Assembly: GCF_001307155.1 (NCBI RefSeq)
Contig: NZ_CP012830.1
Coordinates: forward strand, 2,680,501-2,744,500
Length of the DNA stretch: 64,000 nt
Direction of reading: 5' to 3'
From: Pseudomonas fluorescens
Lineage (GTDB): Bacteria; Pseudomonadota; Gammaproteobacteria; Pseudomonadales; Pseudomonadaceae
The notes under the pieces were generated by a model, which worked only from the letters and a program-made list of their open reading frames with translations, made no database searches and was not told where the DNA came from. Numbering within the stretch: the first letter of the stretch is position 1; every line of letters begins with the position of its first letter. The translations under genes and the position numbers were made by a program. This document shows positions 1 to 64,000 of this stretch, in pieces.

Positions 1-3000
1 GGCGTGGTGCTGTTGTTCTTCGGTTTGGCGTTTTTGCTGCGCTACGCCACCGAAGGCATGGTGGTGCCAATTGAATTGCGTTACGCCGGGGTCGCTGCGG
101 CCGCGTTGGCGTTGCTGGGCCTGGGTTGGTGGTTGCGACTGCGCAACACCAACTACGCGTTGATCCTGCAGGGGACCGGCATTGCCGTGCTGTACCTGAC
201 GGTGTTCGCCGCCATGCGCCTGCACCCGTTGCTCGACCCGACGGCGGCGTTGGGCTTGCTGGTGGCGGTGACGATCTTCTCGGCGATTCTGGCGATCACC
301 CAGGACTCGCTCGCGCTGGCCTGTGCGGCGGCATTGGGCGGGTTCGCCGCGCCGATCCTGACCTCCACCGGCGCCGGCAACCATGTCGCGCTGTTCAGCT
401 ACTTCGCCTTGCTCAACACCGGCATCCTCGCCATCGCCTGGTTCAAGGCCTGGCGGCCGCTGAACCTGATTGGCTTCGCCGGCACCTTCGGCATTGGCTT
501 TGCCTGGGGCGTGCGTTCCTATACGCCGGAACTGCTGTGGAGCACCGAGCCGTTCCTGATCCTGTTCTTCCTCATGTACCTGGCGATCGGCTTGTTGTTC
601 ACCCGCCGCAAACTGCTCGAGATGACTGACGCGCCGGAGGATGACAGCCGTGACGCGCTGTTGCGCTGGTCGGCGCGCAAGGGCGACTACGTCGACGGCA
701 CGATGCTCTTCGGTCCACCACTGGTGGGCTTTGGCATGCAGTTCGCGCTGATTCATCATTTTGAGTTCGCTGCCGCGTTCAGCGCGCTGGCGTTGGGCAT
801 CGTGTACATGGGCCTGGCGCGTTTTCTCAGCGGCGGTCGAGCCCTGCTGCTGGCGGAAACCTGCCTGGCGCTGGGGGTGATTTTCGCCAGCCTGGCGATC
901 CCGCTGGGTCTCGATGCGCGCTGGACGGCGGCCGCCTGGGCGGTGGAGGGCGCGGGAATCTTCTGGCTTGGCTTGCGTCAGCATCGGCCGTTGGCGCGGG
1001 CTTTTGCCTTGCTGTTGCAGCTGGGTTCGGCGCTGGCGTTCCTCAGCAAACTGAGCCTGGGCGACAGCAGTCTGCTCGATGGTTCAGCGCTTGGTGCGCT
1101 GATGCTCGGCGTGGCGTTGCTGTTCAGTTTCTACCACTTGCGCAACGCTTCCCCTGAGCAAACCTCGGCCTGGGAACGCAAGGGCTTGCCGGTGTTGGCC
1201 TGTGCAGGACTGACGTTCCTTTATCTGTTGGCGCCGTTGTCCTTCTTCACCCACGGTACTGCGATCAGTTGGGCGCTGGCCGGTTTGGTGACGTTGTTTG
1301 TCGGCTTGCGCCTGCAATCGCGAACCTTCCTGTTTACGGCGTTTGGGGTGCAACTGCTGGGCGGTGTGTTGTTCCTGCTGCGGCTGCAAGGCGCCAGCGG
1401 TGAGGAGGCGGCGGTGTTCAGTGCTGGCTGGAGCGGTTTGCTCACCGCATCGTTGATTGGCCTGGCGTTGATCGGTGGAATGCTGTTCGCCGCTCGCGAC
1501 GACATGGTGCGCAGTGACGCACGATTGCTGCGTGGGTTGTCGGTGGTGTTGCTGGCCGGGTTGGTGCTGATCAATCTGGCGGTGCTGTTCGTGTTGCCGT
1601 GGCAAACGGCGAGCGCGGTGTGGGCGGCCAGCGGTCTGTTGATCATCTGGCTGAGCCTGTACTTGCAGCAGCGGGTGAGTTTTGTCTTTGGCTTGTTGTT
1701 GCAGGTGATCGGCGGCGCGGCGTTCCTGATCGCGGGGCCCGAACTGCTCGGGCCGCTCGCCAGCGAAGGTCTGCGGCCACTGGGCCACAGCGGTTTCTGG
1801 ACGCCGATGGTGCTCGGGCTGGCGGCGATGGTCGGTGCCTGGCGCTTGCAGCTTGGCAATCATGCCAGTGCGTTCGATGCCTTGAGTTTGCAGCGCTTGT
1901 CCGAGTTGCTGCTGGTGTGGGGCGCCGCCTGGTGGGCGCTGGCGCTGATCAGCGAAGTGCTGCGGTTTGCACCGCTGAACCTGCAAGCCACGCTGTTGCT
2001 GGGCCTCGCAGCGCTGAGCGTCGCAGTGTGGACGTTGTTGTCCCGACGACTGCAATGGCCGGCACTGGGCGTGCTCTGCACGTTGCTGATTCCAGCGGCG
2101 GCGCTGGTATTGGTCGCGGCCTGGTATTCGCGTTATCACCCTGCAGCGAATTTCGGCTGGCTGGCGTGGGCGATGGTGTTCGGGATGCATTTCATCTCGC
2201 TGCGGCGCTTGGCGCCGATGCTCCCCGCGCGAGTATTGAGCGCTGCTCACGTGGTGGGTTGCTGGCTGTTGATCGGCGTGTTGGCGCTGGAGCTGCGTTA
2301 CGGCTTGCTGGTGTTGTCCGAGCAATACAACGCTTGGCGCTGGCTGGGTTGGGCGATCTTGCCGAGCCTGTATCTGGTGCTGATGGCCGCACCGCGCGCC
2401 TGGCCGTGGCCGGTGTCGGCGTATGCCCGCGAGTACCGCGTGTACGCCGCGCTACCGCTGGCGCTGTTGATGCTCGGCTGGTTCTGGCTGGCGAACATTG
2501 CCAGCGACGGCACCGCCGAACCGTTGCCTTATCTGCCGTTGCTCAACCCGTTGGACATCGGCCTGCTGTTTGCCTTGTTCGGCGTTTATATGTGGTCGCG
2601 CAGTGCGGTCAGCCAATTGGCGATTCGTGCCGATTACGCCGAGGGTGCCACGCAAGTGGTGGCCGGAGTCTCGCTGTTTGCCTTCTTCACCGCGCTGGTG
2701 ATGCGCAGCGCTCACCATTGGGCTGGCGTGCCGTATGAGTTGGATGCGTTGCTGGAGTCGATGTTGGTGCAGGCGGGCTTGTCGATCGTCTGGACCCTGA
2801 TTGCCCTGAGCCTGATGATCGGCGGGCATTTGCGCCATCGTCGGGAAGTCTGGCTGGTCGGCGCGGCGTTGATTGCGCTGGTGGTCGCCAAACTGGTCTT
2901 TGTCGAACTGAGTAACCGCGGCGGTCTGGCGCGGATCGTGTCGTTTATCGGCGTGGGCGTGTTGCTGCTGGTAGTGGGCTATTTCGCACCGCTGCCACCC

Positions 3001-3066
3001 AAACGCGCCGAACCAACGCCCGGGCCTGAGAAACCGGCCAATGAATCTGAAGGAGTGTCGTCTTGA
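1..3066 (+). CDS. DUF2339 polytopic membrane protein, 5' truncated
   Basis: Very hydrophobic protein of at least 1021 residues, open from the first base of the window, so its N-terminus lies upstream. The sequence is a long series of membrane segments (more than 20) separated by short polar loops, with a polar C-terminal tail rich in Pro and Glu. The opening residues (VVLLFFGLAFLLRYATEG) match the start of the membrane region of DUF2339 proteins, which normally have a further N-terminal soluble or coiled-coil part. Function is not established; an envelope role is inferred. The stop overlaps the start of the DUF3999 gene by 4 bp, so the two are co-translated partners. Confidence 0.85.
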   Translation, partial: GVVLLFFGLAFLLRYATEGMVVPIELRYAGVAAAALALLGLGWWLRLRNTNYALILQGTGIAVLYLTVFAAMRLHPLLDPTAALGLLVAVTIFSAILAITQDSLALACAAALGGFAAPILTSTGAGNHVALFSYFALLNTGILAIAWFKAWRPLNLIGFAGTFGIGFAWGVRSYTPELLWSTEPFLILFFLMYLAIGLLFTRRKLLEMTDAPEDDSRDALLRWSARKGDYVDGTMLFGPPLVGFGMQFALIHHFEFAAAFSALALGIVYMGLARFLSGGRALLLAETCLALGVIFASLAIPLGLDARWTAAAWAVEGAGIFWLGLRQHRPLARAFALLLQLGSALAFLSKLSLGDSSLLDGSALGALMLGVALLFSFYHLRNASPEQTSAWERKGLPVLACAGLTFLYLLAPLSFFTHGTAISWALAGLVTLFVGLRLQSRTFLFTAFGVQLLGGVLFLLRLQGASGEEAAVFSAGWSGLLTASLIGLALIGGMLFAARDDMVRSDARLLRGLSVVLLAGLVLINLAVLFVLPWQTASAVWAASGLLIIWLSLYLQQRVSFVFGLLLQVIGGAAFLIAGPELLGPLASEGLRPLGHSGFWTPMVLGLAAMVGAWRLQLGNHASAFDALSLQRLSELLLVWGAAWWALALISEVLRFAPLNLQATLLLGLAALSVAVWTLLSRRLQWPALGVLCTLLIPAAALVLVAAWYSRYHPAANFGWLAWAMVFGMHFISLRRLAPMLPARVLSAAHVVGCWLLIGVLALELRYGLLVLSEQYNAWRWLGWAILPSLYLVLMAAPRAWPWPVSAYAREYRVYAALPLALLMLGWFWLANIASDGTAEPLPYLPLLNPLDIGLLFALFGVYMWSRSAVSQLAIRADYAEGATQVVAGVSLFAFFTALVMRSAHHWAGVPYELDALLESMLVQAGLSIVWTLIALSLMIGGHLRHRREVWLVGAALIALVVAKLVFVELSNRGGLARIVSFIGVGVLLLVVGYFAPLPPKRAEPTPGPEKPANESEGVSS

Positions 3067-4427
3067 ATCGGAAGTGGTCGCTGGGCGTTGTTGGACTCTG
3101 TGTGGCGTTGTCGGCCACGGCTCAGGAAGCACCGGCAGACTTCACCACGCAGGTGCCGTTGAGCCTGAGCGGCGAAGGGCCGTGGTATCGCCTCGAGTTG
3201 CCGCTGGCGGTGCAATTGAATGCGCGCCAGACCGATCTCAGCGACGTGCGGGTATTCAACGCAGCCGGTGAAGTGCAGGCCTATTCGCTGGCGCGGGAAC
3301 AGGCGCAGAGTCGCGAAAGTCTGGTGGTGAATAACGTCAAGTGGTTCCCGATTTACGACTCGGCCTCTGCTAGCGAGGCGGTGCCAAGTGTGCGCGTGCA
3401 GTCGAATGCCAGCGGCACGCTGGTGGAGGTCCAGCCATCGAATCCGCTCAAGGCTGGCAAAGAAGTACTGCGCGGCTGGTTACTGGACGCCAGCGCGATC
3501 AAGGCGCCGTTGCAGCAGTTGATCCTCGACTGGAGCAGCGAGCGCGACGGCTTCCAGCGTTTCAGCATCGAAGCCAGTGATGATTTGCAGCATTGGCAGC
3601 CGTGGGGCGAAGGTCAGGTAGCGCGGCTGTCGTTTGCCGACGAACGCGTCGAACAGCATGACGTCGATTTGCCGGGGCAGAGCGCGCGTTATCTGCGCTT
3701 GCTGTGGAAAACCCCGCAAGCGGCGCCCGCGCTGACCTCGGCGCAACTGCAAAGCACCAGTTCCAGCTACCTGCCGCAGCCGTTGGTCTGGTCCGAGCCG
3801 TTGGCCGGCAGCAGCGCCAGGGCCGGCGAATACACCTGGCAATTGCCGATGGGTTTGAGCGTGGAGCGCTTGCAGGTCGAGTTGAGCCAGGCCAACAGCC
3901 TGGCGCCGGTGACCCTGTCGGGACGTCGCGAAAGCAGTTTGCCGTGGCAGCCCTTGAGCAGCGGTTTGCTCTATCGGCTGACGCAAAATGGCCAGGACGT
4001 GGTGCAGAACCAATTGCAGCTGCCTGGCCATGTGGTGCAGCAGTTGAAACTGACCGTCGATGAGCGCGGCGGCGGCTTGGGCGCACAGGCTCCGACAGTG
4101 CGCTATGCCGTGCGCTCGACCCAAGTGGTGTTCCTCGCTCGCGGGGTGGGGCCGTACACACTGGCGCTGGGTAGCGCGACGGTTAAAGCGGCGAGTTTGC
4201 CGCTGTCGACGCTGATTCCCGATTACAGTCCCAAGCGTCTGGCAACGTTGGGCCAGGCCAAGGTCGATGGTGCGGCGGTGGTGACTTCGCCGGCTGCGGC
4301 AGTGGCGCCGATTGTCTTGGGCATGAACTGGAAGAAGATCGGCTTGTGGGCGGTGCTCTTGCTAGGGGTAGCGGGGTTGGCGGGGATGGCGTTCAGTTTG
4401 CTGCGCAAACCACCTGTCAAATCCTGA
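3063..4427 (+). CDS. DUF3999 domain protein, exported, membrane-anchored
   Basis: 454 residues. An N-terminal signal peptide (about residues 1-20, ending near ATAQEA), a beta-rich periplasmic region, and a C-terminal membrane helix (about 428-448) followed by a basic tail (LLRKPPVKS). This is the usual DUF3999 layout, and DUF3999 genes commonly follow DUF2339 genes. The start is TTG, overlapping the upstream stop as TTGA; a strong AAGGAG lies at 3050-3055, which supports it over any downstream ATG. Function is unknown; a periplasmic partner of the upstream membrane protein is inferred. Confidence 0.8.
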   Translation: MNRKWSLGVVGLCVALSATAQEAPADFTTQVPLSLSGEGPWYRLELPLAVQLNARQTDLSDVRVFNAAGEVQAYSLAREQAQSRESLVVNNVKWFPIYDSASASEAVPSVRVQSNASGTLVEVQPSNPLKAGKEVLRGWLLDASAIKAPLQQLILDWSSERDGFQRFSIEASDDLQHWQPWGEGQVARLSFADERVEQHDVDLPGQSARYLRLLWKTPQAAPALTSAQLQSTSSSYLPQPLVWSEPLAGSSARAGEYTWQLPMGLSVERLQVELSQANSLAPVTLSGRRESSLPWQPLSSGLLYRLTQNGQDVVQNQLQLPGHVVQQLKLTVDERGGGLGAQAPTVRYAVRSTQVVFLARGVGPYTLALGSATVKAASLPLSTLIPDYSPKRLATLGQAKVDGAAVVTSPAAAVAPIVLGMNWKKIGLWAVLLLGVAGLAGMAFSLLRKPPVKS

Positions 4428-4449
4428 GGCTGGCGCAGTTTTCTCTTTT

Positions 4450-4592
4450 GTGGCGAGGGAGCTTGCTCCCGCCGGCCGGTCCGCGTTAGGGCGTAGCAGT
4501 CGTAAACCTACGGATGCGATCTATTTGAAGCACCGCGCCGTATGGTTTTGGGGCCGCTTCGCGCCCCAGCGGGAGCAAGCTCCCTCGCCACA
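4450..4592. repeat. REP doublet (type A), REPIN-like
   Basis: Two inverted REP copies (left GTGGCGAGGGAGCTTGCTCC, right its complement) separated by about 100 bp of variable sequence containing secondary GCAGTCGTAAA-like and GGTCGCTTCGC-like parts. Located between the DUF3999 gene and fbp. It is one of nine doublets of this type in the window. Such elements are non-autonomous and mobilised by a RAYT transposase elsewhere in the genome. Confidence 0.9.
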
Positions 4593-4726
4593 GTTATGTG
4601 CATTTGCAGCTACGCTCAACCTCGCGCATGAACTCTATTCAGTGAATCTCGTCTGATAAGAGGAATTGCGCACCGACTCGCGTTAAACTGCGCGGGTTTT
4701 TAGCCCCCATTCCTTCGGAGCCTTCC

Positions 4727-5737
4727 ATGTCCCGCGTTACCTTGAGTCGCTATCTGATTGAGCAGACCCGTAGCAACAACACTCCTGCCGATCTGCGCTT
4801 TCTGATCGAAGTAGTGGCGCGTGCTTGCAAGGAAATCAGCCACGCCGTTTCCAAAGGCGCCCTGGGCGGCGTTCTGGGCAGCATGGGCACTGAAAACGTG
4901 CAAGGCGAAGTCCAGAAGAAACTCGACGTAATCTCCAACGAAATCCTGCTCGAAGCCAACGAATGGGGCGGTCACCTGGCCGGCATGGCGTCCGAAGAAA
5001 TGGACAACGCCTACCAGATCCCGGGCAAATACCCGAAAGGCGCGTACCTGCTGGTATTCGACCCACTGGACGGTTCGTCGAACATCGATATCAACGCGCC
5101 GGTCGGTACGATCTTCTCGGTGCTGCGTTGCCCGAACGAATACCTGAGCCAGAACGAACCCTTGAACGAAAAGGCGTTCCTGCAGCCAGGCACCCAACAG
5201 GTAGCCGCCGGTTATGCCATCTACGGCCCGCAAACCATGCTGGTGCTGACCCTCGGTGATGGCGTGAAAGGCTTTACCCTGGACCGTGAAATGGGCAGTT
5301 TCGTACTGACCCATGAAGACATCAAGATCCCGTCCTCCACTCAGGAATTCGCGATCAACATGTCCAACCAGCGTCACTGGGAAGCGCCGGTACAACGCTA
5401 CGTCGGCGAACTGCTGGCTGGCGAAGAAGGCCCGCTGAAAAAGAACTACAACATGCGCTGGGTCGCCGCGATGGTGGCCGACGTGCACCGCATCCTGACC
5501 CGTGGTGGCCTGTTCATGTACCCACGTGACAGCCGCGAGCCCTCCAAACCGGGCAAACTGCGCTTGATGTACGAAGCCAACCCGATGTCGTTCCTGGTTG
5601 AACAGGCCGGCGGCGCGTCCACTAACGGTCACCAGCGTATTCTCGACATCCAGCCTGAAGGCCTGCACCAGCGTGTAGCGGTGTTCCTGGGCTCGAAAGA
5701 AGAAGTCGAACGCGCCACGGCTTACCACAAGGAATAA
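4727..5737 (+). CDS. fbp: Fructose-1,6-bisphosphatase, class 1
   Basis: 336 residues, the normal length for class 1 FBPase. Hydrolyses fructose-1,6-bisphosphate to fructose-6-phosphate in gluconeogenesis, in the cytoplasm. The metal-binding core is visible as [16 protein letters not shown] (about 112-127), with an acidic pair near E90/E91 and the substrate-binding [19 protein letters not shown] near the C-terminus. Gluconeogenesis matters in Pseudomonas, which prefers organic acids. The DUF924 gene begins 3 bp after the stop and is probably co-transcribed. Confidence 0.97.
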
Positions 5738-5740
5738 ACC

Positions 5741-6343
5741 ATGACCGCGCCCTGGCAGCCGTTGCTCGAATGGTGGTTCGGTTCAGCCGACGATCCCAAC
5801 GAAGTGGCGGCGCAGAAGGGCAAGTTATGGTTCGGTAAGCGTGACAGCCAGGACCTCGAAGCGCGCAGGCGTTTCGGGGATCTGGTGGAACAGGCACTGG
5901 CCGGCGGATTGACCGAGTGGACGCAATGTCCCGAAGGTTGGCTGGCCCTGGTGTTATTGCTTGATCAGTTACCGCGGATGATCTTTCGCGAAACCCCCAA
6001 ATCCTTTGCCGGCGACTTGAGAGCCCAGGCTCTGGTAGCGCAAGGCATTGCCGCAGATCTCGATCGGCAACTGCGGCCTATCCAGCGGGTGTTCATCTAC
6101 CTGGTGTTCGAGCATTGCGAGCACCTGGCGGTGCAAAACGAAGCCATCTCTCGCTTTGCCGACTTGCTGGCTGAGCAACCCGAGGCGGATCGTGCGGTGT
6201 TTGCCGATAACCTCGATTACGCTGAACGGCATCAGAAAATCATCGCTCGGTTTGGACGTTTTCCCCATCGCAACAAGATTCTTGGGCGTGAGAGTACGCC
6301 GGAAGAGTTGGCGTTTTTGAGTGGGCCGGGGTCGCGGTTCTAG
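5741..6343 (+). CDS. DUF924 family protein
   Basis: 200 residues of the DUF924 (TPR-like helical) family. Recognisable family features are WWFG near the start, LVLLLDQLPRMIF (about 69-81), the FIYLVFEHCEHLAVQNEAI helix and the C-terminal RFGRFPHRNKILGRESTPEE signature. No enzymatic role is established. It starts 3 bp after fbp, so it is likely the second gene of that operon. Confidence 0.85.
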   Translation: MTAPWQPLLEWWFGSADDPNEVAAQKGKLWFGKRDSQDLEARRRFGDLVEQALAGGLTEWTQCPEGWLALVLLLDQLPRMIFRETPKSFAGDLRAQALVAQGIAADLDRQLRPIQRVFIYLVFEHCEHLAVQNEAISRFADLLAEQPEADRAVFADNLDYAERHQKIIARFGRFPHRNKILGRESTPEELAFLSGPGSRF

Positions 6344-6364
6344 ATTTTCTGTGTTGCTCAAACC

Positions 6365-6458
6365 GCTATCGCGAGCAAGCTTTGCTCCTACGGAGTTTCG
6401 ATTGTTCACGATGTGTGAATCACCGCGATCCTGTAGGCGCAAGGCTTGCCCGCGATGG
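6365..6458. repeat. REP doublet (type B)
   Basis: Inverted pair of the second REP type: ATCGCGAGCAAGCTTTGCTC on the left and TAGGCGCAAGGCTTGCCCGC on the right, about 94 bp in all. It lies between the convergent DUF924 and chemoreceptor genes, ending about 15 bp before the chemoreceptor stop. Confidence 0.85.
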
Positions 6459-6472
6459 GGCCCGAGAGAGTA

Positions 6473-8353
6473 CTAAATCCTGAAACTACCCACCAACTGC
6501 TTCAACCGCGCCGCTTGCTGCTCAAGATCGGCACAGGCGCGCAAGGTCGATTGCAGGTTTTCCACGCCTTCCTGGTTCAGGGTGTTGATCTCGGTGATGT
6601 CGACGTTGATCGATTCGACCACGGCGGTTTGCTCTTCGGTGGCGGTGGCCACCGACTGGTTCATACCGTCGATTTCGCCGATGCGCTGGGTCACGCTGCC
6701 CAGGCGCTCACCGGCCTGGTTGGCGATGCCGACGCTGCTTTCGCTCTGGCGCTGACTGTCGGTCATGATGGCGACCGCCTCACGGGCGCCGACTTGCAGC
6801 TCTTCAATCATCTTTTGCACTTGCTGCGCCGAGTCCTGAGTGCGATGCGCGAGGTTGCGCACTTCGTCGGCAACCACGGCGAAACCACGTCCGGCCTCAC
6901 CCGCGCGCGCCGCTTCGATCGCGGCGTTGAGAGCCAGCAGGTTGGTTTGCTGGGAGATGCTGGTGATGACTTCGAGAATCTGCCCGATATTCACCGTGTT
7001 GCTGTTCAGCGTTTCGATGTTGCCGCACGAGTCGCTGATTTTGGCCGACAGTTGCTGCATCGCCGCGATGGTCTTATCCACCACTTGCTGACCGTCTTCA
7101 GCCAGGCTCCGGGCGTCGCTGGAATGTTGCGAGGCGAGGGCGGCGTTCTGGGCGATTTCCTGGGCGGCGGCGCCAAGCTGGTTGATCGCCGCGGCCACGC
7201 TGCTGGTGCGCGAGGCTTGCTGGTCGGAATTGAACATCGACGAGTTGGACGCGCTGACTACACGCAGGGCGACTTCGTTGACCTGGCCGGTGGCCGATGA
7301 CACTTCGCGGATCGAGGTGTGAATACGCTCGACGAAGCGGTTGAACGAAGTGCCCAGCGCCCCGAATTCGTCCTGGCCATGAATGGTCAGGCGCTTGGTC
7401 AGGTCGCCTTCACCCTCGGCGATGTCATGCATGGCACGGCCCATGGTCAGCAATGGCTGCATCAGGACGCGGATCAGCATACTGAGCAGCGTGATGATGA
7501 TCACCACGGCAATCACCATGGCGATGATTGCCGAGGTGCGGAACTCACTGAGCATCGAGAATGCGGTGTCCTGGTCGAGCACCAGGGCCACGTACCAGTC
7601 AGCCGACGGCACGCCGTTGACGTGGGTGAACGAGATGAACTGGGTCTTGCCGTCCACCTCGACTTCCTTCATGCCGGGGCTGACCTTCGGCGCACCCGCG
7701 GGATAAGCCTCGGTGAGGCTTTTGAGCACCAGTTTGCTGTCCGGGTGAATGAGGATCTTGCCCTCGCTGCTGACGATGAATGCGTGGCCGTGGCCGCCGA
7801 AGTTCAGCGAGTTGATGATGGTGCTGATGCTGCTCAGGTCGATGTCCGCACCGGCCACGCCGATCATCTGGTTCTGATGCTGTACCGGAGTCGCAACGGT
7901 GATCACCAGCTTGCCTGAGGACGCAGCGATGTAGGGTTCGGTGACGATGGTCTGCTGTGCACTGTTGGCGGCTTTGTACCAGCCACGGGCACGAGGGTCG
8001 TAGTCCGCCGCGCGATTACCGGCCGGCACCGAGAACATCACGCCGTCGGCACCGCCGAAGTAGCTCAACTGAAAGTTGCTGGTGTACGCCGGCAGGCCGA
8101 CCACGCGTTTCAGGTTGTCCAGCGCCGGACCGTCGACGGCCACTTGCTGGGCCAGCGATTGCAGCAACTGGATGCGGCTTTCCAGCCAGGTCTGGATGTT
8201 GCTGGTGGTCAGGCTACCGAGTTCCTGCATCGAGGACTCGGTGCTGTTGCGCAGGGTTTGGCGCTGACGGTAGTCGTTGAACAGAATGAAACAGGCGAAC
8301 GCTACCGCGACCACAAGGGCAGCGGCGAGCAGGATCTTGTGGCTGAACTTCAT
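6473..8353 (-). CDS. Methyl-accepting chemotaxis protein, dCache sensor
   Basis: About 626 residues. An N-terminal membrane helix (residues 5-25) is followed by a roughly 250-residue periplasmic dCache region with the ligand-pocket style motifs [11 protein letters not shown] and VTVATPV, then a second membrane helix, a HAMP domain and the cytoplasmic signalling domain with the conserved hairpin tip ([20 protein letters not shown]). Many Pseudomonas dCache receptors bind amino acids; the ligand here cannot be read. No C-terminal CheR-binding pentapeptide is seen. The start is chosen at MKFSHK; an ATG at 8365 ([10 protein letters not shown]) and a TTG at 8395 are alternatives, none with a clear ribosome-binding site. 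Confidence 0.9.
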
Positions 8354-8571
8354 GTTTCTGGTCATTAAAGGCGCTACCGCGGGAGGACTGATCAACGAGG
8401 AGCGTCAAATTGCCACAGGGCAGGCTTGGCGCTGCTTCTATGTCGACAGGGAAGCGCCAAAGATTAGGCGGGTTTGACGAAAACCGACGAAATACCGATC
8501 AGCGCAAAAAAATGCCTGATTTTGGTGCGAAATGTCGATTTTACCCTTCAAGAAATACCCGGTACGGGTGG

Positions 8572-8598
8572 GAACCAGAAGGGGGTTTTCTCTTCTAA
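8572..8598 (+). promoter_or_regulatory. Candidate AlgU (sigma-22) type promoter
   Basis: GAACCA, a 16-base spacer, then TCTAA, close to the AlgU/RpoE pattern GAACTT-N16/17-TCTGA. It lies about 50 bp ahead of the small lipoprotein gene and is the only promoter-like element seen in that gap. Two mismatches in the -35 keep this tentative. Confidence 0.35.
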
Positions 8599-8646
8599 GC
8601 TTCTGGTTGGCAGCCATGCCTCCCCCTCTTTACCAGGAGTTACACC

Positions 8647-8901
8647 ATGTCGCTGCGATCTATCGCCTTGTTGTCGTTTTGCGTGCTGTTGGCTGCGTGC
8701 AGCAAGATCAACCAGGAAAACTATTCGAAACTCTCGACGGGCATGCCCAAGGCCGAGGTCGAAGCCTTGTTGGGTAAACCTGCCGATTGTTCAGGCGCGT
8801 TGGGCATGTCCAGCTGTACCTGGGGCGACAAGAACAGCTTTATCAGCGTGCAGTACGCCGGTGACAAAGTGCTGATGTTTTCCGGGCAAGGCCTGAAGTA
8901 A
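8647..8901 (+). CDS. Small SmpA/OmlA-like lipoprotein
   Basis: 84 residues. A lipoprotein signal peptide with lipobox LLAAC places the lipidated Cys at residue 19. The mature part (NYSKLSTGMPKAEVEALLGKPADC) is the short helix-turn pattern of BamE/SmpA-like and DUF3862 folds, where a GM.K.EV...LG.P core is typical. A clear AGGAG lies before the ATG. Probably an outer-membrane lipoprotein of unknown role; BamE itself is longer and lies elsewhere. The lipocalin gene follows after 31 bp. Confidence 0.75.
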   Translation: MSLRSIALLSFCVLLAACSKINQENYSKLSTGMPKAEVEALLGKPADCSGALGMSSCTWGDKNSFISVQYAGDKVLMFSGQGLK

Positions 8902-8932
8902 ACCGGGGCCAAACGCCCTCGGGAGAAAAATA

Positions 8933-9502
8933 ATGATGCGGTTAGTAATAGTTCTTTTGGCCGGTCTGTTGTTGGCCGGCTGCGCCACTTCTGGCGATGA
9001 TGCGCTCGCGCCGAAAACGGTCAATAGCGTCAACCTCAAGCGTTACCAGGGTAAATGGTACGAGTTGGCGCGCATGCCGATGTACTTCCAGCGTAACTGC
9101 GCGCAATCCGAAGCCCATTACACCCTCAAGACCGATGGCGACATGGAAGTGTTGAACCGTTGCCTGACCCCAGAGTGGAAATGGGAAGAGGCCAAGGGCA
9201 CGGCAACGCCGCAGATTCCCGGCAAGAACGACAAGCTGTGGGTGAATTTCGATAACTGGTTTACCCGGTTGTTGCCAGGCATGAGCAAGGGTAATTACTG
9301 GGTGCTGTATGTCAGCGATGACTACCAGACCGCGATAGTCGGTAGCCCCAATCGGCGCAACCTGTGGCTGCTGTCACGCAAGCCGGAAGTCAACGCCGAT
9401 ACCCGCGAGGAGCTGCTGAGCAGGGCGCGCCAGCAGGGTTACGACACCACACGCCTGATCTGGCGGGTGTCGGACACCAAAATGGCCCAGACCTCGAAAT
9501 AA
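8933..9502 (+). CDS. blc: Outer-membrane lipoprotein lipocalin Blc
   Basis: 189 residues. The signal peptide has lipobox LLAGC (Cys near residue 17). Bacterial lipocalin motifs follow: the GKWYELARMP motif (about 41-50), YTLKTDGDMEVLNRC, and NYWVLYVSDDYQTAIVGSP, the strand series that closes the barrel. Known Blc proteins bind lysophospholipids or fatty acids at the outer membrane and are stress-induced. Two adjacent ATG codons are possible starts; GGGAG precedes them. Probably shares a transcript with the preceding small lipoprotein. Confidence 0.9.
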   Translation: MMRLVIVLLAGLLLAGCATSGDDALAPKTVNSVNLKRYQGKWYELARMPMYFQRNCAQSEAHYTLKTDGDMEVLNRCLTPEWKWEEAKGTATPQIPGKNDKLWVNFDNWFTRLLPGMSKGNYWVLYVSDDYQTAIVGSPNRRNLWLLSRKPEVNADTREELLSRARQQGYDTTRLIWRVSDTKMAQTSK

Positions 9503-9522
9503 GCGGCGTGCGGTTGGACTCC

Positions 9523-9652
9523 GTGGCGAGGGAGCTTGCTCCCGCTCGGCTGCGCAGCAGTCGTCACTCAGCTGATGAGATCTTTCTGAAAGAGCTCAAT
9601 TGCTGATTTGGGGTCGCTTCGCAACCCAGCGCGAGCAAGCTCCCTCGCCACA
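9523..9652. repeat. REP doublet (type A)
   Basis: Inverted GTGGCGAGGGAGCTTGCTCC and its complement, 130 bp, between the convergent blc and hutF genes; the right copy ends 10 bp before the hutF stop. Confidence 0.9.
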
Positions 9653-9662
9653 GAAGCGGTGA

Positions 9663-11027
9663 TCAGCCCAACAGCTCGCGCAGTACTTGGGTGAACGCCC
9701 GGTTACTGTCTTCTTCGCCAGCGTGATGCCCGTCGCGTACCACCCACTTGCCATTCACCAGCACGTCACGCACCTGGCGGTCGCCACCAGCAAACAGCCA
9801 ACGGTTCAGAATCCCGTCGCCACTGGCGGTTGCCAGGTAAGGGTCGTTGCCGTCGAGCACCAGCCAGTCAGCGCGTTTGCCGACTTCCAATGCGCCAATC
9901 GGCTGGCCCAGCGCCTGTGCGCCACCGTCGAGTGCGGCGTCGTACAGGGTGCGCCCGACCATCGGCTGATCGGCGCCATACAAGCGGTTACGTCGCTGAT
10001 CGCGCAGGCGCTGGCCGTATTCCAGCCAGCGCAGTTCTTCCACCACACTCAGCGACACATGGCTGTCCGAGCCAATGCCCATGCGCCCGCCTTGGGCGAG
10101 GAAGTCCACGGCCGGGAAAATCCCGTCGCCCAGGTTAGCTTCCGTGGTCAGGCACAGGCCGGCGATGGCGCGACTCTTGGCCATCAGGCTGACCTCTTCC
10201 GGGTTGGCGTGGGTCGCGTGGACCAGGCACCAGCGCTGATCGACGTCGGTATTTTCATACAGCCATTGCAGCGGACGGCGACCACTCCAGATCAGGCAGT
10301 CGTCGACTTCCTTTTGTTGCTCGGCGATGTGGATGTGCACCGGGCAGTGCTTGTCGCTGGCTGCCAGCACTTCGCTGATTTGCTGCGGGGTCACGGCACG
10401 CAACGAGTGGAAGCACAGGCCCAGTTGTTGCGCCGGTTGCTGCGCCAGCAGCGGCTGCAAGCGGGCTTGTAGCTTCAGGTAGTTTTCAGTGCTGTTGATG
10501 AAGCGTCGCTGGCCTTCATTGGGCGCCAGGCCACCGAAACCGGAGTGGCTGTAGAGTACAGGCAGCAAGGTCAGGCCGATGCCGGAGGCGCTGGCGGCCT
10601 GACTGATTTGCAACGACAGTTCGGCCGGGTCCGCGTACGGATGGCCGTTGTGGTCGTGGTGCACGTAATGAAATTCGGCGACCGAGGTGTAACCGGCCTT
10701 GAGCATTTCGATGTAGAGCTGACGGGCGATGATCCCGAGTTGTTCCGGACTGATTTTTCCGACGAGGCGATACATCAGATCGCGCCAGGTCCAGAAACTG
10801 TCGTTCGGATTACCCGCTACTTCGGCCAGTCCGGCCATCGCCCGCTGGAAGGCGTGGGAGTGCAGATTCGGCATGCCCGGCAGCAGCGGACCGCTCAGCC
10901 GTTCGGCGCCTTCAGCGCTGGCATCGGCCTGGATGTGGGTCAGCAGGCCATCGGCACTGACCTCAAGACGTACATTGTTGGCCCATCCACTAGGCAAAAG
11001 CGCGCGTTCGGCAAAGAAGGCGGACAT
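9663..11027 (-). CDS. hutF: Formimidoylglutamate deiminase HutF
   Basis: 454 residues, amidohydrolase superfamily. Converts N-formimino-L-glutamate to N-formyl-L-glutamate and ammonia, the step before HutG in the five-step histidine pathway. Metal ligands are visible in MPNLHSHAFQRAM (H56, H58), in HIHIAEQQKEVDD, and in the MGIGSDSHVSLS segment, where the Asp is catalytic. Transcribed divergently from hutCD, with a HutC-like operator in the 106-bp interval. The presence of hutF together with hutG indicates the five-step route rather than the hydrolase route giving formamide. Confidence 0.96.
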   Translation of the reverse strand: MSAFFAERALLPSGWANNVRLEVSADGLLTHIQADASAEGAERLSGPLLPGMPNLHSHAFQRAMAGLAEVAGNPNDSFWTWRDLMYRLVGKISPEQLGIIARQLYIEMLKAGYTSVAEFHYVHHDHNGHPYADPAELSLQISQAASASGIGLTLLPVLYSHSGFGGLAPNEGQRRFINSTENYLKLQARLQPLLAQQPAQQLGLCFHSLRAVTPQQISEVLAASDKHCPVHIHIAEQQKEVDDCLIWSGRRPLQWLYENTDVDQRWCLVHATHANPEEVSLMAKSRAIAGLCLTTEANLGDGIFPAVDFLAQGGRMGIGSDSHVSLSVVEELRWLEYGQRLRDQRRNRLYGADQPMVGRTLYDAALDGGAQALGQPIGALEVGKRADWLVLDGNDPYLATASGDGILNRWLFAGGDRQVRDVLVNGKWVVRDGHHAGEEDSNRAFTQVLRELLG

Positions 11028-11053
11028 GGTTCAGTACCCCATCGTGTGTTATT

Positions 11054-11063
11054 TGTATATACA
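11054..11063. promoter_or_regulatory. HutC-like operator between hutF and hutC
   Basis: Palindrome TGTATATACA, extended as TTGTATATACATATACAG. It resembles the HutC operator core seen exactly ahead of hutU in this window. Its position between the divergent starts of hutF and hutC would allow repression of both, including autoregulation. Confidence 0.65.
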
Positions 11064-11133
11064 TATACAGACGTTTGCCTGCTCGGTAAACTCCGGCAAG
11101 CTAGTGGCTTTCATCAACGAACAAGGATTTCCT

Positions 11134-11883
11134 GTGCCGACTCCGCCTGTAGTTTCACCGCTGAGTGCCAATCTGGGCGACAGTCCGGCGCCCTTGTACG
11201 CTCGCGTCAAACAGATGATCACCCAGCAAATCGACAGTGGAAACTGGCCGCCGCATTACCGCGTGCCGTCGGAAAGCGAGCTGGTCAGTCAGTTGGGTTT
11301 CAGCCGCATGACCATCAATCGCGCCCTGCGCGAGATGACGGCTGACGGCCTGTTGGTGCGCATGCAAGGCGTCGGCACCTTTGTCGCCGAACCCAAGAGC
11401 CAGTCCGCGTTGTTCGAAGTGCATAACATTGCCGACGAAATCGCCTCCCGTGGCCATCGCCACACGTGCAAGGTGATTACTCTGGAAGAAGAGGCCGCCG
11501 GTTCCGAGCGCGCCCTGGCACTGGACATGCGTGAAGGCCAAAAGGTCTTCCACTCGCTGATCGTGCATTTCGAGAACGATATTCCCGTGCAAATCGAGGA
11601 CCGTTTCGTCAATGCCCTGGTCGCGCCGGAATACCTCAAGCAAGACTTCACCCTGCAAACGCCTTATGCCTATCTGAATCAGGTCGCGCCATTGACCGAA
11701 GGCGAGCACGTGGTCGAGGCAATTCTTGCCGAGCCTTCCGAATGCAAATTGCTGCAGATCGAAAAAGGCGAGCCATGCCTGCTGATCCGTCGTCGGACCT
11801 GGTCCGGACGTCAGCCAGTGACGGCCGCTCGTCTGATTCATCCCGGTTCCCGCCATCGTCTGGAAGGGCGGTTCCACAAATAA
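11134..11883 (+). CDS. hutC: Histidine utilisation repressor HutC
   Basis: 249 residues, GntR family, HutC/FadR-type with a UTRA domain. The winged helix occupies about residues 15-85 (LYARVKQMITQQIDSG, then VPSESELVSQLGFSRMTINR as recognition helix) and the effector-binding UTRA domain the rest (DIPVQIEDRFVN, IRRRTWSG). It represses hut genes and is relieved by urocanate. The GTG at 11134 is preceded by AAGGA at 11123 and gives the family length; the open frame upstream has no support. hutD follows 24 bp later. Confidence 0.95.
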   Translation: MPTPPVVSPLSANLGDSPAPLYARVKQMITQQIDSGNWPPHYRVPSESELVSQLGFSRMTINRALREMTADGLLVRMQGVGTFVAEPKSQSALFEVHNIADEIASRGHRHTCKVITLEEEAAGSERALALDMREGQKVFHSLIVHFENDIPVQIEDRFVNALVAPEYLKQDFTLQTPYAYLNQVAPLTEGEHVVEAILAEPSECKLLQIEKGEPCLLIRRRTWSGRQPVTAARLIHPGSRHRLEGRFHK

Positions 11884-11907
11884 AGAGCCATCAATAAAGA
11901 GACATAA

Positions 11908-12480
11908 ATGGGCCAGTTGAACGTTTTGCGCGCGGCCAATTATCCGCGCATGCCGTGGAAAAACGGCGGCGGCAGCACCGAAGAAATCACCCGCGATGCA
12001 GGCACCGGCCTGGATGGCTTTGGCTGGCGCCTGTCGATTGCCGATATCGGTGAGTCGGGCGGGTTCTCGACCTTTGCAGGCTACGAGCGGGTCATCACCG
12101 TGCTGCAGGGTGAAGGCATGACCTTGACGGTCGACGGCCAGAACACGCGGCCCCTGTTACCGCTGGACCCGTTTGCGTTCAGTGGCGAAAGCCATGTTTC
12201 CTGCACCCTGCTTGGCGGTGCGATCCGCGACTTCAACCTGATTTATGCGCCAAATCGCTACCAGGCGCGGTTGCAGTGGCTGAAGGGCGAGCAACGGTTT
12301 TTCAGTTCTGCCGGAACGCTGCTGGTTTTCAGCGTGGCTGATGCGCTTGAAGTTCGAATCAATGGCAGTGCGGCCCAAGTGCTGGGTCGTCATGATTGTC
12401 TGCAGCTGGGCGGTAACACTGGGCTGCTGGATGTTTCCGTCAATGGCCAGTGCTGCGTGATTGAACTGACAGCACTCTGA
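11908..12480 (+). CDS. hutD: HutD family protein
   Basis: 190 residues, HutD/Ves cupin family, with the hallmark MPWKNGGGSTEEI near residues 14-26 and the GGAIRDFNLIYAP segment. HutD has been proposed to limit the upper level of hut expression, perhaps by binding formylglutamate; it is not an enzyme of the pathway. Co-transcribed with hutC. A terminator hairpin begins at its last base. Confidence 0.93.
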   Translation: MGQLNVLRAANYPRMPWKNGGGSTEEITRDAGTGLDGFGWRLSIADIGESGGFSTFAGYERVITVLQGEGMTLTVDGQNTRPLLPLDPFAFSGESHVSCTLLGGAIRDFNLIYAPNRYQARLQWLKGEQRFFSSAGTLLVFSVADALEVRINGSAAQVLGRHDCLQLGGNTGLLDVSVNGQCCVIELTAL

Positions 12481-12503
12481 GCTCCCTATTCCGGGAGCTT
12501 TTC
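12480..12503 (+). terminator. Intrinsic terminator of hutCD
   Basis: Stem AGCTCCC / GGGAGCT with a short loop followed by TTTT; the left arm begins at the final base of the hutD stop codon. Confidence 0.8.
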
Positions 12504-12504
12504 T

Positions 12505-12647
12505 GTGGCGAGGGGGCTTGCCCCCGCTGGGTGGCGAAGCCGCCCCAATGGCTGCATGCCTACCCTGTCCCCTGTATTGAATCTCCGATTCTGCGACTGC
12601 TACGCCCGAGCGCGGACCGGTCGACGGGGGCAAGCTCCCTCGCCACA
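12505..12647. repeat. REP doublet (type A, diverged left copy)
   Basis: Left GTGGCGAGGGGGCTTGCCCC and right GGGGGCAAGCTCCCTCGCCA, with GCAGC/GGACCGG-type filler between. The two halves belong to slightly different subtypes (CCCCC against CTCCC), so the doublet is mixed. Confidence 0.88.
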
Positions 12648-12685
12648 AAAACCAACCTCCAGCGTTTCCCTGTGCGCACCAGTTT

Positions 12686-12731
12686 TGTTACCGAACGCCC
12701 CAGCGTGGCGCAAAACCGCGCTCAGGTAACA
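12686..12731 (+). promoter_or_regulatory. Candidate CbrB upstream activation site of hutU
   Basis: TGTTAC, 14 bases, TGGCGC, 14 bases, GTAACA: three six-base boxes on an exact 20-bp period, the outer two inverted. TGTTAC-N14-GTAACA is the CbrB recognition pattern as I recall it. The site ends about 113 bp before the -24 element of the sigma-54 promoter, a normal distance for an enhancer-binding protein. CbrAB control of hut with RpoN is known in P. fluorescens. Confidence 0.5.
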
Positions 12732-12842
12732 ACTGTCACTCCTCGAAAAAATCCTTCCCCAAAAAATATCGACAGCCGCAAAACCCTTGTCCCAAGGGCT
12801 TTTCAGCCAGGTCAGCACTTTGTTGAAGCGCCATCCAGAAAG

Positions 12843-12860
12843 TTGGCCGCTTGATTGCAT
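12843..12860 (+). promoter_or_regulatory. Sigma-54 promoter of hutU
   Basis: TTGGCCGCTTGATTGCAT has GG and GC separated by exactly 10 bases and is close to the TGGCAC-N5-TTGCA consensus. The predicted start, about 12 bases after the GC, falls inside the HutC operator at 12864-12877. RpoN-dependent hutU transcription is documented in fluorescent pseudomonads. Confidence 0.8.
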
Positions 12861-12863
12861 ATG

Positions 12864-12877
12864 CTTGTATGTACAAG
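12864..12877. promoter_or_regulatory. HutC operator of hutU
   Basis: Perfect palindrome CTTGTATGTACAAG, the operator sequence known for HutC in P. putida. It covers the predicted transcription start of the sigma-54 promoter, so the repressor would block initiation or escape. Confidence 0.9.
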
Positions 12878-13008
12878 TAAAGACGTATGCGTATGAGTCA
12901 CGAAGACTCGACCATCGTCCACTGATTCGCCGGTGTGCACCATCTGCACATTGGCTTGCTCGCCCACTGCCTGGGCTGGTTTGGATTGATTGCTGAGGAG
13001 TTTTTTTC

Positions 13009-14712
13009 GTGACTGACAATACCCAGAAACCGACCCCCGTCACTTTTACTAAGCACCGTGACGTTGAAATCCGTGCCCCGCGTGGCAACAAGCTGACCGC
13101 CAAAAGCTGGCTGACCGAAGCGCCGCTGCGCATGTTGATGAACAACCTCGACCCGGAAGTTGCCGAGAACCCTAAAGAACTGGTGGTTTACGGCGGTATC
13201 GGTCGCGCGGCGCGTAACTGGGAATGCTACGACAAGATCGTCGAGAGCCTGACCAACCTGAATGACGACGAGACCCTGCTGGTGCAATCCGGCAAGCCGG
13301 TCGGCGTCTTCAAGACTCACAGCAACGCCCCGCGCGTGCTGATCGCCAACTCCAACCTGGTGCCACACTGGGCGAGCTGGGAGCACTTCAACGAACTCGA
13401 CGCCAAAGGCCTGGCCATGTACGGCCAGATGACCGCCGGCAGCTGGATCTACATCGGCAGCCAGGGCATCGTTCAAGGCACCTACGAAACCTTCGTTGAA
13501 GCCGGTCGCCAGCACTACAACGACAACCTCACCGGTCGCTGGGTCCTGACCGCCGGTCTGGGCGGCATGGGCGGCGCTCAACCACTGGCCGCGACCCTGG
13601 CCGGCGCGTGCTCACTGAACATCGAATGCCAACAAGTGAGCATCGATTTCCGTCTGAAAAGCCGTTATGTCGACGAGCAGGCCAAAGATCTCGACGACGC
13701 GCTGGCGCGCATCGCCAAATACACCAAAGAAGGCAAAGCGATTTCCATCGCCCTGCTGGGTAACGCGGCAGAAATCCTGCCGGAATTGGTCCGTCGCGGT
13801 GTGCGTCCGGACATGGTCACCGACCAGACCAGCGCCCACGATCCGCTCAACGGTTACCTGCCAGCCGGTTGGACCTGGGAAGAGTACCGCGCTCGCGCCA
13901 AGACCGAGCCGGCTGCTGTGATCAAAGCCGCCAAGCAATCGATGGCCGTGCACGTCAAAGCGATGCTCGACTTCCAGAAGCAAGGCATCCCGACGTTCGA
14001 CTACGGCAACAACATCCGTCAGATGGCGCAAGAAGAAGGCGTCGAGAACGCATTCGACTTCCCGGGCTTCGTACCGGCTTACATCCGTCCGCTGTTCTGC
14101 CGCGGTATCGGTCCGTTCCGTTGGGCTGCACTGTCGGGCAACGCTGAAGACATCTACAAAACCGACGCCAAGGTCAAAGAACTGATCCCGGACGACGCCC
14201 ACCTGCACAACTGGCTGGACATGGCGCGCGAGCGCATCAGCTTCCAGGGTCTGCCGGCACGTATCTGCTGGGTGGGTCTGGGTCTGCGCGCCAAGCTGGG
14301 CCTGGCGTTCAACGAAATGGTCCGCAGCGGCGAGCTGTCGGCACCGATCGTGATCGGCCGCGACCACCTGGACTCCGGTTCGGTGGCGAGCCCTAACCGC
14401 GAAACCGAGTCCATGCAGGACGGTTCCGATGCCGTGTCCGACTGGCCACTGCTTAACGCTCTGCTGAACACCGCGAGCGGAGCAACCTGGGTTTCCCTGC
14501 ACCACGGCGGTGGCGTCGGCATGGGCTTCTCCCAGCACTCGGGCATGGTGATTGTCTGCGACGGTACTGACGAAGCGGCCGAGCGTATTGCTCGCGTGCT
14601 GCACAACGACCCGGCCACCGGTGTTATGCGTCACGCCGATGCCGGTTACCAGATCGCTATCGACTGTGCCAAGGAGCAGGGCCTGAACCTGCCGATGATC
14701 ACCGGTAAATAA
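13009..14712 (+). CDS. hutU: Urocanate hydratase HutU
   Basis: 567 residues, close to the family length of about 555-560. Converts urocanate to 4-imidazolone-5-propionate using tightly bound NAD+, in the cytoplasm. Visible family segments are [13 protein letters not shown], the glycine-rich [22 protein letters not shown]-binding loop, and [14 protein letters not shown] with the [10 protein letters not shown] motif carrying the conserved active-site Cys. The start is GTG at 13009, with GAGGAG at 12995-13000. First gene of the hutU-to-hutG run. Confidence 0.98.
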
Positions 14713-14739
14713 AAAACGGGCCTCGGCCTGATGCGAACC

Positions 14740-14822
14740 TGTAGGAGCAAAGCTTGCTCGCGATGAACGATGACGCGGTGTGTCAGGTACATCGCCATCG
14801 CGAGCAAGCTCAGCTCCTACAG
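14740..14822. repeat. REP doublet (type B) inside the hut operon
   Basis: TGTAGGAGCAAAGCTTGCTC and its inverted partner ending in CTCCTACAGG, 83 bp, between hutU and the permease gene. In the transcript it would form a strong hairpin, so it may set relative expression across this gap. Confidence 0.9.
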
Positions 14823-14863
14823 GGACAGATTGAATTCCACGAACAATCCAAAGAGGTTGACCC

Positions 14864-16330
14864 ATGGCTAATGATGATCGTGCACGCAGTAAGCCGTTGA
14901 TCGAGAAACGTTCGATCGACTACATCCCGGAAGCGGAAAGACACGGTCGTCTATTGAGTCAGTTCACCCTGTGGTTGGGTGCCAACCTGCAAATCACCGC
15001 GATTGTGACGGGTGCATTGGCGGTGGTACTGGGCGGGGATGTGTTCTGGTCGTTGGTCGGTTTGCTGATCGGCCAATTGCTCGGCGGTGGCGTCATGGCG
15101 CTGCACGCCGCACAAGGTCCGCAACTCGGCTTGCCGCAAATGATCTCCAGTCGCGTGCAGTTTGGCGTGTATGGGGCGGTGATTCCGCTGGTGCTGGTGT
15201 GCCTGATGTACATCGGCTTCTCGGCCAGCGGATCCTTGCTGGCAGGGCAGGCAGTTGCGCAGTTGCTGCACGTCGAAGACTGGGTCGGTATCACGCTGTT
15301 CGCCGGCTCGATCATGGTCTTCACCATCTTCGGCTATCGGGTGATCCACGGCATCGGCCGGGTCGCCAGTGTGCTGGGCGTGGTGGCGTTCATCTACCTG
15401 TTCTACAAACTGCTGGCCGGTAACGACATCGGCGCATTGCTGGGCAACAAGCACTTCTCGGTGGCGAGTTTCCTGTTGGCGGTGTCGCTGTCGGCGTCCT
15501 GGCAGATCGCGTTCGGCCCTTATGTGGCGGACTACTCGCGTTACTTGCCGCGCAGCACGCAGGCTAAGAAAACCTTCTGGGCTGTTGGCCTGGGTTCGGT
15601 AATCGGTGCGCAGGCGTCGATGGTCTTCGGTGTGTTCGCCGCAGCCCTGGCCGGTTCGCAGTTCGCTCACCACGAGGTGTCGTTCATCGTCAGCCTGGGC
15701 GGTACCGGGATTGTCGCGGCGCTGCTGTACTTCGCCGTGGCTTTCGGCAAAGTCACCGTGACCACCTTGAACGCCTACGGCAGCTTCATGTCGATCGCGA
15801 CGATCATCAGTGGCTTCCGTGGCAGCCGCCACATTGGAAGCGGTGTGCGCCTGCTGTACATCTTCATCATGGTGTCGCTTGCCGCGGCTCTGGCATTGCT
15901 TGGCAAGGACTCGTTCCTCAAGGAATTCTCCGCGTTCATCCTGTTCCTGCTGGCGTTCTTCACGCCGTGGAGCGCGATCAACCTGGTGGACTTCTACTGC
16001 ATCACCAAAGAGCGTTATGACATTCCGGCACTGTCCAACCCCGAGGGTCGCTACGGTCGCTGGAACATCATGGGCATCAGCATTTACGTGTTCGGCGTGT
16101 TGATTCAAATGCCGTTCATTTCCACTCACTTCTACACCGGCCCTCTGGTCGCGAGCCTCGGTGATACCGACATCTCGTGGATCATCGGCCTGGTGGTCCC
16201 GGCGGCGATGTATTACTTCGCAGCCAAGAAGTGGCATAGCGCAGTACCTGATCGGCTGATACTGCCGGTAGAGCAGGACGAGGCTGTAAAAGTGAAAACA
16301 AGCGGGGCGGATAGCGTTGCAGCAATCTGA
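14864..16330 (+). CDS. hutTu: NCS1-family permease, probable urocanate transporter
   Basis: 488 residues, about 12 membrane segments, nucleobase-cation symporter-1 (cytosine/allantoin permease) family. A hydrophilic N-terminus of about 30 residues, ASWQIAFGPYVADYSRYLP (a well-conserved NCS1 segment) and INLVDFYCITKERYDIPALSNPEGRYG near the C-terminal third. In P. fluorescens the NCS1 gene next to hutU is the urocanate-specific permease HutTu; this assignment rests on position and family. Preceded by a REP doublet, and its 3' end overlaps the frame interpreted as a hutX remnant. Confidence 0.88.
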   Translation: MANDDRARSKPLIEKRSIDYIPEAERHGRLLSQFTLWLGANLQITAIVTGALAVVLGGDVFWSLVGLLIGQLLGGGVMALHAAQGPQLGLPQMISSRVQFGVYGAVIPLVLVCLMYIGFSASGSLLAGQAVAQLLHVEDWVGITLFAGSIMVFTIFGYRVIHGIGRVASVLGVVAFIYLFYKLLAGNDIGALLGNKHFSVASFLLAVSLSASWQIAFGPYVADYSRYLPRSTQAKKTFWAVGLGSVIGAQASMVFGVFAAALAGSQFAHHEVSFIVSLGGTGIVAALLYFAVAFGKVTVTTLNAYGSFMSIATIISGFRGSRHIGSGVRLLYIFIMVSLAAALALLGKDSFLKEFSAFILFLLAFFTPWSAINLVDFYCITKERYDIPALSNPEGRYGRWNIMGISIYVFGVLIQMPFISTHFYTGPLVASLGDTDISWIIGLVVPAAMYYFAAKKWHSAVPDRLILPVEQDEAVKVKTSGADSVAAI

Positions 16331-16430
16331 CTGGACGAAACTGGCGAAGATCTTCGTGAAGGCACATCCTGAGATCTGGCAGTTGCGGGTCACCACCGAC
16401 ACTGCCAGGAAAATCAACGCGGAACTGTAG
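16317..16430 (+). pseudogene. Short frame, candidate 3' remnant of hutX
   Basis: A 37-codon frame running from within the last codons of the permease gene to a TAG at 16430. Its peptide (FVKAHPEIWQLRVTTDTARK near the middle) looks like the C-terminal end of a periplasmic binding protein. It lies where hutX is expected, just ahead of hutW. No signal peptide and no ribosome-binding site are present. The same frame continues past the TAG for 19 more codons to a TGA, which could be chance. The remnant reading is inference; a small unrelated ORF is the alternative. Confidence 0.4.
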
Positions 16431-16500
16431 GCAGATACCTCCCGGCTAACCGAGAGGCTGGCCGGGACGTTCGCCACATCCACTTGATTGAGAGTCTCTT

Positions 16501-17352
16501 ATGTTTCCCGAAAGCTTCACCTTTTCCATCGCCGACCGGGTCAACGTCTGGGTTGATTCGCTGGTCGTCAACTACGGGGATGTGTTCCGCCACATCTCCG
16601 ACACCTTGCTCTGGGCCATCGTCAACCTCGAAGGCCTGCTGCGCGCGGCGCCGTGGTGGTTGATGCTGGTGATCGTTGCCGGCATTGCCTGGCACGCGAC
16701 CCGCAAGCTGGTGACGACGGCGGTGATCGTTGGTTTGCTGTTCCTGGTGGGCGCTGTCGGCCTCTGGGACAAGCTCATGCAAACGTTGGCGCTGATGCTG
16801 GTGGCGACGGTTATTTCGGTGTTGATCGGCATTCCGTTGGGCATTTTTTCGGCGCGCAGCAATCGCCTGCGTTCAGTGTTGATGCCGCTGCTCGACATCA
16901 TGCAGACCATGCCCAGCTTCGTGTACCTGATCCCGGTGCTGATGCTGTTCGGTCTGGGCAAGGTCCCGGCGATTTTCGCCACCGTGATCTACGCCGTACC
17001 GCCACTGATTCGCCTGACCGATCTGGGCATTCGCCAGGTCGATCGCGAAGTCATGGAAGCGATCAATGCCTTTGGTGCCAACCGCTGGCAGCAACTGTTT
17101 GGCGTGCAACTGCCGCTGGCGCTGCCGAGCATCATGGCCGGGATCAACCAGACCACCATGATGGCCCTGTCGATGGTGGTAATCGCCTCGATGATCGGTG
17201 CGCGTGGCTTGGGTGAAGACGTGCTGGTGGGGATCCAGACCCTTAATGTCGGACGCGGTCTTGAAGCCGGTCTGGCGATCGTGATTCTGGCGGTGGTCAT
17301 TGACCGCATTACCCAGGCCTACGGTCGTCCGCGGCATGAGGTGAGCCAATGA
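16501..17352 (+). CDS. hutW: ABC permease HutW (ProW type)
   Basis: 283 residues, about six to seven membrane helices, BinPDT permease of the glycine betaine/proline (OpuA/ProW) family. The EAA loop is visible as EAINAFGANRWQQLFGVQLPLALPS (about 180-205). With HutV it forms a histidine-type ABC importer in other pseudomonads. The last four bases overlap the hutV start (ATGA). No intact binding-protein gene precedes it. Confidence 0.88.
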   Translation: MFPESFTFSIADRVNVWVDSLVVNYGDVFRHISDTLLWAIVNLEGLLRAAPWWLMLVIVAGIAWHATRKLVTTAVIVGLLFLVGAVGLWDKLMQTLALMLVATVISVLIGIPLGIFSARSNRLRSVLMPLLDIMQTMPSFVYLIPVLMLFGLGKVPAIFATVIYAVPPLIRLTDLGIRQVDREVMEAINAFGANRWQQLFGVQLPLALPSIMAGINQTTMMALSMVVIASMIGARGLGEDVLVGIQTLNVGRGLEAGLAIVILAVVIDRITQAYGRPRHEVSQ

Positions 17353-18173
17353 GCAATGCCGCCAAGATCGAAGTCAAAAACGTTTTCAAGATTTTCGGTG
17401 ACCGTTCGGCAGACGCGCTGGACATGATCCGACAGAACAAGAGCAAGGATCAGGTACTGGCCGAGACCGGCTGTGTGATTGGCGTGAATGATCTGTCACT
17501 GAGCATCGCTACCGGCGAGATATTCGTGATCATGGGCCTGTCGGGTTCCGGCAAGTCGACACTGGTGCGGCACATCAACCGCCTGATCGACCCGACCAGC
17601 GGCGTGATCCTGGTGGATGGCGTGGACATCCTGCAATACGACATGGAAGCCCTGCGCGAATTTCGTCGGCACAAGATCAGCATGGTGTTCCAGAGCTTCG
17701 GCCTGTTGCCCCACAAGAACGTACTGGACAACGTCGCCTACGGTTTGAAAGTGCGTGGTGAAAGCAAGCAAGTGTGCGCCGAGCGCGCGCAGCACTGGAT
17801 CAACACCGTGGGCCTTCAAGGCTACGAAAACAAATACCCACATCAGCTGTCTGGCGGTATGCGTCAGCGTGTGGGCCTGGCTCGCGCCTTGGCGGCGGAC
17901 ACCGACATCATCCTGATGGATGAAGCCTTCAGTGCCCTTGACCCGCTGATCCGCGCCGAGATGCAGGACCAGTTGCTCGAACTGCAACAGACCTTGCACA
18001 AGACCATCGTGTTCATCACCCATGACCTCGATGAAGCCGTGCGCATCGGTAACCGGATTGCGATTCTCAAGGATGGGCAGTTGATCCAGGTCGGCACGCC
18101 GAAAGAGATCCTTCACTCGCCGGCCGATGAATACGTCGACCGGTTTGTCCAGCGGCGTGCGGCGGTGGTTTAG
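17349..18173 (+). CDS. hutV: ABC ATPase HutV (ProV type)
   Basis: 274 residues. Walker A GLSGSGKST (63-71), Q-loop MVFQSFGLLPH, signature LSGGMRQRVGLARAL and Walker B ILMDEAFSALD are all intact. The N-terminal extension of about 45 residues with FGDRSADALDMI is typical of ProV-like subunits. It lacks the C-terminal CBS pair of E. coli ProV, as HutV proteins do. Overlaps hutW by 4 bp. Confidence 0.9.
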   Translation: MSNAAKIEVKNVFKIFGDRSADALDMIRQNKSKDQVLAETGCVIGVNDLSLSIATGEIFVIMGLSGSGKSTLVRHINRLIDPTSGVILVDGVDILQYDMEALREFRRHKISMVFQSFGLLPHKNVLDNVAYGLKVRGESKQVCAERAQHWINTVGLQGYENKYPHQLSGGMRQRVGLARALAADTDIILMDEAFSALDPLIRAEMQDQLLELQQTLHKTIVFITHDLDEAVRIGNRIAILKDGQLIQVGTPKEILHSPADEYVDRFVQRRAAVV

Positions 18174-18183
18174 GAGAGATGCC

Positions 18184-18228
18184 ATGTTTCAGGCTGAATT
18201 GATTTTGAAAGACCCGATACTGCTGTAA
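18184..18228 (+). other. Micro-ORF after hutV, 14 codons
   Basis: ATG at 18184 with AGGAG at 18172-18176 (spacing 7) opens a 14-codon frame (MFQAELILKDPILL) ending in TAA. It may be a leader or the 5' stub of a deleted gene; some Pseudomonas hut loci carry an additional ammonia-lyase-like gene after hutV. Nothing identifies it further. The rest of the gap up to hutH holds a palindrome GCTCTT-N5-AAGAGC at 18346-18362 just before the hutH ribosome-binding site. Confidence 0.3.
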
Positions 18229-18390
18229 ACCGCGTTACCCAAGTTGTACTGATTTCTACAAAAGCCAGCGTGCCAAGGCGCCACCCCCTCAAGAAGCGGG
18301 CGGCGACGGACAACGGAATCATCCGGAGCGTCTGGTTAGTTAACTGCTCTTATATAAAGAGCATAAAAAACTCTCAAAAGGAGAATAAAT

Positions 18391-19923
18391 GTGACTGCTC
18401 TGAATCTTATCCCTGGCCAACTGAGTCTTGCCCAACTGCGCGCTGTTTATCAGCAACCGGTCAACGTCCGTCTCGACGACAGTGCCTCTGCCCAGATCGA
18501 AGCCAGTGTTGCCTGCGTGGAACAGATCCTCGTGGAAAACCGCACGGCCTACGGTATCAACACCGGTTTCGGCCTGCTGGCTTCGACCCGCATTGCCAGC
18601 GAAGACCTGGAAAACCTCCAGCGCTCGCTGGTGTTGTCTCACGCTGCCGGTGTGGGCGAGCCAATCAGCGACGCTCTGGTGCGTCTGATCATGGTGCTCA
18701 AGGTCAACAGCCTGAGCCGTGGTTTCTCCGGCATTCGCCGGGTGGTGATCGACGCGCTGATCGCCTTGATCAACGCTGAGGTTTACCCGCACATTCCGTT
18801 GAAAGGTTCGGTCGGTGCTTCCGGTGACCTGGCGCCTCTGGCCCACATGTCGCTGGTGCTGCTGGGCGAAGGCAAGGCCCGTTACAAAGGTGAATGGCTG
18901 CCAGCAACTGAGGCGCTGAAAGTCGCAGGCCTCAAGCCGCTGACCCTGGCGGCCAAAGAAGGTCTGGCGCTGCTTAACGGCACTCAGGTGTCCACCGCTT
19001 ACGCACTGCGTGGCCTGTTCGAAGGCGAAGACCTGTTCGCTGGCGCCCTGGCCCTTGGCGGTCTGACCGTTGAAGCCGTGCTGGGCTCGCGTTCGCCGTT
19101 CGATGCACGTATTCACGCTGCTCGTGGTCAAAAAGGCCAGATCGACGCTGCTGCCGCTTACCGCGACCTGCTGGGTGAACGCAGCGAAGTTTCCGATTCG
19201 CACGAGAACTGCGAAAAGGTTCAGGACCCGTACTCGCTGCGCTGCCAGCCGCAAGTCATGGGCGCCTGCCTGACTCAGTTCCGTCAGGCCGCTGAAGTGT
19301 TGGCTATCGAAGCCAACGCCGTGTCGGATAACCCGTTGGTTTTCGCCGCTGAAGGTGACGTGATCTCCGGCGGTAACTTCCACGCCGAGCCGGTTGCCAT
19401 GGCAGCTGACAACATGGCCCTGGCCATCGCTGAAATCGGTTCCCTGAGCGAGCGTCGTATCTCGCTGATGATGGACAAGCACATGTCGCAACTGCCGCCG
19501 TTCCTGGTGGCCAACGGTGGCGTGAACTCCGGCTTCATGATCGCCCAGGTGACTGCGGCGGCTCTGGCCAGCGAAAACAAGGCACTGGCGCATCCGCATT
19601 CGGTCGACAGCCTGCCGACGTCAGCCAACCAGGAAGACCACGTTTCCATGGCCCCGGCCGCTGGCAAGCGTCTGTGGGAAATGGCTGAAAACACTCGCGG
19701 CGTTCTGGCTGTCGAGTGGCTGGCTGCCTGCCAGGGCCTGGACCTGCGCGACGGTCTGAAGACTTCGTCGAAACTGGAAAAAGCTCGCAGCACCCTGCGC
19801 GCCAAAGTACCGTTCTACGAGAAGGACCGTTTCTTTGCACCGGACATCAACGCCGCGAGCGAGCTGCTGGCTTCGCGCTGCCTGAATGAGCTGGTGATGG
19901 CGAAGTTGCTGCCTAGCCTGTAA
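18391..19923 (+). CDS. hutH: Histidine ammonia-lyase HutH
   Basis: 510 residues, normal length. Deaminates L-histidine to urocanate, the first step of the pathway. The Ala-Ser-Gly triad that cyclises into the MIO electrophile is at 143-145 in [13 protein letters not shown]54 in [11 protein letters not shown] is the other catalytic signature. The start is GTG at 18391, with AAGGAG at about 18378-18383. An ATG at 18389 is followed at once by TGA, so it cannot be the start and forms a start-stop pair overlapping the GTG. Confidence 0.98.
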
Positions 19924-19929
19924 TGCCCC

Positions 19930-19993
19930 ATCGCGAGCAGGCTCGCTCCCACAAGGATTACGCTGAACCTGTGGGAGCGAGCCTGCTCGCGAT
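19930..19993. repeat. Perfect 24-bp inverted repeat (type B REP) between hutH and hutT
   Basis: Arms at 19930-19953 and 19970-19993 are exactly complementary (left begins ATCGCGAGCAGGCTCGCTCC) around a 16-base spacer. It begins 7 bp after the hutH stop. It lacks a T-run, so it is more likely an mRNA-stabilising or attenuating hairpin than a classical terminator. Confidence 0.92.
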
Positions 19994-20031
19994 TCGATTT
20001 TTGCGTCGATAAGAACAACTAAGGACGAGAA

Positions 20032-21438
20032 ATGCAAAAGCCAGCAAACGGCTTGAAACGCGGGCTATCGGCCCGACATATTCGCTTCATGGCACTGGGG
20101 TCGGCGATCGGCACCGGGCTGTTTTACGGTTCTGCCTCGGCCATCCAGATGGCCGGTCCTGCGGTGCTGCTTGCCTACCTGATTGGTGGCGCAGCGGTGT
20201 TCATGGTCATGCGCGCCCTTGGCGAAATGGCTGTGCACAACCCGGTCGCAGGTTCTTTCGGTCAATACGCCAGTACTTACCTGGGACCGATGGCAGGCTT
20301 CATCCTCGGTTGGACGTACGCATTCGAAATGGTCATCGTCGGCATGGCCGACGTCACTGCGTTCGGTATTTACATGGGCTTCTGGTTCCCGGAAGTCTCT
20401 CGCTGGATTTGGGTATTGGGCGTCGTTTCCATCGTCGGCGGCTTGAACCTGTGCAACGTCAAAGTCTTCGGCGAAATGGAATTCTGGCTGTCGCTGCTCA
20501 AGGTCGCCGCTATCGTTGCGATGATCCTCGGGGGCTTCGGCATCATGCTGTTCGGTATCAGCACGGCCCCAGGCCAGGTGACCGACATCAGCAACCTCTG
20601 GACCCAAGGCGGCTTCATGCCTAATGGCATGGGCGGTCTGATCGCTTCGTTCGCGGTGGTGATGTTTGCGTTTGGCGGTATTGAAATCATTGGCGTCACC
20701 GCCGGTGAGGCCAAAGACCCGCAGCACGTGCTGCCTCGTGCAATCAACGCCGTACCATTGCGGATTCTGCTGTTCTACGTGCTGACGATGCTGGTGCTGA
20801 TGTCGATCTTTCCTTGGCAGCAGATCGGTAGCCAGGGCAGCCCGTTCGTGCAGATCTTCGATAAGCTGGGGATCAGCTCGGCGGCCACCATCCTTAATAT
20901 TGTGGTGATTACGGCGGCGATTTCGGCGATCAACAGTGACATCTTCGGCGCTGGCCGCATGATGTTCGGTCTGGCCCAGCAAGGGCACGCACCGAAGGGC
21001 TTCGCCCACCTGTCGCGCAATGGCGTGCCATGGATGACCGTGGTGGTGATGAGCGTTGCGCTGCTGCTGGGCGTGTTGCTGAACTACCTGATCCCGGAAA
21101 ACGTATTTCTGCTGATCGCGTCCATTGCGACCTTTGCTACCGTCTGGGTCTGGCTGATGATTCTGTTCACTCAGGTGGCGATGCGTCGTTCCATGACCGC
21201 CGAGCAAGTGGCGCAGCTGAAATTCCCGGTACCGTTCTGGCCGTATGCGCCGATGGCGGCGATTGCCTTCATGCTGTTTGTCTTCGGCGTGCTGGGTTAT
21301 TTCCCGGATACCCAAGCGGCGCTGATCGTCGGCGTGGTCTGGATTGTGTTGCTGGTACTGGCCTATCTGATGTGGGTCAAACCGGCGGCAGGGCAGGCGG
21401 CCCTGGTCGCGCGTGATCCTTCTTTTTCTAATCGATAA
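20032..21438 (+). CDS. hutTh: Amino-acid permease, probable histidine transporter
   Basis: 468 residues, 12 membrane segments, APC superfamily, AAT (ProY/AroP-like) family. The first helix shows the family pattern [20 protein letters not shown], and [21 protein letters not shown] is the conserved loop after helix 8. Its place between hutH and hutI and its family match HutTh, the high-affinity histidine permease of P. fluorescens. Specificity for histidine over proline is inferred from context. Confidence 0.9.
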
Positions 21439-21454
21439 CTAACGGAGGCCTCGG

Positions 21455-22660
21455 ATGAAAACTCTCTGGCAACACTGCCACGTTGCAAGCATGGCGCAGG
21501 GCACTTACTCGATCATCGAGGATGCCGCCATCGTGACGTCAGGAGCGCACATTGAGTGGATCGGCCCACGTAGCGAGCTGCCGTCCGGTGAATACCTCGA
21601 GGTCCATGACCTCGCGGGGGCCTGGGTCACCCCGGGCCTGATCGACTGCCATACCCACACGGTGTTCGGCGGCAACCGCAGCGGCGAGTTCGAGCAACGC
21701 CTGCAAGGCGTGAGCTACGCAGAAATCGCCGCGGCCGGTGGCGGCATTGCCAGTACTGTGCGTGCCACGCGTGCGGCGACCGAGGACGAGCTGTTCGCCA
21801 GTGCGAAGAAGCGTCTGAAAAGCCTGATGCGTGACGGTGTGACCAGCATCGAGATGAAATCCGGTTATGGCCTCGACCTCGCCAGTGAGCGGAAGATCCT
21901 GCGGGTGATCCGTCGTCTCGGCGCCGAACTGCCGATCAGTGTGCGCAGCACCTGCCTGGCCGCTCACGCCTTGCCGCCAGAGTACGTCGACCGCGCCGAC
22001 GACTACATCGAACATATCTGCAGCGAAATGCTGCCGGCGCTGGCTGCCGAAGGCCTGGTGGATGCGGTGGATGCGTTCTGCGAATACCTGGCGTTTTCGC
22101 CAGCGCAGGTCGAGCGGGTGTTCGTCGCCGCGCAGAAGCTCGGTTTGCCGCTGAAGCTGCATGCCGAGCAACTGTCGTCCTTGCACGGCTCCAGCCTGGC
22201 AGCGCGTTATCACGCGCTGTCGGCCGACCATCTGGAGTTCATGACCGAAGAGGACGCCATCGCCATGGCGGCCTCCGGGACCGTTGCCGTGTTGCTGCCA
22301 GGAGCCTTCTACTTCCTGCGGGAAACCCAATTGCCGCCGATGGATGCCTTGCGCAAGCATGGGGTGAAAATCGCCATCGCCAGCGACCTTAACCCTGGCA
22401 CTTCGCCGGCGTTGTCGGTTCGGTTGATGTTGAACATGGCCTGCACCTGCTTCCGCATGACCCCGGAAGAGGCCCTGGCCGGCGCGACCATTCACGCCGC
22501 GACGGCATTGGGCATGGAGCGTACCCACGGTTCGCTTGAAGTCGGCAAAGTCGCCGACTTCGTGGCCTGGCAAATCGATCGTCCAGCCGACCTGTCGTAC
22601 TGGTTGGGCGGTGACCTGGAAAAACGCGTCGTGCGTCACGGCGTTGAAGTCGAGTTATAG
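21455..22660 (+). CDS. hutI: Imidazolonepropionase HutI
   Basis: 401 residues, amidohydrolase superfamily. Hydrolyses 4-imidazolone-5-propionate to N-formimino-L-glutamate. Metal ligands H66 and H68 in [11 protein letters not shown], a further His in [10 protein letters not shown], and the late [11 protein letters not shown] segment with the catalytic Asp. It starts 16 bp after the permease stop and ends 10 bp before hutG, so the genes are tightly coupled. Confidence 0.97.
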
Positions 22661-22670
22661 GAGAACGGTT

Positions 22671-23471
22671 GTGGATAAGGTTCTGAACTTCAAACAAGGC
22701 CGGGTGCCGCTGCTGATCAGCATGCCTCACGCTGGCGTGCGTCTGACGCCTGCGGTTGAAGCCGGTTTGATTCCCGAGGCAAAAAGCCTGCCGGACACCG
22801 ACTGGCATATTCCCACGCTCTACGAGTTCGCCGCCGAGCTGGGCGCCAGCACCCTGGCCGCCGAGTATTCGCGGTTCGTCATCGACCTCAACCGGCCGTC
22901 TGACGACAAGCCGATGTATGTCGGTGCGACGACGGGCCTGTACCCGGCGACATTGTTCGACGGCGTGCCGTTGTTCCGCGAAGGGCTGGAGCCGTCGGCT
23001 GAGGAACGTGCGAGCTACCTGGAAAAGGTCTGGACGCCGTACCACAGCACCCTGCAGCAAGAGCTGGCGCGGCTGAAGGCCGAGTTCGGTTATGCGTTGT
23101 TGTTCGATGCGCATTCGATCCGTTCGGTGATCCCGCACCTGTTCGACGGCAAGCTGCCGGACTTCAACCTCGGCACGTTCAACGGCGCCAGTTGCGATCC
23201 GCAGCTGGCCAGCCAGCTCGAAGCGATCTGCGCCCGGCACACGGATTACAGCCATGTGCTTAACGGGCGCTTCAAGGGCGGCCACATCACCCGTCATTAC
23301 GGCAACCCGGCCGAAAACATCCATGCGGTGCAGCTGGAGTTGGGGCAGTGCACTTACATGGAAGAGGTCGAACCGTTCCGCTATCGGCCTGACCTGGCGG
23401 CACCGACGCAGGTGGTGCTCAAGGAGTTGCTGCAAGGGTTGTTGGCCTGGGGGCAGAAACACTACGCCTGA
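22671..23471 (+). CDS. hutG: N-formylglutamate deformylase HutG
   Basis: 266 residues, N-formylglutamate amidohydrolase family. Gives glutamate plus formate, the last step of the five-step route. Family segments: LLISMPHAGVRLTP (about 14-27), DTDWHIPTLYEFA with zinc-ligand type acidic/His residues, LLFDAHSIRS, and RFKGGHITRHYGNP. The start is GTG at 22671, with GGAGAA directly upstream; the frame is open further upstream inside hutI, but without a signal. Confidence 0.95.
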   Translation: MDKVLNFKQGRVPLLISMPHAGVRLTPAVEAGLIPEAKSLPDTDWHIPTLYEFAAELGASTLAAEYSRFVIDLNRPSDDKPMYVGATTGLYPATLFDGVPLFREGLEPSAEERASYLEKVWTPYHSTLQQELARLKAEFGYALLFDAHSIRSVIPHLFDGKLPDFNLGTFNGASCDPQLASQLEAICARHTDYSHVLNGRFKGGHITRHYGNPAENIHAVQLELGQCTYMEEVEPFRYRPDLAAPTQVVLKELLQGLLAWGQKHYA

Positions 23472-23480
23472 CACTATCTT

Positions 23481-23612
23481 GTGGCGAGGGAGCTTGCTCC
23501 CGCTCAACTGCGCAGCAGTTGCAAAGCCTGCCAGTCGGATCTTGCAGATACTGAGAAGTGGCTGTTTTCAGGGCCGCTTCGCGGCCCAGCGGGAGCAAGC
23601 TCCCTCGCCACA
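23481..23612. repeat. REP doublet (type A) after hutG
   Basis: Inverted GTGGCGAGGGAGCTTGCTCC copies, 132 bp, beginning 9 bp after the hutG stop. It separates the hut operon from the binding-protein gene. The following 138 bp to the next gene show no feature I can name. Confidence 0.9.
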
Positions 23613-23750
23613 ACGATCGGTTGCGGTCGCCACCGTGCAAGACACGGTCGCCTCAGGGCGTTTTTGTCGCTCAGACGCTGAGTAACGTTGTGGGCACGGT
23701 GCACGAAGACACCGGGCCCACAATAACCAGCTGCCGAGCGAGCCTTCCCG

Positions 23751-24698
23751 ATGAAACGACTGTTCAACCGCTGTCTGTTAATCCTTACCGGCACCGCACT
23801 CCTGAGCACCAACACCTTTGCCAGCGAACCGGCGTCCTGCCAATCCGTGCGCATGGGCGTGGTCAACTGGACCGACGTGATCGCCACCAGTGGCATGGCC
23901 GAAGTCTTGCTCAACGGGCTTGGCTACGAAAGCAAGCAAACCAGCGCCGTGCAGCAAATCATCTTCGCCGGCATCCGCGACAAACGCCTGGATATCTTCC
24001 TCGGCTACTGGAAGCCCGCGATGGACAAGAACATCGCGCCGTTCATCGCCGCCAATCAGCTCAAAGTCATGGACAGGCCCAGCCTGTCTGACGCCCAGGC
24101 CACCCTCGCAGTGCCTGACTATGTCGCGGCAGCGGGCCTGAAAACCTTCGGCGATATCGCCAGATTCAAAGACCAGCTGGGTGGCAAGATCTACGGCATC
24201 GAGCCGGGCAGCGGCGCCAACACCACGATCAAAACCATGATCGAGACCAATCACTTTGGCCTCAAGGACTTCAAGCTGATCGAATCCGGCGAGGCCGGCA
24301 TGCTGGCCGCCGTGCAGCGGGCAATCAATCGCAAGGAGTTCGTGGTGTTCGTCGGCTGGACCCCGCATCCAATGAACATCAACATGAAGATCAACTACCT
24401 GACCGGCAGCGAAGATGTCTACGGTCCTAACGAAGGTGCGGCGACGGTATCGACCGTGACCGCGCCTGACTACGCCCAACGTTGCCCGAACGTGAACCGT
24501 CTGTTGGAAAACCTGACGTTCACCGCCGCTCAGGAAAGCCAGTTGATGGTGCCGATCATGGAGCGCAAGACCGCACAGGAAGTTGCCCGCCAATGGCTGC
24601 GTGACCATCCCGAGGATCTTCAGCGCTGGTTGGCGGGTGTCAGCAGTTTCGATGGCAAGGACGGTGTGAAGGCGGTACAAGCCAGCCTGAAGCTCTGA
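23751..24698 (+). CDS. Choline/quaternary-amine type ABC binding protein
   Basis: 315 residues with a signal peptide (cleavage near TFASEP, residue 25). OpuAC/ChoX-CaiX family periplasmic binding protein. Residues that look like the aromatic ligand cage are retained: W40 and D42 in NWTDV, W87 in GYWKP, Y124 in VPDYV and W203 in GWTPHP. This favours a quaternary ammonium ligand such as choline, betaine or carnitine. No permease or ATPase is adjacent, so it is an orphan that must work with a shared transporter. It follows the hut operon and may or may not serve HutWV. The esterase gene follows after 15 bp. Confidence 0.85.
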   Translation: MKRLFNRCLLILTGTALLSTNTFASEPASCQSVRMGVVNWTDVIATSGMAEVLLNGLGYESKQTSAVQQIIFAGIRDKRLDIFLGYWKPAMDKNIAPFIAANQLKVMDRPSLSDAQATLAVPDYVAAAGLKTFGDIARFKDQLGGKIYGIEPGSGANTTIKTMIETNHFGLKDFKLIESGEAGMLAAVQRAINRKEFVVFVGWTPHPMNINMKINYLTGSEDVYGPNEGAATVSTVTAPDYAQRCPNVNRLLENLTFTAAQESQLMVPIMERKTAQEVARQWLRDHPEDLQRWLAGVSSFDGKDGVKAVQASLKL

Positions 24699-24713
24699 GC
24701 CGTCGAGAACCTT

Positions 24714-25649
24714 ATGGCTGATTATCCGATCTCTGCGCAGCTCTCGGCCTTTGTCGAGAAAACCCTCAGCTTCAACAGCCCTGACAGCAGCCTGGACGGG
24801 CTGCGTCAGGCTTACAGTCAAATGTGCCGGGCATTTACCCCGGCTCGCCCGGATGGGCTGGAGGTCGCCGACTTCACGCTGGAAGGCGTTCGTGCCCGGT
24901 CCTACCAGCCAGCGGTGGCACCGCCGGATTCGGGTTGGCCGTGCATCCTTTATCTGCACGGCGGTGGCTGGGTGGTGGGAGATCTGGACTCGCACGACTT
25001 CATCTGCACCGAGTTGTCGGCGGTTCTGGGCGTGCTGGTGATTGCTGTCGATTACCGACTGGCACCGGAGCACCCATTCCCGGCGGCGTTCGATGACTGC
25101 CTGGGCGTCTGGCAAGCGTTGTGCGCGGGAGCGAGCCCGTTTGCGCTGGACGCGACGCGGATGCTGGTGGCCGGTGACAGCGCCGGAGGTAATCTTGCCG
25201 CGGCGTTGTGCCTGGCGTTGCGTGACCGGGGCGAGCGCCTGCCCTGTGCACAAGTCTTGATTTACCCAGGACTGGGCGGTGACGCCAGTCTTCCATCACG
25301 CAGCGAATGTGCTGATGCGCCGCTACTCAGCAGCAGCGACCTGGACTGCTATCACGCGTTGTACCTGCGCGGTACGCGGCAGCCGCCGGCCTACGCCATG
25401 CCATTGCTCGCTGATGATTTCAGCGGTTTGCCAGCGGCAATGATCGCCGTCGCACAGTTCGACCCGCTACGCGACGACGGCATCAGTTATGCCCGGCGAC
25501 TTGAAGCCGCCGGGGGCGAGGTCAACCTGTATTCAGGCAAAGGGCTGATTCACGGGTGTTTGCGGGGCCGGGGCGAGGTCGCGGAAGTGGATCTGCTCTA
25601 TGAAAACCTGTTGGCATATTTGAATCGGTTTCTTGTAAGCGAAGTCTGA
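24714..25649 (+). CDS. Alpha/beta hydrolase, HSL-family esterase
   Basis: 311 residues, hormone-sensitive-lipase (family IV) esterase. The oxyanion motif HGGGW is at 82-86 and the nucleophile GDSAGGN at 154-160 with S156; the Asp is probably in AQFDPLRDDG and the His in LIHGCLRG. No signal peptide, so cytoplasmic. It starts 15 bp after the choline-type binding-protein gene, suggesting a shared transcript and perhaps a choline-ester or carnitine-ester substrate, which is only a guess from context. Confidence 0.88.
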   Translation: MADYPISAQLSAFVEKTLSFNSPDSSLDGLRQAYSQMCRAFTPARPDGLEVADFTLEGVRARSYQPAVAPPDSGWPCILYLHGGGWVVGDLDSHDFICTELSAVLGVLVIAVDYRLAPEHPFPAAFDDCLGVWQALCAGASPFALDATRMLVAGDSAGGNLAAALCLALRDRGERLPCAQVLIYPGLGGDASLPSRSECADAPLLSSSDLDCYHALYLRGTRQPPAYAMPLLADDFSGLPAAMIAVAQFDPLRDDGISYARRLEAAGGEVNLYSGKGLIHGCLRGRGEVAEVDLLYENLLAYLNRFLVSEV

Positions 25650-25753
25650 TTTTTTGTGGGCATGCTCATTCAGGTAATTCGGGTTTATGATGCCGGACGG
25701 CAGAATAATTGAAGTCCCCCCAGGGATGAACTCGACCCCTTACGGAGCGCGCA

Positions 25754-26725
25754 ATGCAGACTTTGTACCCGCAGATCAAACCCTACGCCCGGCACGATCT
25801 GGCCGTCGATGCAATACACACGCTGTACGTCGACGAAAGCGGTTCACCGGAAGGTTTGCCGGTGGTGTTCATTCACGGCGGCCCGGGGGCCGGTTGTGAT
25901 GCGCAGAGTCGGCGCTACTTCGATCCGAACCTGTACCGCATCGTTACCTTCGATCAGCGCGGCTGCGGTCGTTCCACGCCCCACGCCAACCTCGAAAACA
26001 ACACCACCTGGGATCTGGTCGCCGACCTTGAGCGGATTCGCCAGCACCTGGGGATCGACAAATGGGTGCTGTTCGGCGGCTCCTGGGGTTCGACCCTGGC
26101 CCTGGCCTACGCACAAACCCACCCGGAGCGTGTGCACGGTCTGATCCTGCGCGGGATCTTTCTCTGCCGCCCGCAGGAAATCGAATGGTTCTACCAGGCT
26201 GGCGCCAGCCGTCTGTTCCCGGATTACTGGCAGGACTACATCGCGCCGATCCCGCTGGACGAGCGCGACGACCTGCTCAGCGCGTTCCACAAGCGCCTGA
26301 TCGGCAACGACCAGATTGCCCAGATGCACGCGGCCAAGGCCTGGTCGACCTGGGAAGGCCGCACGGCTACCTTGCGGCCGAACCCGATGGTGGTCGACCG
26401 CTTCTCCGAGCCACAGCGCGCGCTGTCGATTGCCCGGATCGAATGCCACTACTTCACCAACAACGCGTTCCTCGAGCCGAACCAGCTGATTCGCGACATG
26501 GGCAAGATCGCCCATTTGCCCGGCGTCATCGTCCACGGCCGTTACGATGTGATCTGCCCGCTGGATAATGCCTGGGAACTGCATCAGGCCTGGCCGAACA
26601 GCGAACTGCAGGTGATCCGCGATGCCGGGCACGCAGCGTCCGAGCCGGGTATCACCGATGCATTGGTGCGTGCGGCCAGCCAGATGGCCCGGCGTTTGCT
26701 TGATCTGCCGCCTGAAGAAGCATGA
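25754..26725 (+). CDS. pip: Proline iminopeptidase
   Basis: 323 residues, peptidase family S33. Releases N-terminal proline from peptides in the cytoplasm. HGGPGAG oxyanion motif at 41-47, nucleophile S110 in [14 protein letters not shown], and the late GRYDVICP and AGHAASEPG segments carrying the catalytic Asp and His. The stop overlaps the dtd start as ATGA. Confidence 0.95.
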
Positions 26726-27159
26726 AGGGCCTGTTGCAACGCGTGCGAAATGCACGCGTCGAAGTGGCGGGGGAGGTTGTTGGCGCAGTAGATCAGGGTT
26801 TGCTGGTGCTGGTGGCGGTCGAGCCGCAAGACACTCGGGCCAGCGCCGACAAACTTCTGCATAAGCTGCTTAACTATCGGGTATTCAGTGACGCCGAGGG
26901 CAAGATGAATCTGTCCTTGGCCGATGTCGGCGGTGGTTTGCTGTTGGTCTCGCAGTTCACCCTGGCCGCCGATACCAAAAATGGTTTGCGTCCGAGCTTT
27001 TCTACCGCGGCCCCACCGGCACTCGGAGAAGAGCTTTTTGGCTATATATTGACCAAAGCGCAGCAGTTACATGGCAAAGTGGCATCAGGTAGATTTGGCG
27101 CAGACATGCAGGTGCATCTGGTCAATGATGGCCCGGTAACCTTCCTGTTACAGACCTGA
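26722..27159 (+). CDS. dtd: D-aminoacyl-tRNA deacylase
   Basis: 145 residues, the usual Dtd length. Hydrolyses D-aminoacyl-tRNAs and mischarged glycyl-tRNA(Ala). The two signature motifs are present: SQFTLAADT (77-85) and the C-terminal NDGPVTF with the cis-Pro of the chiral proofreading site. Translationally coupled to pip by a 4-bp overlap. Confidence 0.96.
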
Positions 27160-27161
27160 AG

Positions 27162-27186
27162 ACGCTTGAAACATCTTTTCAGGCGT
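27162..27186 (+). terminator. Hairpin after dtd, possible weak terminator
   Basis: ACGCTTGAAA / TTTCAGGCGT with one G-U pair and loop CATCT, starting 2 bp after the dtd stop. The following T content is poor (GTTTCGG), so termination efficiency is doubtful. Confidence 0.4.
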
Positions 27187-27374
27187 GTTTCGGTCGAAAA
27201 CAGGGGTTTTTCGCGATAAATACTTTGTTACCCCTGATGCGTTGTAACGCGGCCTACTAGATAATCCCGCGCTACGGGGATCAGCGTTCGTTGGCCCATT
27301 TTTGACTTAGGTAGAGACTTGTCCGCAACCGTTTGGGGAATCATTTAGCCCCATCGGAGTCGGAACAATGCTCG

Positions 27375-27563
27375 CCAACCTGGCATGAGTGGTCTGTACG
27401 GTTGGTTTTGTGAGCATTATTTCGGATGTCAGGTAGCCAGAAACAAGGCGCTGCGACGAGTCATAGCCCGCTATGGCGAGAAGCAGCAACGCAGTATCTG
27501 GTTACCTGACGCCGAAGTAAGCTCACAAAACCGACCACACAGACCGCCTAGTCTGGCCGTTGG
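27375..27563 (+). repeat. Long foldback element upstream of opgG
   Basis: Arms 27391-27441 and 27497-27545 pair over about 50 bases; differences are mostly transitions plus two single-base bulges. The 55-base middle pairs again as GCGCTGC against GCAGC-AA-CGC and then CATAG-CCCG-CTATG. Outer CCAAC (27375-27379) meets GTTGG (27559-27563), followed by TTTTTT. The 435-bp dtd-opgG gap also holds GTTAC-N12-GTAAC at 27227-27248. The element lies entirely upstream of the GTG start of opgG, so it is a leader structure or a MITE-like insertion. Confidence 0.75.
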
Positions 27564-27594
27564 TTTTTTGATCTGTTTTCGGCGAGGGTTGCTC

Positions 27595-29370
27595 GTGATT
27601 GTTAGTCCCTGTAATGCACCAAAATTGTCTGCCAAACGGTTACGAAACGCACTGGTGACGGGCTCTGCTTTGCTTTGCCTGCTCAGCGCTGGCCAGCTTT
27701 GGGCATTCAATCTGGATGATGTGTCGGCCAAGGCAAAAGAGCTGGCCGGGCAGAAATACGAAGCTCCGCGCAGCAATCTGCCGAACGAATTCCGTGAGAT
27801 GAAATTCGCGGATTATCAGAAAATTCGTTTCCTGACCGAAAAAGCCGAATGGGCCGACCAGAAAACCCCGTTCAAGCTGTCGTTCTATCACCAGGGCATG
27901 CACTTCGACACGCCGGTGAAGATCAACGAAATCACCGCCAACAACGTTGAAGAGATCAAGTACGACCCAAGTCGTTTCGATTTCGGCGACGTGAAGTTCG
28001 ATCCTAAATCCACCGAAAAGCTGGGTTATGCCGGCTTCCGTGTGCTGTACCCGATCAACAAGGCTGACAAGCAAGACGAAATCATGACCATGCTCGGCGC
28101 GAGTTACTTCCGCGTCGTCGGCAAAGGCCACACCTATGGCCTGTCTGCCCGTGGCCTGGCGATCGACACTGCGCTGCCGTCCGGTGAAGAGTTCCCGCGC
28201 TTTACCGAGTTCTGGATCGAGCAACCCAAGCCGACCGACAAGCACCTGGTGATCTACGCGCTGCTGGACTCGCCGCGTGCCACCGGCGCCTACCGCCTGA
28301 CCCTGCGTCCAGGCAGCGACACCATTGTCGACGTCAAGGCGCAAATGTTCCTGCGTGACAAGGTCAGCAAACTGGGGATCGCGCCACTGACCAGCATGTT
28401 CCTGTTCGGCGCCAACCAGCCGTCGAAAGTGCTCAACTACCGTCGCGAACTGCATGACTCCAGCGGTCTGTCGATCCATGCCGGCAATGGTGAGTGGATC
28501 TGGCGCCCGTTGAACAACCCGAAACACCTGGCTGTCAGCAACTTTTCGGTTGAGAACCCGCGTGGTTTCGGCCTGCTGCAACGTGGCCGTGACTTCAGCC
28601 ACTACGAAGACCTCGATGACCGCTACGACAAGCGTCCAAGCGCCTGGATCGAGCCACAGGGCGACTGGGGCAAAGGCACCGTCGACCTCGTAGAGATCCC
28701 GACTGCCGACGAAACCAATGACAACATCGTTGCCTTCTGGAGCCCGGAAAAACTGCCTGAGCCTGGTCAGCCGCTGGACTTCGCCTACCGTCTGCACTGG
28801 ACCATCGACGAAGCAGCCCTGCATTCGGCGGACAGCGCCTGGGTTCAACAGACCCTGCGTTCCACTGGTGACGTGAAACAGTCCAACCTGATTCGTCAGC
28901 CAGATGGCAGCGTTGCCTACCTGGTGGATTTCACCGGCCCGTCCCTCAAGGCTCTGCCGGAAGATGCGCCGGTTCGCAGCCAGGTCAGCGTTGGCGACAA
29001 CGCCGAAGTGGTCGAGAACAGCGTGCGCTACAACCCTGAAACCCAGGGCTGGCGTTTGACCCTGCGCATGAAGATCAAGGACCCAGGCAAATCCACCGAG
29101 ATGCGCGCTGCGCTGGTCAAGGAAATCGTCGCCCCTGAACCGGCGAAGGTTTCGCTGCCGAACGCCAATTCTTCCATTGCCAAGGCCGACAAGATCGCCG
29201 CCAAGCAACTCGAGAAGAAAGAAAAGGAATCCAAGGAAGCGAAAGACAAAGATGCCAAGCAGCCTGCCGCTGCCGAAGCAGCCCCTGCCACACCTCCTGC
29301 CCCGGATGCAGCCAAGACTGAACAAGTGCTGACCGAGACCTGGAGCTACCAGTTGCCAGCCGATGAGTAA
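27595..29370 (+). CDS. opgG: Periplasmic glucan biosynthesis protein OpgG (MdoG)
   Basis: 591 residues. Periplasmic protein needed for beta-glucan (osmoregulated periplasmic glucan) backbone modification. The signal peptide lies within residues 1-38, ending near LWAFNLDD; the conserved mature start is [15 protein letters not shown]. The C-terminus has a Lys/Ala/Pro-rich tail (about 530-580). The GTG at 27595 gives [10 protein letters not shown], the start I recall for Pseudomonas orthologues; the frame is open further upstream through the foldback, but that part does not encode MdoG sequence. Overlaps opgH by 8 bp. Confidence 0.93.
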
Positions 29371-31933
29371 TTCCCAAGTACAGCCAGAAACTCTCAACGA
29401 GTATCTGGCGCACCTGCCAATGACCGATGAGCAGCGCGCAGAACTTGCGGGCTGCACATCTTTCAGCGAACTGCATGAGCGCCTGTCGTCGAAGACCTTC
29501 GACGCACCGGGCGAAGCGAACCAGGCTTCGGTCGGTCGTCGGCTGACCCTCAATTCCGCCGAGGAGCTGGAGGAGGCCGAGATGTTGGCGCTCGACGCCA
29601 GCGGCCGGGTGTGCCTGAAGGCAACCCCGCCGATTCGTCGGACCAAGGTCGTGCCCGAGCCATGGCGTACCAATATCCTGGTGCGTGGCTGGCGTCGCCT
29701 GACCGGTCGCACCAATCCTCCGGCACCGCCGAAGGATGAGCGCGTGCTGCCGGCGGCTCGCTGGCGCACCGTCGGTTCGATCCGCCGCTACATTCTGCTG
29801 GTGTTGATGCTGGGCCAGACCATCGTCGCGGGCTGGTACATGAAAGGCATCATGCCGTACCAGGGCTGGTCGTTCGTCGACCTCAACGAAGTCCTGCACC
29901 AACCGCTGCTCCAGACCGCCACGCAAGTGCTGCCCTATGCCTTGCAAACCAGCATCCTGATTCTGTTCGGGATTCTGTTCTGCTGGGTGTCGGCCGGTTT
30001 CTGGACCGCACTGATGGGCTTCCTCGAGTTGCTCACCGGGCACGACAAGTACCGCATTTCCGGCGCCAGCGCCGGCAACGAGCCGATTCCCAAGGACGCT
30101 CGCACCGCATTGGTGATGCCGATCTGCAACGAAGACGTACCGCGGGTATTCGCCGGTTTGCGCGCGACCTTCGAGTCGGTCGCAGCCACCGGTGATCTGG
30201 ATCGCTTCGACTTCTTTGTCCTCAGTGACAGTAACGACACCGATATCTGCGTTGCCGAGCAGCAAGCCTGGCTGGACGTCTGCCGCGAAGCCAAGGGCTT
30301 TGGCAAGATCTTCTATCGCCGTCGTCGCCGTCGGGTGAAACGCAAGAGCGGCAACCTCGACGACTTCTGCCGTCGTTGGGGCAGTGATTACAAGTACATG
30401 GTCGTACTCGACGCCGACAGCGTGATGAGTGGCGAATGCCTGACCAGTCTGGTGCGCTTGATGGAAGCCACGCCGGATGCCGGGATCATTCAGACCGCGC
30501 CACGTGCCTCGGGCATGGACACGCTGTATGCGCGCATGCAGCAGTTCGCCACGCGGGTATACGGTCCGCTGTTCACCGCCGGCCTGCACTTCTGGCAGTT
30601 GGGCGAATCCCACTACTGGGGCCACAACGCGATCATCCGCATGAAGCCGTTCATCGAGCACTGCGCCCTGGCGCCGTTGCCCGGTAAAGGCGCGTTTGCG
30701 GGGGCGATCCTTTCCCACGACTTCGTTGAAGCGGCGCTGATGCGCCGTGCCGGCTGGGGCGTGTGGATTGCTTACGATCTGCCCGGCAGCTACGAAGAAC
30801 TGCCGCCGAACCTGCTCGACGAGCTCAAGCGTGACCGTCGCTGGTGCCACGGCAACCTGATGAACTTCCGGCTGTTCCTGGTCAAGGGCATGCACCCGGT
30901 GCACCGTGCGGTGTTCCTGACCGGCGTGATGTCTTACCTGTCGGCACCGCTGTGGTTCTTCTTCCTGGTGTTGTCGACGGCGCTGTTGGCGGTCAACACG
31001 CTGATGGAGCCGCAGTACTTCATGGAGCCACGACAGTTGTATCCGCTGTGGCCACAATGGCACCCGGACAAGGCCGTCGCGCTGTTCTCGACGACCATCG
31101 TGCTGCTGTTCCTGCCGAAGTTGCTGAGCATCATCCTGATCTGGGCCAAGGGCGCGAAAGAGTTCGGCGGCAAGTTCAAGGTGACCCTGTCGATGCTGCT
31201 GGAGATGCTGTTCTCCATGCTGCTGGCGCCGGTGCGGATGATCTTCCACACCCGTTTCGTACTCGCCGCGTTCCTCGGCTGGGCAGCGACCTGGAACTCG
31301 CCACAACGTGACGACGACTCGACACCGTGGAGCGAAGCGGTACGCCGCCATGGTCCGCAAACCTTGCTGGGCTTTTTCTGGGCTTTGCTGGTGGTCTGGC
31401 TGAACCCGAGTTTCCTCTGGTGGCTGGTACCGATCGTCGGTTCGTTGATGCTGTCGATCCCGGTGTCGGTGATCTCCAGCCGCGTGAAGCTGGGCCTCAA
31501 GTCCCGCGACGAAAGCCTGTTCCTGATCCCTGAGGAATACGCACCGCCGCAGGCCTTGCTGGCAACCGATCAGTACACCCACGAAAACCGTTGGCACGCA
31601 CTGAACGACGGCTTCATCCGCGCCGTGGTCGATCCGCAGCAGAATGCCCTGGCGTGCGCGCTGGCGACTTCGCGTCACGGTCAGGCCGAGCCGATTGAGT
31701 GGCTGCGTATCGAACGGGTTCGTCATGCGCTGAAAGCCGGCCCTGCCGGGTTGAACAACCATGAGCGTCTGCAATTGCTGAGCGACCCGGTGGCACTGGG
31801 TCGCCTGCATGAGCAGGTCTGGAGCGACAGTCACGCCGAGTGGCTGGATGCCTGGCGAGCGTCGGTGAAAGCCGATCCTCACGCACCGTTGTTGCCGCTC
31901 AAACCACTGAGCACACAGGCACAACCGGCCTGA
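29363..31933 (+). CDS. opgH: Glucan glucosyltransferase OpgH (MdoH)
   Basis: 856 residues, inner-membrane family-2 glucosyltransferase that polymerises UDP-glucose into periplasmic glucan and exports it. A long cytoplasmic N-terminus, two membrane helices around 140-220, the GT2 domain with VLSDSNDTD and [11 protein letters not shown] (substrate-binding and metal-binding Asp residues) and [10 protein letters not shown], equivalent to the QxxRW processivity motif, then several C-terminal helices. The ATG lies inside the end of opgG (8-bp overlap), so translation is coupled. Confidence 0.96.
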
Positions 31934-31935
31934 TG

Positions 31936-31968
31936 AAAAAGCCCCGCTACCGAGCGGGGCTTTTTTTG
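31936..31968 (+). terminator. Intrinsic terminator of opgGH
   Basis: AAAAAGCCCCGCT / AGCGGGGCTTTTTTT, a GC-rich stem with a short loop and a run of seven T, 3 bp after the opgH stop. Confidence 0.95.
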
Positions 31969-32007
31969 CGTGGGTGATCAGCAAACAACAAATCCCCTTT
32001 TGCCCCC

Positions 32008-32035
32008 TTGTGCAAACGGACGAGTGCGTTAGCAT
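32008..32035 (+). promoter_or_regulatory. Candidate sigma-70 promoter of the amino-acid ABC operon
   Basis: TTGTGC, 16 bases, TAGCAT, about 105 bp ahead of the binding-protein start. It is followed by a CGGACA/TGTCCG palindrome (32057-32074) and an A/T-rich hairpin CGGTTTT / AAAATCG near 32085-32102. Confidence 0.4.
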
Positions 32036-32056
32036 CGCTCCCCTCTTTGGTGCGCC

Positions 32057-32074
32057 CGGACAACTTTCTGTCCG
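32057..32074. promoter_or_regulatory. Palindrome downstream of the ABC promoter
   Basis: CGGACA-ACTTTC-TGTCCG, a perfect 6-bp inverted repeat about 20 bp after the predicted -10 box. The placement suits a repressor operator; no matching regulator can be named. Confidence 0.35.
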
Positions 32075-32139
32075 TAACTGTCGGTTTTAAAAAGAAAATC
32101 GGCTTTTTGTGCGCCTGACAACACTATGGGTTAGGGGAG

Positions 32140-32943
32140 TTGATGATGAAGAAGTATCTCTCGAGGCTGCTGCTCGGCGTCACGGCACTGGTTGCCGTCA
32201 ACGCGGCGCACGCCGGCGCCATCGACGACGCAGTCAAGCGTGGCACGCTGAAAGTCGGCATGGACCCGACCTACATGCCGTTTGAAATGACCAACAAGCG
32301 CGGCGAGATCATTGGCTTCGAAGTCGACATCCTCAAAGCCATGGCCAAGGCTATGGGCGTCAAGCTGGAGATGGTCTCCACCGGCTATGACGGGATCATC
32401 CCGGCCCTGATGACCGACAAGTTCGACATGATCGGCAGTGGCATGACCCTGACCCAGGAACGCAACCTGCGCCTGAATTTCAGCGAACCGTTCATCGTGG
32501 TCGGCCAGACATTGCTGATCCGCAAGGAGCTGGAAGGCACCATCACCTCCTACAAAGACCTGAACACCGCGGACTACCGCATCACCTCCAAGCTTGGCAC
32601 CACCGGGGAAATGGTCGCGAAGAAGCTGATCTCGAAAGCCAAGTACCACGGTTACGACAACGAGCAGGAAGCCGTGCTCGACGTGGTCAACGGCAAGGCT
32701 GACGCCTTCATCTACGACGCGCCTTACAACGTCGTGGCGGTGAACAAGGTCGGCAACGGCAAACTGGTGTTCCTCGACAAGCCGTTCACCTACGAGCCGC
32801 TGGCCTTCGGTCTGAAGAAGGGTGACTACGACAGCATCAACTTCATCAACAACTTCCTGCACCAGATCCACGAAGACGGCACCTACGATCGCATCCATGA
32901 CAAGTGGTTCAAAGACTCCGCCTGGCTCAAGGACATGGAATAA
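32140..32943 (+). CDS. Polar amino-acid ABC transporter, binding protein
   Basis: 267 residues, solute-binding family 3. Signal peptide with cleavage after AAHA (residue 25). Characteristic segments: LKVGMDPTYMPFEM, IIGFEVDILKAMAKAMG, GSGMTLTQERNLRLNFSEPF (ligand-contact Arg) and KLGTTGEMVAKK. Matches the PA5076-type gene by order. The substrate is not readable. A REP doublet lies between it and the permease gene. Confidence 0.9.
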   Translation: MMMKKYLSRLLLGVTALVAVNAAHAGAIDDAVKRGTLKVGMDPTYMPFEMTNKRGEIIGFEVDILKAMAKAMGVKLEMVSTGYDGIIPALMTDKFDMIGSGMTLTQERNLRLNFSEPFIVVGQTLLIRKELEGTITSYKDLNTADYRITSKLGTTGEMVAKKLISKAKYHGYDNEQEAVLDVVNGKADAFIYDAPYNVVAVNKVGNGKLVFLDKPFTYEPLAFGLKKGDYDSINFINNFLHQIHEDGTYDRIHDKWFKDSAWLKDME

Positions 32944-32955
32944 CGCCTGACCTTT

Positions 32956-33098
32956 GTGGCGAGGGAGCTTGCTCCCACCGGCCGGTCCGCGCTCGGGCGC
33001 AGCAGCCGTAAACCGGTTTACACGTTTTACCCGAAGATGCGCGGTGGCTGATTTCAGGGCCGCTTCGCACCCCAACGGGAGCAAGCTCCCTCGCCACA
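32956..33098. repeat. REP doublet (type A) inside the ABC operon
   Basis: Inverted GTGGCGAGGGAGCTTGCTCC copies, 143 bp, between the binding-protein and permease genes. A hairpin here may let the binding-protein message outlast the permease and ATPase part, giving the usual excess of binding protein. Confidence 0.9.
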
Positions 33099-33138
33099 GG
33101 GGGAGCGCGCGCCCTGATCGTTATGGATTTGCTGACAA

Positions 33139-34098
33139 ATGAAACAGAAAAAAGCCCAATGGCCCTGGCACGTGTTGACCGTGCTGGTGCTGATCGGCAT
33201 GGCTGGTGCGTTGTATTACGCCACCTCGCTGATGTCTTACGAATGGCGCTGGAATCGCGTGCCGCAGTATTTCGCCTATCAGGCCGAAGAAACCCAGCGT
33301 GCCGCTGACATTTCTACCGTCAGCGAGCTGGTGCGCACTGGCGGCAAGGCCGAAGTGACCCTGCGCAATGACGCCGGGGTCGAACAGCTGCTGAGCGTTG
33401 ATGACAACAGCCTGCAAGTGGCCCGTGGCGACGACGTGGCGGAAGGCGATGTGGTCGGTGTAACCCGGCATTGGGCGGCAGGACCGCTGTTGTGGGGCCT
33501 GTGGACAACGTTGTGGTTGTCGCTGGTGTCGGGCGTGCTCGGGCTGCTGATCGGCCTGGCGACCGGCCTCTGTCGGCTGTCGAATAACCCGACCCTGCGT
33601 GATCTGTCGACCGTCTACATCGAGCTGGTGCGCGGTACGCCGCTGCTGGTGCAGATATTCATCTTCTACTTCTTCATCGGCACGGTGCTCAACCTGTCCC
33701 GCGAATTTGCCGGGATCGCCGCACTGTCGCTGTTCACCGGTGCCTATGTGGCCGAGATCATTCGTTCTGGCGTGCAATCGATTGCCCGTGGGCAGAACGA
33801 AGCCGCCCGTTCGCTGGGTTTGAGCGCTGGTCAGTCGATGCGCCACGTGGTGTTGCCGCAAGCGTTCAAGCGCGTGCTGCCACCGTTGGCCGGGCAATTC
33901 ATCAGTCTGGTCAAGGACACCTCGCTGGTGTCGGTGATCGCCATCACCGAGTTGCTCAAGAGTGGCCGTGAAGTCATCACCACCTCGTTCTCGCCGTTCG
34001 AAATCCTGTTCTGCGTGGCGGGTCTGTACCTGTTGATCAACCTGCCGCTGTCGAAAATCGCCAGCCGGCTTGAGCGGAGGCTCGCGCAAAGTGATTGA
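33139..34098 (+). CDS. Polar amino-acid ABC transporter, permease
   Basis: 319 residues, HisM/GlnP-type permease. A first membrane helix (about 10-30), then an unusual periplasmic stretch of about 75 residues, then the TM core beginning [18 protein letters not shown]. The EAA loop reads [29 protein letters not shown]. The long first loop compared with about 220-residue permeases is a feature of this subgroup. It overlaps the ATPase gene by 8 bp. Confidence 0.92.
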
Positions 34099-34825
34099 AG
34101 TCCGCGATCTGGTAAAAGTCTTCGACACCCGCGGCCAAGTGGTCCGTGCGGTGGACAACGTCACCACTCGAGTGGCCAAGGGCGAAGTGTTGGTGGTGAT
34201 TGGGCCGTCGGGTTCCGGCAAGTCGACCTTTCTGCGCTGCCTGAATGGTCTGGAAGCATTCGACTCGGGCTCGGTGAGCATCGACGGTCTGCAACTGGCG
34301 GACCCGAAAACCGACGTCAACGCTTACCGCCGTGAAGTCGGGATGGTGTTCCAGCACTTCAACCTGTTCCCGCACATGACCGTGCTGGAAAACCTCTGCC
34401 TGGCGCAGAAAGTCGTGCGCAAGCGCGGCAAGCAGGAGCGCGAGGCCAAGGCTCTGGCACTGCTGGAAAAAGTTGGCATCGCGCAGAAGGCCCACGAGTT
34501 TCCGTCACGGCTCTCTGGCGGTCAGCAACAGCGCGTAGCGATTGCCCGGGCGCTGGCCATGGAGCCTAAGGTTATGTTGTTCGATGAGCCGACGTCGGCG
34601 CTGGACCCGGAAATGGTCGGCGAAGTGCTGGACGTGATGAAGACCCTGGCCGTGGAAGGCATGACCATGGTCTGCGTGACCCACGAAATGGGCTTTGCGC
34701 GGGAAGTCGCGGATCGGGTGCTGTTCTTCGATCACGGCAAATTGCTCGAAGACGCCTCGCCGGCCGAATTCTTCGATGCGCCGAAGGACCCGCGAGCACA
34801 GGCGTTTTTGCGGCAGGTTCTGTAA
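34091..34825 (+). CDS. Polar amino-acid ABC transporter, ATPase
   Basis: 244 residues, GlnQ/HisP type. Walker [11 protein letters not shown]-loop [12 protein letters not shown], signature [15 protein letters not shown], Walker [15 protein letters not shown] and the H-loop CVTHEM are intact. The start is taken as GTG at 34091 ([11 protein letters not shown]), with GGAGG at 34076-34080; a TTG at 34070 is in frame but gives a non-family extension. Overlaps the permease stop. Confidence 0.93.
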
Positions 34826-34844
34826 CTTCAGCGCCTGTCAGACC

Positions 34845-34940
34845 GCTATCGCGGGCAAGCCTTGCGCCTACAGATTTATGTTGCGCCCGAATCTTGTGGC
34901 AAACATGGGTTCGTAGGAGCAAGGCTTGCCCGCGATGGCA
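34845..34940. repeat. REP doublet (type B)
   Basis: CTATCGCGGGCAAGCCTTGC and the inverted GTAGGAGCAAGGCTTGCCCG, 96 bp, between the convergent ATPase and chemoreceptor genes. Confidence 0.88.
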
Positions 34941-34979
34941 TCGCCTCGGTCCCAAGCGAACCGAGGTATCTGCATCACC

Positions 34980-36896
34980 TCAAACCCTGAACTTGCCCAC
35001 CAGCATCTGCAAATGGGTGCCCAACCGCGCCAGCTCGACGCTGGAGGCCGCGGTCTCTTCGCTGGCGGCCGAGGTCTGGTCGGAAACGTCGCGCACGTTC
35101 AGCACGCTGCGGTTGATTTCCTCGGCCACGGCGCTCTGTTGTTCGGCGGCTGCGGCGATCTGCTGGTTCATCGCCTGAATTGCCGAGACAGTGCGAGTGA
35201 TGTTGGACAGCGAACCGCCAGCGCGGCGGGTCAGTTCAACACTGCTGTCGGTCAGGCTGCGGCTGTTGTCCATGATGCTGGCGACCTGTTGAGTACCGCT
35301 TTGCAGGCCGACAATCAGCTCTTCGATCTCTTCGGTGGACTTCTGGGTGCGTTGCGCCAGGCTGCGCACTTCGTCGGCAACCACGGCAAAACCACGTCCG
35401 GCCTCACCGGCCCGTGCCGCCTCGATAGCGGCGTTGAGGGCCAGCAGGTTGGTTTGTTGGGCAACGGACTTGATCACATCCAGCACGCTGCCGATCTTGT
35501 CGCTCTCACGCTTGAGATGCCCCATGGCTTCAGTGGAGTTGCCGACTTCGGTGGCCAGGCGTTCGATCTGGGCGATGGCTTCGCCGACCACTTTGTCGCC
35601 TTCGCGGGCCTGCTGGTCAGCGGCGACGGCGGCTTCCGATGCTTCCTCTGCGTTGCGTGCGACTTCCTGCACGGTGGCGGCCATTTCGTTCATGGCGGTG
35701 GCCACCTGGTCGGTTTCAATCTTCTGGTTGTTGACCCCGGCGCTGGTCTGCTCGGTCACGGCTGAAAGTTCTTCGGCGGCGCTGGCGATCTGAGTCACGC
35801 CTTCGCTGATGCCGCCGATCAGTTCGCGCAGGCCGACGGTCATGCTCTGCATCGCGCGTTGCAGCTGGCCGAGTTCGTCGCGGCGCTGGGAAACGAGGTT
35901 GTGAGTCAAGTCGCCGGCAGCCACCTGTTCAGCAACTTTAAGAGTCTGGTTCAACGGGATGATGATCTGCCGGGTGATGGCCCAGGCAGCGAGCAGACCG
36001 AATGCCAGTGCCAGCGCGGTCACCAGCAGCAAGGTGTTTTTGGCTGCGGTGGCATCGCTATCACGCACGACGGTTTGGGCGGTGGTGAGTTTCTTGCTCA
36101 GCTCGAACAGCAGGTCGCCTTGCTGGGCCATGTCCTTGAGGGCGGTGGCGCTGGCCACCTGGGAATCGCGGTATTGGCTGACGGCAGCGCGGTAGGCGAT
36201 CAACATGTCGGTGGCTTGTTGCAGGTTGGCGGTGTGCTGTTCCGGGAGTTTTTCCGGCAGGGTCTTGAGGTACTTCAAGGCGTTGTCGATGGCGTCCAGC
36301 GCCGGTTGCTCAGCCTCGACCTTGCCGCTGTAGGTGTAGCCGCGCACCTGGAAGCGTGCCTGCTGGATCAACTTGCTCAGCTCGATGACGCTGTTGAACC
36401 GGGCGACGCTGTCACCTTGCAGCAGGGCGGCTTCGACTTCCGCCACGTGGGCTACGGCGTTGTCGGCGCTGGCACCGAGTTTGGCACGGGCCGCTTCGCG
36501 GTTGGCGGTAGCCTGGGTCATGTCGGTAAAGGCGTGCTTGTACTTGCTGACGGCTTCAATCTGCTGATTGAGCATCGCCACATCGGCTGGCTGCTCGATC
36601 ATCTTGAGGGCGCCTTGCAGGCCTGAGTCGAGCTTGCCCAACAAGTCGCTGACCGCCGCCGGGCCTTGTTCACCGCGACGCATTTCATAGTCCAGGCGAG
36701 CAATACGCAGGTCTTTGGTCAGCTCATTGAGGCTGGAAATATACCCGAGCTTGTCGCCGCGACTGATGATGCCGCTCATGCCCGTCCAGCCATCCACAGT
36801 GATCAGCAGGGTCAGGAGCAACACCAGGCCAAAGCCGATGCCAAGCTTGCGATTGACGCTCACATTTCCCAGGTGTTCGGCTAACCATCGGTACAT
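34980..36896 (-). CDS. Chemoreceptor with HBM sensor, McpK-like
   Basis: 638 residues. TM1 (about 20-40), an all-helical periplasmic domain of about 250 residues of the HBM (bimodular helical) type, TM2 (about 290-310), HAMP and the signalling domain with tip [23 protein letters not shown] receptors such as McpS and P. aeruginosa McpK sense TCA intermediates or alpha-ketoglutarate. The position between rsmE and the ABC operon matches McpK (PA5072 by memory). The ligand is inferred from synteny only. Confidence 0.88.
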
Positions 36897-36999
36897 GCTG
36901 CGGACTCCCTACGACCACGTTAATTGGATTTATAGAGAGACTATCGGCCGGAAGATGGAGATCTGTAGGCCGCCGCAATGTCTGGGTCGGCAGTCACTT

Positions 37000-37119
37000 G
37001 TGGCGAGGGAGCTTGCTCCCGTTCGGCTGCAAAGCAGTCGTAAAGTCGGTGGATGCGTTCTTGCTCGAAAAAAGCGATGGCCGCTTCGCGCCCAAGCGGG
37101 AGCAAGCTCCCTCGCCACA
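37000..37119. repeat. REP doublet (type A)
   Basis: Inverted GTGGCGAGGGAGCTTGCTCC copies, 120 bp, between the start side of the chemoreceptor gene and the end of rsmE. Confidence 0.9.
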
Positions 37120-37127
37120 GGGCTGTG

Positions 37128-37835
37128 TTAGAAAAGGCGCGAAAGCAGGGCCGTGACGGCGGTTTCGACCCGCAGGATGCGGTCGCCGAGCTGTACCGGT
37201 TGCAGGCCGGCCTTGCTCAGCAGGTCGACTTCGTAGGGGATCCAGCCGCCTTCCGGGCCGATCGCCAGGGTTACCGGTTCGTCCAGCCCTCGAGGGCAGG
37301 GCGGGTACTGGCCGGGGTGGCCGACCAGCCCAAGGGTGCCGTCGGCAATGGCCGGCAGACGGTCTTCGACGAAGGGCTTGAAGCGTTTCTCGATAACGAT
37401 CTCGGGCAGCACGCTGTCGCGAGCCTGTTCGAGACCGAGGATCAGTTGCTCACGGATGGCCTCGGGTTCGAGGAACGGCGTCTGCCAGAAGCTCTTCTCG
37501 ACCCGATAGCTGTTCACCAGCACGATTCGTGGCACACCCATTGCGGCGACCGTCTGGAACACTCTGCGCAGCATCTTCGGCCGTGGCAGGGCTAGCAGCA
37601 GGGTCAGCGGCAGCTTGGCCGGTGGTGGCTGGTCGAGGGTGACGCGCAGTTCGGCTTCGGTGGCTTCCAGGCGCAGCACTTCGGCCGAGCCCATCAATCC
37701 GCCAATCCGCCCGACCCGCAGGCTGTCGCCGACTTCACAGCGGTGGACTTCCTGCATGTGAGTGAGTCGGCGATCGCGCAGGATCACCCGGTCGGCCGCA
37801 ATGAAGTCGGCCTCTTCGAGGAGCAGCAGGTTCAC
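37128..37835 (-). CDS. rsmE: 16S rRNA m3U1498 methyltransferase RsmE
   Basis: 235 residues, SPOUT superfamily with a PUA-like N-terminal domain. Methylates U1498 of 16S rRNA in the 30S subunit. The knot motifs [18 protein letters not shown] and [19 protein letters not shown] form the SAM site. Overlaps tatC by 4 bp and is the last gene of the ubi-his-tat run. Confidence 0.95.
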
Positions 37836-38626
37836 GGTTGAGTCGCTGGCGGCTGGTCGTTGTGATCGTCCGCCGGCTGGTCATCCGCCGGTTTTTCGCG
37901 TTTGCTGACCAGGCTGCCAAACACTATGCCGATCTCGAACAACAGCCACATCGGCACGGCCAGCAGGGTCTGCGAGAAGATGTCCGGCGGGGTCAGGATC
38001 ATGCCGACCACGAAGCAGCCGATGACCACGTACGGGCGGATCTTCTTCAGGTATTTGACGTCGACCACGCCGATCCACACCAGCAGCACCACGGCCACCG
38101 GGATCTCGAACGCCACGCCGAAGGCGAAGAACAGCGTCATGACGAAATCCAGGTAACTGGTGATGTCGGTCATCATTTCCACGCCCGCCGGAGTGGCCGA
38201 GGCGAAGAATTTGAAGATCAGCGGGAACACCAGAAAGTAGGCGAACGCCATGCCGGTGTAGAACAACAGGATGCTGGAGACCAGCAGCGGCACCGCGATG
38301 CGCTTTTCATGCTTGTACAGGCCCGGCGCGATGAAGCCCCAGATCTGATGCAGGATCACCGGGATCGCCAGGAACAGCGAGACCATCATGGTCAGCTTCA
38401 ACGGCGTCAGGAATGGCGAGGACACGTCGGTGGCAATCATCGTCGCGCCGGCCGGCAAATACTGGCGTAGCGGTATCGAGACGAAGGTGTAGATCTGCTG
38501 GGTGAAGGCGAACAACCCGGCGAAGATCAGGAAAATCGCCGCGACGCAGCGCAGCAGGCGAGTACGCAACTCGGTGAGGTGCGAAACCAGCGGCATGTGC
38601 TGGTCGTTCTCTGGAATATCGCTCAT
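37832..38626 (-). CDS. tatC: Twin-arginine translocase subunit TatC
   Basis: 264 residues, six membrane helices. Core receptor of the Tat export system, which recognises RR signal peptides. Conserved N-terminal [17 protein letters not shown] and first periplasmic loop with [18 protein letters not shown], including the Glu/Pro pattern. The C-terminal tail is polar ([17 protein letters not shown]). Overlaps tatB by 4 bp. Confidence 0.97.
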
Positions 38627-39069
38627 GGGGCTCGCGGCGGCAGTGTTGGGTCGTGGGGAGCCGGCGCAGTAGTTGCCGCCGCAGGAGTAACAGGGGCTGT
38701 CGGTGGTGCGGAAACGACCGCTGGAGGCGGCTCGACCGGTGTTGCGACAGCTGCAGTTTCGGCAGCAGGCGCAGGCGCCTGGACCGTCTGCTCGGCTACC
38801 GTCTCGACTGGCGTCGGCTGCTGGGCTGGATTGAGGATTTTGCGCGCCTCTTGTTCCAGCGACAGAATGTGCTCGTTGTGCAGTTGCCGGCGAATCTCGT
38901 CGGCCCCGATTTCACGTTCAACTTCCTGTTTGATCGCGTTAAAGCTGCGCTTCAGGCGTCCGATCCACAGGCCGGCGGTGCGCGCAGCGCCCGGCAGACG
39001 CTCGGGGCCCAGCACCAGCAGGGCAACGAGGCCGACAAGCAGCAGTTCAGAGAAGCTGATACCGAACAT
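38623..39069 (-). CDS. tatB: Sec-independent translocase subunit TatB
   Basis: 148 residues. N-terminal helix ([20 protein letters not shown]), hinge GPERLPG, amphipathic helix, and a long Pro/Ala/Val-rich tail of about 65 residues, longer than the tail of many TatB proteins. TatB links TatC to the signal peptide. It lies 10 bp after tatA. Confidence 0.94.
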
Positions 39070-39079
39070 TAGTCTGCGC

Positions 39080-39361
39080 TCACGAGTCTTTGCGGGTCGG
39101 CTCTTCGACTTTATGGGCCTGCACGTCGATGGTGTGCGGCTCGTTCAGTGTCGAGGCCTGTGGCTGCACCGGCGCTGTTGGCTGTGCAGTGGTCGGCGGC
39201 ACGACGGGTTCGGCAGGCTTCTCTTCATCGTTCATGGCTTTGCGAAAGCCCTTGATCGATTCACCGACGTCGGTGCCGAGGTTTTTCAGTTTCTTGGTGC
39301 CGAACACCAGTACCACAACCACCAGGATAACGATCCAGTGTTTCCAGTCAAAAATGCCCAT
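39080..39361 (-). CDS. tatA: Sec-independent translocase subunit TatA
   Basis: 93 residues. One membrane helix ([20 protein letters not shown]), the conserved FGTKKL hinge, an amphipathic helix ([15 protein letters not shown]) and a polar tail. Forms the pore assembly of the Tat system. It starts 25 bp after hisE. Confidence 0.96.
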
Positions 39362-39386
39362 GTTGCTGCTCCTCTCTAATCGTTAT

Positions 39387-39719
39387 TCAGGCGGACGGGC
39401 GCGAGGCTTTCTCGACGTGACCGGACAGGCCGAAGCGGCGGTCCAGCTCATCGAGGACAGCCTGCGGATGCTGCCCCAGTTGGGCGAGCATGACCATACT
39501 ATGGAACCACAGGTCAGCGGTTTCGTAGATTACATCACTGCAATCTCCGCTGATGGCAGCGTCTTTGGCGGCAATGATCGTCTCGACCGATTCTTCGCCG
39601 ACTTTTTCCAGAATCTTGTTCAAGCCCTTGTGGTAAAGGCTGGCGACATAGGAGCTGTCGGCGGCAGCGCCTTTACGCTCTTCCAGCACTTGGGCCAGAC
39701 GGGTCAGGGTGTCAGTCAT
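39387..39719 (-). CDS. hisE: Phosphoribosyl-ATP pyrophosphatase HisE
   Basis: 110 residues, MazG-like all-helical fold. Second step of histidine biosynthesis. The EExxE-type metal motif is seen as [13 protein letters not shown], and [19 protein letters not shown] is the second conserved helix. The ATG at 39719 (MTDTLTRL) is used; the frame is open upstream inside hisI, but that part is the hisI shadow. Overlaps hisI by 8 bp. Confidence 0.96.
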
Positions 39720-40110
39720 GTTTGTGGTCCGAATAGATGGCGTGCGGGTCCTTGAGCACCGGGTCGACGGTTTTCCAGTCGCCGTTTTCATAGACGCGGT
39801 AGAAGCAGCTTTGGCGGCCGGTGTGACAGGCAATGTCACCGATCTGCTCGACCATCAGAATGATCACGTCGGCGTCACAGTCCAGGCGCATCTCATGCAG
39901 GGTTTGCACATGCCCGGACTCTTCGCCCTTGCGCCACAGCTTGCCACGCGAACGTGACCAGTAGATGGCGCGGTTCTCGGCAGCGGTCAGTTCCAGCGCT
40001 TCGCGGTTCATCCAGGCCATCATCAGCACGCGCCCGGTTTTATGGTCCTGGGCGATCGCCGGCACCAGGCCGTCGCTGTCCCATTTGATCTCGTCCAGCC
40101 AATCTTTCAT
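39712..40110 (-). CDS. hisI: Phosphoribosyl-AMP cyclohydrolase HisI
   Basis: 132 residues. Third step of histidine biosynthesis, zinc and magnesium dependent. Motifs [31 protein letters not shown], the DCDAD metal cluster and [11 protein letters not shown] with zinc-binding Cys residues. The ATG at 40110 ([11 protein letters not shown]) has GGAG about 8 bases upstream and gives the family length; an ATG at 40137 is possible. As in other pseudomonads, HisI and HisE are separate proteins. Confidence 0.96.
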
Positions 40111-40191
40111 CTTCGACTCCGACAGCGGGCTCGACACTTCAGTAGTGGAACCCTGGCGTTGGAACAGTGTGCCAGCGTGCAGCGCGGCTGG

Positions 40192-41796
40192 CTATCGTCG
40201 AACGATCAGATACAAGCCCACGGCCACCATGATCGCGCCGGGCCAATGGCCCAGTCCGTCCAGAGGGCCGCCGGCCAGCAGGATCGCGCCACCCGCCAGA
40301 TGCGCGGTGCCGAGCAGGCGCAGGAACCAGTCGTCCGAGCGGCGATGCCAGGCCGCTGGCGAGTTGACGACGTGCGGCTGCGACATGCGTTCGAGCAGGT
40401 CACGGGTCATGTTGGCCAGGTGCGGCAGTTGCTCGACCTGGTTGTGCAGGTTGCCGAGCAAGGTTTTCGGGCTGACGCGCTCGCGCATCCAGCGTTCGAG
40501 GAACGGCTGGGCGGTGTTCCACAGGTCCAGTTCCGGGTACAGCTGACGGCCCAGGCCTTCGATGTTGAGCAGGGTTTTCTGCAAAAGAACCAGTTGTGGC
40601 TGCACTTCCATGTTGAAGCGTCGCGCCGTCTGGAACAGGCGCATCAGCACCTGGCCGAAGGAAATATCCTTTAGCGGTTTTTCGAAAATCGGCTCGCAGA
40701 CCGTACGGATTGCCGCTTCGAATTCGTTGAGTTTGGTTTCCGCCGGCACCCAGCCCGAATCGATGTGCAATTGGGCAACGCGGCGATAGTCGCGCTTGAA
40801 GAAGGCGAACAGGTTGCGTGCCAGATAGTCCTGGTCTTCAGGCGTCAGGCTGCCGACGATCCCGCAGTCGATCGCAATGTACTGCGGGCTCCACGGCTGC
40901 ACGGTGCTGACGAAGATGTTGCCGGGGTGCATGTCGGCGTGGAAGAAGCTGTCGCGGAACACCTGGGTGAAGAAGATCTCCACGCCACGTTCGGCGAGCA
41001 TTTTCATGTCGGTGCGCTGGTCTGCGAGGGTCGCCAGGTCCGTGACCTGAATCCCGTAGATGCGCTCCATCACCAACACTTTTGGTCGGCACCAGTCCCA
41101 GTAGACTTGCGGCACGTACAACAACGGCGAGCCGTCGAAGTTGCGCCTCAGTTGGCTGGCATTAGCCGCTTCGCGCAACAGGTCGAGTTCGTCGAAGATG
41201 GTTTTTTCGTAGTCGCTGACCACCTCCACCGGGTGCAGCAGGCGGGCGTCGGCGGAGAGTTTTTCCGCTGCGCGGGCGAGGATGAACAGCCAGGCCAGGT
41301 CTTGCGCGATCACCGGTTTGAGGCCCGGGCGTATGACCTTGACCACCACTTCTTCGCCGCTCTTCAACTGCGCCGCATGAACTTGCGCTACCGAGGCTGA
41401 AGCCAGTGGCTCGATGTCGAATCGGCTGAACACATCACTGATTTTCTTGCCCAGCTGTTCTTCGATCAGCTTGACCGCTACCTGCGAGTCAAACGGCGGC
41501 ACGCGGTCCTGCAACAGCATCAGCTCATCGGCGATGTCTTCGGGCAGCAGGTCGCGGCGGGTCGAAAGGATCTGTCCGAACTTGATGAAAATCGGCCCCA
41601 GGTCCTGCAAGGCCAGCCGCAGGCGCGCGCCCCGGCTCAGGTCGAGGGTTTTACGCGGAAACCAGCGCCATGGCAGCGCATAACGCAGCCCCAGCAGGAA
41701 CCACGGCAGTGGCAGGGCGAACAGCAGGTCATCGAGGCGGTAGCGGATCACGACGCGCTGGATGCGCAACAAACGGCGGACGGCAAGCAGCTTCAT
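40192..41796 (-). CDS. ubiB: Ubiquinone biosynthesis kinase-like protein UbiB
   Basis: 534 residues, atypical ADCK/ABC1 kinase family. Supports ubiquinone biosynthesis, probably by ATP-dependent lipid extraction. The KxGQ motif ([14 protein letters not shown]), the Ala-rich [11 protein letters not shown] loop, VVKVIRPG with the conserved Lys, and the DMHPGN catalytic loop are visible. Two C-terminal membrane helices follow. Overlaps ubiJ by 4 bp. Confidence 0.96.
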
Positions 41797-42416
41797 GCGT
41801 TATCGCTTGAATCAAGGGATCGGGAAAGACGCTCGAAGCGCGCCTCAAGACGTTCCAGATCAAGTTTGATCTGGTCCAGTTCACTAAACCGCGCTTCGGC
41901 TTCGCGCTGGCCGACGAGGGCCCGCGATTCTTCGGCGAGGTAGTCGGCAAGATTCTGGTTCAGGCTGGCGAAACCTTGCTGATACCAGCGTGCGCGGCTG
42001 CGCAAGTGACCGCCCAGCAGTTGCGTGGCGACCGGGCCCAGCCAGCGCGAGAGTTCGTATTCCCAGTCCAGCTCCAGGTCCTGAAGGACTGCCGCGAGTT
42101 CCAGCAGCACACCGCTGTCGCCGTCGAGTTCAACTTCAGGGCCATGCAGGACCGCCGTCTTGTCTTTGCTCAGGGCCAGCTTGAGCAGGCTTGCCGCCGG
42201 TGCGCGCAAGGTGCAGTCGGCGTCCGCGGCCCAGTGTGCTGCCAGCATCAGGCCTTCGTCGCTGGGCACAATGAACATCTGCAACGCCGGGCTGCGGCAA
42301 TCGACGGCAATCACCTTGCCGCTCAAATGCGCCAGGCGCGGCAGCGCTGTGCTGTCGAGCCGCAACACCCGGTTGAGGCCGAGTTCGACGCTGGCGAGCA
42401 GGCCGGCGAGCAACAT
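41793..42416 (-). CDS. ubiJ: Ubiquinone biosynthesis accessory factor UbiJ
   Basis: 207 residues. An N-terminal SCP2 sterol-carrier-like domain (about 20-120) and a C-terminal coiled coil (about 160-207), the UbiJ layout. Binds lipid intermediates in the soluble Ubi metabolon with UbiK. The start codon overlaps the ubiE stop by one base. Confidence 0.93.
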
Positions 42417-43186
42417 CAGGGTTTGATACCGCGGTGCAGGGCGACGATGCCTGCGGTCATGTTGTGGTAGGTCACGCGGTCGAAACCGGCTTCAACCATC
42501 ATCGACTTCAGGGTTTCCTGGTTCGGGTGCATGCGGATCGATTCGGCCAGGTAGCGATAGCTTTCCGAGTCATTGGTGATCAGCTTGCCCATCAACGGCA
42601 TGAAGGCGAACGAGTAGGCGTCGTAGGCTTTGGACATCAGTGCGTTGGTCGGTTTGGAGAATTCCAGCACCAGCAAGCGCCCGCCCGGTTTGAGCACTCG
42701 CAGCATGGAGCGCAGGGCGTCTTCCTTGTGGGTGACGTTGCGCAGGCCGAACGCGATGGTCACGCAGTCGAAGTGGTTGTCCGGGAACGGCAGCTTTTCA
42801 GCGTCGGCCTGAACGAACTCGACGTTGCCGGCCACGCCCAGATCCAGCAGGCGGTCACGACCGACCTTGAGCATGGATTCGTTGATGTCGGCGAGCACGA
42901 CCTGGCCGGTCGGACCGACGAGGTGCGAGAACTTTCTGGTCAGGTCGCCGGTGCCACCGGCGATGTCCAGCACGCGGTTGCCGGTGCGAACGCCCGACAG
43001 TTCGATCGCGAAACGCTTCCACAAACGATGCATGCCGCCCGACAGGAGGTCATTCATCAGGTCGTATTTGGCGGCTACCGAGTGGAAAACCTCAGCGACT
43101 TTTTCCGCTTTCTGGCTTTCCGGAACGTTTTTGAAGCCGAAGTGAGTGGTGGGTTCGGCATCGCTGCCTTTGCGCTGATCAGTCAT
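42416..43186 (-). CDS. ubiE: Ubiquinone/menaquinone methyltransferase UbiE
   Basis: 256 residues, class I SAM-dependent C-methyltransferase. SAM motif [11 protein letters not shown] (about 72-82) and post-motifs [20 protein letters not shown] and [13 protein letters not shown] are clear. The ATG at 43186 ([12 protein letters not shown]) gives the known N-terminus; the open frame to 43270 is unsupported. First gene of the minus-strand ubi-his-tat-rsmE run. Confidence 0.97.
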
Positions 43187-43341
43187 ATCGCTGTCACCAA
43201 AAGAGAATGCGCGACATTCTAATCCCGCAGGCATGCTTTGTCTTGGCAAGGCTGAAGGTAAGATAGGCAACCGCCCGGACGTTTTGACGCAGCAGGGGTC
43301 AGAATGCGTGAGGCAAGTCCCGATAAAGCAGGAGTCATTCA

Positions 43342-43617
43342 GTGGCCCATATTAGTGTTGAGCGTGCCCATGGCCTGGGTAAGGAAGCAGCCCGCGAGAA
43401 GGCTGACAAACTGGCGGAAAAACTGGCGGCGCAATATGGCCTGGAACCTCAGTGGTCGGGCGACACCCTGAACCTCAAGCGTTCCGGGGTAAAAGGCGCC
43501 GTGTATGTGGGCGACACCTCGATCAGGGTCGATGTCGAACTCGGCCTGTTGATGTCAGCCATGAGCGGCACCATCAAGTCGGAAATCGAAAGAGCCCTCG
43601 ATAAAGCACTGGTCTGA
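43342..43617 (+). CDS. Polyhydroxyalkanoic acid system family protein
   Basis: 91 residues, PHA_gran_rgn family. The family opening [22 protein letters not shown] and the [19 protein letters not shown] strand pair are present. A small protein found next to pha genes, with no proven activity. The start is GTG at 43342 with AGGAG upstream. It sits between ubiE (divergent) and phaI. Confidence 0.85.
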
Positions 43618-43630
43618 TCGCCCTTGTTTT

Positions 43631-43712
43631 TGTAGGAGCAAGGCTTGCCCGCGAGTTGGTATACCAGGCACGCCACGTTATCGTTCATCGCGAGCAAGCT
43701 TTGCTCCTACAG
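43631..43712. repeat. REP doublet (type B)
   Basis: TGTAGGAGCAAGGCTTGCCC and the inverted partner ending GCTTTGCTCCTACAGG, 82 bp, upstream of phaI. Confidence 0.9.
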
Positions 43713-43835
43713 GTTTGAGGCACCACTCAATTGTTGCGGTTGTTAGGGTGCCGTTTCTAATTTTTCTCACTACGTTGTGCCTGAGCCCGACGCTTGACGG
43801 GCAGTTCCTCAAACCTTCTGCGCGTGAGGTGCACC

Positions 43836-44258
43836 ATGGCCAAAGTTACTTTGAAGAAAAAAACTGACGTTCAGCCGACTGCGTTGAACGAAGTGAAATC
43901 CTATGCCCGCAAGATCTGGCTGGCAGGCCTGGGTGCCTACACCAAGGTCGGTCAGGAAGGCAGCGAGTACTTTCAGGAGTTGATCAAGGCTGGTCAAACT
44001 GTTGAAAAGAAAGGCAAAAAAGTCGTTGCCGAGAAGCTTGAAGCGGCCAACGCCGAGATTGATGAAGCCAAGAGTGAAGTCAGTACCTTCAAAGGCAAAG
44101 TCGAAGTTCAGCTCGACAAAGTCGAGAAGGCTTTCGACACGCGTGTCGCAAGTGCCTTGAATCGTATCGGCATTCCGTCTAAACATGACGTTGAGACACT
44201 CTCTGCTAAGCTCGATGAGCTGACGGCATTGCTCGAACGCGTCGCGCGTAAACATTAA
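43836..44258 (+). CDS. phaI: Phasin PhaI
   Basis: 140 residues, phasin of mcl-PHA granules. One amphipathic phasin domain starting SYARKIWLAGLGAYTKVGQEG and a heptad-like helical rest; a coat protein of the granule surface. The ATG at 43836 (MAKVTLKKKTDV) is taken, preceded by GAGG. phaF follows after 10 bp and shares the phasin domain, reflecting an old duplication. Confidence 0.95.
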   Translation: MAKVTLKKKTDVQPTALNEVKSYARKIWLAGLGAYTKVGQEGSEYFQELIKAGQTVEKKGKKVVAEKLEAANAEIDEAKSEVSTFKGKVEVQLDKVEKAFDTRVASALNRIGIPSKHDVETLSAKLDELTALLERVARKH

Positions 44259-44268
44259 GGAGAACGGG

Positions 44269-45069
44269 ATGGCTGGTAAAAAGAACACCGAGAAAGAAGG
44301 CAGCTCGTGGATTGGGAAAGTCGAAGACTACTCCCGCAAAATCTGGCTTGCTGGTTTAGGCGTGTACTCGAAGATCGACACTGACGGCAGCAAACTCTTC
44401 GAGTCATTGGTTAAAGATGGCGAGAAAGCCGAGAAGCTCACCAAGAGCGCTGTCGGCAAAACTGTCGACGCTGCCAAAGACTCCGCTCAATCGGCCAAGT
44501 CGCGTATCAGTGGTGTCAAAGATCGCGCGCTGGGCAAGTGGGATGAACTGGAAGGGGCTTTCGACAAGCGTCTGAACAGCGCGATTTCGCGTCTTGGCGT
44601 GCCAAGCCGCAATGAAGTCAAAGCGCTGCACAGCAAGGTCGATACCCTGACCAAGCAAATTGAAAAACTCACCGGTGCCAAGGTTGCGCCTGTTGCCGCT
44701 AAAACGGCAGCAGCCAAACCGGCCGCTAAAACTGCCGCCAAACCCCTGGTCAAAGCTGCCGCAAAAACGGCTGCCAAACCAGCGGCTAAAGCGCCAGCCA
44801 AGCCGGCAGCTAAAACCGCGGCAGCCAAACCTGCAGCGGCCAAGCCAGCAGCCAAACCGGCGGTTGCCAAAGCCGCCGCCAAGCCTGCTGCTGCGAAGAA
44901 GCCAGTAGCCAAAAAGCCTGCAGCCCCGAAAGTGGCCGCAGCGAAACCGGCAGTGGCTGCCGCCAAACCGGCAGCACCGGTCAGCCCGGCGAACTCCGCC
45001 GCGGCGCCAACCCCTGCTGTGACCCCGACTGTAGCGCCAACCCCATCGGCGCCAACCAGTCAGTCCTGA
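44269..45069 (+). CDS. phaF: Phasin and nucleoid-associated protein PhaF
   Basis: 266 residues. An N-terminal phasin domain (SRKIWLAGLGVYSKIDTDGS) to about residue 140, then a histone-H1-like tail of AAKPAAK-type repeats (about 143-245), strongly basic, which binds DNA and couples PHA granules to the nucleoid for partition. The C-terminal 25 residues are Pro/Ala/Thr-rich and uncharged. Last gene before a strong terminator. Confidence 0.96.
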   Translation: MAGKKNTEKEGSSWIGKVEDYSRKIWLAGLGVYSKIDTDGSKLFESLVKDGEKAEKLTKSAVGKTVDAAKDSAQSAKSRISGVKDRALGKWDELEGAFDKRLNSAISRLGVPSRNEVKALHSKVDTLTKQIEKLTGAKVAPVAAKTAAAKPAAKTAAKPLVKAAAKTAAKPAAKAPAKPAAKTAAAKPAAAKPAAKPAVAKAAAKPAAAKKPVAKKPAAPKVAAAKPAVAAAKPAAPVSPANSAAAPTPAVTPTVAPTPSAPTSQS

Positions 45070-45085
45070 TTAACCCAGGGCACGC

Positions 45086-45119
45086 AAAAACGCCCGGCCT
45101 GCGAAGGTCGGGCGTTTTT
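45086..45119 (+). terminator. Intrinsic terminator of phaIF
   Basis: AAAAACGCCCG / CGGGCGTTTTT with a 12-base loop; the symmetrical A and T tracts would also allow function on the minus strand. Confidence 0.93.
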
Positions 45120-45154
45120 GTTTGTGCCGCAAAAACTGAGTGGTTCGCCAACCG

Positions 45155-45286
45155 GTGTAGCAGCTGCCGAAGGCTGCGTTCGGCGACGAAGTCGTCGTAA
45201 ATCGGTCACCCGGTTTTATCAGGTAGGTTGTGCTATCCGGATTGCGACTGCTGCGCACTCGAACGCAGGCTTCGCCAGCCGCTACA
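45155..45286. repeat. Long palindromic repeat (type C)
   Basis: 132 bp beginning TGTAGCAGCTGCCGAAGGCT and ending with the inverted partner (GCTTCGCCAGCCGCTACA), with inner GTCGTCGTAA / ATTGCGACTGC parts. A third repeat class, seen once here, between the convergent phaF and phaD genes. Confidence 0.75.
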
Positions 45287-45300
45287 GGGGCGGTGTTGCT

Positions 45301-45921
45301 TCAGTCATGCTCTTCCAGATACTGCAACGCCAACTGCTCGGTTGCGAGTTTCGCCGACGGCGGCAGGTGCGGCGCCACCAGCATCATGATCTGGTAGACC
45401 ACCACTCGCACTTCGCCTTCGCGATCGAGAATCCGTTGATAGTCCAGGGAAAACAGCAAGGTCATGGTGATCTGTTCCACCAGTTGCCCGAGTGCCTGGG
45501 TATCGCTGACCAATTGCCCCTGAGCCTTCAGCTGCGCCAGTAACGAGGCCAGTGTGCGCTTGAGGGCATTGAGCAGATTACGAATGCCCTTGGCCAGTTT
45601 CGGCAAGCGCCCGGCCAGGTTCGACAGGTCCTGGAACAGGAAGCGGTAGTGTGCCAGGCGTTCGACGATCAGGTGCAGGAACAGCCAGTAATCCTCCGGG
45701 GCCAGTTGCACGTCCGACGGCGGATCGAGCAAGGGCGTCAATTCGCTCTGGAAGCGCTCGAACAACCCGAGAATCAGCGGCTCCTTGCCGTGAAAGTGGT
45801 AGTAGAGGTTGCCGGGGCTGATCCCCAGCTCATTGGCAACTTCCATGGTAGAGACATTTGGCTCGCCCTTTTGGTTGAACAGCAGCAGGGCACATTCAAG
45901 AATCCGGTCGCGGGTTTTCAT
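45301..45921 (-). CDS. phaD: TetR-family regulator PhaD
   Basis: 206 residues. TetR-type HTH at the N-terminus (RILECALLLFNQKGEPNVST, then NELGISPGNLYYHFHGKEPL) and an all-helical effector domain. In P. putida PhaD activates phaC1 and phaI promoters, probably sensing an acyl-CoA-type metabolite. Last gene of phaC1-phaZ-phaC2-phaD, 62 bp after phaC2. Confidence 0.94.
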   Translation of the reverse strand: MKTRDRILECALLLFNQKGEPNVSTMEVANELGISPGNLYYHFHGKEPLILGLFERFQSELTPLLDPPSDVQLAPEDYWLFLHLIVERLAHYRFLFQDLSNLAGRLPKLAKGIRNLLNALKRTLASLLAQLKAQGQLVSDTQALGQLVEQITMTLLFSLDYQRILDREGEVRVVVYQIMMLVAPHLPPSAKLATEQLALQYLEEHD

Positions 45922-45983
45922 CCAGTCTTCTTAGTGATTCGTCAGGCCACGGCCGACACTTCAGGCCGTGGCGCGGGGAGAGT

Positions 45984-47666
45984 TCAGCGTACGCGCACGT
46001 AGGTGCCTGGCGCCGCCTCCATCGGTGGATAGTTCTGGTTGCCAAGGGCCATCAGCGTTTCGCGCTGAGTGCCGGAACGTTCCTGAATCCAGCTCAGCCA
46101 CTGGTTCCACCAACTGCCGTCGACGTGTTTGGCGTCGTAGTACCAGGCCCGTGGATCGCTGCTCAGTTTCGGGCTCTCGACGTAGTTGGCCTTGGGGTTG
46201 CTCGGTGGGTTGAGAATGCTCTGCACGTGGCCGCTGTTGGACAGCACGAAGCGCCGCTCACCGCCCAGCAGCAGTGTCGAGCGGTACACCGCATCCCAAG
46301 GTGTGATGTGGTCGTTGATCCCGGCGACGCTGAAGCTGTCGACGTTGACTTTCTGCAAGTCGATCGGCGTGCCGCAGACCTCCAGTCCGCCAGGATGGGT
46401 CAGCGGGTTGTGCTTGAAGAAGTCCAGCAGGTCGCCATGAAAAGCGGCCGGCAGGCGAGTGTTGTCGTTGTTCCAGTAGAGAATGTCGAAGGCTGGCGGC
46501 TCTTTGCCCAGCAGGTAGTTGTTGACCCAGTAGTTCCAGATCAGGTCGTTGGGGCGCATCCAGGCGAATACCTTGGCCATGTCGCGACCTTCGAGCACGC
46601 CTTTCTGGTAGGAGCGACGCTTGGCCGCTTCGAGGGTTTGTTCGTCGGCAAACAGGGTTGCCGGGCTTTCCAGTTCACTGTCGAGCAGGCTCACCAGATA
46701 GGTCGCGCTCGAGACCCGACGCAACTGCCGCTTGGCTTGCAGATGTCCTTGCAGGGCCGCGATGGTCAGGCCGCCGGCGCAGGCGCCCATCAGGTTGACC
46801 TCGCGGCTGCCGCTGATCGCCCGGCAGACGTTCAGCGCTTCTTCCACGGCCTCGACGTAACTCGACAGACCCCATTCGCGATGACGGACATCCGGGTTGC
46901 GCCAGCTGACCATGAACACCTGCAGGCCGTTTTTCAGTGCGAACTGGACGAAACTGTTGTGCGGGCTCAAGTCGAAAATGTAGTACTTGTTGATCTGCGG
47001 CGGCACCACGAGCAGCGGCCTCGCGTACTGTTTTTCGCTCATCGGCTTGTACTGCATCAGCTCCAGCAGTTCGTTGCGAAACACCACGGCACCGGTGGTG
47101 GTGGCGACCGTTTTGCCGACTTCGAAGGCGTGCTTGGTCACCTGGCTGGGCAGGCCATTGTTGTGCATCAGGTCGTCGAACAGATGGCTGAGGCCACGCA
47201 CCAGACTGTGGCCGCCTGAGTTGAACAGCTCCTTGACCGCCAGCGGGTTGAGTAAAGTGTTGGACGGCGAGACGGCGTCGTTGAGCAGGGTAAAGGCAAA
47301 GTGCGCGCGTGCACGGTCATCGGCGGGCATGCCGCTTTCATCGATCCATTTTTTGATCTGCTTCTGCCAGCTCAGGTAAGCCTGAAGGCCGCGTCGGTAA
47401 AACGGATTGAGGGCCCAGCTCGGGTCGGCGAAGCGGCTGTCCGAAGGGTTGGGCTGATGCAGGGTCTCGCCCAGTAGTACCCGGCCCAGCTGGCCACCCA
47501 ACGCCAGTGCGTGTTTGGCACTCTGTACCGGGTGACGCAAGCCGTGAGCGGCGACACTGCGCAGAGTCGAGAACAGATCCCGGCCGCGCAGACCGGTGAT
47601 CGCACTCTGGGCATTGATGAATGCGGCGGGTGGAGGAAAGGCGCCCGGCGCTTTTTTGTCTCGCAT
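45984..47666 (-). CDS. phaC2: Class II PHA synthase PhaC2
   Basis: 560 residues. Polymerises (R)-3-hydroxyacyl-CoA of medium chain length. The lipase-like box is GACAGG with nucleophile C296; D452 (NDHITPW) and H480 (SNSGH) complete the triad. Clearly paralogous to PhaC1. The N-terminus is Pro-rich (APGAFPPPAAF) and differs from PhaC1. Confidence 0.96.
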   Translation of the reverse strand: MRDKKAPGAFPPPAAFINAQSAITGLRGRDLFSTLRSVAAHGLRHPVQSAKHALALGGQLGRVLLGETLHQPNPSDSRFADPSWALNPFYRRGLQAYLSWQKQIKKWIDESGMPADDRARAHFAFTLLNDAVSPSNTLLNPLAVKELFNSGGHSLVRGLSHLFDDLMHNNGLPSQVTKHAFEVGKTVATTTGAVVFRNELLELMQYKPMSEKQYARPLLVVPPQINKYYIFDLSPHNSFVQFALKNGLQVFMVSWRNPDVRHREWGLSSYVEAVEEALNVCRAISGSREVNLMGACAGGLTIAALQGHLQAKRQLRRVSSATYLVSLLDSELESPATLFADEQTLEAAKRRSYQKGVLEGRDMAKVFAWMRPNDLIWNYWVNNYLLGKEPPAFDILYWNNDNTRLPAAFHGDLLDFFKHNPLTHPGGLEVCGTPIDLQKVNVDSFSVAGINDHITPWDAVYRSTLLLGGERRFVLSNSGHVQSILNPPSNPKANYVESPKLSSDPRAWYYDAKHVDGSWWNQWLSWIQERSGTQRETLMALGNQNYPPMEAAPGTYVRVR

Positions 47667-47780
47667 GAGTCAACACTCCTTCGTCAAGCCATCAACAAGT
47701 ACATCAATTCCGAATAGACACCATAGTCGCTTCGGACCTCCCTTGCGGCTTTCGACACGCCTGTCGACATACGCAGTACG

Positions 47781-48638
47781 TTATGTGCCGCCGAACGACC
47801 CCGGGTGCGGATGCATCACCGCCCGTTGGCGTTCTTCCTGGAGAAATTTCATGATGATCGGAGCGACGGCTTCAGCCCGAGTGATCAGGAATAAATGGCC
47901 GTCGTCGATTATGTGTAGCTGGGCATTGGGAATACGCCAGGCGAGTACCCGCATATTGATCAGCGGAATGAGCGGGTCATCGTCACCGGCCAGCACCAGG
48001 GTCGGCTGATTGATTTTGTGCAGCCAGTGAATACTGGTCCAGCCCAGGCCCGCGAACAGCTGCCAGTAGTAGCCAAGCTTGCCCGCCGAGCGGACTTTGC
48101 TGGCGTGCTCCGCCGCGAGGTTCGGATCACGCCGGAACGAACCGCCATAAATCAGCGGCGCAATGCGAATCACGTGGGATGGCTGGATGTAGCGTCTGGG
48201 GCTGGCCATCATCCACAGCACTTTCGGTTTGCCCGGCACCATCACCATGCCCGCCGCCGTCGCCGCCAACACCAGTTTCTTGCAGCGCTCGGGGTAGTCG
48301 AAAGCGAACTGTTGGGCGAGTGCCCCGCCCCAGGAAACACCGACCACGTTGACTTGCCCGTAATCGAGGTAGTCGAGCATCCGAGCGGTCAGCTTGGCCA
48401 GTCCGGGAAAGCGGTAAGGGTGGGTAGGCGTCGATGAACCGCCGACACCGGGGACATCGAAGGCGATCACTTCCAGGTCCGGGTCGAGCGCCTGGACGAA
48501 CGGAAACACCAGCTCAAGGTTGGCGCCGATGCCGTTGAAAATCAGCAGGGGCGTCAAGTGAGGCTTGCCGGGGCGTACCGCGGTGCGGATGGTTTGACCA
48601 TCCAGGTCGACAGTACGAAATATGAACGGTTGCGGCAT
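47781..48638 (-). CDS. phaZ: Intracellular PHA depolymerase PhaZ
   Basis: 285 residues, alpha/beta hydrolase. Releases 3-hydroxyacids from granule PHA. Nucleophile S102 in GVSWGG; the Asp lies in LVLAGDDDPLIP and the His in IIDDGHLFLI, consistent with the S102-D221-H248 triad of P. putida PhaZ. Lies between the two synthase genes, the standard order. Confidence 0.96.
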   Translation of the reverse strand: MPQPFIFRTVDLDGQTIRTAVRPGKPHLTPLLIFNGIGANLELVFPFVQALDPDLEVIAFDVPGVGGSSTPTHPYRFPGLAKLTARMLDYLDYGQVNVVGVSWGGALAQQFAFDYPERCKKLVLAATAAGMVMVPGKPKVLWMMASPRRYIQPSHVIRIAPLIYGGSFRRDPNLAAEHASKVRSAGKLGYYWQLFAGLGWTSIHWLHKINQPTLVLAGDDDPLIPLINMRVLAWRIPNAQLHIIDDGHLFLITRAEAVAPIIMKFLQEERQRAVMHPHPGSFGGT

Positions 48639-48669
48639 GCTTCAAGCCCTGTGGGTGGATCGTTATCCC

Positions 48670-48739
48670 TGTAGGAGCACGGCTTGCCGGCGATGGCGTC
48701 CTTGAGGTCGCCATCGCGAGCAGGCTCGGCTTCTGCAGG
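48670..48739. repeat. REP doublet (type B, diverged)
   Basis: TGTAGGAGCACGGCTTGCCG and the inverted partner ATCGCGAGCAGGCTCGGCTT, 70 bp, inside the pha operon between phaC1 and phaZ. A hairpin at this spot may lower phaZ and phaC2 message relative to phaC1. Confidence 0.8.
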
Positions 48740-48750
48740 TTTGTGGTCAG

Positions 48751-50430
48751 TTAACGTTCATGCACATAAGTCCCCGGTGATGCCTCACCTGCCGCATAGG
48801 TCTTGTTACCGAGTACGGTCGGGGCTTTTTTCAGCTTGCCCGAACGCTCGGCCTGCCAGGCCTGCCAGTGCAGCCACCAGGAGTCAGTGTGCTTGGTTGA
48901 GTTTTCCAGCCAGTCGTTGGCATGGACCGGCATGTCGGTGCTGGTCATGTAACGGGATTTCGGGTTGCCCGGCGGGTTCAGGATGCTCTGGATATGGCCG
49001 CTGCTGGACAACACGAATTCGACTTTGCCACCGAACAGCTGCGCCGATTTGTAGCACGACTTCCACGGTGTGATGTGGTCGTTGGTGCCCGCCAGGGAGT
49101 AGACGTCTGCCGTGACCTGCTTGAGGTCGATCGGCGTACCGCACACTTCCAGTGCATCAGGACGGATCAGTGGGTTGTTTTTGAACAGTTCGATCAGGTC
49201 GCCGTGGAACGCCGCCGGCAGGCGGGTGGTGTCGTTGTTCCAGAACAGAATGTCGAAGACCGGCGGCTCGTTGCCCAGCAGGTAGTTGTTGACCCAGTAG
49301 TTCCAGATCAGGTCGTTGGGGCGCATCCAGGCGAAGACCTTGGCCATGTCGCGACCTTCAAGCACACCGGCCTGATAGGAATGACGCTTGGCGGCTTCCA
49401 GGGTTTGTTCGTCGACGAACAGCGCGACCTGGGAATCAAGGGTGGTGTCGAGGACGCTGACCAGCAGCGTCAGGGCGTTGACCTTCTTCTCGCCAATCGC
49501 CGCGTAGTGGCCCAGCAGCGCGGTGCAGGTGATGCCGCCGGAGCAGGCGCCGAGCATGTTCACGTCTTTGCTGCCGGTGATCGCGGTAACCACATCGACC
49601 GCTTCCTTGAGTGCTTCGATGTAGGTCGACAGGCCCCATTCGCGTTGGGCCTTGGTCGGGTTGCGCCAGCTGACGATGAAGGTCTGCACATTGTTGCGCA
49701 GGCAGAAGCGCGCCAGGCTTTTGTCCGGACTCAGGTCGAAAACGTAGAACTTGTTGATCTGTGGTGGCACCACCAGCAGTGGGCGCTCGTGCACTTGTTC
49801 CGTGATTGGCCGGTACTGGATCAGCTCCAGTACATCGTTGCGGAAAACCACCGCGCCTTCGGTGGTGCCCAGGCTCTTGCCGACTTCGAAGGCGCCCATG
49901 TTGACCTGGCTCGGCATGCCGCCGTTGTGCACCAGATCCTTGGCCAGGTGCGAGAGGCCATCGAGCAGGCTTTTGCCGCCGGTTTCGAAGAAGCGTTTGA
50001 CGGCAGCAGGGTTGGCTGCGCTGTTGGTCGGGGCCATGGCCTCGGTCATCAGGTTGATCACGAAGTGTGCGCGGCTGATGTCCTGGGTGGACAGATTGCT
50101 TTCGCCAATCCAGTCGTGGAGTTCCTTGCGCCACGCCAGGTAGGTTTGCAGATAACGTCTGTAGAGCGGGTTCTGACTCCACGCCGGATCGTTGAAACGA
50201 CGGTCATCGCTTTCCGGTTGCAGCTCGGATCTACCGAGCATCACGTTCTTGAGCTCAATGCCAAAATGCGCGACATGCTTGACGCTGTGAATGGGTTGTT
50301 TGATGGCCTGGGTCAGCACCATGCGGGCAGAGGTAAGCAGATCCTTTCGACGCAAGCCGATGACCGGATTAAGCCCCAGGGTATTTTCCGAGGCTTGAAG
50401 TTTCAGGTCATCGTTATTCTTGTTACTCAT
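48751..50430 (-). CDS. phaC1: Class II PHA synthase PhaC1
   Basis: 559 residues, exactly the class II length. Main mcl-PHA polymerase at the granule surface. Box GACSGG with nucleophile C296, D451 in NDHITPW and H479 in SSSGHI, the positions known for P. oleovorans PhaC1. First gene of the pha operon; GGAG lies about 10 bases before its ATG, and a sigma-54-like promoter and a palindrome lie in the leader. Confidence 0.97.
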   Translation of the reverse strand: MSNKNNDDLKLQASENTLGLNPVIGLRRKDLLTSARMVLTQAIKQPIHSVKHVAHFGIELKNVMLGRSELQPESDDRRFNDPAWSQNPLYRRYLQTYLAWRKELHDWIGESNLSTQDISRAHFVINLMTEAMAPTNSAANPAAVKRFFETGGKSLLDGLSHLAKDLVHNGGMPSQVNMGAFEVGKSLGTTEGAVVFRNDVLELIQYRPITEQVHERPLLVVPPQINKFYVFDLSPDKSLARFCLRNNVQTFIVSWRNPTKAQREWGLSTYIEALKEAVDVVTAITGSKDVNMLGACSGGITCTALLGHYAAIGEKKVNALTLLVSVLDTTLDSQVALFVDEQTLEAAKRHSYQAGVLEGRDMAKVFAWMRPNDLIWNYWVNNYLLGNEPPVFDILFWNNDTTRLPAAFHGDLIELFKNNPLIRPDALEVCGTPIDLKQVTADVYSLAGTNDHITPWKSCYKSAQLFGGKVEFVLSSSGHIQSILNPPGNPKSRYMTSTDMPVHANDWLENSTKHTDSWWLHWQAWQAERSGKLKKAPTVLGNKTYAAGEASPGTYVHER

Positions 50431-50469
50431 CTACGACGCTCCATTGTCCTGAGGCGAGTACCTGAGTCC

Positions 50470-50489
50470 TGCTGTGTAGTCACACAGCA
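50470..50489. promoter_or_regulatory. Palindrome in the phaC1 leader
   Basis: TGCTGTGT-AGTC-ACACAGCA, a perfect 8-bp inverted repeat about 40-60 bp upstream of the phaC1 start. PhaD is known to bind a palindrome near phaC1, so this is a candidate operator; a simple mRNA hairpin is the alternative. Confidence 0.45.
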
Positions 50490-50556
50490 AATGCCGGGTA
50501 CACGCTCGGGTGACCGTTAGTTGTACATCGCTGACTTTTTCATTCAGGAGGCGCGC

Positions 50557-50572
50557 TGCACAGAACTTGCCA
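50557..50572 (-). promoter_or_regulatory. Sigma-54-like promoter of phaC1
   Basis: On the minus strand TGGCAAGTTCTGTGCA, with GG-N10-GC spacing and a good match to TGGCAC-N5-TTGCA. The predicted start is near 50546, leaving a leader of about 115 nt. The remainder of the 259-bp gap to the next gene shows no other feature. Confidence 0.55.
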
Positions 50573-50689
50573 GATCCATTGGTTACCCGAGTTTAATTTT
50601 TTTCGCAAGCAGGCCGATCCTCGGCACCGCAGCCCAGCATTCAAACAGATGAAATTAGAAAATGCCCTCTAAAGAGCGCGGGCCTTGAG

Positions 50690-51070
50690 CTAGAGCATCA
50701 GCTTGACGACAGACTCGTTTGGATCGCGGGTCTTTCCGGCGGCTTTGAGCTCGGCAAGATAATCGTCCCAGAGTGCGTCATATCGTCGCGCCAACTGATA
50801 GAGATATTCCCAGGTGAACAGACCGCTGTCGTGGCCGTCATCGAAGGTCAATTTCAGTGCGTACTGACCGGCCGGTTCTACCTTGGTCAGGCCTACGCCG
50901 ATCTTGCCAAATTGAAGGATGGGTTTGCCGTGGCCCTGGACCTCGGCGGAAGGAGAGTGCACGCGCAGGAATTCTGCGCTCAGGTGATAGATCTCGTCGG
51001 GAGCATATTGCAGCTCCAGGGTTTTCGAGGCTTTGTGCAGTTTGATGGCGGTGGGGAGTGGAGTCGTCAT
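50690..51070 (-). CDS. DUF971 (GBBH-like N-terminal domain) protein
   Basis: 126 residues: a stand-alone gamma-butyrobetaine hydroxylase-like N-terminal domain, about the whole protein. The fold motif LTFDDGHDSGLFTWEYLYQLAR is clear. Such domains bind zinc or iron-sulfur related partners in some proteins; no activity is proven here. The ATG at 51070 is used; the frame extends upstream only through a REP doublet. It lies immediately upstream of the phaC1 promoter region on the same strand. Confidence 0.85.
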   Translation of the reverse strand: MTTPLPTAIKLHKASKTLELQYAPDEIYHLSAEFLRVHSPSAEVQGHGKPILQFGKIGVGLTKVEPAGQYALKLTFDDGHDSGLFTWEYLYQLARRYDALWDDYLAELKAAGKTRDPNESVVKLML

Positions 51071-51119
51071 GGGGCCGGTCGTCCGTCTATATGAAGGCCC
51101 TGTGTCGGCGGGTGATCCT

Positions 51120-51263
51120 GTGGCGAGGGAGCTTGCTCCCGCTCGGCCGGTCCGCGCTCGGGCGCAGCAGTCGTAAACCGGCGAATGGGGTCTGCCTGAC
51201 AGACCGCATTCGCTGATTTTGGGGTCGCTTCGCGACCCAGCGGGAGCAAGCTCCCTCGCCACA
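51120..51263. repeat. REP doublet (type A)
   Basis: Inverted GTGGCGAGGGAGCTTGCTCC copies, 144 bp, between hslU and the DUF971 gene. Confidence 0.9.
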
Positions 51264-51288
51264 GGGGCCCGCTCACACAGAATGTGAC

Positions 51289-52629
51289 CTACAGGATATA
51301 ACGGGACAGGTCTTCGTTCTGCGCCAATTCGCCGAGGTGGCTGTTGACGTAGTCAGCGTCGATGCGGATCGGCTCTTCGCTGTGGGTGCTGGCCAGATCG
51401 CTGGCGCTGAACGACACCTCTTCGAGCAGACGCTCAAGCAGGGTGTGCAGGCGACGGGCACCGATGTTCTCGGTCTTCTCGTTGACCTGCCAGGCGATCT
51501 CCGCCACGCGTTTGATGCCGTCTGGCTGGAACTCGATCGTCACGCCTTCGGTTTTCAGCAGGGCGCAATACTGCTCGGTGAGCGAGGCATGCGGCTCGCT
51601 GAGGATGCGCTCGAAGTCTTCCGGTGTGAGGGCCTTGAGTTCGACGCGGATCGGCAGGCGGCCTTGCAGTTCGGGCACCAGATCGCTTGGCTTGCTCAGG
51701 TGGAACGCACCGGAAGCGATGAACAGGATGTGGTCGGTCTTGACCATGCCCAGTTTGGTGTTGACCGTACAGCCTTCGATCAGCGGCAGCAGGTCGCGCT
51801 GTACGCCTTCGCGGGACACGTCGACGCCGCCGGTATTGCCGCGCTTGGCGACTTTGTCGATTTCGTCGATGAACACGATGCCGTGCTGTTCGACCGCTTC
51901 CAGCGCCTTGGCCTTGAGTTCTTCATCATTGACCAGGCGGCTGGCTTCTTCGTCGCGCACCAGTCTCAGCGCTTCCTTGACCTTGAGCTTGCGGCTCTTG
52001 CGCGCGCCCTTGCCCATGTTGGCGAACAGGCTTTGCAACTGGTTGGTCATTTCTTCCATGCCCGGTGGCGCGGAGATATCGACGCCGGACACTTCGGCGA
52101 CTTCGATTTCAATCTCCTTGTCATCCAGCTGACCTTCGCGCAGGCGCTTGCGGAACAGTTGGCGGGTGTTGGAATCCTGGGCCGGCGCGGAGTCTTCGTT
52201 GCTGAAGCCCATGCGTGCCGGTGGCAGCAGTGCATCGAGGATGCGCTCTTCGGCGGCATCTTCGGCGCGATGGCGAACCTTGGTCATTTCCTGTTCGCGC
52301 AGCAACTTGATCGCTGCATCGGCGAGGTCACGAATGATCGACTCGACGTCACGGCCGACATAGCCGACCTCGGTGAACTTGGTCGCTTCAACCTTGATGA
52401 ATGGCGCATTGGCGAGTTTGGCCAGGCGACGGGCGATTTCGGTTTTACCGACACCGGTCGGGCCGATCATCAAAATGTTCTTGGGTGTTACTTCAACGCG
52501 CAGCTCTTCAGGCAGTTGCATCCGGCGCCAGCGGTTACGCAGGGCGATGGCGACGGCGCGCTTGGCATCGTCCTGGCCGATGATATGGCGACTGAGTTCA
52601 TGGACGATTTCGCGGGGAGTCATTGGCAT
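51289..52629 (-). CDS. hslU: ATP-dependent protease ATPase subunit HslU
   Basis: 446 residues, AAA+ unfoldase that feeds HslV. Walker A GPTGVGKT (56-63), pore motif GYVGRDVES, the intermediate I-domain (about 110-240), Walker [11 protein letters not shown] and the C-terminal insertion tail ending LSRYIL that docks into HslV. Either M1 or M3 could start translation. It lies 57 bp after hslV in the same operon. Confidence 0.97.
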
Positions 52630-52686
52630 GGTAATGGGTGGTCCTCAAGCAAAAATGAATGCCGTGGCGTGATGGCCGAAACAGGC

Positions 52687-53217
52687 TTATTCGCTGAGAT
52701 CCTGCTCCTCAATGGTGAAGTTGTGGTTGGTGAAAACACAGATGTCGCCGGCGATGCCCAGAGCGGTTTCGACGATTTCACGGGCCGACAGATCGGTTTT
52801 CTTCAGCAGGGCGCTGGCCGCGGCCTGAGCGTAACCGCCGCCGGAACCCATGGCGATCAGGCCTTCTTCGGGTTCGACCACATCGCCGTTACCGGTGATG
52901 ATCAGAGAGGCGTCTTTGTTGGCGACTGCAAGCATCGCTTCGAGGCGGCTGAGGGAGCGGTCGGTGCGCCATTCTTTGGCGAGTTCGACGGCAGCGCGAA
53001 CCAGGTGGCCCTGGTGCTTTTCAAGCTGGCCTTCGAAACGTTCGAATAGGGTAAAGGCGTCAGCGGTGGCGCCAGCAAACCCGGCGATGACCTGACCGTG
53101 GTACAGGCGGCGAACTTTCTTCGCGTTGCCTTTCATCACGGTATTGCCGAGAGAAACCTGGCCGTCGCCGCCCATGACGACTTTGCCGTGGCGGCGAACT
53201 GAAACGATGGTGGTCAA
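52687..53217 (-). CDS. hslV: ATP-dependent protease peptidase subunit HslV
   Basis: 176 residues, proteasome-like threonine peptidase. The catalytic Thr follows the initiator ([20 protein letters not shown]). The start is a TTG at 53217, with GGAG about 9 bases upstream; the frame is open to 53265, but only this start places Thr at position 2, as processing needs. Partner of HslU; heat-shock type operon. Confidence 0.95.
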
Positions 53218-53331
53218 GGGAAGAGTCTCCACGCAGCGGGGCGAAAATGCCTTATCCCAACTCATATGGGGGTGGTGAGGCGTTTTTCAACTGCGGGGCG
53301 CAGGAGGGGATGAGCGGTGTACATCAAGCGT

Positions 53332-53462
53332 GTGGCGAGGGGGCTTGCCCCCGTTGGGGCGCGAAGCGGCCCGGTAATCAGCCACCATGCCGTTTCAGGT
53401 CGAGCCGGGATAGCGATTTACGGTCGCTTCGCAACCGAACGGGGGCAAGCCCCCTCGCCACA
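53332..53462. repeat. REP doublet (type A, CCCCC subtype)
   Basis: GTGGCGAGGGGGCTTGCCCC and its complement, 131 bp, between the SPOR protein gene and hslV. Confidence 0.9.
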
Positions 53463-53504
53463 AAAGCAGATTGCTCCCGCAAATGGGGGAGCAATCATCA
53501 GAAG

Positions 53505-54206
53505 TCAGCGGCTTTGGCGTTGTTGTAACAACAGATTGCTGAAACCGCTGCCAGCCAGTTGTTTCTGGGCGGTGGTCAGCTGTTCGCGGTTGCTGAACGG
53601 GCCGACCAGCACGCGGTACCAGGTCTCGTCCTTCACCGTGCCGGACTCCACCGAAACTGCCTGGCCGAGCAGAATGATCTGCGCACGAACCTTGTCGGCG
53701 TCGGCTTCCTTGCGGAACGAGCCAGCCTGCAGGAAGAACTTGGTCACCGGCGCCGCTTTCGCCACGGGTGGCGCTGGCGGCGGGGTAACGCCGCTCAGGG
53801 CTGCCTGCGCACGCGCGGTGTCGATCTTCGCTGCTTCTGCCGGGGTTACCGGTGCAACGGGTGCAGTCTGCGGCGTCGGCAGGGTTTTCTCCGGCACGGC
53901 ATCCGGCGGCACGATGACCTCCGATTCCGGCAGCAAGGTGTAGAAGTCATATTTCGGCTTCACCGGCTGCGTCGGGCTCGGCGGGGTCTTGTTGGCCTCG
54001 GCGATCTTGCTGGCTTTCTGTTGTTCGACCTTCTCGCGCTTGACGCTTTCGCTGCCTTTACCCGGCTCCAGCTTCATCAAGAACACGATGAAGGCGCCCA
54101 CGGTCAGGCCGATGGCCATCCACAGCCATCCCGGAATCGGCTTTTTTGCAGGAGCTTGGTAACGGCTGGCGCCACGCTTTGGTGCTGGTTTTTTCTTGGC
54201 AGCCAA
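53505..54206 (-). CDS. SPOR-domain cell-division protein, FtsN-like
   Basis: 233 residues. A basic cytoplasmic N-terminus (AAKKKPAPKRGASRYQAPAK), one membrane helix (about 25-45), a Pro/Ala-rich periplasmic linker and a C-terminal SPOR domain (about 158-230) that binds denuded septal peptidoglycan. The layout is that of FtsN-like proteins, though shorter than E. coli FtsN. It ends an operon with argS, whose stop lies 2 bp before its start. Confidence 0.88.
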   Translation of the reverse strand: MAAKKKPAPKRGASRYQAPAKKPIPGWLWMAIGLTVGAFIVFLMKLEPGKGSESVKREKVEQQKASKIAEANKTPPSPTQPVKPKYDFYTLLPESEVIVPPDAVPEKTLPTPQTAPVAPVTPAEAAKIDTARAQAALSGVTPPPAPPVAKAAPVTKFFLQAGSFRKEADADKVRAQIILLGQAVSVESGTVKDETWYRVLVGPFSNREQLTTAQKQLAGSGFSNLLLQQRQSR

Positions 54207-54207
54207 C

Positions 54208-55944
54208 TTACATACGCTCCAGAGTTTCCAGACCCAAGAGTTCCAGGCCTTGCTTGAGGGTGCGACCGGTCAATGCGGCGAGGCGCAAGCGGCTTTGCAT
54301 TTGTGCCGGAGTTTCGGCGCTGAGGATCGGGCAGTTCTCGTAGAAGCTGGAGAACAGGCCGGCAACATCGTACAGGTAGGTGCAGAGGATGTGCGGCGTA
54401 CCTTTTTCGGCGACGTTGTTCAGCACTTCACCGAACTGTGCCAGCTTGGCGGCCAGTTCGTGTTCGTGAGTGGCCTCGAGGACGATCTGCCCTTCGACTT
54501 CGCTGAAGTCCTTGCCGAGTTTGCGGAACACGCCGGCCACGCGAGTGTAGGCGTACAGCAGGTACGGCGCGGTGTTGCCTTCGAAGTTCAGCATCAGGTC
54601 GAAGTTGAAGCTGTAGTCGCTGGTGCGGTGCTTGGACAGGTCGGCGTATTTCACCGCGCCAATGCCCACGACTTTGGCGATGTTGCGCAGGTCGGCTTCG
54701 GCAAGCTCGGGGTTCTTTTCCTTCACTAGCGTGTAGGCACGTTCCTTGGCTTCGTTCAGCAGGTCGATCAGCTTCACGGTGCCGCCATCACGGGTCTTGA
54801 ACGGACGGCCATCGGCGCCGTTCATGGTGCCGAAGCCCATGTGCTCCATTTCCATCGGATGGGTCACGAAACCGGCCAGGCGAGCCACTTCGAATACCTG
54901 CTGAAAGTGCAGGGCCTGACGTTGGTCGACGAAGTACAGCACTCGATCGGCTTTCAGCACGCCGTTACGGTAGCGCACGGCCGCCAGGTCAGTGGTGGCG
55001 TAGAGGTAGCCGCCATCGGCCTTGACGATGATTACCGGCAGCGGGTCGCCGTCGGCATTCTTGAATTCGTCGAGGAACACGCATTGGGCGCCGTTGCTCT
55101 CGACCAGCATGCCTTTGGCCTTGAGGTCGTTGACCACGTTGATCAGGTCGTCGTTGTAGGCACTTTCGCCCATCACGTCGGCCATGGTCAGTTTGACGTT
55201 CAGCTGTTCGTAGATTTTCTGGCAGTGGGACAGGGAAATGTCTTTGAACTTGGTCCACAGCACCAGGCAGTCCGGGTCACCGGCTTGCAGCTTGACCACC
55301 AGGCCACGGGCGCGGTCGGCGAATTCTTCGGATTCGTCGAAGCGCTGCTTGGCGGCGCGGTAGAAGTTTTCCAGGTCCGACAGCTCGTCGCTGGTGATCG
55401 GGTTTTCTTGCAGGTACGCCATCAGCATGCCGAACTGGGTGCCCCAGTCGCCGACGTGGTTCTGACGGATCACTGTATCGCCGAGGAACTCCAGTACGCG
55501 CGCCACGCCGTCGCCGATGATGGTCGAACGCAAGTGACCGACGTGCATCTCTTTGGCCAGGTTCGGTGCCGACAAGTCGACCACAGTGCGCTGCACGGGA
55601 CCTGCCTTGCGCACGCCGATGTGGGCGTCGGCCAGGGCTGCGTCCAGGCGCGAGGCCAGGGCCTGGGTGTTCTGGAAGAAGTTGAGGAAGCCCGGGCCGG
55701 CGATTTCGGTTTTGCTGACGTTTTCGTCAACCGGCAGCGCAGCGATGATTTTTTCCGCCAGATCGCGCGGTTTCATGCCGGCCGGTTTAGCCAGCATCAT
55801 GGCGATGTTGCTGGCGAAGTCGCCGTGAGTCTTGTCACGGGAGTTCTCCACCTGAATCGCCGGCGTCAGGCCTTCAGGCAACACACCGTCGGTAACGAGT
55901 TGGGTGAGGGCTTGCTGGATCAACTGGCGAATGGTGTCTTTCAT
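54208..55944 (-). CDS. argS: Arginyl-tRNA synthetase
   Basis: 578 residues, class I synthetase. Signature HVGH (HIGH-like) in [20 protein letters not shown] near residue 120-140; an ArgRS-type N-terminal additional domain precedes it and a C-terminal DALR anticodon-binding domain follows ([13 protein letters not shown] onward). The ATG at 55944 (MKDTIRQ) has AGAGAAG just upstream; a start 5 codons earlier is possible but unlikely. Confidence 0.97.
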
Positions 55945-56074
55945 GGTCTTCTCTTTCAACCGCAGAGCGGCGGCGCATCAATGCGCAGGTGGAAAAACTG
56001 GGCATTATCCGTTGCGAAGTCGGGCTTGCCAACCATTGTAGGTTCATTGCGGACTTACGGTGATTGATTACCTT

Positions 56075-56204
56075 GTGGCGAGGGAGCTTGCTCCCGCTGG
56101 GGCGCGGAGCGGCCCTGAAATCGGGTGCTGCATTCTGTCTGCTGGGAGGGGGGACTTGTTTGCGGCTGTTGCACAGCCGAGCGGGAGCAAGCTCCCTCGC
56201 CACA
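56075..56204. repeat. REP doublet (type A)
   Basis: Inverted GTGGCGAGGGAGCTTGCTCC copies, 130 bp, between priA and argS; the right arm ends 8 bp before the priA stop. Confidence 0.9.
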
Positions 56205-56212
56205 TAGTTGAC

Positions 56213-58447
56213 TCAATACAAATCGACCGGATCAACATCCAAAGACCAGCGCACCGCCCGCCCGCTCGGCATCTGTTCCAGCGCCAGCAACCAGGCGCTC
56301 AGCAGTCGATGCAGTGGCGCCCGAGCCGAGGCTTGCAACAATAATTGCGCACGATAGCGTCCAGCCCGGCGCTCCATCGGCGCCGGCACCGGCCCGAGCA
56401 ATTCGATGCCAGTCAGGTTGTGTTCATCCAACAATCGTTCCGCCTCGCTGCAGGCTTCATCGAGGAAACCTTCGGCCTGCCCCGGTTTGTGCGCTTCGGC
56501 CCGCAACAGCGCCAGGTGCGCGAACGGCGGTAGCCCGGCGGAACGACGTTCGCTCAAGGCCTGCTCGGCAAAGGCGAAATAACCTTGCTCGGTCAGTTGC
56601 ACCAACAACGGGTGGTCAGCCAGGTGAGTCTGGATGATCACTTTGCCCGGCTCTTCGGCGCGACCGGCACGTCCCGCCACCTGCACGATCAACTGAGCCA
56701 TGCGTTCGCTGGCGCGGAAATCACCGGAGAACAGTCCGCCGTCGGCATCGAGAATCGACACCAGCGTCACCCGTGGAAAGTGATGCCCTTTGGCGAGCAT
56801 CTGCGTGCCCACCAGAATGCACGGCTGACCTTTCTGAATGGTCGCGAACAGCTGATTCATCGCATCTTTACGCGAGGTGCTGTCGCGGTCGACCCGCAAT
56901 ACCGGGTAGTCCGGGAACAGAATGCCCAAACGCTCTTCAGCGCGTTCGGTGCCGGCACCCACGGGGCGCAAATCGACCTTGCCGCATTTCGGGCAGTGCC
57001 GAGGGACACGCTCGACGTAGCCGCAATGGTGGCAACGCAGCTCGCCGGAACGCTGGTGGACGGTCATTCGCGCATCGCAGCGCTGACACTCCGACATCCA
57101 GCCGCAATCGTGACAGAGCAGGGTGGGCGCAAAGCCGCGACGGTTGAGAAATACCAGGACTTGCTGGCCGGCAGCGAGGGTCTGGCCGATCGCCTGCTGC
57201 ATCGGCCCGGAAATACCGCTGTCCAGCGGGCGACTTTTGACGTCCAGGCGCAGGAAACGGGGTTGTTTCGCCCCGCCGGCGCGCTCGTTCAGGCGCAGCA
57301 GTCCGTAACGACCGGTGTAGGCGTTGTGCAGGCTTTCCAGTGACGGCGTCGCCGAGCCAAGGACAATCGGGATGTTTTCCTGTCGTGCTCGGACCAATGC
57401 CAGATCGCGGGCGTGATAGCGCAAACCTTCCTGCTGTTTATAAGAGCCGTCGTGCTCTTCATCGATGATGATCAGCCCGGGGTTTTTCATCGGTGTGAAC
57501 AGCGCCGAGCGGGTGCCGATAATAATGTCGGCCTCGCCATCCCGGGCCGCGAGCCAGGATTCCAGCCGTTCGCGGTCATTGACGGCCGAATGCACGAGGG
57601 CAATACGCGCATTGAAGCGCTGTTCGAAGCGCGCCAGGGTTTGCGGCCCGAGGTTGATTTCGGGGATCAGCACCAGCGCCTGCTTGCCGGCCTCAAGGGT
57701 TTCGCGGATCAGCTGCAAATAGACTTCGGTCTTGCCGCTGCCAGTGACCCCGGCCAGCAGGAACGCATGAAAACTGTCGAAACCTGCGCGGATCGCTTCA
57801 TACGCGGCGCGCTGCTCCGGGTTCAGCGGCAGCTCCGGTTGCGCCAGCCAGTGTTCGTGACGTTCGCCGGGTGCGTGTTTGCGGATATCCACTTGCACCA
57901 GTTCTTTGGCCAGCAGCAGGTCGAGGCTGTCCTTGCTCAACATCAACTTGCTCAGCAACTGATGGGCAACGCCATGCGGATGCTGGGCCAGCGTTGCCAA
58001 GGCTTCGCGCTGACGTGGCGCGCGGGCGATACGCGGATCATCCAGTTTCGCGCCCGGGGTGATCGACCAGAAGCGCTCCTGGCGCGCTTCGGCCAGTTCA
58101 CCCTGGCGTAACAGTACCGGCAGCGCCCAACTCAAGGTGTCGCCGAGGCTGTGCTGGTAATACTGGGACGTCCACAGGCACAACTTGAACAGTGATGCCG
58201 GTAGCGGTGGAGTGGCATCGAGCAGCGCCAGTGCCGGTTTGAGTTTGTCGGCCGGGACTTCGCTGTGGCTGGTGACTTCCACCAGGATCCCGATCATCTC
58301 GCGGCGGCCGAACGGCACCCGCAACCGCATGCCCGGGTGCAAATGTGCGCGCAGGACTCCCGCCGGGGCACGGTAGTCGAACAGGCGGCGCAGGGGCGAA
58401 GGCAGGGCGAGGCGCAAAATGGCGTCGGGCACGCGGGGGGATCTCAT
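56213..58447 (-). CDS. priA: Primosomal replication helicase PriA
   Basis: 744 residues. Restarts collapsed forks. An N-terminal 3'-end binding domain (DAILRLALPSPLRRLFDYRAP), Walker A GVTGSGKTEVYLQ near residue 240, DEEH box, and the Cys cluster CHDCGWMSECQRCD / CHHCGYVERVPRHCPKCG with eight Cys for two zinc ions. The start could be ATG at 58447 or GTG at 58432 (VPDAILRL, closest to the usual N-terminus); neither has a good ribosome-binding site. Confidence 0.96.
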   Translation of the reverse strand: MRSPRVPDAILRLALPSPLRRLFDYRAPAGVLRAHLHPGMRLRVPFGRREMIGILVEVTSHSEVPADKLKPALALLDATPPLPASLFKLCLWTSQYYQHSLGDTLSWALPVLLRQGELAEARQERFWSITPGAKLDDPRIARAPRQREALATLAQHPHGVAHQLLSKLMLSKDSLDLLLAKELVQVDIRKHAPGERHEHWLAQPELPLNPEQRAAYEAIRAGFDSFHAFLLAGVTGSGKTEVYLQLIRETLEAGKQALVLIPEINLGPQTLARFEQRFNARIALVHSAVNDRERLESWLAARDGEADIIIGTRSALFTPMKNPGLIIIDEEHDGSYKQQEGLRYHARDLALVRARQENIPIVLGSATPSLESLHNAYTGRYGLLRLNERAGGAKQPRFLRLDVKSRPLDSGISGPMQQAIGQTLAAGQQVLVFLNRRGFAPTLLCHDCGWMSECQRCDARMTVHQRSGELRCHHCGYVERVPRHCPKCGKVDLRPVGAGTERAEERLGILFPDYPVLRVDRDSTSRKDAMNQLFATIQKGQPCILVGTQMLAKGHHFPRVTLVSILDADGGLFSGDFRASERMAQLIVQVAGRAGRAEEPGKVIIQTHLADHPLLVQLTEQGYFAFAEQALSERRSAGLPPFAHLALLRAEAHKPGQAEGFLDEACSEAERLLDEHNLTGIELLGPVPAPMERRAGRYRAQLLLQASARAPLHRLLSAWLLALEQMPSGRAVRWSLDVDPVDLY

Positions 58448-58567
58448 TGAGCAGGCGGTAAAGAAGGGCCGGAGCCTAGCAGACGACTGGATTAGTGTCC
58501 TCTATTAGGAAAGTGTTCACTCGCCAGAATCGAACAGTCTTTTCTGATGGAGGGCACTTTGGACAGC

Positions 58568-58595
58568 TTGCGTGATCGCAAAGGTCTGGTAGAAT
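58568..58595 (+). promoter_or_regulatory. Sigma-70 promoter of rpmE
   Basis: TTGCGT, 16 bases, TAGAAT, placing the start near 58602, about 64 nt ahead of the rpmE ATG. Confidence 0.65.
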
Positions 58596-58665
58596 CCGCG
58601 GCCTAATTACGTGCGGTATTCAACAATAGTGTTGAGTGGCGGCACGCTAGCCCGAGGAAGACACC

Positions 58666-58881
58666 ATGAAAGCCGATATCCATCCAACATACGAAATCAC
58701 CGCAGTTACCTGCAGCTGTGGCAACAAGTTCGAAACTCGTTCGAACCTGGCCAAGCCTCTGGCGATCGACGTATGCAACGAGTGCCACCCGTTCTACACC
58801 GGTAAGCAGAAGACTCTGGATACTGGCGGCCGTGTACAGAAGTTCGCCGATCGTTTCGGTGCTTTTGGCAAAAAAGCCTAA
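58666..58881 (+). CDS. rpmE: Ribosomal protein L31, zinc-binding form
   Basis: 71 residues. A 50S protein at the subunit bridge. It retains four Cys (C16, C18, C37, C40 in TCSCGNKFE and [11 protein letters not shown]), so it is the zinc-containing paralogue that can release zinc under limitation. The [20 protein letters not shown] signature is intact. Confidence 0.97.
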
Positions 58882-58922
58882 GACTGATCATGTTGGAAAG
58901 TCGATTAGACTTCTCCAGACTG

Positions 58923-59708
58923 ATGAAAAAGGCGCCCCTAGCGGGCGCCTTTTTTATGTCCGCGATTTGGCTCTCCAGCGCCCAGGCCCTCTGTCCTGCG
59001 CCAGCCAGTCAGCTGGAAGCTGTCAGCGTGCAACGCGTGGTGGATGGCGACACGGTGCGCCTGAGCGACGGCCGCAGTGTGCGCATGATCGGTTTGAATA
59101 CCCCGGAACTGGGTAAGAAAGGTCGCTCCGACGAGCCTTTCGCTGCGGCTGCGCGCACGCGACTGGAAACGTTGGTGGCGGCAAGCGACGGACGGTTGGG
59201 TTTGCTGGCGGGACAAGAGGGCAAGGATCGTTACGGGCGCACCCTGGCCCATCTTTACAGCGCCAACGGTGACAATCTCGAAGCGCAGATGCTTGCCGAG
59301 GGGCTTGGTTACCTGGTGGCAGTGGCGCCGAACGTCGATTTTGTCAGTTGCCAACAGACCGCTGAACGCACTGCGCGGCAGGCCCGGCTGGGGTTATGGC
59401 GGCAGTCTCCTGTACTGAAAGCGGAACAGATCAACCAATCGGGTTTTGCCGTGCTCAGTGGGCGTGTGAGCAAGGTTCAGCGCAATCGTGGCGGAATTTG
59501 GATCGAGTTGCAGGATTCGATTGTATTGCGCGTTGCACCCAATCTGCTCGGTCAATTCGATCTGGCGGCTCTGGAGCGGCTCAACGGCAAGCAGATCGAG
59601 GCGCGTGGCTGGGTGATCGATCGCTCACGGCGTGGTGGTCTGGATTTCGACGAGGCGCGCTGGTTGTTGCCATTGACCCATCCGGCCATGCTGCAAGCAG
59701 TGCCGTAA
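58923..59708 (+). CDS. Secreted thermonuclease-family (SNase) protein
   Basis: 261 residues. Signal peptide MKKAPLAGAFF...SSAQA followed by an SNase-like OB fold: VVDGDTVRLSDGRSVRMIGLNTPE with the metal-binding Asp, then GKDRYGRTLAHLY with the catalytic Arg. A C-terminal OB-like segment of about 90 residues follows. Its first codons lie inside the strong rpmE terminator hairpin. An ATG at 58956 would skip the hairpin but leave a signal peptide of only about 12 residues; a start at 58890 would add 11. Confidence 0.85.
   Translation: MKKAPLAGAFFMSAIWLSSAQALCPAPASQLEAVSVQRVVDGDTVRLSDGRSVRMIGLNTPELGKKGRSDEPFAAAARTRLETLVAASDGRLGLLAGQEGKDRYGRTLAHLYSANGDNLEAQMLAEGLGYLVAVAPNVDFVSCQQTAERTARQARLGLWRQSPVLKAEQINQSGFAVLSGRVSKVQRNRGGIWIELQDSIVLRVAPNLLGQFDLAALERLNGKQIEARGWVIDRSRRGGLDFDEARWLLPLTHPAMLQAVP
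58926..58955 (+). terminator. rpmE terminator inside the nuclease signal-peptide code
   Basis: AAAAAGGCGCCC / GGGCGCCTTTTTT, a perfect 12-bp stem with loop CTAGC and six T. It begins 45 bp after the rpmE stop and within the first codons (KKAPLAGAF) of the nuclease gene. Confidence 0.9.
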
Positions 59709-59889
59709 AAAGAAATTGTCGACATTTTTTAAGTCGATTGTGAACAGTTGAGTCCTTGTGTTCCGTGGCTCTTGGCCCAAAGTCGTAGGGTAGGGCGCTT
59801 GACAGGGGTGACCGGTCAGTCTTGTGGGGACTTTGCGACGCGAGTATCCTCGGCGGTCCGTCGTTCAACAGTAAAAGCGGAATGCCCAC

Positions 59890-61158
59890 ATGTCTGATTT
59901 GAAAACTGCCGCTCTCGAATATCACGCCCATCCTCGTCCAGGTAAGCTGAGTGTCGAGCTCACCAAGGCCACCGCTACCGCCCGCGATCTGTCGCTGGCC
60001 TACAGCCCCGGCGTAGCCGAACCAGTACGCGAAATCGCCCGCGATCCTGAACTGGCCTACAAATACACCGGCAAGGGCAACCTGGTTGCAGTCATTTCCG
60101 ATGGCACCGCGATTCTCGGCCTGGGTAACCTTGGCCCATTGGCTTCCAAGCCGGTGATGGAAGGTAAAGGCGTGCTGTTCAAGCGCTTCGCCGGTATCGA
60201 CGTGTTCGACATCGAAGTCGACTCCGAAAGCCCGCAAGCTTTCATCGACACCGTCAAGCGTATCTCCATCACCTTCGGTGGCATCAACCTGGAAGACATC
60301 AAGGCACCAGAGTGCTTTGAGATCGAACGCGCGCTGATCGAACAGTGCGACATTCCGGTGTTCCACGATGACCAGCACGGCACCGCGATCGTGACCGCTG
60401 CGGGCATGATCAACGCCCTGGAAATCGCTGGCAAAACCCTGCCGGAAGCCAAGATCGTCTGCCTGGGCGCTGGCGCTGCCGCTATCTCCTGCATGAAGTT
60501 GCTGGTGAGCATGGGTGCCAAGATCGAAAACATCTTCATGGTTGACCGTACCGGCGTGATCCACTCCGAGCGTGACGACCTGAACCAGTACAAGGCTGTC
60601 TTCGCTCACGCGACCGACAAGCGCACGCTGACTGACGCCCTGAAAGGCGCAGACGTGTTCGTTGGCCTGTCCGGTCCGAACCTGCTGAGCGCTGAAAACC
60701 TGATGCTGATGGCGGCCAACCCGATCGTGTTCGCGTGCTCGAACCCTGATCCGGAAATCGCCCCGGAACTGGCTCACGCCACCCGTAACGACGTGATCAT
60801 GGCGACCGGCCGTTCGGACTACCCGAACCAGGTGAACAACGTACTGGGCTTCCCGTTCATTTTCCGTGGTGCTCTGGACGTTCGCGCCAAGCGCATCAAC
60901 GAAGAAATGAAAGTGGCTGCGGCCAACGCTCTGCGTGAATTGGCCAAGCTGCCAGTGCCTCAGGAAGTGTGTGACGCTTACGGTGGCATCAAGCTGGAGT
61001 TCGGTCGTGAGTACATCATTCCGAAGCCAATGGATGCTCGTTTGATCACTGTGATCTCGGATGCTGTGGCCAAGGCTGCAATCGAGACGGGTGTGGCGAC
61101 TCTGCCGTATCCGAAGAACTACCCGCTGAAAAGCGTGGATGACGTGTTCAACGGCTAA
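59890..61158 (+). CDS. maeB: Malic enzyme (short form)
   Basis: 422 residues, the short bacterial malic enzyme without a phosphotransacetylase extension. Oxidative decarboxylation of malate to pyruvate, NADP- or NAD-linked. SLAYSPGVAEPVREIA and the Asp/Lys-bearing VFHDDQHGTAIVTAAG motif, then the Rossmann IVCLGAGAAAISC. Cofactor choice is not certain from sequence; the symbol follows the usual use for this type. Confidence 0.93.
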   Translation: MSDLKTAALEYHAHPRPGKLSVELTKATATARDLSLAYSPGVAEPVREIARDPELAYKYTGKGNLVAVISDGTAILGLGNLGPLASKPVMEGKGVLFKRFAGIDVFDIEVDSESPQAFIDTVKRISITFGGINLEDIKAPECFEIERALIEQCDIPVFHDDQHGTAIVTAAGMINALEIAGKTLPEAKIVCLGAGAAAISCMKLLVSMGAKIENIFMVDRTGVIHSERDDLNQYKAVFAHATDKRTLTDALKGADVFVGLSGPNLLSAENLMLMAANPIVFACSNPDPEIAPELAHATRNDVIMATGRSDYPNQVNNVLGFPFIFRGALDVRAKRINEEMKVAAANALRELAKLPVPQEVCDAYGGIKLEFGREYIIPKPMDARLITVISDAVAKAAIETGVATLPYPKNYPLKSVDDVFNG

Positions 61159-61179
61159 GCCGTTGTAGCGCTTCAACAG

Positions 61180-61212
61180 AAAGCCCCGGCTCTTGTGAGT
61201 CGGGGCTTTTTT
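61180..61212 (+). terminator. Intrinsic terminator of maeB
   Basis: AAAGCCCCG...CGGGGCTTTTTT with an inner CTC/GAG pairing and a TTGT loop, 21 bp after the stop. Confidence 0.93.
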
Positions 61213-61224
61213 GTATCTGTCTTT

Positions 61225-61381
61225 CGCAGATGTACCCCAACCAAATCTGTAGGAGCTGAGCTTGCTCGCGATGGCGGCCGGATAGCCGGCCTATCTCTTG
61301 CGGATGTACATCAATTCACTGTGGGAGCCGGGCTTGCCCGCGATGGCGGCCTGACAGCCGACCAACCTCTCGCAGGTGTAC
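61225..61381. repeat. Tandem units of about 73 bp containing single REP copies
   Basis: Three starts of a unit at 61225, 61299 and 61371, each opening with CGCAGATGTAC, TGCGGATGTAC or CGCAGGTGTAC. The first two continue to TGTAGGAGCTGAGCTTGCTC or GTGGGAGCCGGGCTTGCCCG, then CGCGATGGCGGCC. The copies are direct, unlike the inverted doublets elsewhere. The third is cut after about 10 bases. Confidence 0.75.
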
Positions 61382-61400
61382 ATATCCATTCCTGCGGTAA

Positions 61401-61725
61401 CGGCCGCTTAGGGTTTCGCCCTGACGGCGACTCACTTTTCCAGACGCCGAAAAGTAAGCAAAAGGCTTCGCCCCAAGCGTACGGCACCTCGCCTAGGCTC
61501 GGCGTTCCCTTGCTCCGGTGTCCATCAGGGGGCATCGCCTACGGTCTGCTTCGCGACGACCTCCTCTCGATGTGTCCGGCTGCGCCGTACGGCGCTGCGC
61601 GCCCACCCCCTGATGAACACCTCCACTCGGCCTCCCGATAGGGGCGGGTGGATCAAGATCAACGGCAAAGCACGGCGGCCTACCGGCCGGCCTGAGTGGT
61701 TGGGGCGTGTGCGGCTTCAGAAGCT
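61401..61725. repeat. Degenerate Pseudomonas intergenic repeat, non-coding
   Basis: Contains TTCGCCCTGACGGCGACTCA, then a run with CGCCTAGGCTCGGCGTTCCC, matching in style a dispersed Pseudomonas intergenic element. Open frames on both strands are short, overlapping and without ribosome-binding sites. No gene supported. Confidence 0.5.
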
Positions 61726-61810
61726 GATCGTTCCCACGCGCAGCAAAGGAATGCCGCCAGGGACGCTCCGCGTTCCGCTTCACGAGCTGAAGGGGAGCGT
61801 GGGAACGATC
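61726..61810. repeat. Inverted repeat of the GTTCCCACGC type
   Basis: GATCGTTCCCACGC at 61726-61739 and the exact complement at 61797-61810. The interior (GCCGCCAGGGACGCTCCGCG) resembles the repeats often mistranslated as DUF1534 proteins in pseudomonads. Confidence 0.65.
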
Positions 61811-61928
61811 ATTTGTGTAATGCCCGTAGGATGAGGCAGGAACTTGATGACAGCATCACGGGCAACGTAGAAATCTCCGACAAGTCTTTAAGGTTGCCCC
61901 TCGGAAGCGTGGCCTCTAGCCTTTGATC

Positions 61929-62014
61929 GTCGCTGCCCATTCAGCGACCGGATTTGACCGTCCGTGTAAATCAAGGCGCGCCAGCGCCCAAGACCTATTC
62001 CAGGCGCTTTTTTT
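61929..62014 (+). promoter_or_regulatory. Structured leader with terminator and antiterminator arms
   Basis: A perfect hairpin GTCGCTG-CCCATT-CAGCGAC (61929-61948), then GATTT/AAATC pairing (61951-61972). AGCGCC (61983-61988) can pair with GGCGCT (62003-62008) followed by seven T, a terminator. The same left arm can pair instead with GGCGC at 61975-61979 through a GCCA loop, which would prevent the terminator. A weak promoter candidate TTGATG-N18-TAGAAA lies at 61844-61873. Confidence 0.55.
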
Positions 62015-62033
62015 GCGTCTGAGGTATCGTGTC

Positions 62034-62168
62034 ATGGCGGCTGTGCGTGGGACACCTTCGGGTGTGCCGGGTTCCTTGATTCCTGGTCGGTCAACCCGCG
62101 TACAGCTGCCACCTTTTCGTTTGACCGCGGACGGTGGTAGCTCCAACAATCAAGGAGCTCCATCATGA
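62034..62168 (+). CDS. 44-codon leader ORF coupled to the DUF6124 gene
   Basis: ATG at 62034 with GAGGT at 62021-62025 (spacing 8) opens 44 codons that stop at TGA in an ATGA overlap with the next start. The peptide (MAAVRGTPSGVPGSLIPGRS at its start, GGSSNNQGAPS at its end) has no known domain or signal peptide. Its coding RNA contains the hairpins described around the downstream ribosome-binding site, so it is more likely a regulatory leader than a functional protein. It is too short to prove by sequence alone. Confidence 0.5.
   Translation: MAAVRGTPSGVPGSLIPGRSTRVQLPPFRLTADGGSSNNQGAPS
62104..62159 (+). promoter_or_regulatory. Mutually exclusive hairpins around the DUF6124 Shine-Dalgarno
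   Basis: Hairpin 1 pairs AGCTGCCACC (62104-62113) with GGTGGTAGCT (62133-62142), with one G-U. Hairpin 2 pairs AGCTCC (62139-62144) with GGAGCT (62154-62159) and hides the AGGAG at 62153-62157. They share bases 62139-62142, so only one can form. GGTCAA (62088-62093) with TTGACC (62121-62126) is a third possible pairing. Confidence 0.55.
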
Positions 62169-62554
62169 TCAAAGAAACCCCTAATCCGCCCGAACACGAC
62201 GACGTCTCCCCCTACGAATCCCTCGATTCAAAAAAGCTTCACGACGCCGCCCACCGCGCCCTCGATCACTACCTGAAACCCACCCTCGCCAAACTGCGCT
62301 TCAGCGACCTGCGCTCAGACCGCTTGTTCAGTGTTTCACCCGACGTGGGCCTCGAAAGCCTGTTGGCCAATGCCTCGGAAGATCTGGCCTCGGTCAAGGT
62401 CATGGCCGCCGACCTGGCATTCGAAATCGAGGGTTCGCGCCGCAGTGTGGCGCTGGCGATTTGCCGGATGGTCGATGGCGCTTTGTTGTTGGTGGACAAG
62501 GCGCTGGATGACTACAACCCATCGGAGTCGGACCAGTTTTACGTCAAAGAATAG
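62165..62554 (+). CDS. DUF6124 family protein
   Basis: 129 residues, all-helical, no signal peptide. It opens MIKETPNPPEHDDVSPYESL, with the DAAHRALDHYLKP core and two further helices (ASEDLASVKVMAADLAFEIE; ALAICRMVDGALLLVDKALD) that are typical of this Pseudomonas family. Function is unknown; several diverged copies per genome are usual. AGGAG lies at 62153-62157. Its start overlaps the leader-ORF stop by 4 bp. The family assignment is by pattern memory. Confidence 0.75.
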   Translation: MIKETPNPPEHDDVSPYESLDSKKLHDAAHRALDHYLKPTLAKLRFSDLRSDRLFSVSPDVGLESLLANASEDLASVKVMAADLAFEIEGSRRSVALAICRMVDGALLLVDKALDDYNPSESDQFYVKE

Positions 62555-62574
62555 AAGCGCGAAGTCCAGAAACT

Positions 62575-62611
62575 AAAAAGCCCCGCCTTCAAACGAAGAG
62601 CGGGGCTTTTT
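62575..62611. terminator. Bidirectional terminator between DUF6124 and ponA
   Basis: AAAAAGCCCCGC / GCGGGGCTTTTT with a 13-base loop; A and T tracts on both sides serve the convergent genes. Confidence 0.93.
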
Positions 62612-62626
62612 GTTGGGGCTGCGCGA

Positions 62627-64000
62627 TCAGAACAGGTCGATCGGCGCCGCTTCGTCCGCGGGCAGTGGGCTGCCCGGTGCATTGCCGTTGCCCAGTTCGT
62701 TGATCGATGGCGGGGAGTCTTCGGACTTGAACAGCTCGAAGTAGGCGCCAGGCGTGCTTGGGGTGGCTGCACGGCCGCTGACCGGGTCAACCCGCAGGCT
62801 GAGGATGCCTTCCGGCTCGGCCTGGGTATGCGGTGGTTTGCCTTTGAGCGCGGCGCTCATGTAGTTCATCCAGATCGGCAGCGCCACGGTGCCGCCGAAC
62901 TCGCGCTTGCCGAGGCTTTCCGGTTGGTCGAAACCGGTCCAGACCGTGGTCACATAATCGGCGTTGTAGCCCGAGAACCAGGCATCCTTGGATTCGTTGG
63001 TGGTCCCGGTCTTGCCCGCGATGTCGCTGCGGCCCATGGACAGGGCGCGACGTCCGGTACCGAGCTTGATCACGTCTTCGAGCATGCTGTTGAGGATGAA
63101 GGTGGTGCGCCCGTCGATGATCCGTTCTGCGACGGCCGGTGCTTGTACGGTGGTTTGCGCTGCCGGGGCTTCACCTGGCGTCGGGTTGACCGTAAAGGTG
63201 TTGCTCACCGGCGCTGCAATCCCGTTGCTGGCGATATCGCCCTTCGGCACGCTTGGCGGGTTGGCGACGAACAGCGTGTCACCGTTGCGGCTTTCGATCT
63301 TGTCGATGATGTACGGGGTGATCTTGTAGCCGCCGTTGGCAAAGGTGCTCCAGCCGGTGGCGATTTCCATTGGCGTCAGCGTTGCGGTACCCAGGGCCAG
63401 CGACAGGTTGCGCGGCAGGTCCTGCTTGTTGAAACCGAACTTGCTGATGTAGTCGATGGTGCGATCGACGCCCAGCGCCTGGAGCAGACGGATCGATACC
63501 AGGTTGCGCGACTTGTAGAGCGCTTCACGCATGCGGATCGGGCCGAGGAAGGTGTTGGTGTCGTTCTTCGGACGCCAGACCTTGTCCAGATACTCGTCGA
63601 CGAACACGATCGGGGCGTCGTTGACCAGCGTTGCCGGGGTGTAGCCGTTATCCAGCGCAGCGCTGTAGACGAATGGCTTGAAGCTCGAGCCCGGTTGGCG
63701 CTTGGCCTGCATGGCGCGGTTGTAGTTGCTCTGCTCGAACGCGAAGCCGCCGACCAGCGCGCGGATGGCGCCGTTTTGCGGGTCCAGCGAAACCAGTGCG
63801 CTTTGGGCGACCGGAATCTGGCTGAACTTCAGGGCGTTGTCCGCTTGGCGCTGTACGCGAATCAGGTCACCGACCTGGGCGACGTCCGATGGCTGCTTCG
63901 GTGCCGGGCCCATGCTGTTGGTGTTCAGAAACGGGCGCGCCCATTTCATGCTGTCCCAGCTGACATGTTCTTCGCCGTTGCGGGTCAGGACCTGCACGCC
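62627..64000 (-). CDS. ponA: Penicillin-binding protein 1A, C-terminal part
   Basis: At least 458 residues, open to the window edge, so the N-terminal membrane anchor and glycosyltransferase domain lie outside. The visible part is the class A transpeptidase: SSFK active-site motif (in RQPGSSFKPFVYSAALDNG), SRN (YKSRNLVSIRLL) as the SxN motif and KTG in AGKTGTTNESKDAWFSGYN. An OB-like insertion precedes it. Bifunctional peptidoglycan synthase of the inner membrane. Confidence 0.95.
   Translation of the reverse strand, partial: GVQVLTRNGEEHVSWDSMKWARPFLNTNSMGPAPKQPSDVAQVGDLIRVQRQADNALKFSQIPVAQSALVSLDPQNGAIRALVGGFAFEQSNYNRAMQAKRQPGSSFKPFVYSAALDNGYTPATLVNDAPIVFVDEYLDKVWRPKNDTNTFLGPIRMREALYKSRNLVSIRLLQALGVDRTIDYISKFGFNKQDLPRNLSLALGTATLTPMEIATGWSTFANGGYKITPYIIDKIESRNGDTLFVANPPSVPKGDIASNGIAAPVSNTFTVNPTPGEAPAAQTTVQAPAVAERIIDGRTTFILNSMLEDVIKLGTGRRALSMGRSDIAGKTGTTNESKDAWFSGYNADYVTTVWTGFDQPESLGKREFGGTVALPIWMNYMSAALKGKPPHTQAEPEGILSLRVDPVSGRAATPSTPGAYFELFKSEDSPPSINELGNGNAPGSPLPADEAAPIDLF

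Follow-up and report, generated by a model that had tools for sequence, protein, structure and literature searches.

The block at positions 61929-62168 of the 64-kb Pseudomonas fluorescens window (the whole stretch of DNA that was analysed) is, judged by its sequence, very probably a chromosomal C4 antisense unit, the module by which phages P1 and P7 silence their antirepressor. A wider reading, to which we give about even chances, is that Pseudomonas chromosomes carry antisense immunity units by the dozen, working in parallel and seldom cross-silencing, with codes kept apart by selection; this would mirror, inside one genome, phage heteroimmunity or plasmid incompatibility. We read the pattern as 'intragenomic heteroimmunity'.

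The C4 unit in the window

An Rfam scan of the window gave two matches over cut-off, to the C4 antisense RNA and the c4-a1b1 target element (Table 1), both touching this block, which is therefore not an orphan leader. The block scores over the curated C4 cut-off, has the conserved C4 fold, and carries a' and b' segments complementary to two target pairs, a1/b1 and a2/b2. The a2 core (62148-62156) overlaps the AAGGAG Shine-Dalgarno sequence (62152-62157) of the DUF6124 gene, which is flanked by a malic-enzyme gene and by a penicillin-binding-protein gene on the other strand. The antirepressor (ant) cargo of P1 and P7, a trait outside the RNA model, does not lie behind this unit, where DUF6124 is found instead. 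The unit is C07 among the 27 C4 units of its genome. Window positions ~61247-61701 are ~91% identical to a stretch upstream of another of these, C20, and may represent a dispersed repeat tied to the spread of the units.

Table 1. Features of the C4 unit and of the gene behind it, in window positions
Feature	Position	Strand	Basis or remark
Sigma-70-like promoter, TTGCCC-17-TAGCCT	61894-61922	+	conserved in paralogue alignment
c4-a1b1 target element	61916-61968	+	RF03163, 55.3 bits (gathering score 46.7); match starts on the -10 box
isrK match	61929-62014	+	RF01394, permissive scan, 36.3 bits, under the gathering score of 50
b1 core, TTGACCG	61954-61960	+	exact complement of b'
a1 core, AATCAAGG	61969-61976	+	exact complement of a'
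Antiterminator arm, GGCGC	61975-61979	+	sequence; two bases in common with a1
Intrinsic-terminator-like hairpin	61983-62014	+	arms 61983-61988/62003-62008, seven T at 62008-62014
C4 antisense RNA	62030-62116	+	RF01695, 81.5 bits (gathering score 45)
44-codon ORF	62034-62168	+	from the initial annotation; ATG 62034, stop 62166-62168; judged a chance frame
a' (TCCTTGATT), in C4 loop	62073-62081	+	complement of a1 and a2
b' (CGGTCAA), in C4 junction	62088-62094	+	complement of b1 and b2
Alternative hairpin	62104-62142	+	C4 3' arm 62104-62113 with 62133-62142
b2 core, TTGACCG	62121-62127	+	pairs with b'
Shine-Dalgarno hairpin	62139-62159	+	arms 62139-62144/62154-62159; weaker covariation
a2 core, AATCAAGGA	62148-62156	+	9-base exact complement of a'
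DUF6124 gene, 129 aa	62165-62554	+	PF19619, 94.1 bits (cut-off 27)

We aligned the 27 C4 units of the window genome and compared their pairing with 500 shuffles. The C4 fold is conserved (95.7% of cells paired with 61 double-change cells, compared with 32-45% paired in slid versions), and the complementarity within units covaries. For b'-b2, 91.5% of cells are paired and 47 changed on both sides (66.8% and 10.6 in shuffles, all 500 of which stayed lower; 25-50% paired in slid versions), and for b'-b1 the values are 93.1% and 49 (0 of 500); in both pairings, two of five covariation measures, namely pairs with a double change and further pair types, were not above shuffles.

The initial annotation had read this stretch as a transcription attenuator followed by a Shine-Dalgarno switch, with translation or stalling in a 44-codon leader ORF selecting the structure in response to an unknown ligand, and had suggested an undescribed regulatory unit. 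All of its elements are present in the window: the terminator stem (61983-62008) with seven T and its rival arm, the ORF with GAGGT and an ATGA overlap on the DUF6124 start at 62165, and two hairpins that have 62139-62142 in common, one of which buries the Shine-Dalgarno sequence. These hairpins form the cis side of the device, in which 62133-62142 and the C4 5' arm are alternative partners of the C4 3' arm, and the 62139-62144 arm is able to close the DUF6124 Shine-Dalgarno sequence. The interpretation appears right in part and to have missed the centre of the device: between both layers, in place of a ligand, would stand the antisense RNA of a described kind, C4, and not a new ligand sensor.

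Both layers have counterparts in relatives. In the alignment of the 27 paralogues, the first T of TTG and TAnnnT of the promoter are invariant. Across 108 units (the 27 own units plus 81 from other Pseudomonas genomes, where 9 of 90 C4 units were dropped for having no ORF of at least 45 codons at the expected place), TTGnnn-16..18-TAnnnT is found in 97, compared with 5% of shuffles; a generic promoter scan of the window did not include the window promoter among its calls. By a loose criterion, a terminator-like hairpin lies between a1b1 and C4 in 60 of the 108 units (16% of shuffles), including only 12 of the 27 own-genome units and absent from the other 15. In 46 of these 60 the terminator has a rival arm ahead of it (5.5% of shuffles), five of those listed being own units; the window copy went uncounted because the script took a longer left arm that includes part of the rival arm. 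Because the antiterminator arm overlaps a1, C4 binding should favour the terminator. The Shine-Dalgarno-sequestering hairpin likewise recurs in the 27 paralogues. The compensatory changes looked for in the 62104-62159 hairpins are clear for 62104/62142 (82.7% of cells paired, 14 double-change cells, covariation 0.271 versus 0.176, 0 of 500) and weak for the Shine-Dalgarno hairpin (84.3%, eight double changes, 7 of 500 on the covariation score).

The leader ORF is not conserved. Its frame and length vary freely among the 27 paralogues, its ATG is part of the C4 stem (present in 24 of 27 copies), and by eye the GAGGT occurs in the window copy alone. The ATGA overlap is found in 2/27 own units, 0/35 and 5/52 units of two further genomes (G010 and G049, respectively) and 6/57 DUF6124 loci elsewhere, and we rejected control by the leader ORF since neither frame, stop nor overlap is kept across these four sets. 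The unit thus has neither the conserved leader ORF of a leader-peptide attenuator nor a conserved upstream ORF of the kind that IsrK-type loci couple to the target gene. According to PMC12197685, orf45 is kept in nucleotides and variable in amino acids, consistent with the 44-codon ORF being a chance frame.

Copies and cargo across Pseudomonas

The expectation that the block would be a family-wide device ahead of DUF6124 genes was borne out. At 60 DUF6124 loci found with patterns from the window protein (all titled Pseudomonas, some from one genome), we observed C4 at 57, with 46-58 bases from its end to the start codon, a1b1 only at 2, and neither over cut-off at 1. Among 149 Pseudomonas genomes, the window genome included, C4 is present in 138 and DUF6124 in 115; 27 C4 candidates per genome were scored, so that counts of 27 are lower bounds. 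Scoring 38 candidates gave at least 38 DUF6124 matches in some Pseudomonas genomes, and G010 and G049 have 36 and 55 C4 matches (35 and 52 over cut-off). In a class-wide sample, C4 was found in 17 of 273 other genomes, at up to six copies (15 candidates scored). In one genome of this class, 1.5 Mb in size, four C4 matches fall within 1.4 kb, an apparent array (L110 and G409:C9:1700-3092).

The window genome holds 27 C4 RNAs, 31 DUF6124 matches (26 full, 5 partial) and 12 DUF3077 matches, and 9 of the 26 full-length DUF6124 copies are without C4 by Rfam. Classed by similarity to one example per family, the cargo behind its C4s is DUF6124 (17), DUF3077 (3), Bro-N antirepressor-like (1) and three further small families (6). 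In the 81 units from other genomes, taken from the highest-scoring C4 matches, DUF6124 was matched in 20, DUF3077 in 17 (E<=0.01) and Bro-N in 8, a protein being able to count for two families. When each was assigned to the most similar of six examples, 31 fell to a 52-aa family, 12 to DUF3077, 10 to DUF6124, eight to Bro-N and seven to another small family, and 13 to none. The ~52-aa family stands behind C4 in 32 of the 108 units (for example, L001 and L064), followed by DUF3077 in 20 of the 32, and its member in the window genome has no Pfam match. DUF3077 (PF11275) resembles DUF6124 in that its genes also lie behind C4 units (3/27 own, 17/81 others), but the two are separate Pfam families with weak similarity (20.6 bits versus a cut-off of 21).

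Of 50,697 phage records, one had a DUF6124 match at E<=0.01, and of 72,556 plasmid records none had one at E<=0.001, a near-absence on which we rejected DUF6124 as phage or plasmid cargo. A model of the window protein (13 sequences, mean pLDDT 73) is confident only in two helices, residues 63-87 and 91-115 (pLDDT about 94). Foldseek returned no match to this model with E under 0.98, and Rop is absent among the 50 of 224 matches listed; an RNA-binding role of the helical hairpin akin to that of Rop is unsupported, the two-helix model having no significant structural match.

Several further loci were observed along the way. Behind C25, L057 (G000:C1:4297503-4302425) has five partial DUF6124 matches that cover the final 36-42 positions of the profile, with a spacing of 369 bases among four of them, as in a decaying or repeat-like array. 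At L047 (1226-1374 and 1501-1689), a C4-less gene that matches both DUF6124 and DUF3077 adjoins a PrrF sRNA gene. TwoAYGGAY RNA motifs lie near DUF6124 units at L327, L328, L331, L333, L338 and L347, and the IsrK (RF01394) cut-off was passed at two other loci, L045 and L345.

Self-matching codes and their turnover

We scored a code match as the longest exact complement, summed over a and b. By the summed a2 and b2 match, 27/27 targets of the window genome have their cognate C4 as the best or tied-best partner and 25/27 C4s their cognate target, and none of 20,000 permutations reached the cognate match for a1, a2, b1 or b2. Cognates are best or tied for 31/35 targets and 25/35 C4s in G010, for 47/52 and 48/52 in G049 (below-cut-off matches left out, 1 of 36 and 3 of 55, respectively), and for 21/24 and 22/24 in a relative (G422). 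The exact-complement measure replaced a ranking by unconstrained duplex energy, by which the cognate came first in only 11/27 C4s, because slipped GC-rich pairings compete; the cognate energy sum beats all 100,000 permutations. The exact a2 match is merely 4 bases in C05, C18 and C24. Several targets have a b code in common (TTGGCGA in three of 27), so the separation of units is incomplete, and 44 different longest b words, with some nested inside others, occur in the 114 units compared.

Seven of the nine C4-less DUF6124 copies keep a1b1 at E up to 3.3e-4, three above the gathering score. At eight loci (L022, L025, L026, L030, L035, L036, L037 and L044) a solo a1b1 stands directly ahead of the gene, DUF6124 in seven and DUF3077 in one, and at some an a-like word is repeated at the Shine-Dalgarno sequence. 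The best a+b match of these eight elements to a C4 is 12-14, compared with 11-17 for paired targets to foreign C4s, and match lengths do not support the C4-less DUF6124 genes as trans targets of other C4s.

The codes turn over faster than the rest of the unit. C07 and C20 have identical 129-aa proteins and different a and b codes. In 17 paralogue pairs of the window genome whose genes are 0.9 or more identical (a unit may belong to several pairs), mean identity is 0.927 for the gene, 0.842 for the C4 scaffold, 0.706 for the b core and 0.689 for the a loop. At the site of the window unit, between maeB and ponA, there is no DUF6124 in the 29 best ponA-matching of 147 other genomes (maeB is visible in the flank at 27 of the 29 loci), and an Rfam scan of 20 of the 29 found no C4 over cut-off in any; this empty site indicates that the window unit was probably inserted there. 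In P. fluorescens HK44 (L289) the same site has a unit, which carries the code of C20 of the window genome.

We compared further sites with the HK44 genome, which has 26 C4 matches, 24 over cut-off. For 12 of its units at least one flank is 94-98% identical to that of a unit in the window genome, both flanks at five sites (the second flank of C08 being 92.3%) and one at seven; C14 (87.6% flank), C25 (128-base flank), weaker flank matches and the two sub-cut-off C4s were left out. Codes agree at 3/12 sites (C02, C04 and C12, with one flank each) and differ at 9/12: the b core is changed at five (C03, C06, C07, C10 and C20) and the a segment alone at four (C05, C08, C17 and C22). At the nine changed sites, identity averages 0.92-0.94 around the promoter, 0.56-0.81 between a1b1 and the start codon, and 0.91-0.96 in the gene (89-96% site by site); outside the unit it is 0.77-0.87 further upstream and 0.56-0.79 past the gene, because neighbourhoods differ at some sites.

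Sequence comparison at three of these sites suggests replacement of whole blocks. The HK44 blocks at the C06 and C10 sites are 0.980 and 0.956 identical to the block of the other site and 0.746 and 0.728 to that of the same site, so that the control blocks of C06 and C10 look exchanged. At the C06 site, the gene in HK44 is closer to that of C06 than to that of C10 (0.938 versus 0.902); at the C10 site, where one flank was matched, it is also nearer to that of C06 (0.921 versus 0.888), and the replaced tract may thus take in the gene. At the C07 site, the block in HK44 has an identity of 0.972 with that of C20 and of 0.655 with that of C07, with the genes about equally near (0.932 and 0.927). 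At the other six changed sites, the code is matched by no unit of the window genome.

Action of C4 in trans would lead one to expect that units sharing a cell avoid matches to each other. In three genomes, predicted cross-matches (a and b at least 6 bases) amount to 47 of 4544 for units of the same genome and 144 of 8338 for units of different genomes, with 13 of 5000 permutations of the within/between labels as low; only a few pairs among the three genomes are syntenic, and codes common by descent could inflate the between-genome figure. Ten thresholds all gave fewer cross-matches within than between; for nine of these, no more than 60 of 2000 permutations (3%) were as low, and for the tenth 219 of 2000 (11%).

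Proposed mechanism, alternatives and known systems

Homology and pairing suggest the following roles for the unit. The single promoter would give one transcript with a1b1, the terminator/antiterminator, C4, b2/a2 and the DUF6124 gene. In P1 the targets are likewise laid out as a1/b1/a2/b2, and the C4 RNA of P1 and P7 is cut from its transcript by RNase P; here too, C4 RNA is presumably cut out. Its a' and b' would pair with a2 and b2 and so hide the Shine-Dalgarno sequence of DUF6124, and could also pair with a1 and b1, where occupation of a1 would break the antiterminator arm and favour early termination. The short a1b1 RNA ended at the terminator may in turn soak up C4, an IsrK-like relief. 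Units would be duplicated and inserted around the chromosome, nearly all keeping a self-matching a/b code, while codes diverge, at some sites through replacement of the whole block from a1b1 to the start codon by that of another copy. Since a single exchangeable block of ~250 bases holds the antisense together with its two target pairs, recombination could switch specificity without breaking self-recognition, and through the divergence of codes copies would seldom silence each other, as P1 and P7 are heteroimmune.

The recurrence of the alternative hairpins in relatives also fits a switch that works only in cis, in which a' and b' pair within their own transcript and choose between terminator and antiterminator and between open and closed Shine-Dalgarno sequence, with no trans-acting C4 RNA. 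Such a switch would need self-matching codes equally, and PMC4825925 describes a cis layer for IsrK of Gifsy-1. We consider it unlikely, as the C4 fold persists as a compact domain, P1 c4 RNA is described as trans-acting in PMC8546580, and a cis switch gives no reason for codes that diverge faster than the scaffold or for lower cross-matching within genomes. Selection of the structure by translation or stalling in the 44-codon ORF, with translational coupling, is highly improbable; the ORF, GAGGT and ATGA overlap are there in the window, and orf45 of Gifsy-1 is coupled to anrP (PMC4825925), but the scarcity of the overlap in all four sets of units and the unconserved frame and stop speak against it.

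A type I toxin-antitoxin system, with DUF6124 as the toxin and C4 as the RNA antitoxin that keeps the unit in the genome, would account for an antisense RNA over the Shine-Dalgarno sequence of a small gene and for scattered, apparently inserted units. We think this very unlikely: the nine full-length DUF6124 copies without C4 would be hard to keep if unrepressed expression kills, cargo varies, and no toxin family is among the Pfam and NCBIfam matches of the window gene. Divergence of codes by compensatory drift and recombination between copies, with no selection against cross-silencing, is possible though somewhat doubtful; whole-block replacement explains the changed codes at the C06, C10 and C07 sites without selection, but against it cross-matches are lower within than between genomes at all ten thresholds. 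For the separation of codes between C4 units, we infer selection as the cause.

As C4 units, these loci have several implications. They point to the likely control of the uncharacterised DUF6124 family, and they mark DUF6124, DUF3077 and the other cargo as genes that may stay silent until C4 is lost or titrated, which is where their function might be sought. They also offer a natural library of self-matching antisense codes for measuring the evolution of antisense specificity, and open a direct question: does a common code silence a neighbour's gene? In the literature searched on C4 antisense RNA, heteroimmunity and Pseudomonas, chromosomal C4 families and code turnover were not found (supplements lay outside the search, and that of PMC2864571 may hold more). 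The same search gave no paper on DUF6124 and a passing mention alone of DUF3077.

C4 and its targets are described in PMC2864571, IsrK in PMC4825925 (as an a1b1-like RNA ended by a terminator, with readthrough ahead of the controlled gene) and the dependence of P1/P7 heteroimmunity on C4 in PMC12197685; the chromosomal expansion and code turnover were met nowhere in the literature searched. The IsrK locus of Gifsy-1 (RF01394) has an a1b1-like RNA with a terminator, to which the a1b1 element and the terminator-like hairpin of the window unit would correspond; the window unit differs in a match below the gathering score, no conserved orf45-like coupled ORF and cargo other than anrP. The CI RNA of phage P4, with seqA and seqC, is similar by its description in PMC4825925, as an antisense RNA with targets on both sides of itself and premature termination. 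The C4 systems of P1 and P7 (RF01695 and RF03163) share the fold and the a'/b' segments; they too have a1/b1 upstream of C4, a further target pair that covers the ribosome-binding site, and codes that vary from unit to unit, the basis of heteroimmunity. Unlike these, the units described here are chromosomal, number up to 52 copies over cut-off per genome, stand ahead of DUF6124 instead of icd/ant, and appear to have exchanged codes between sites.
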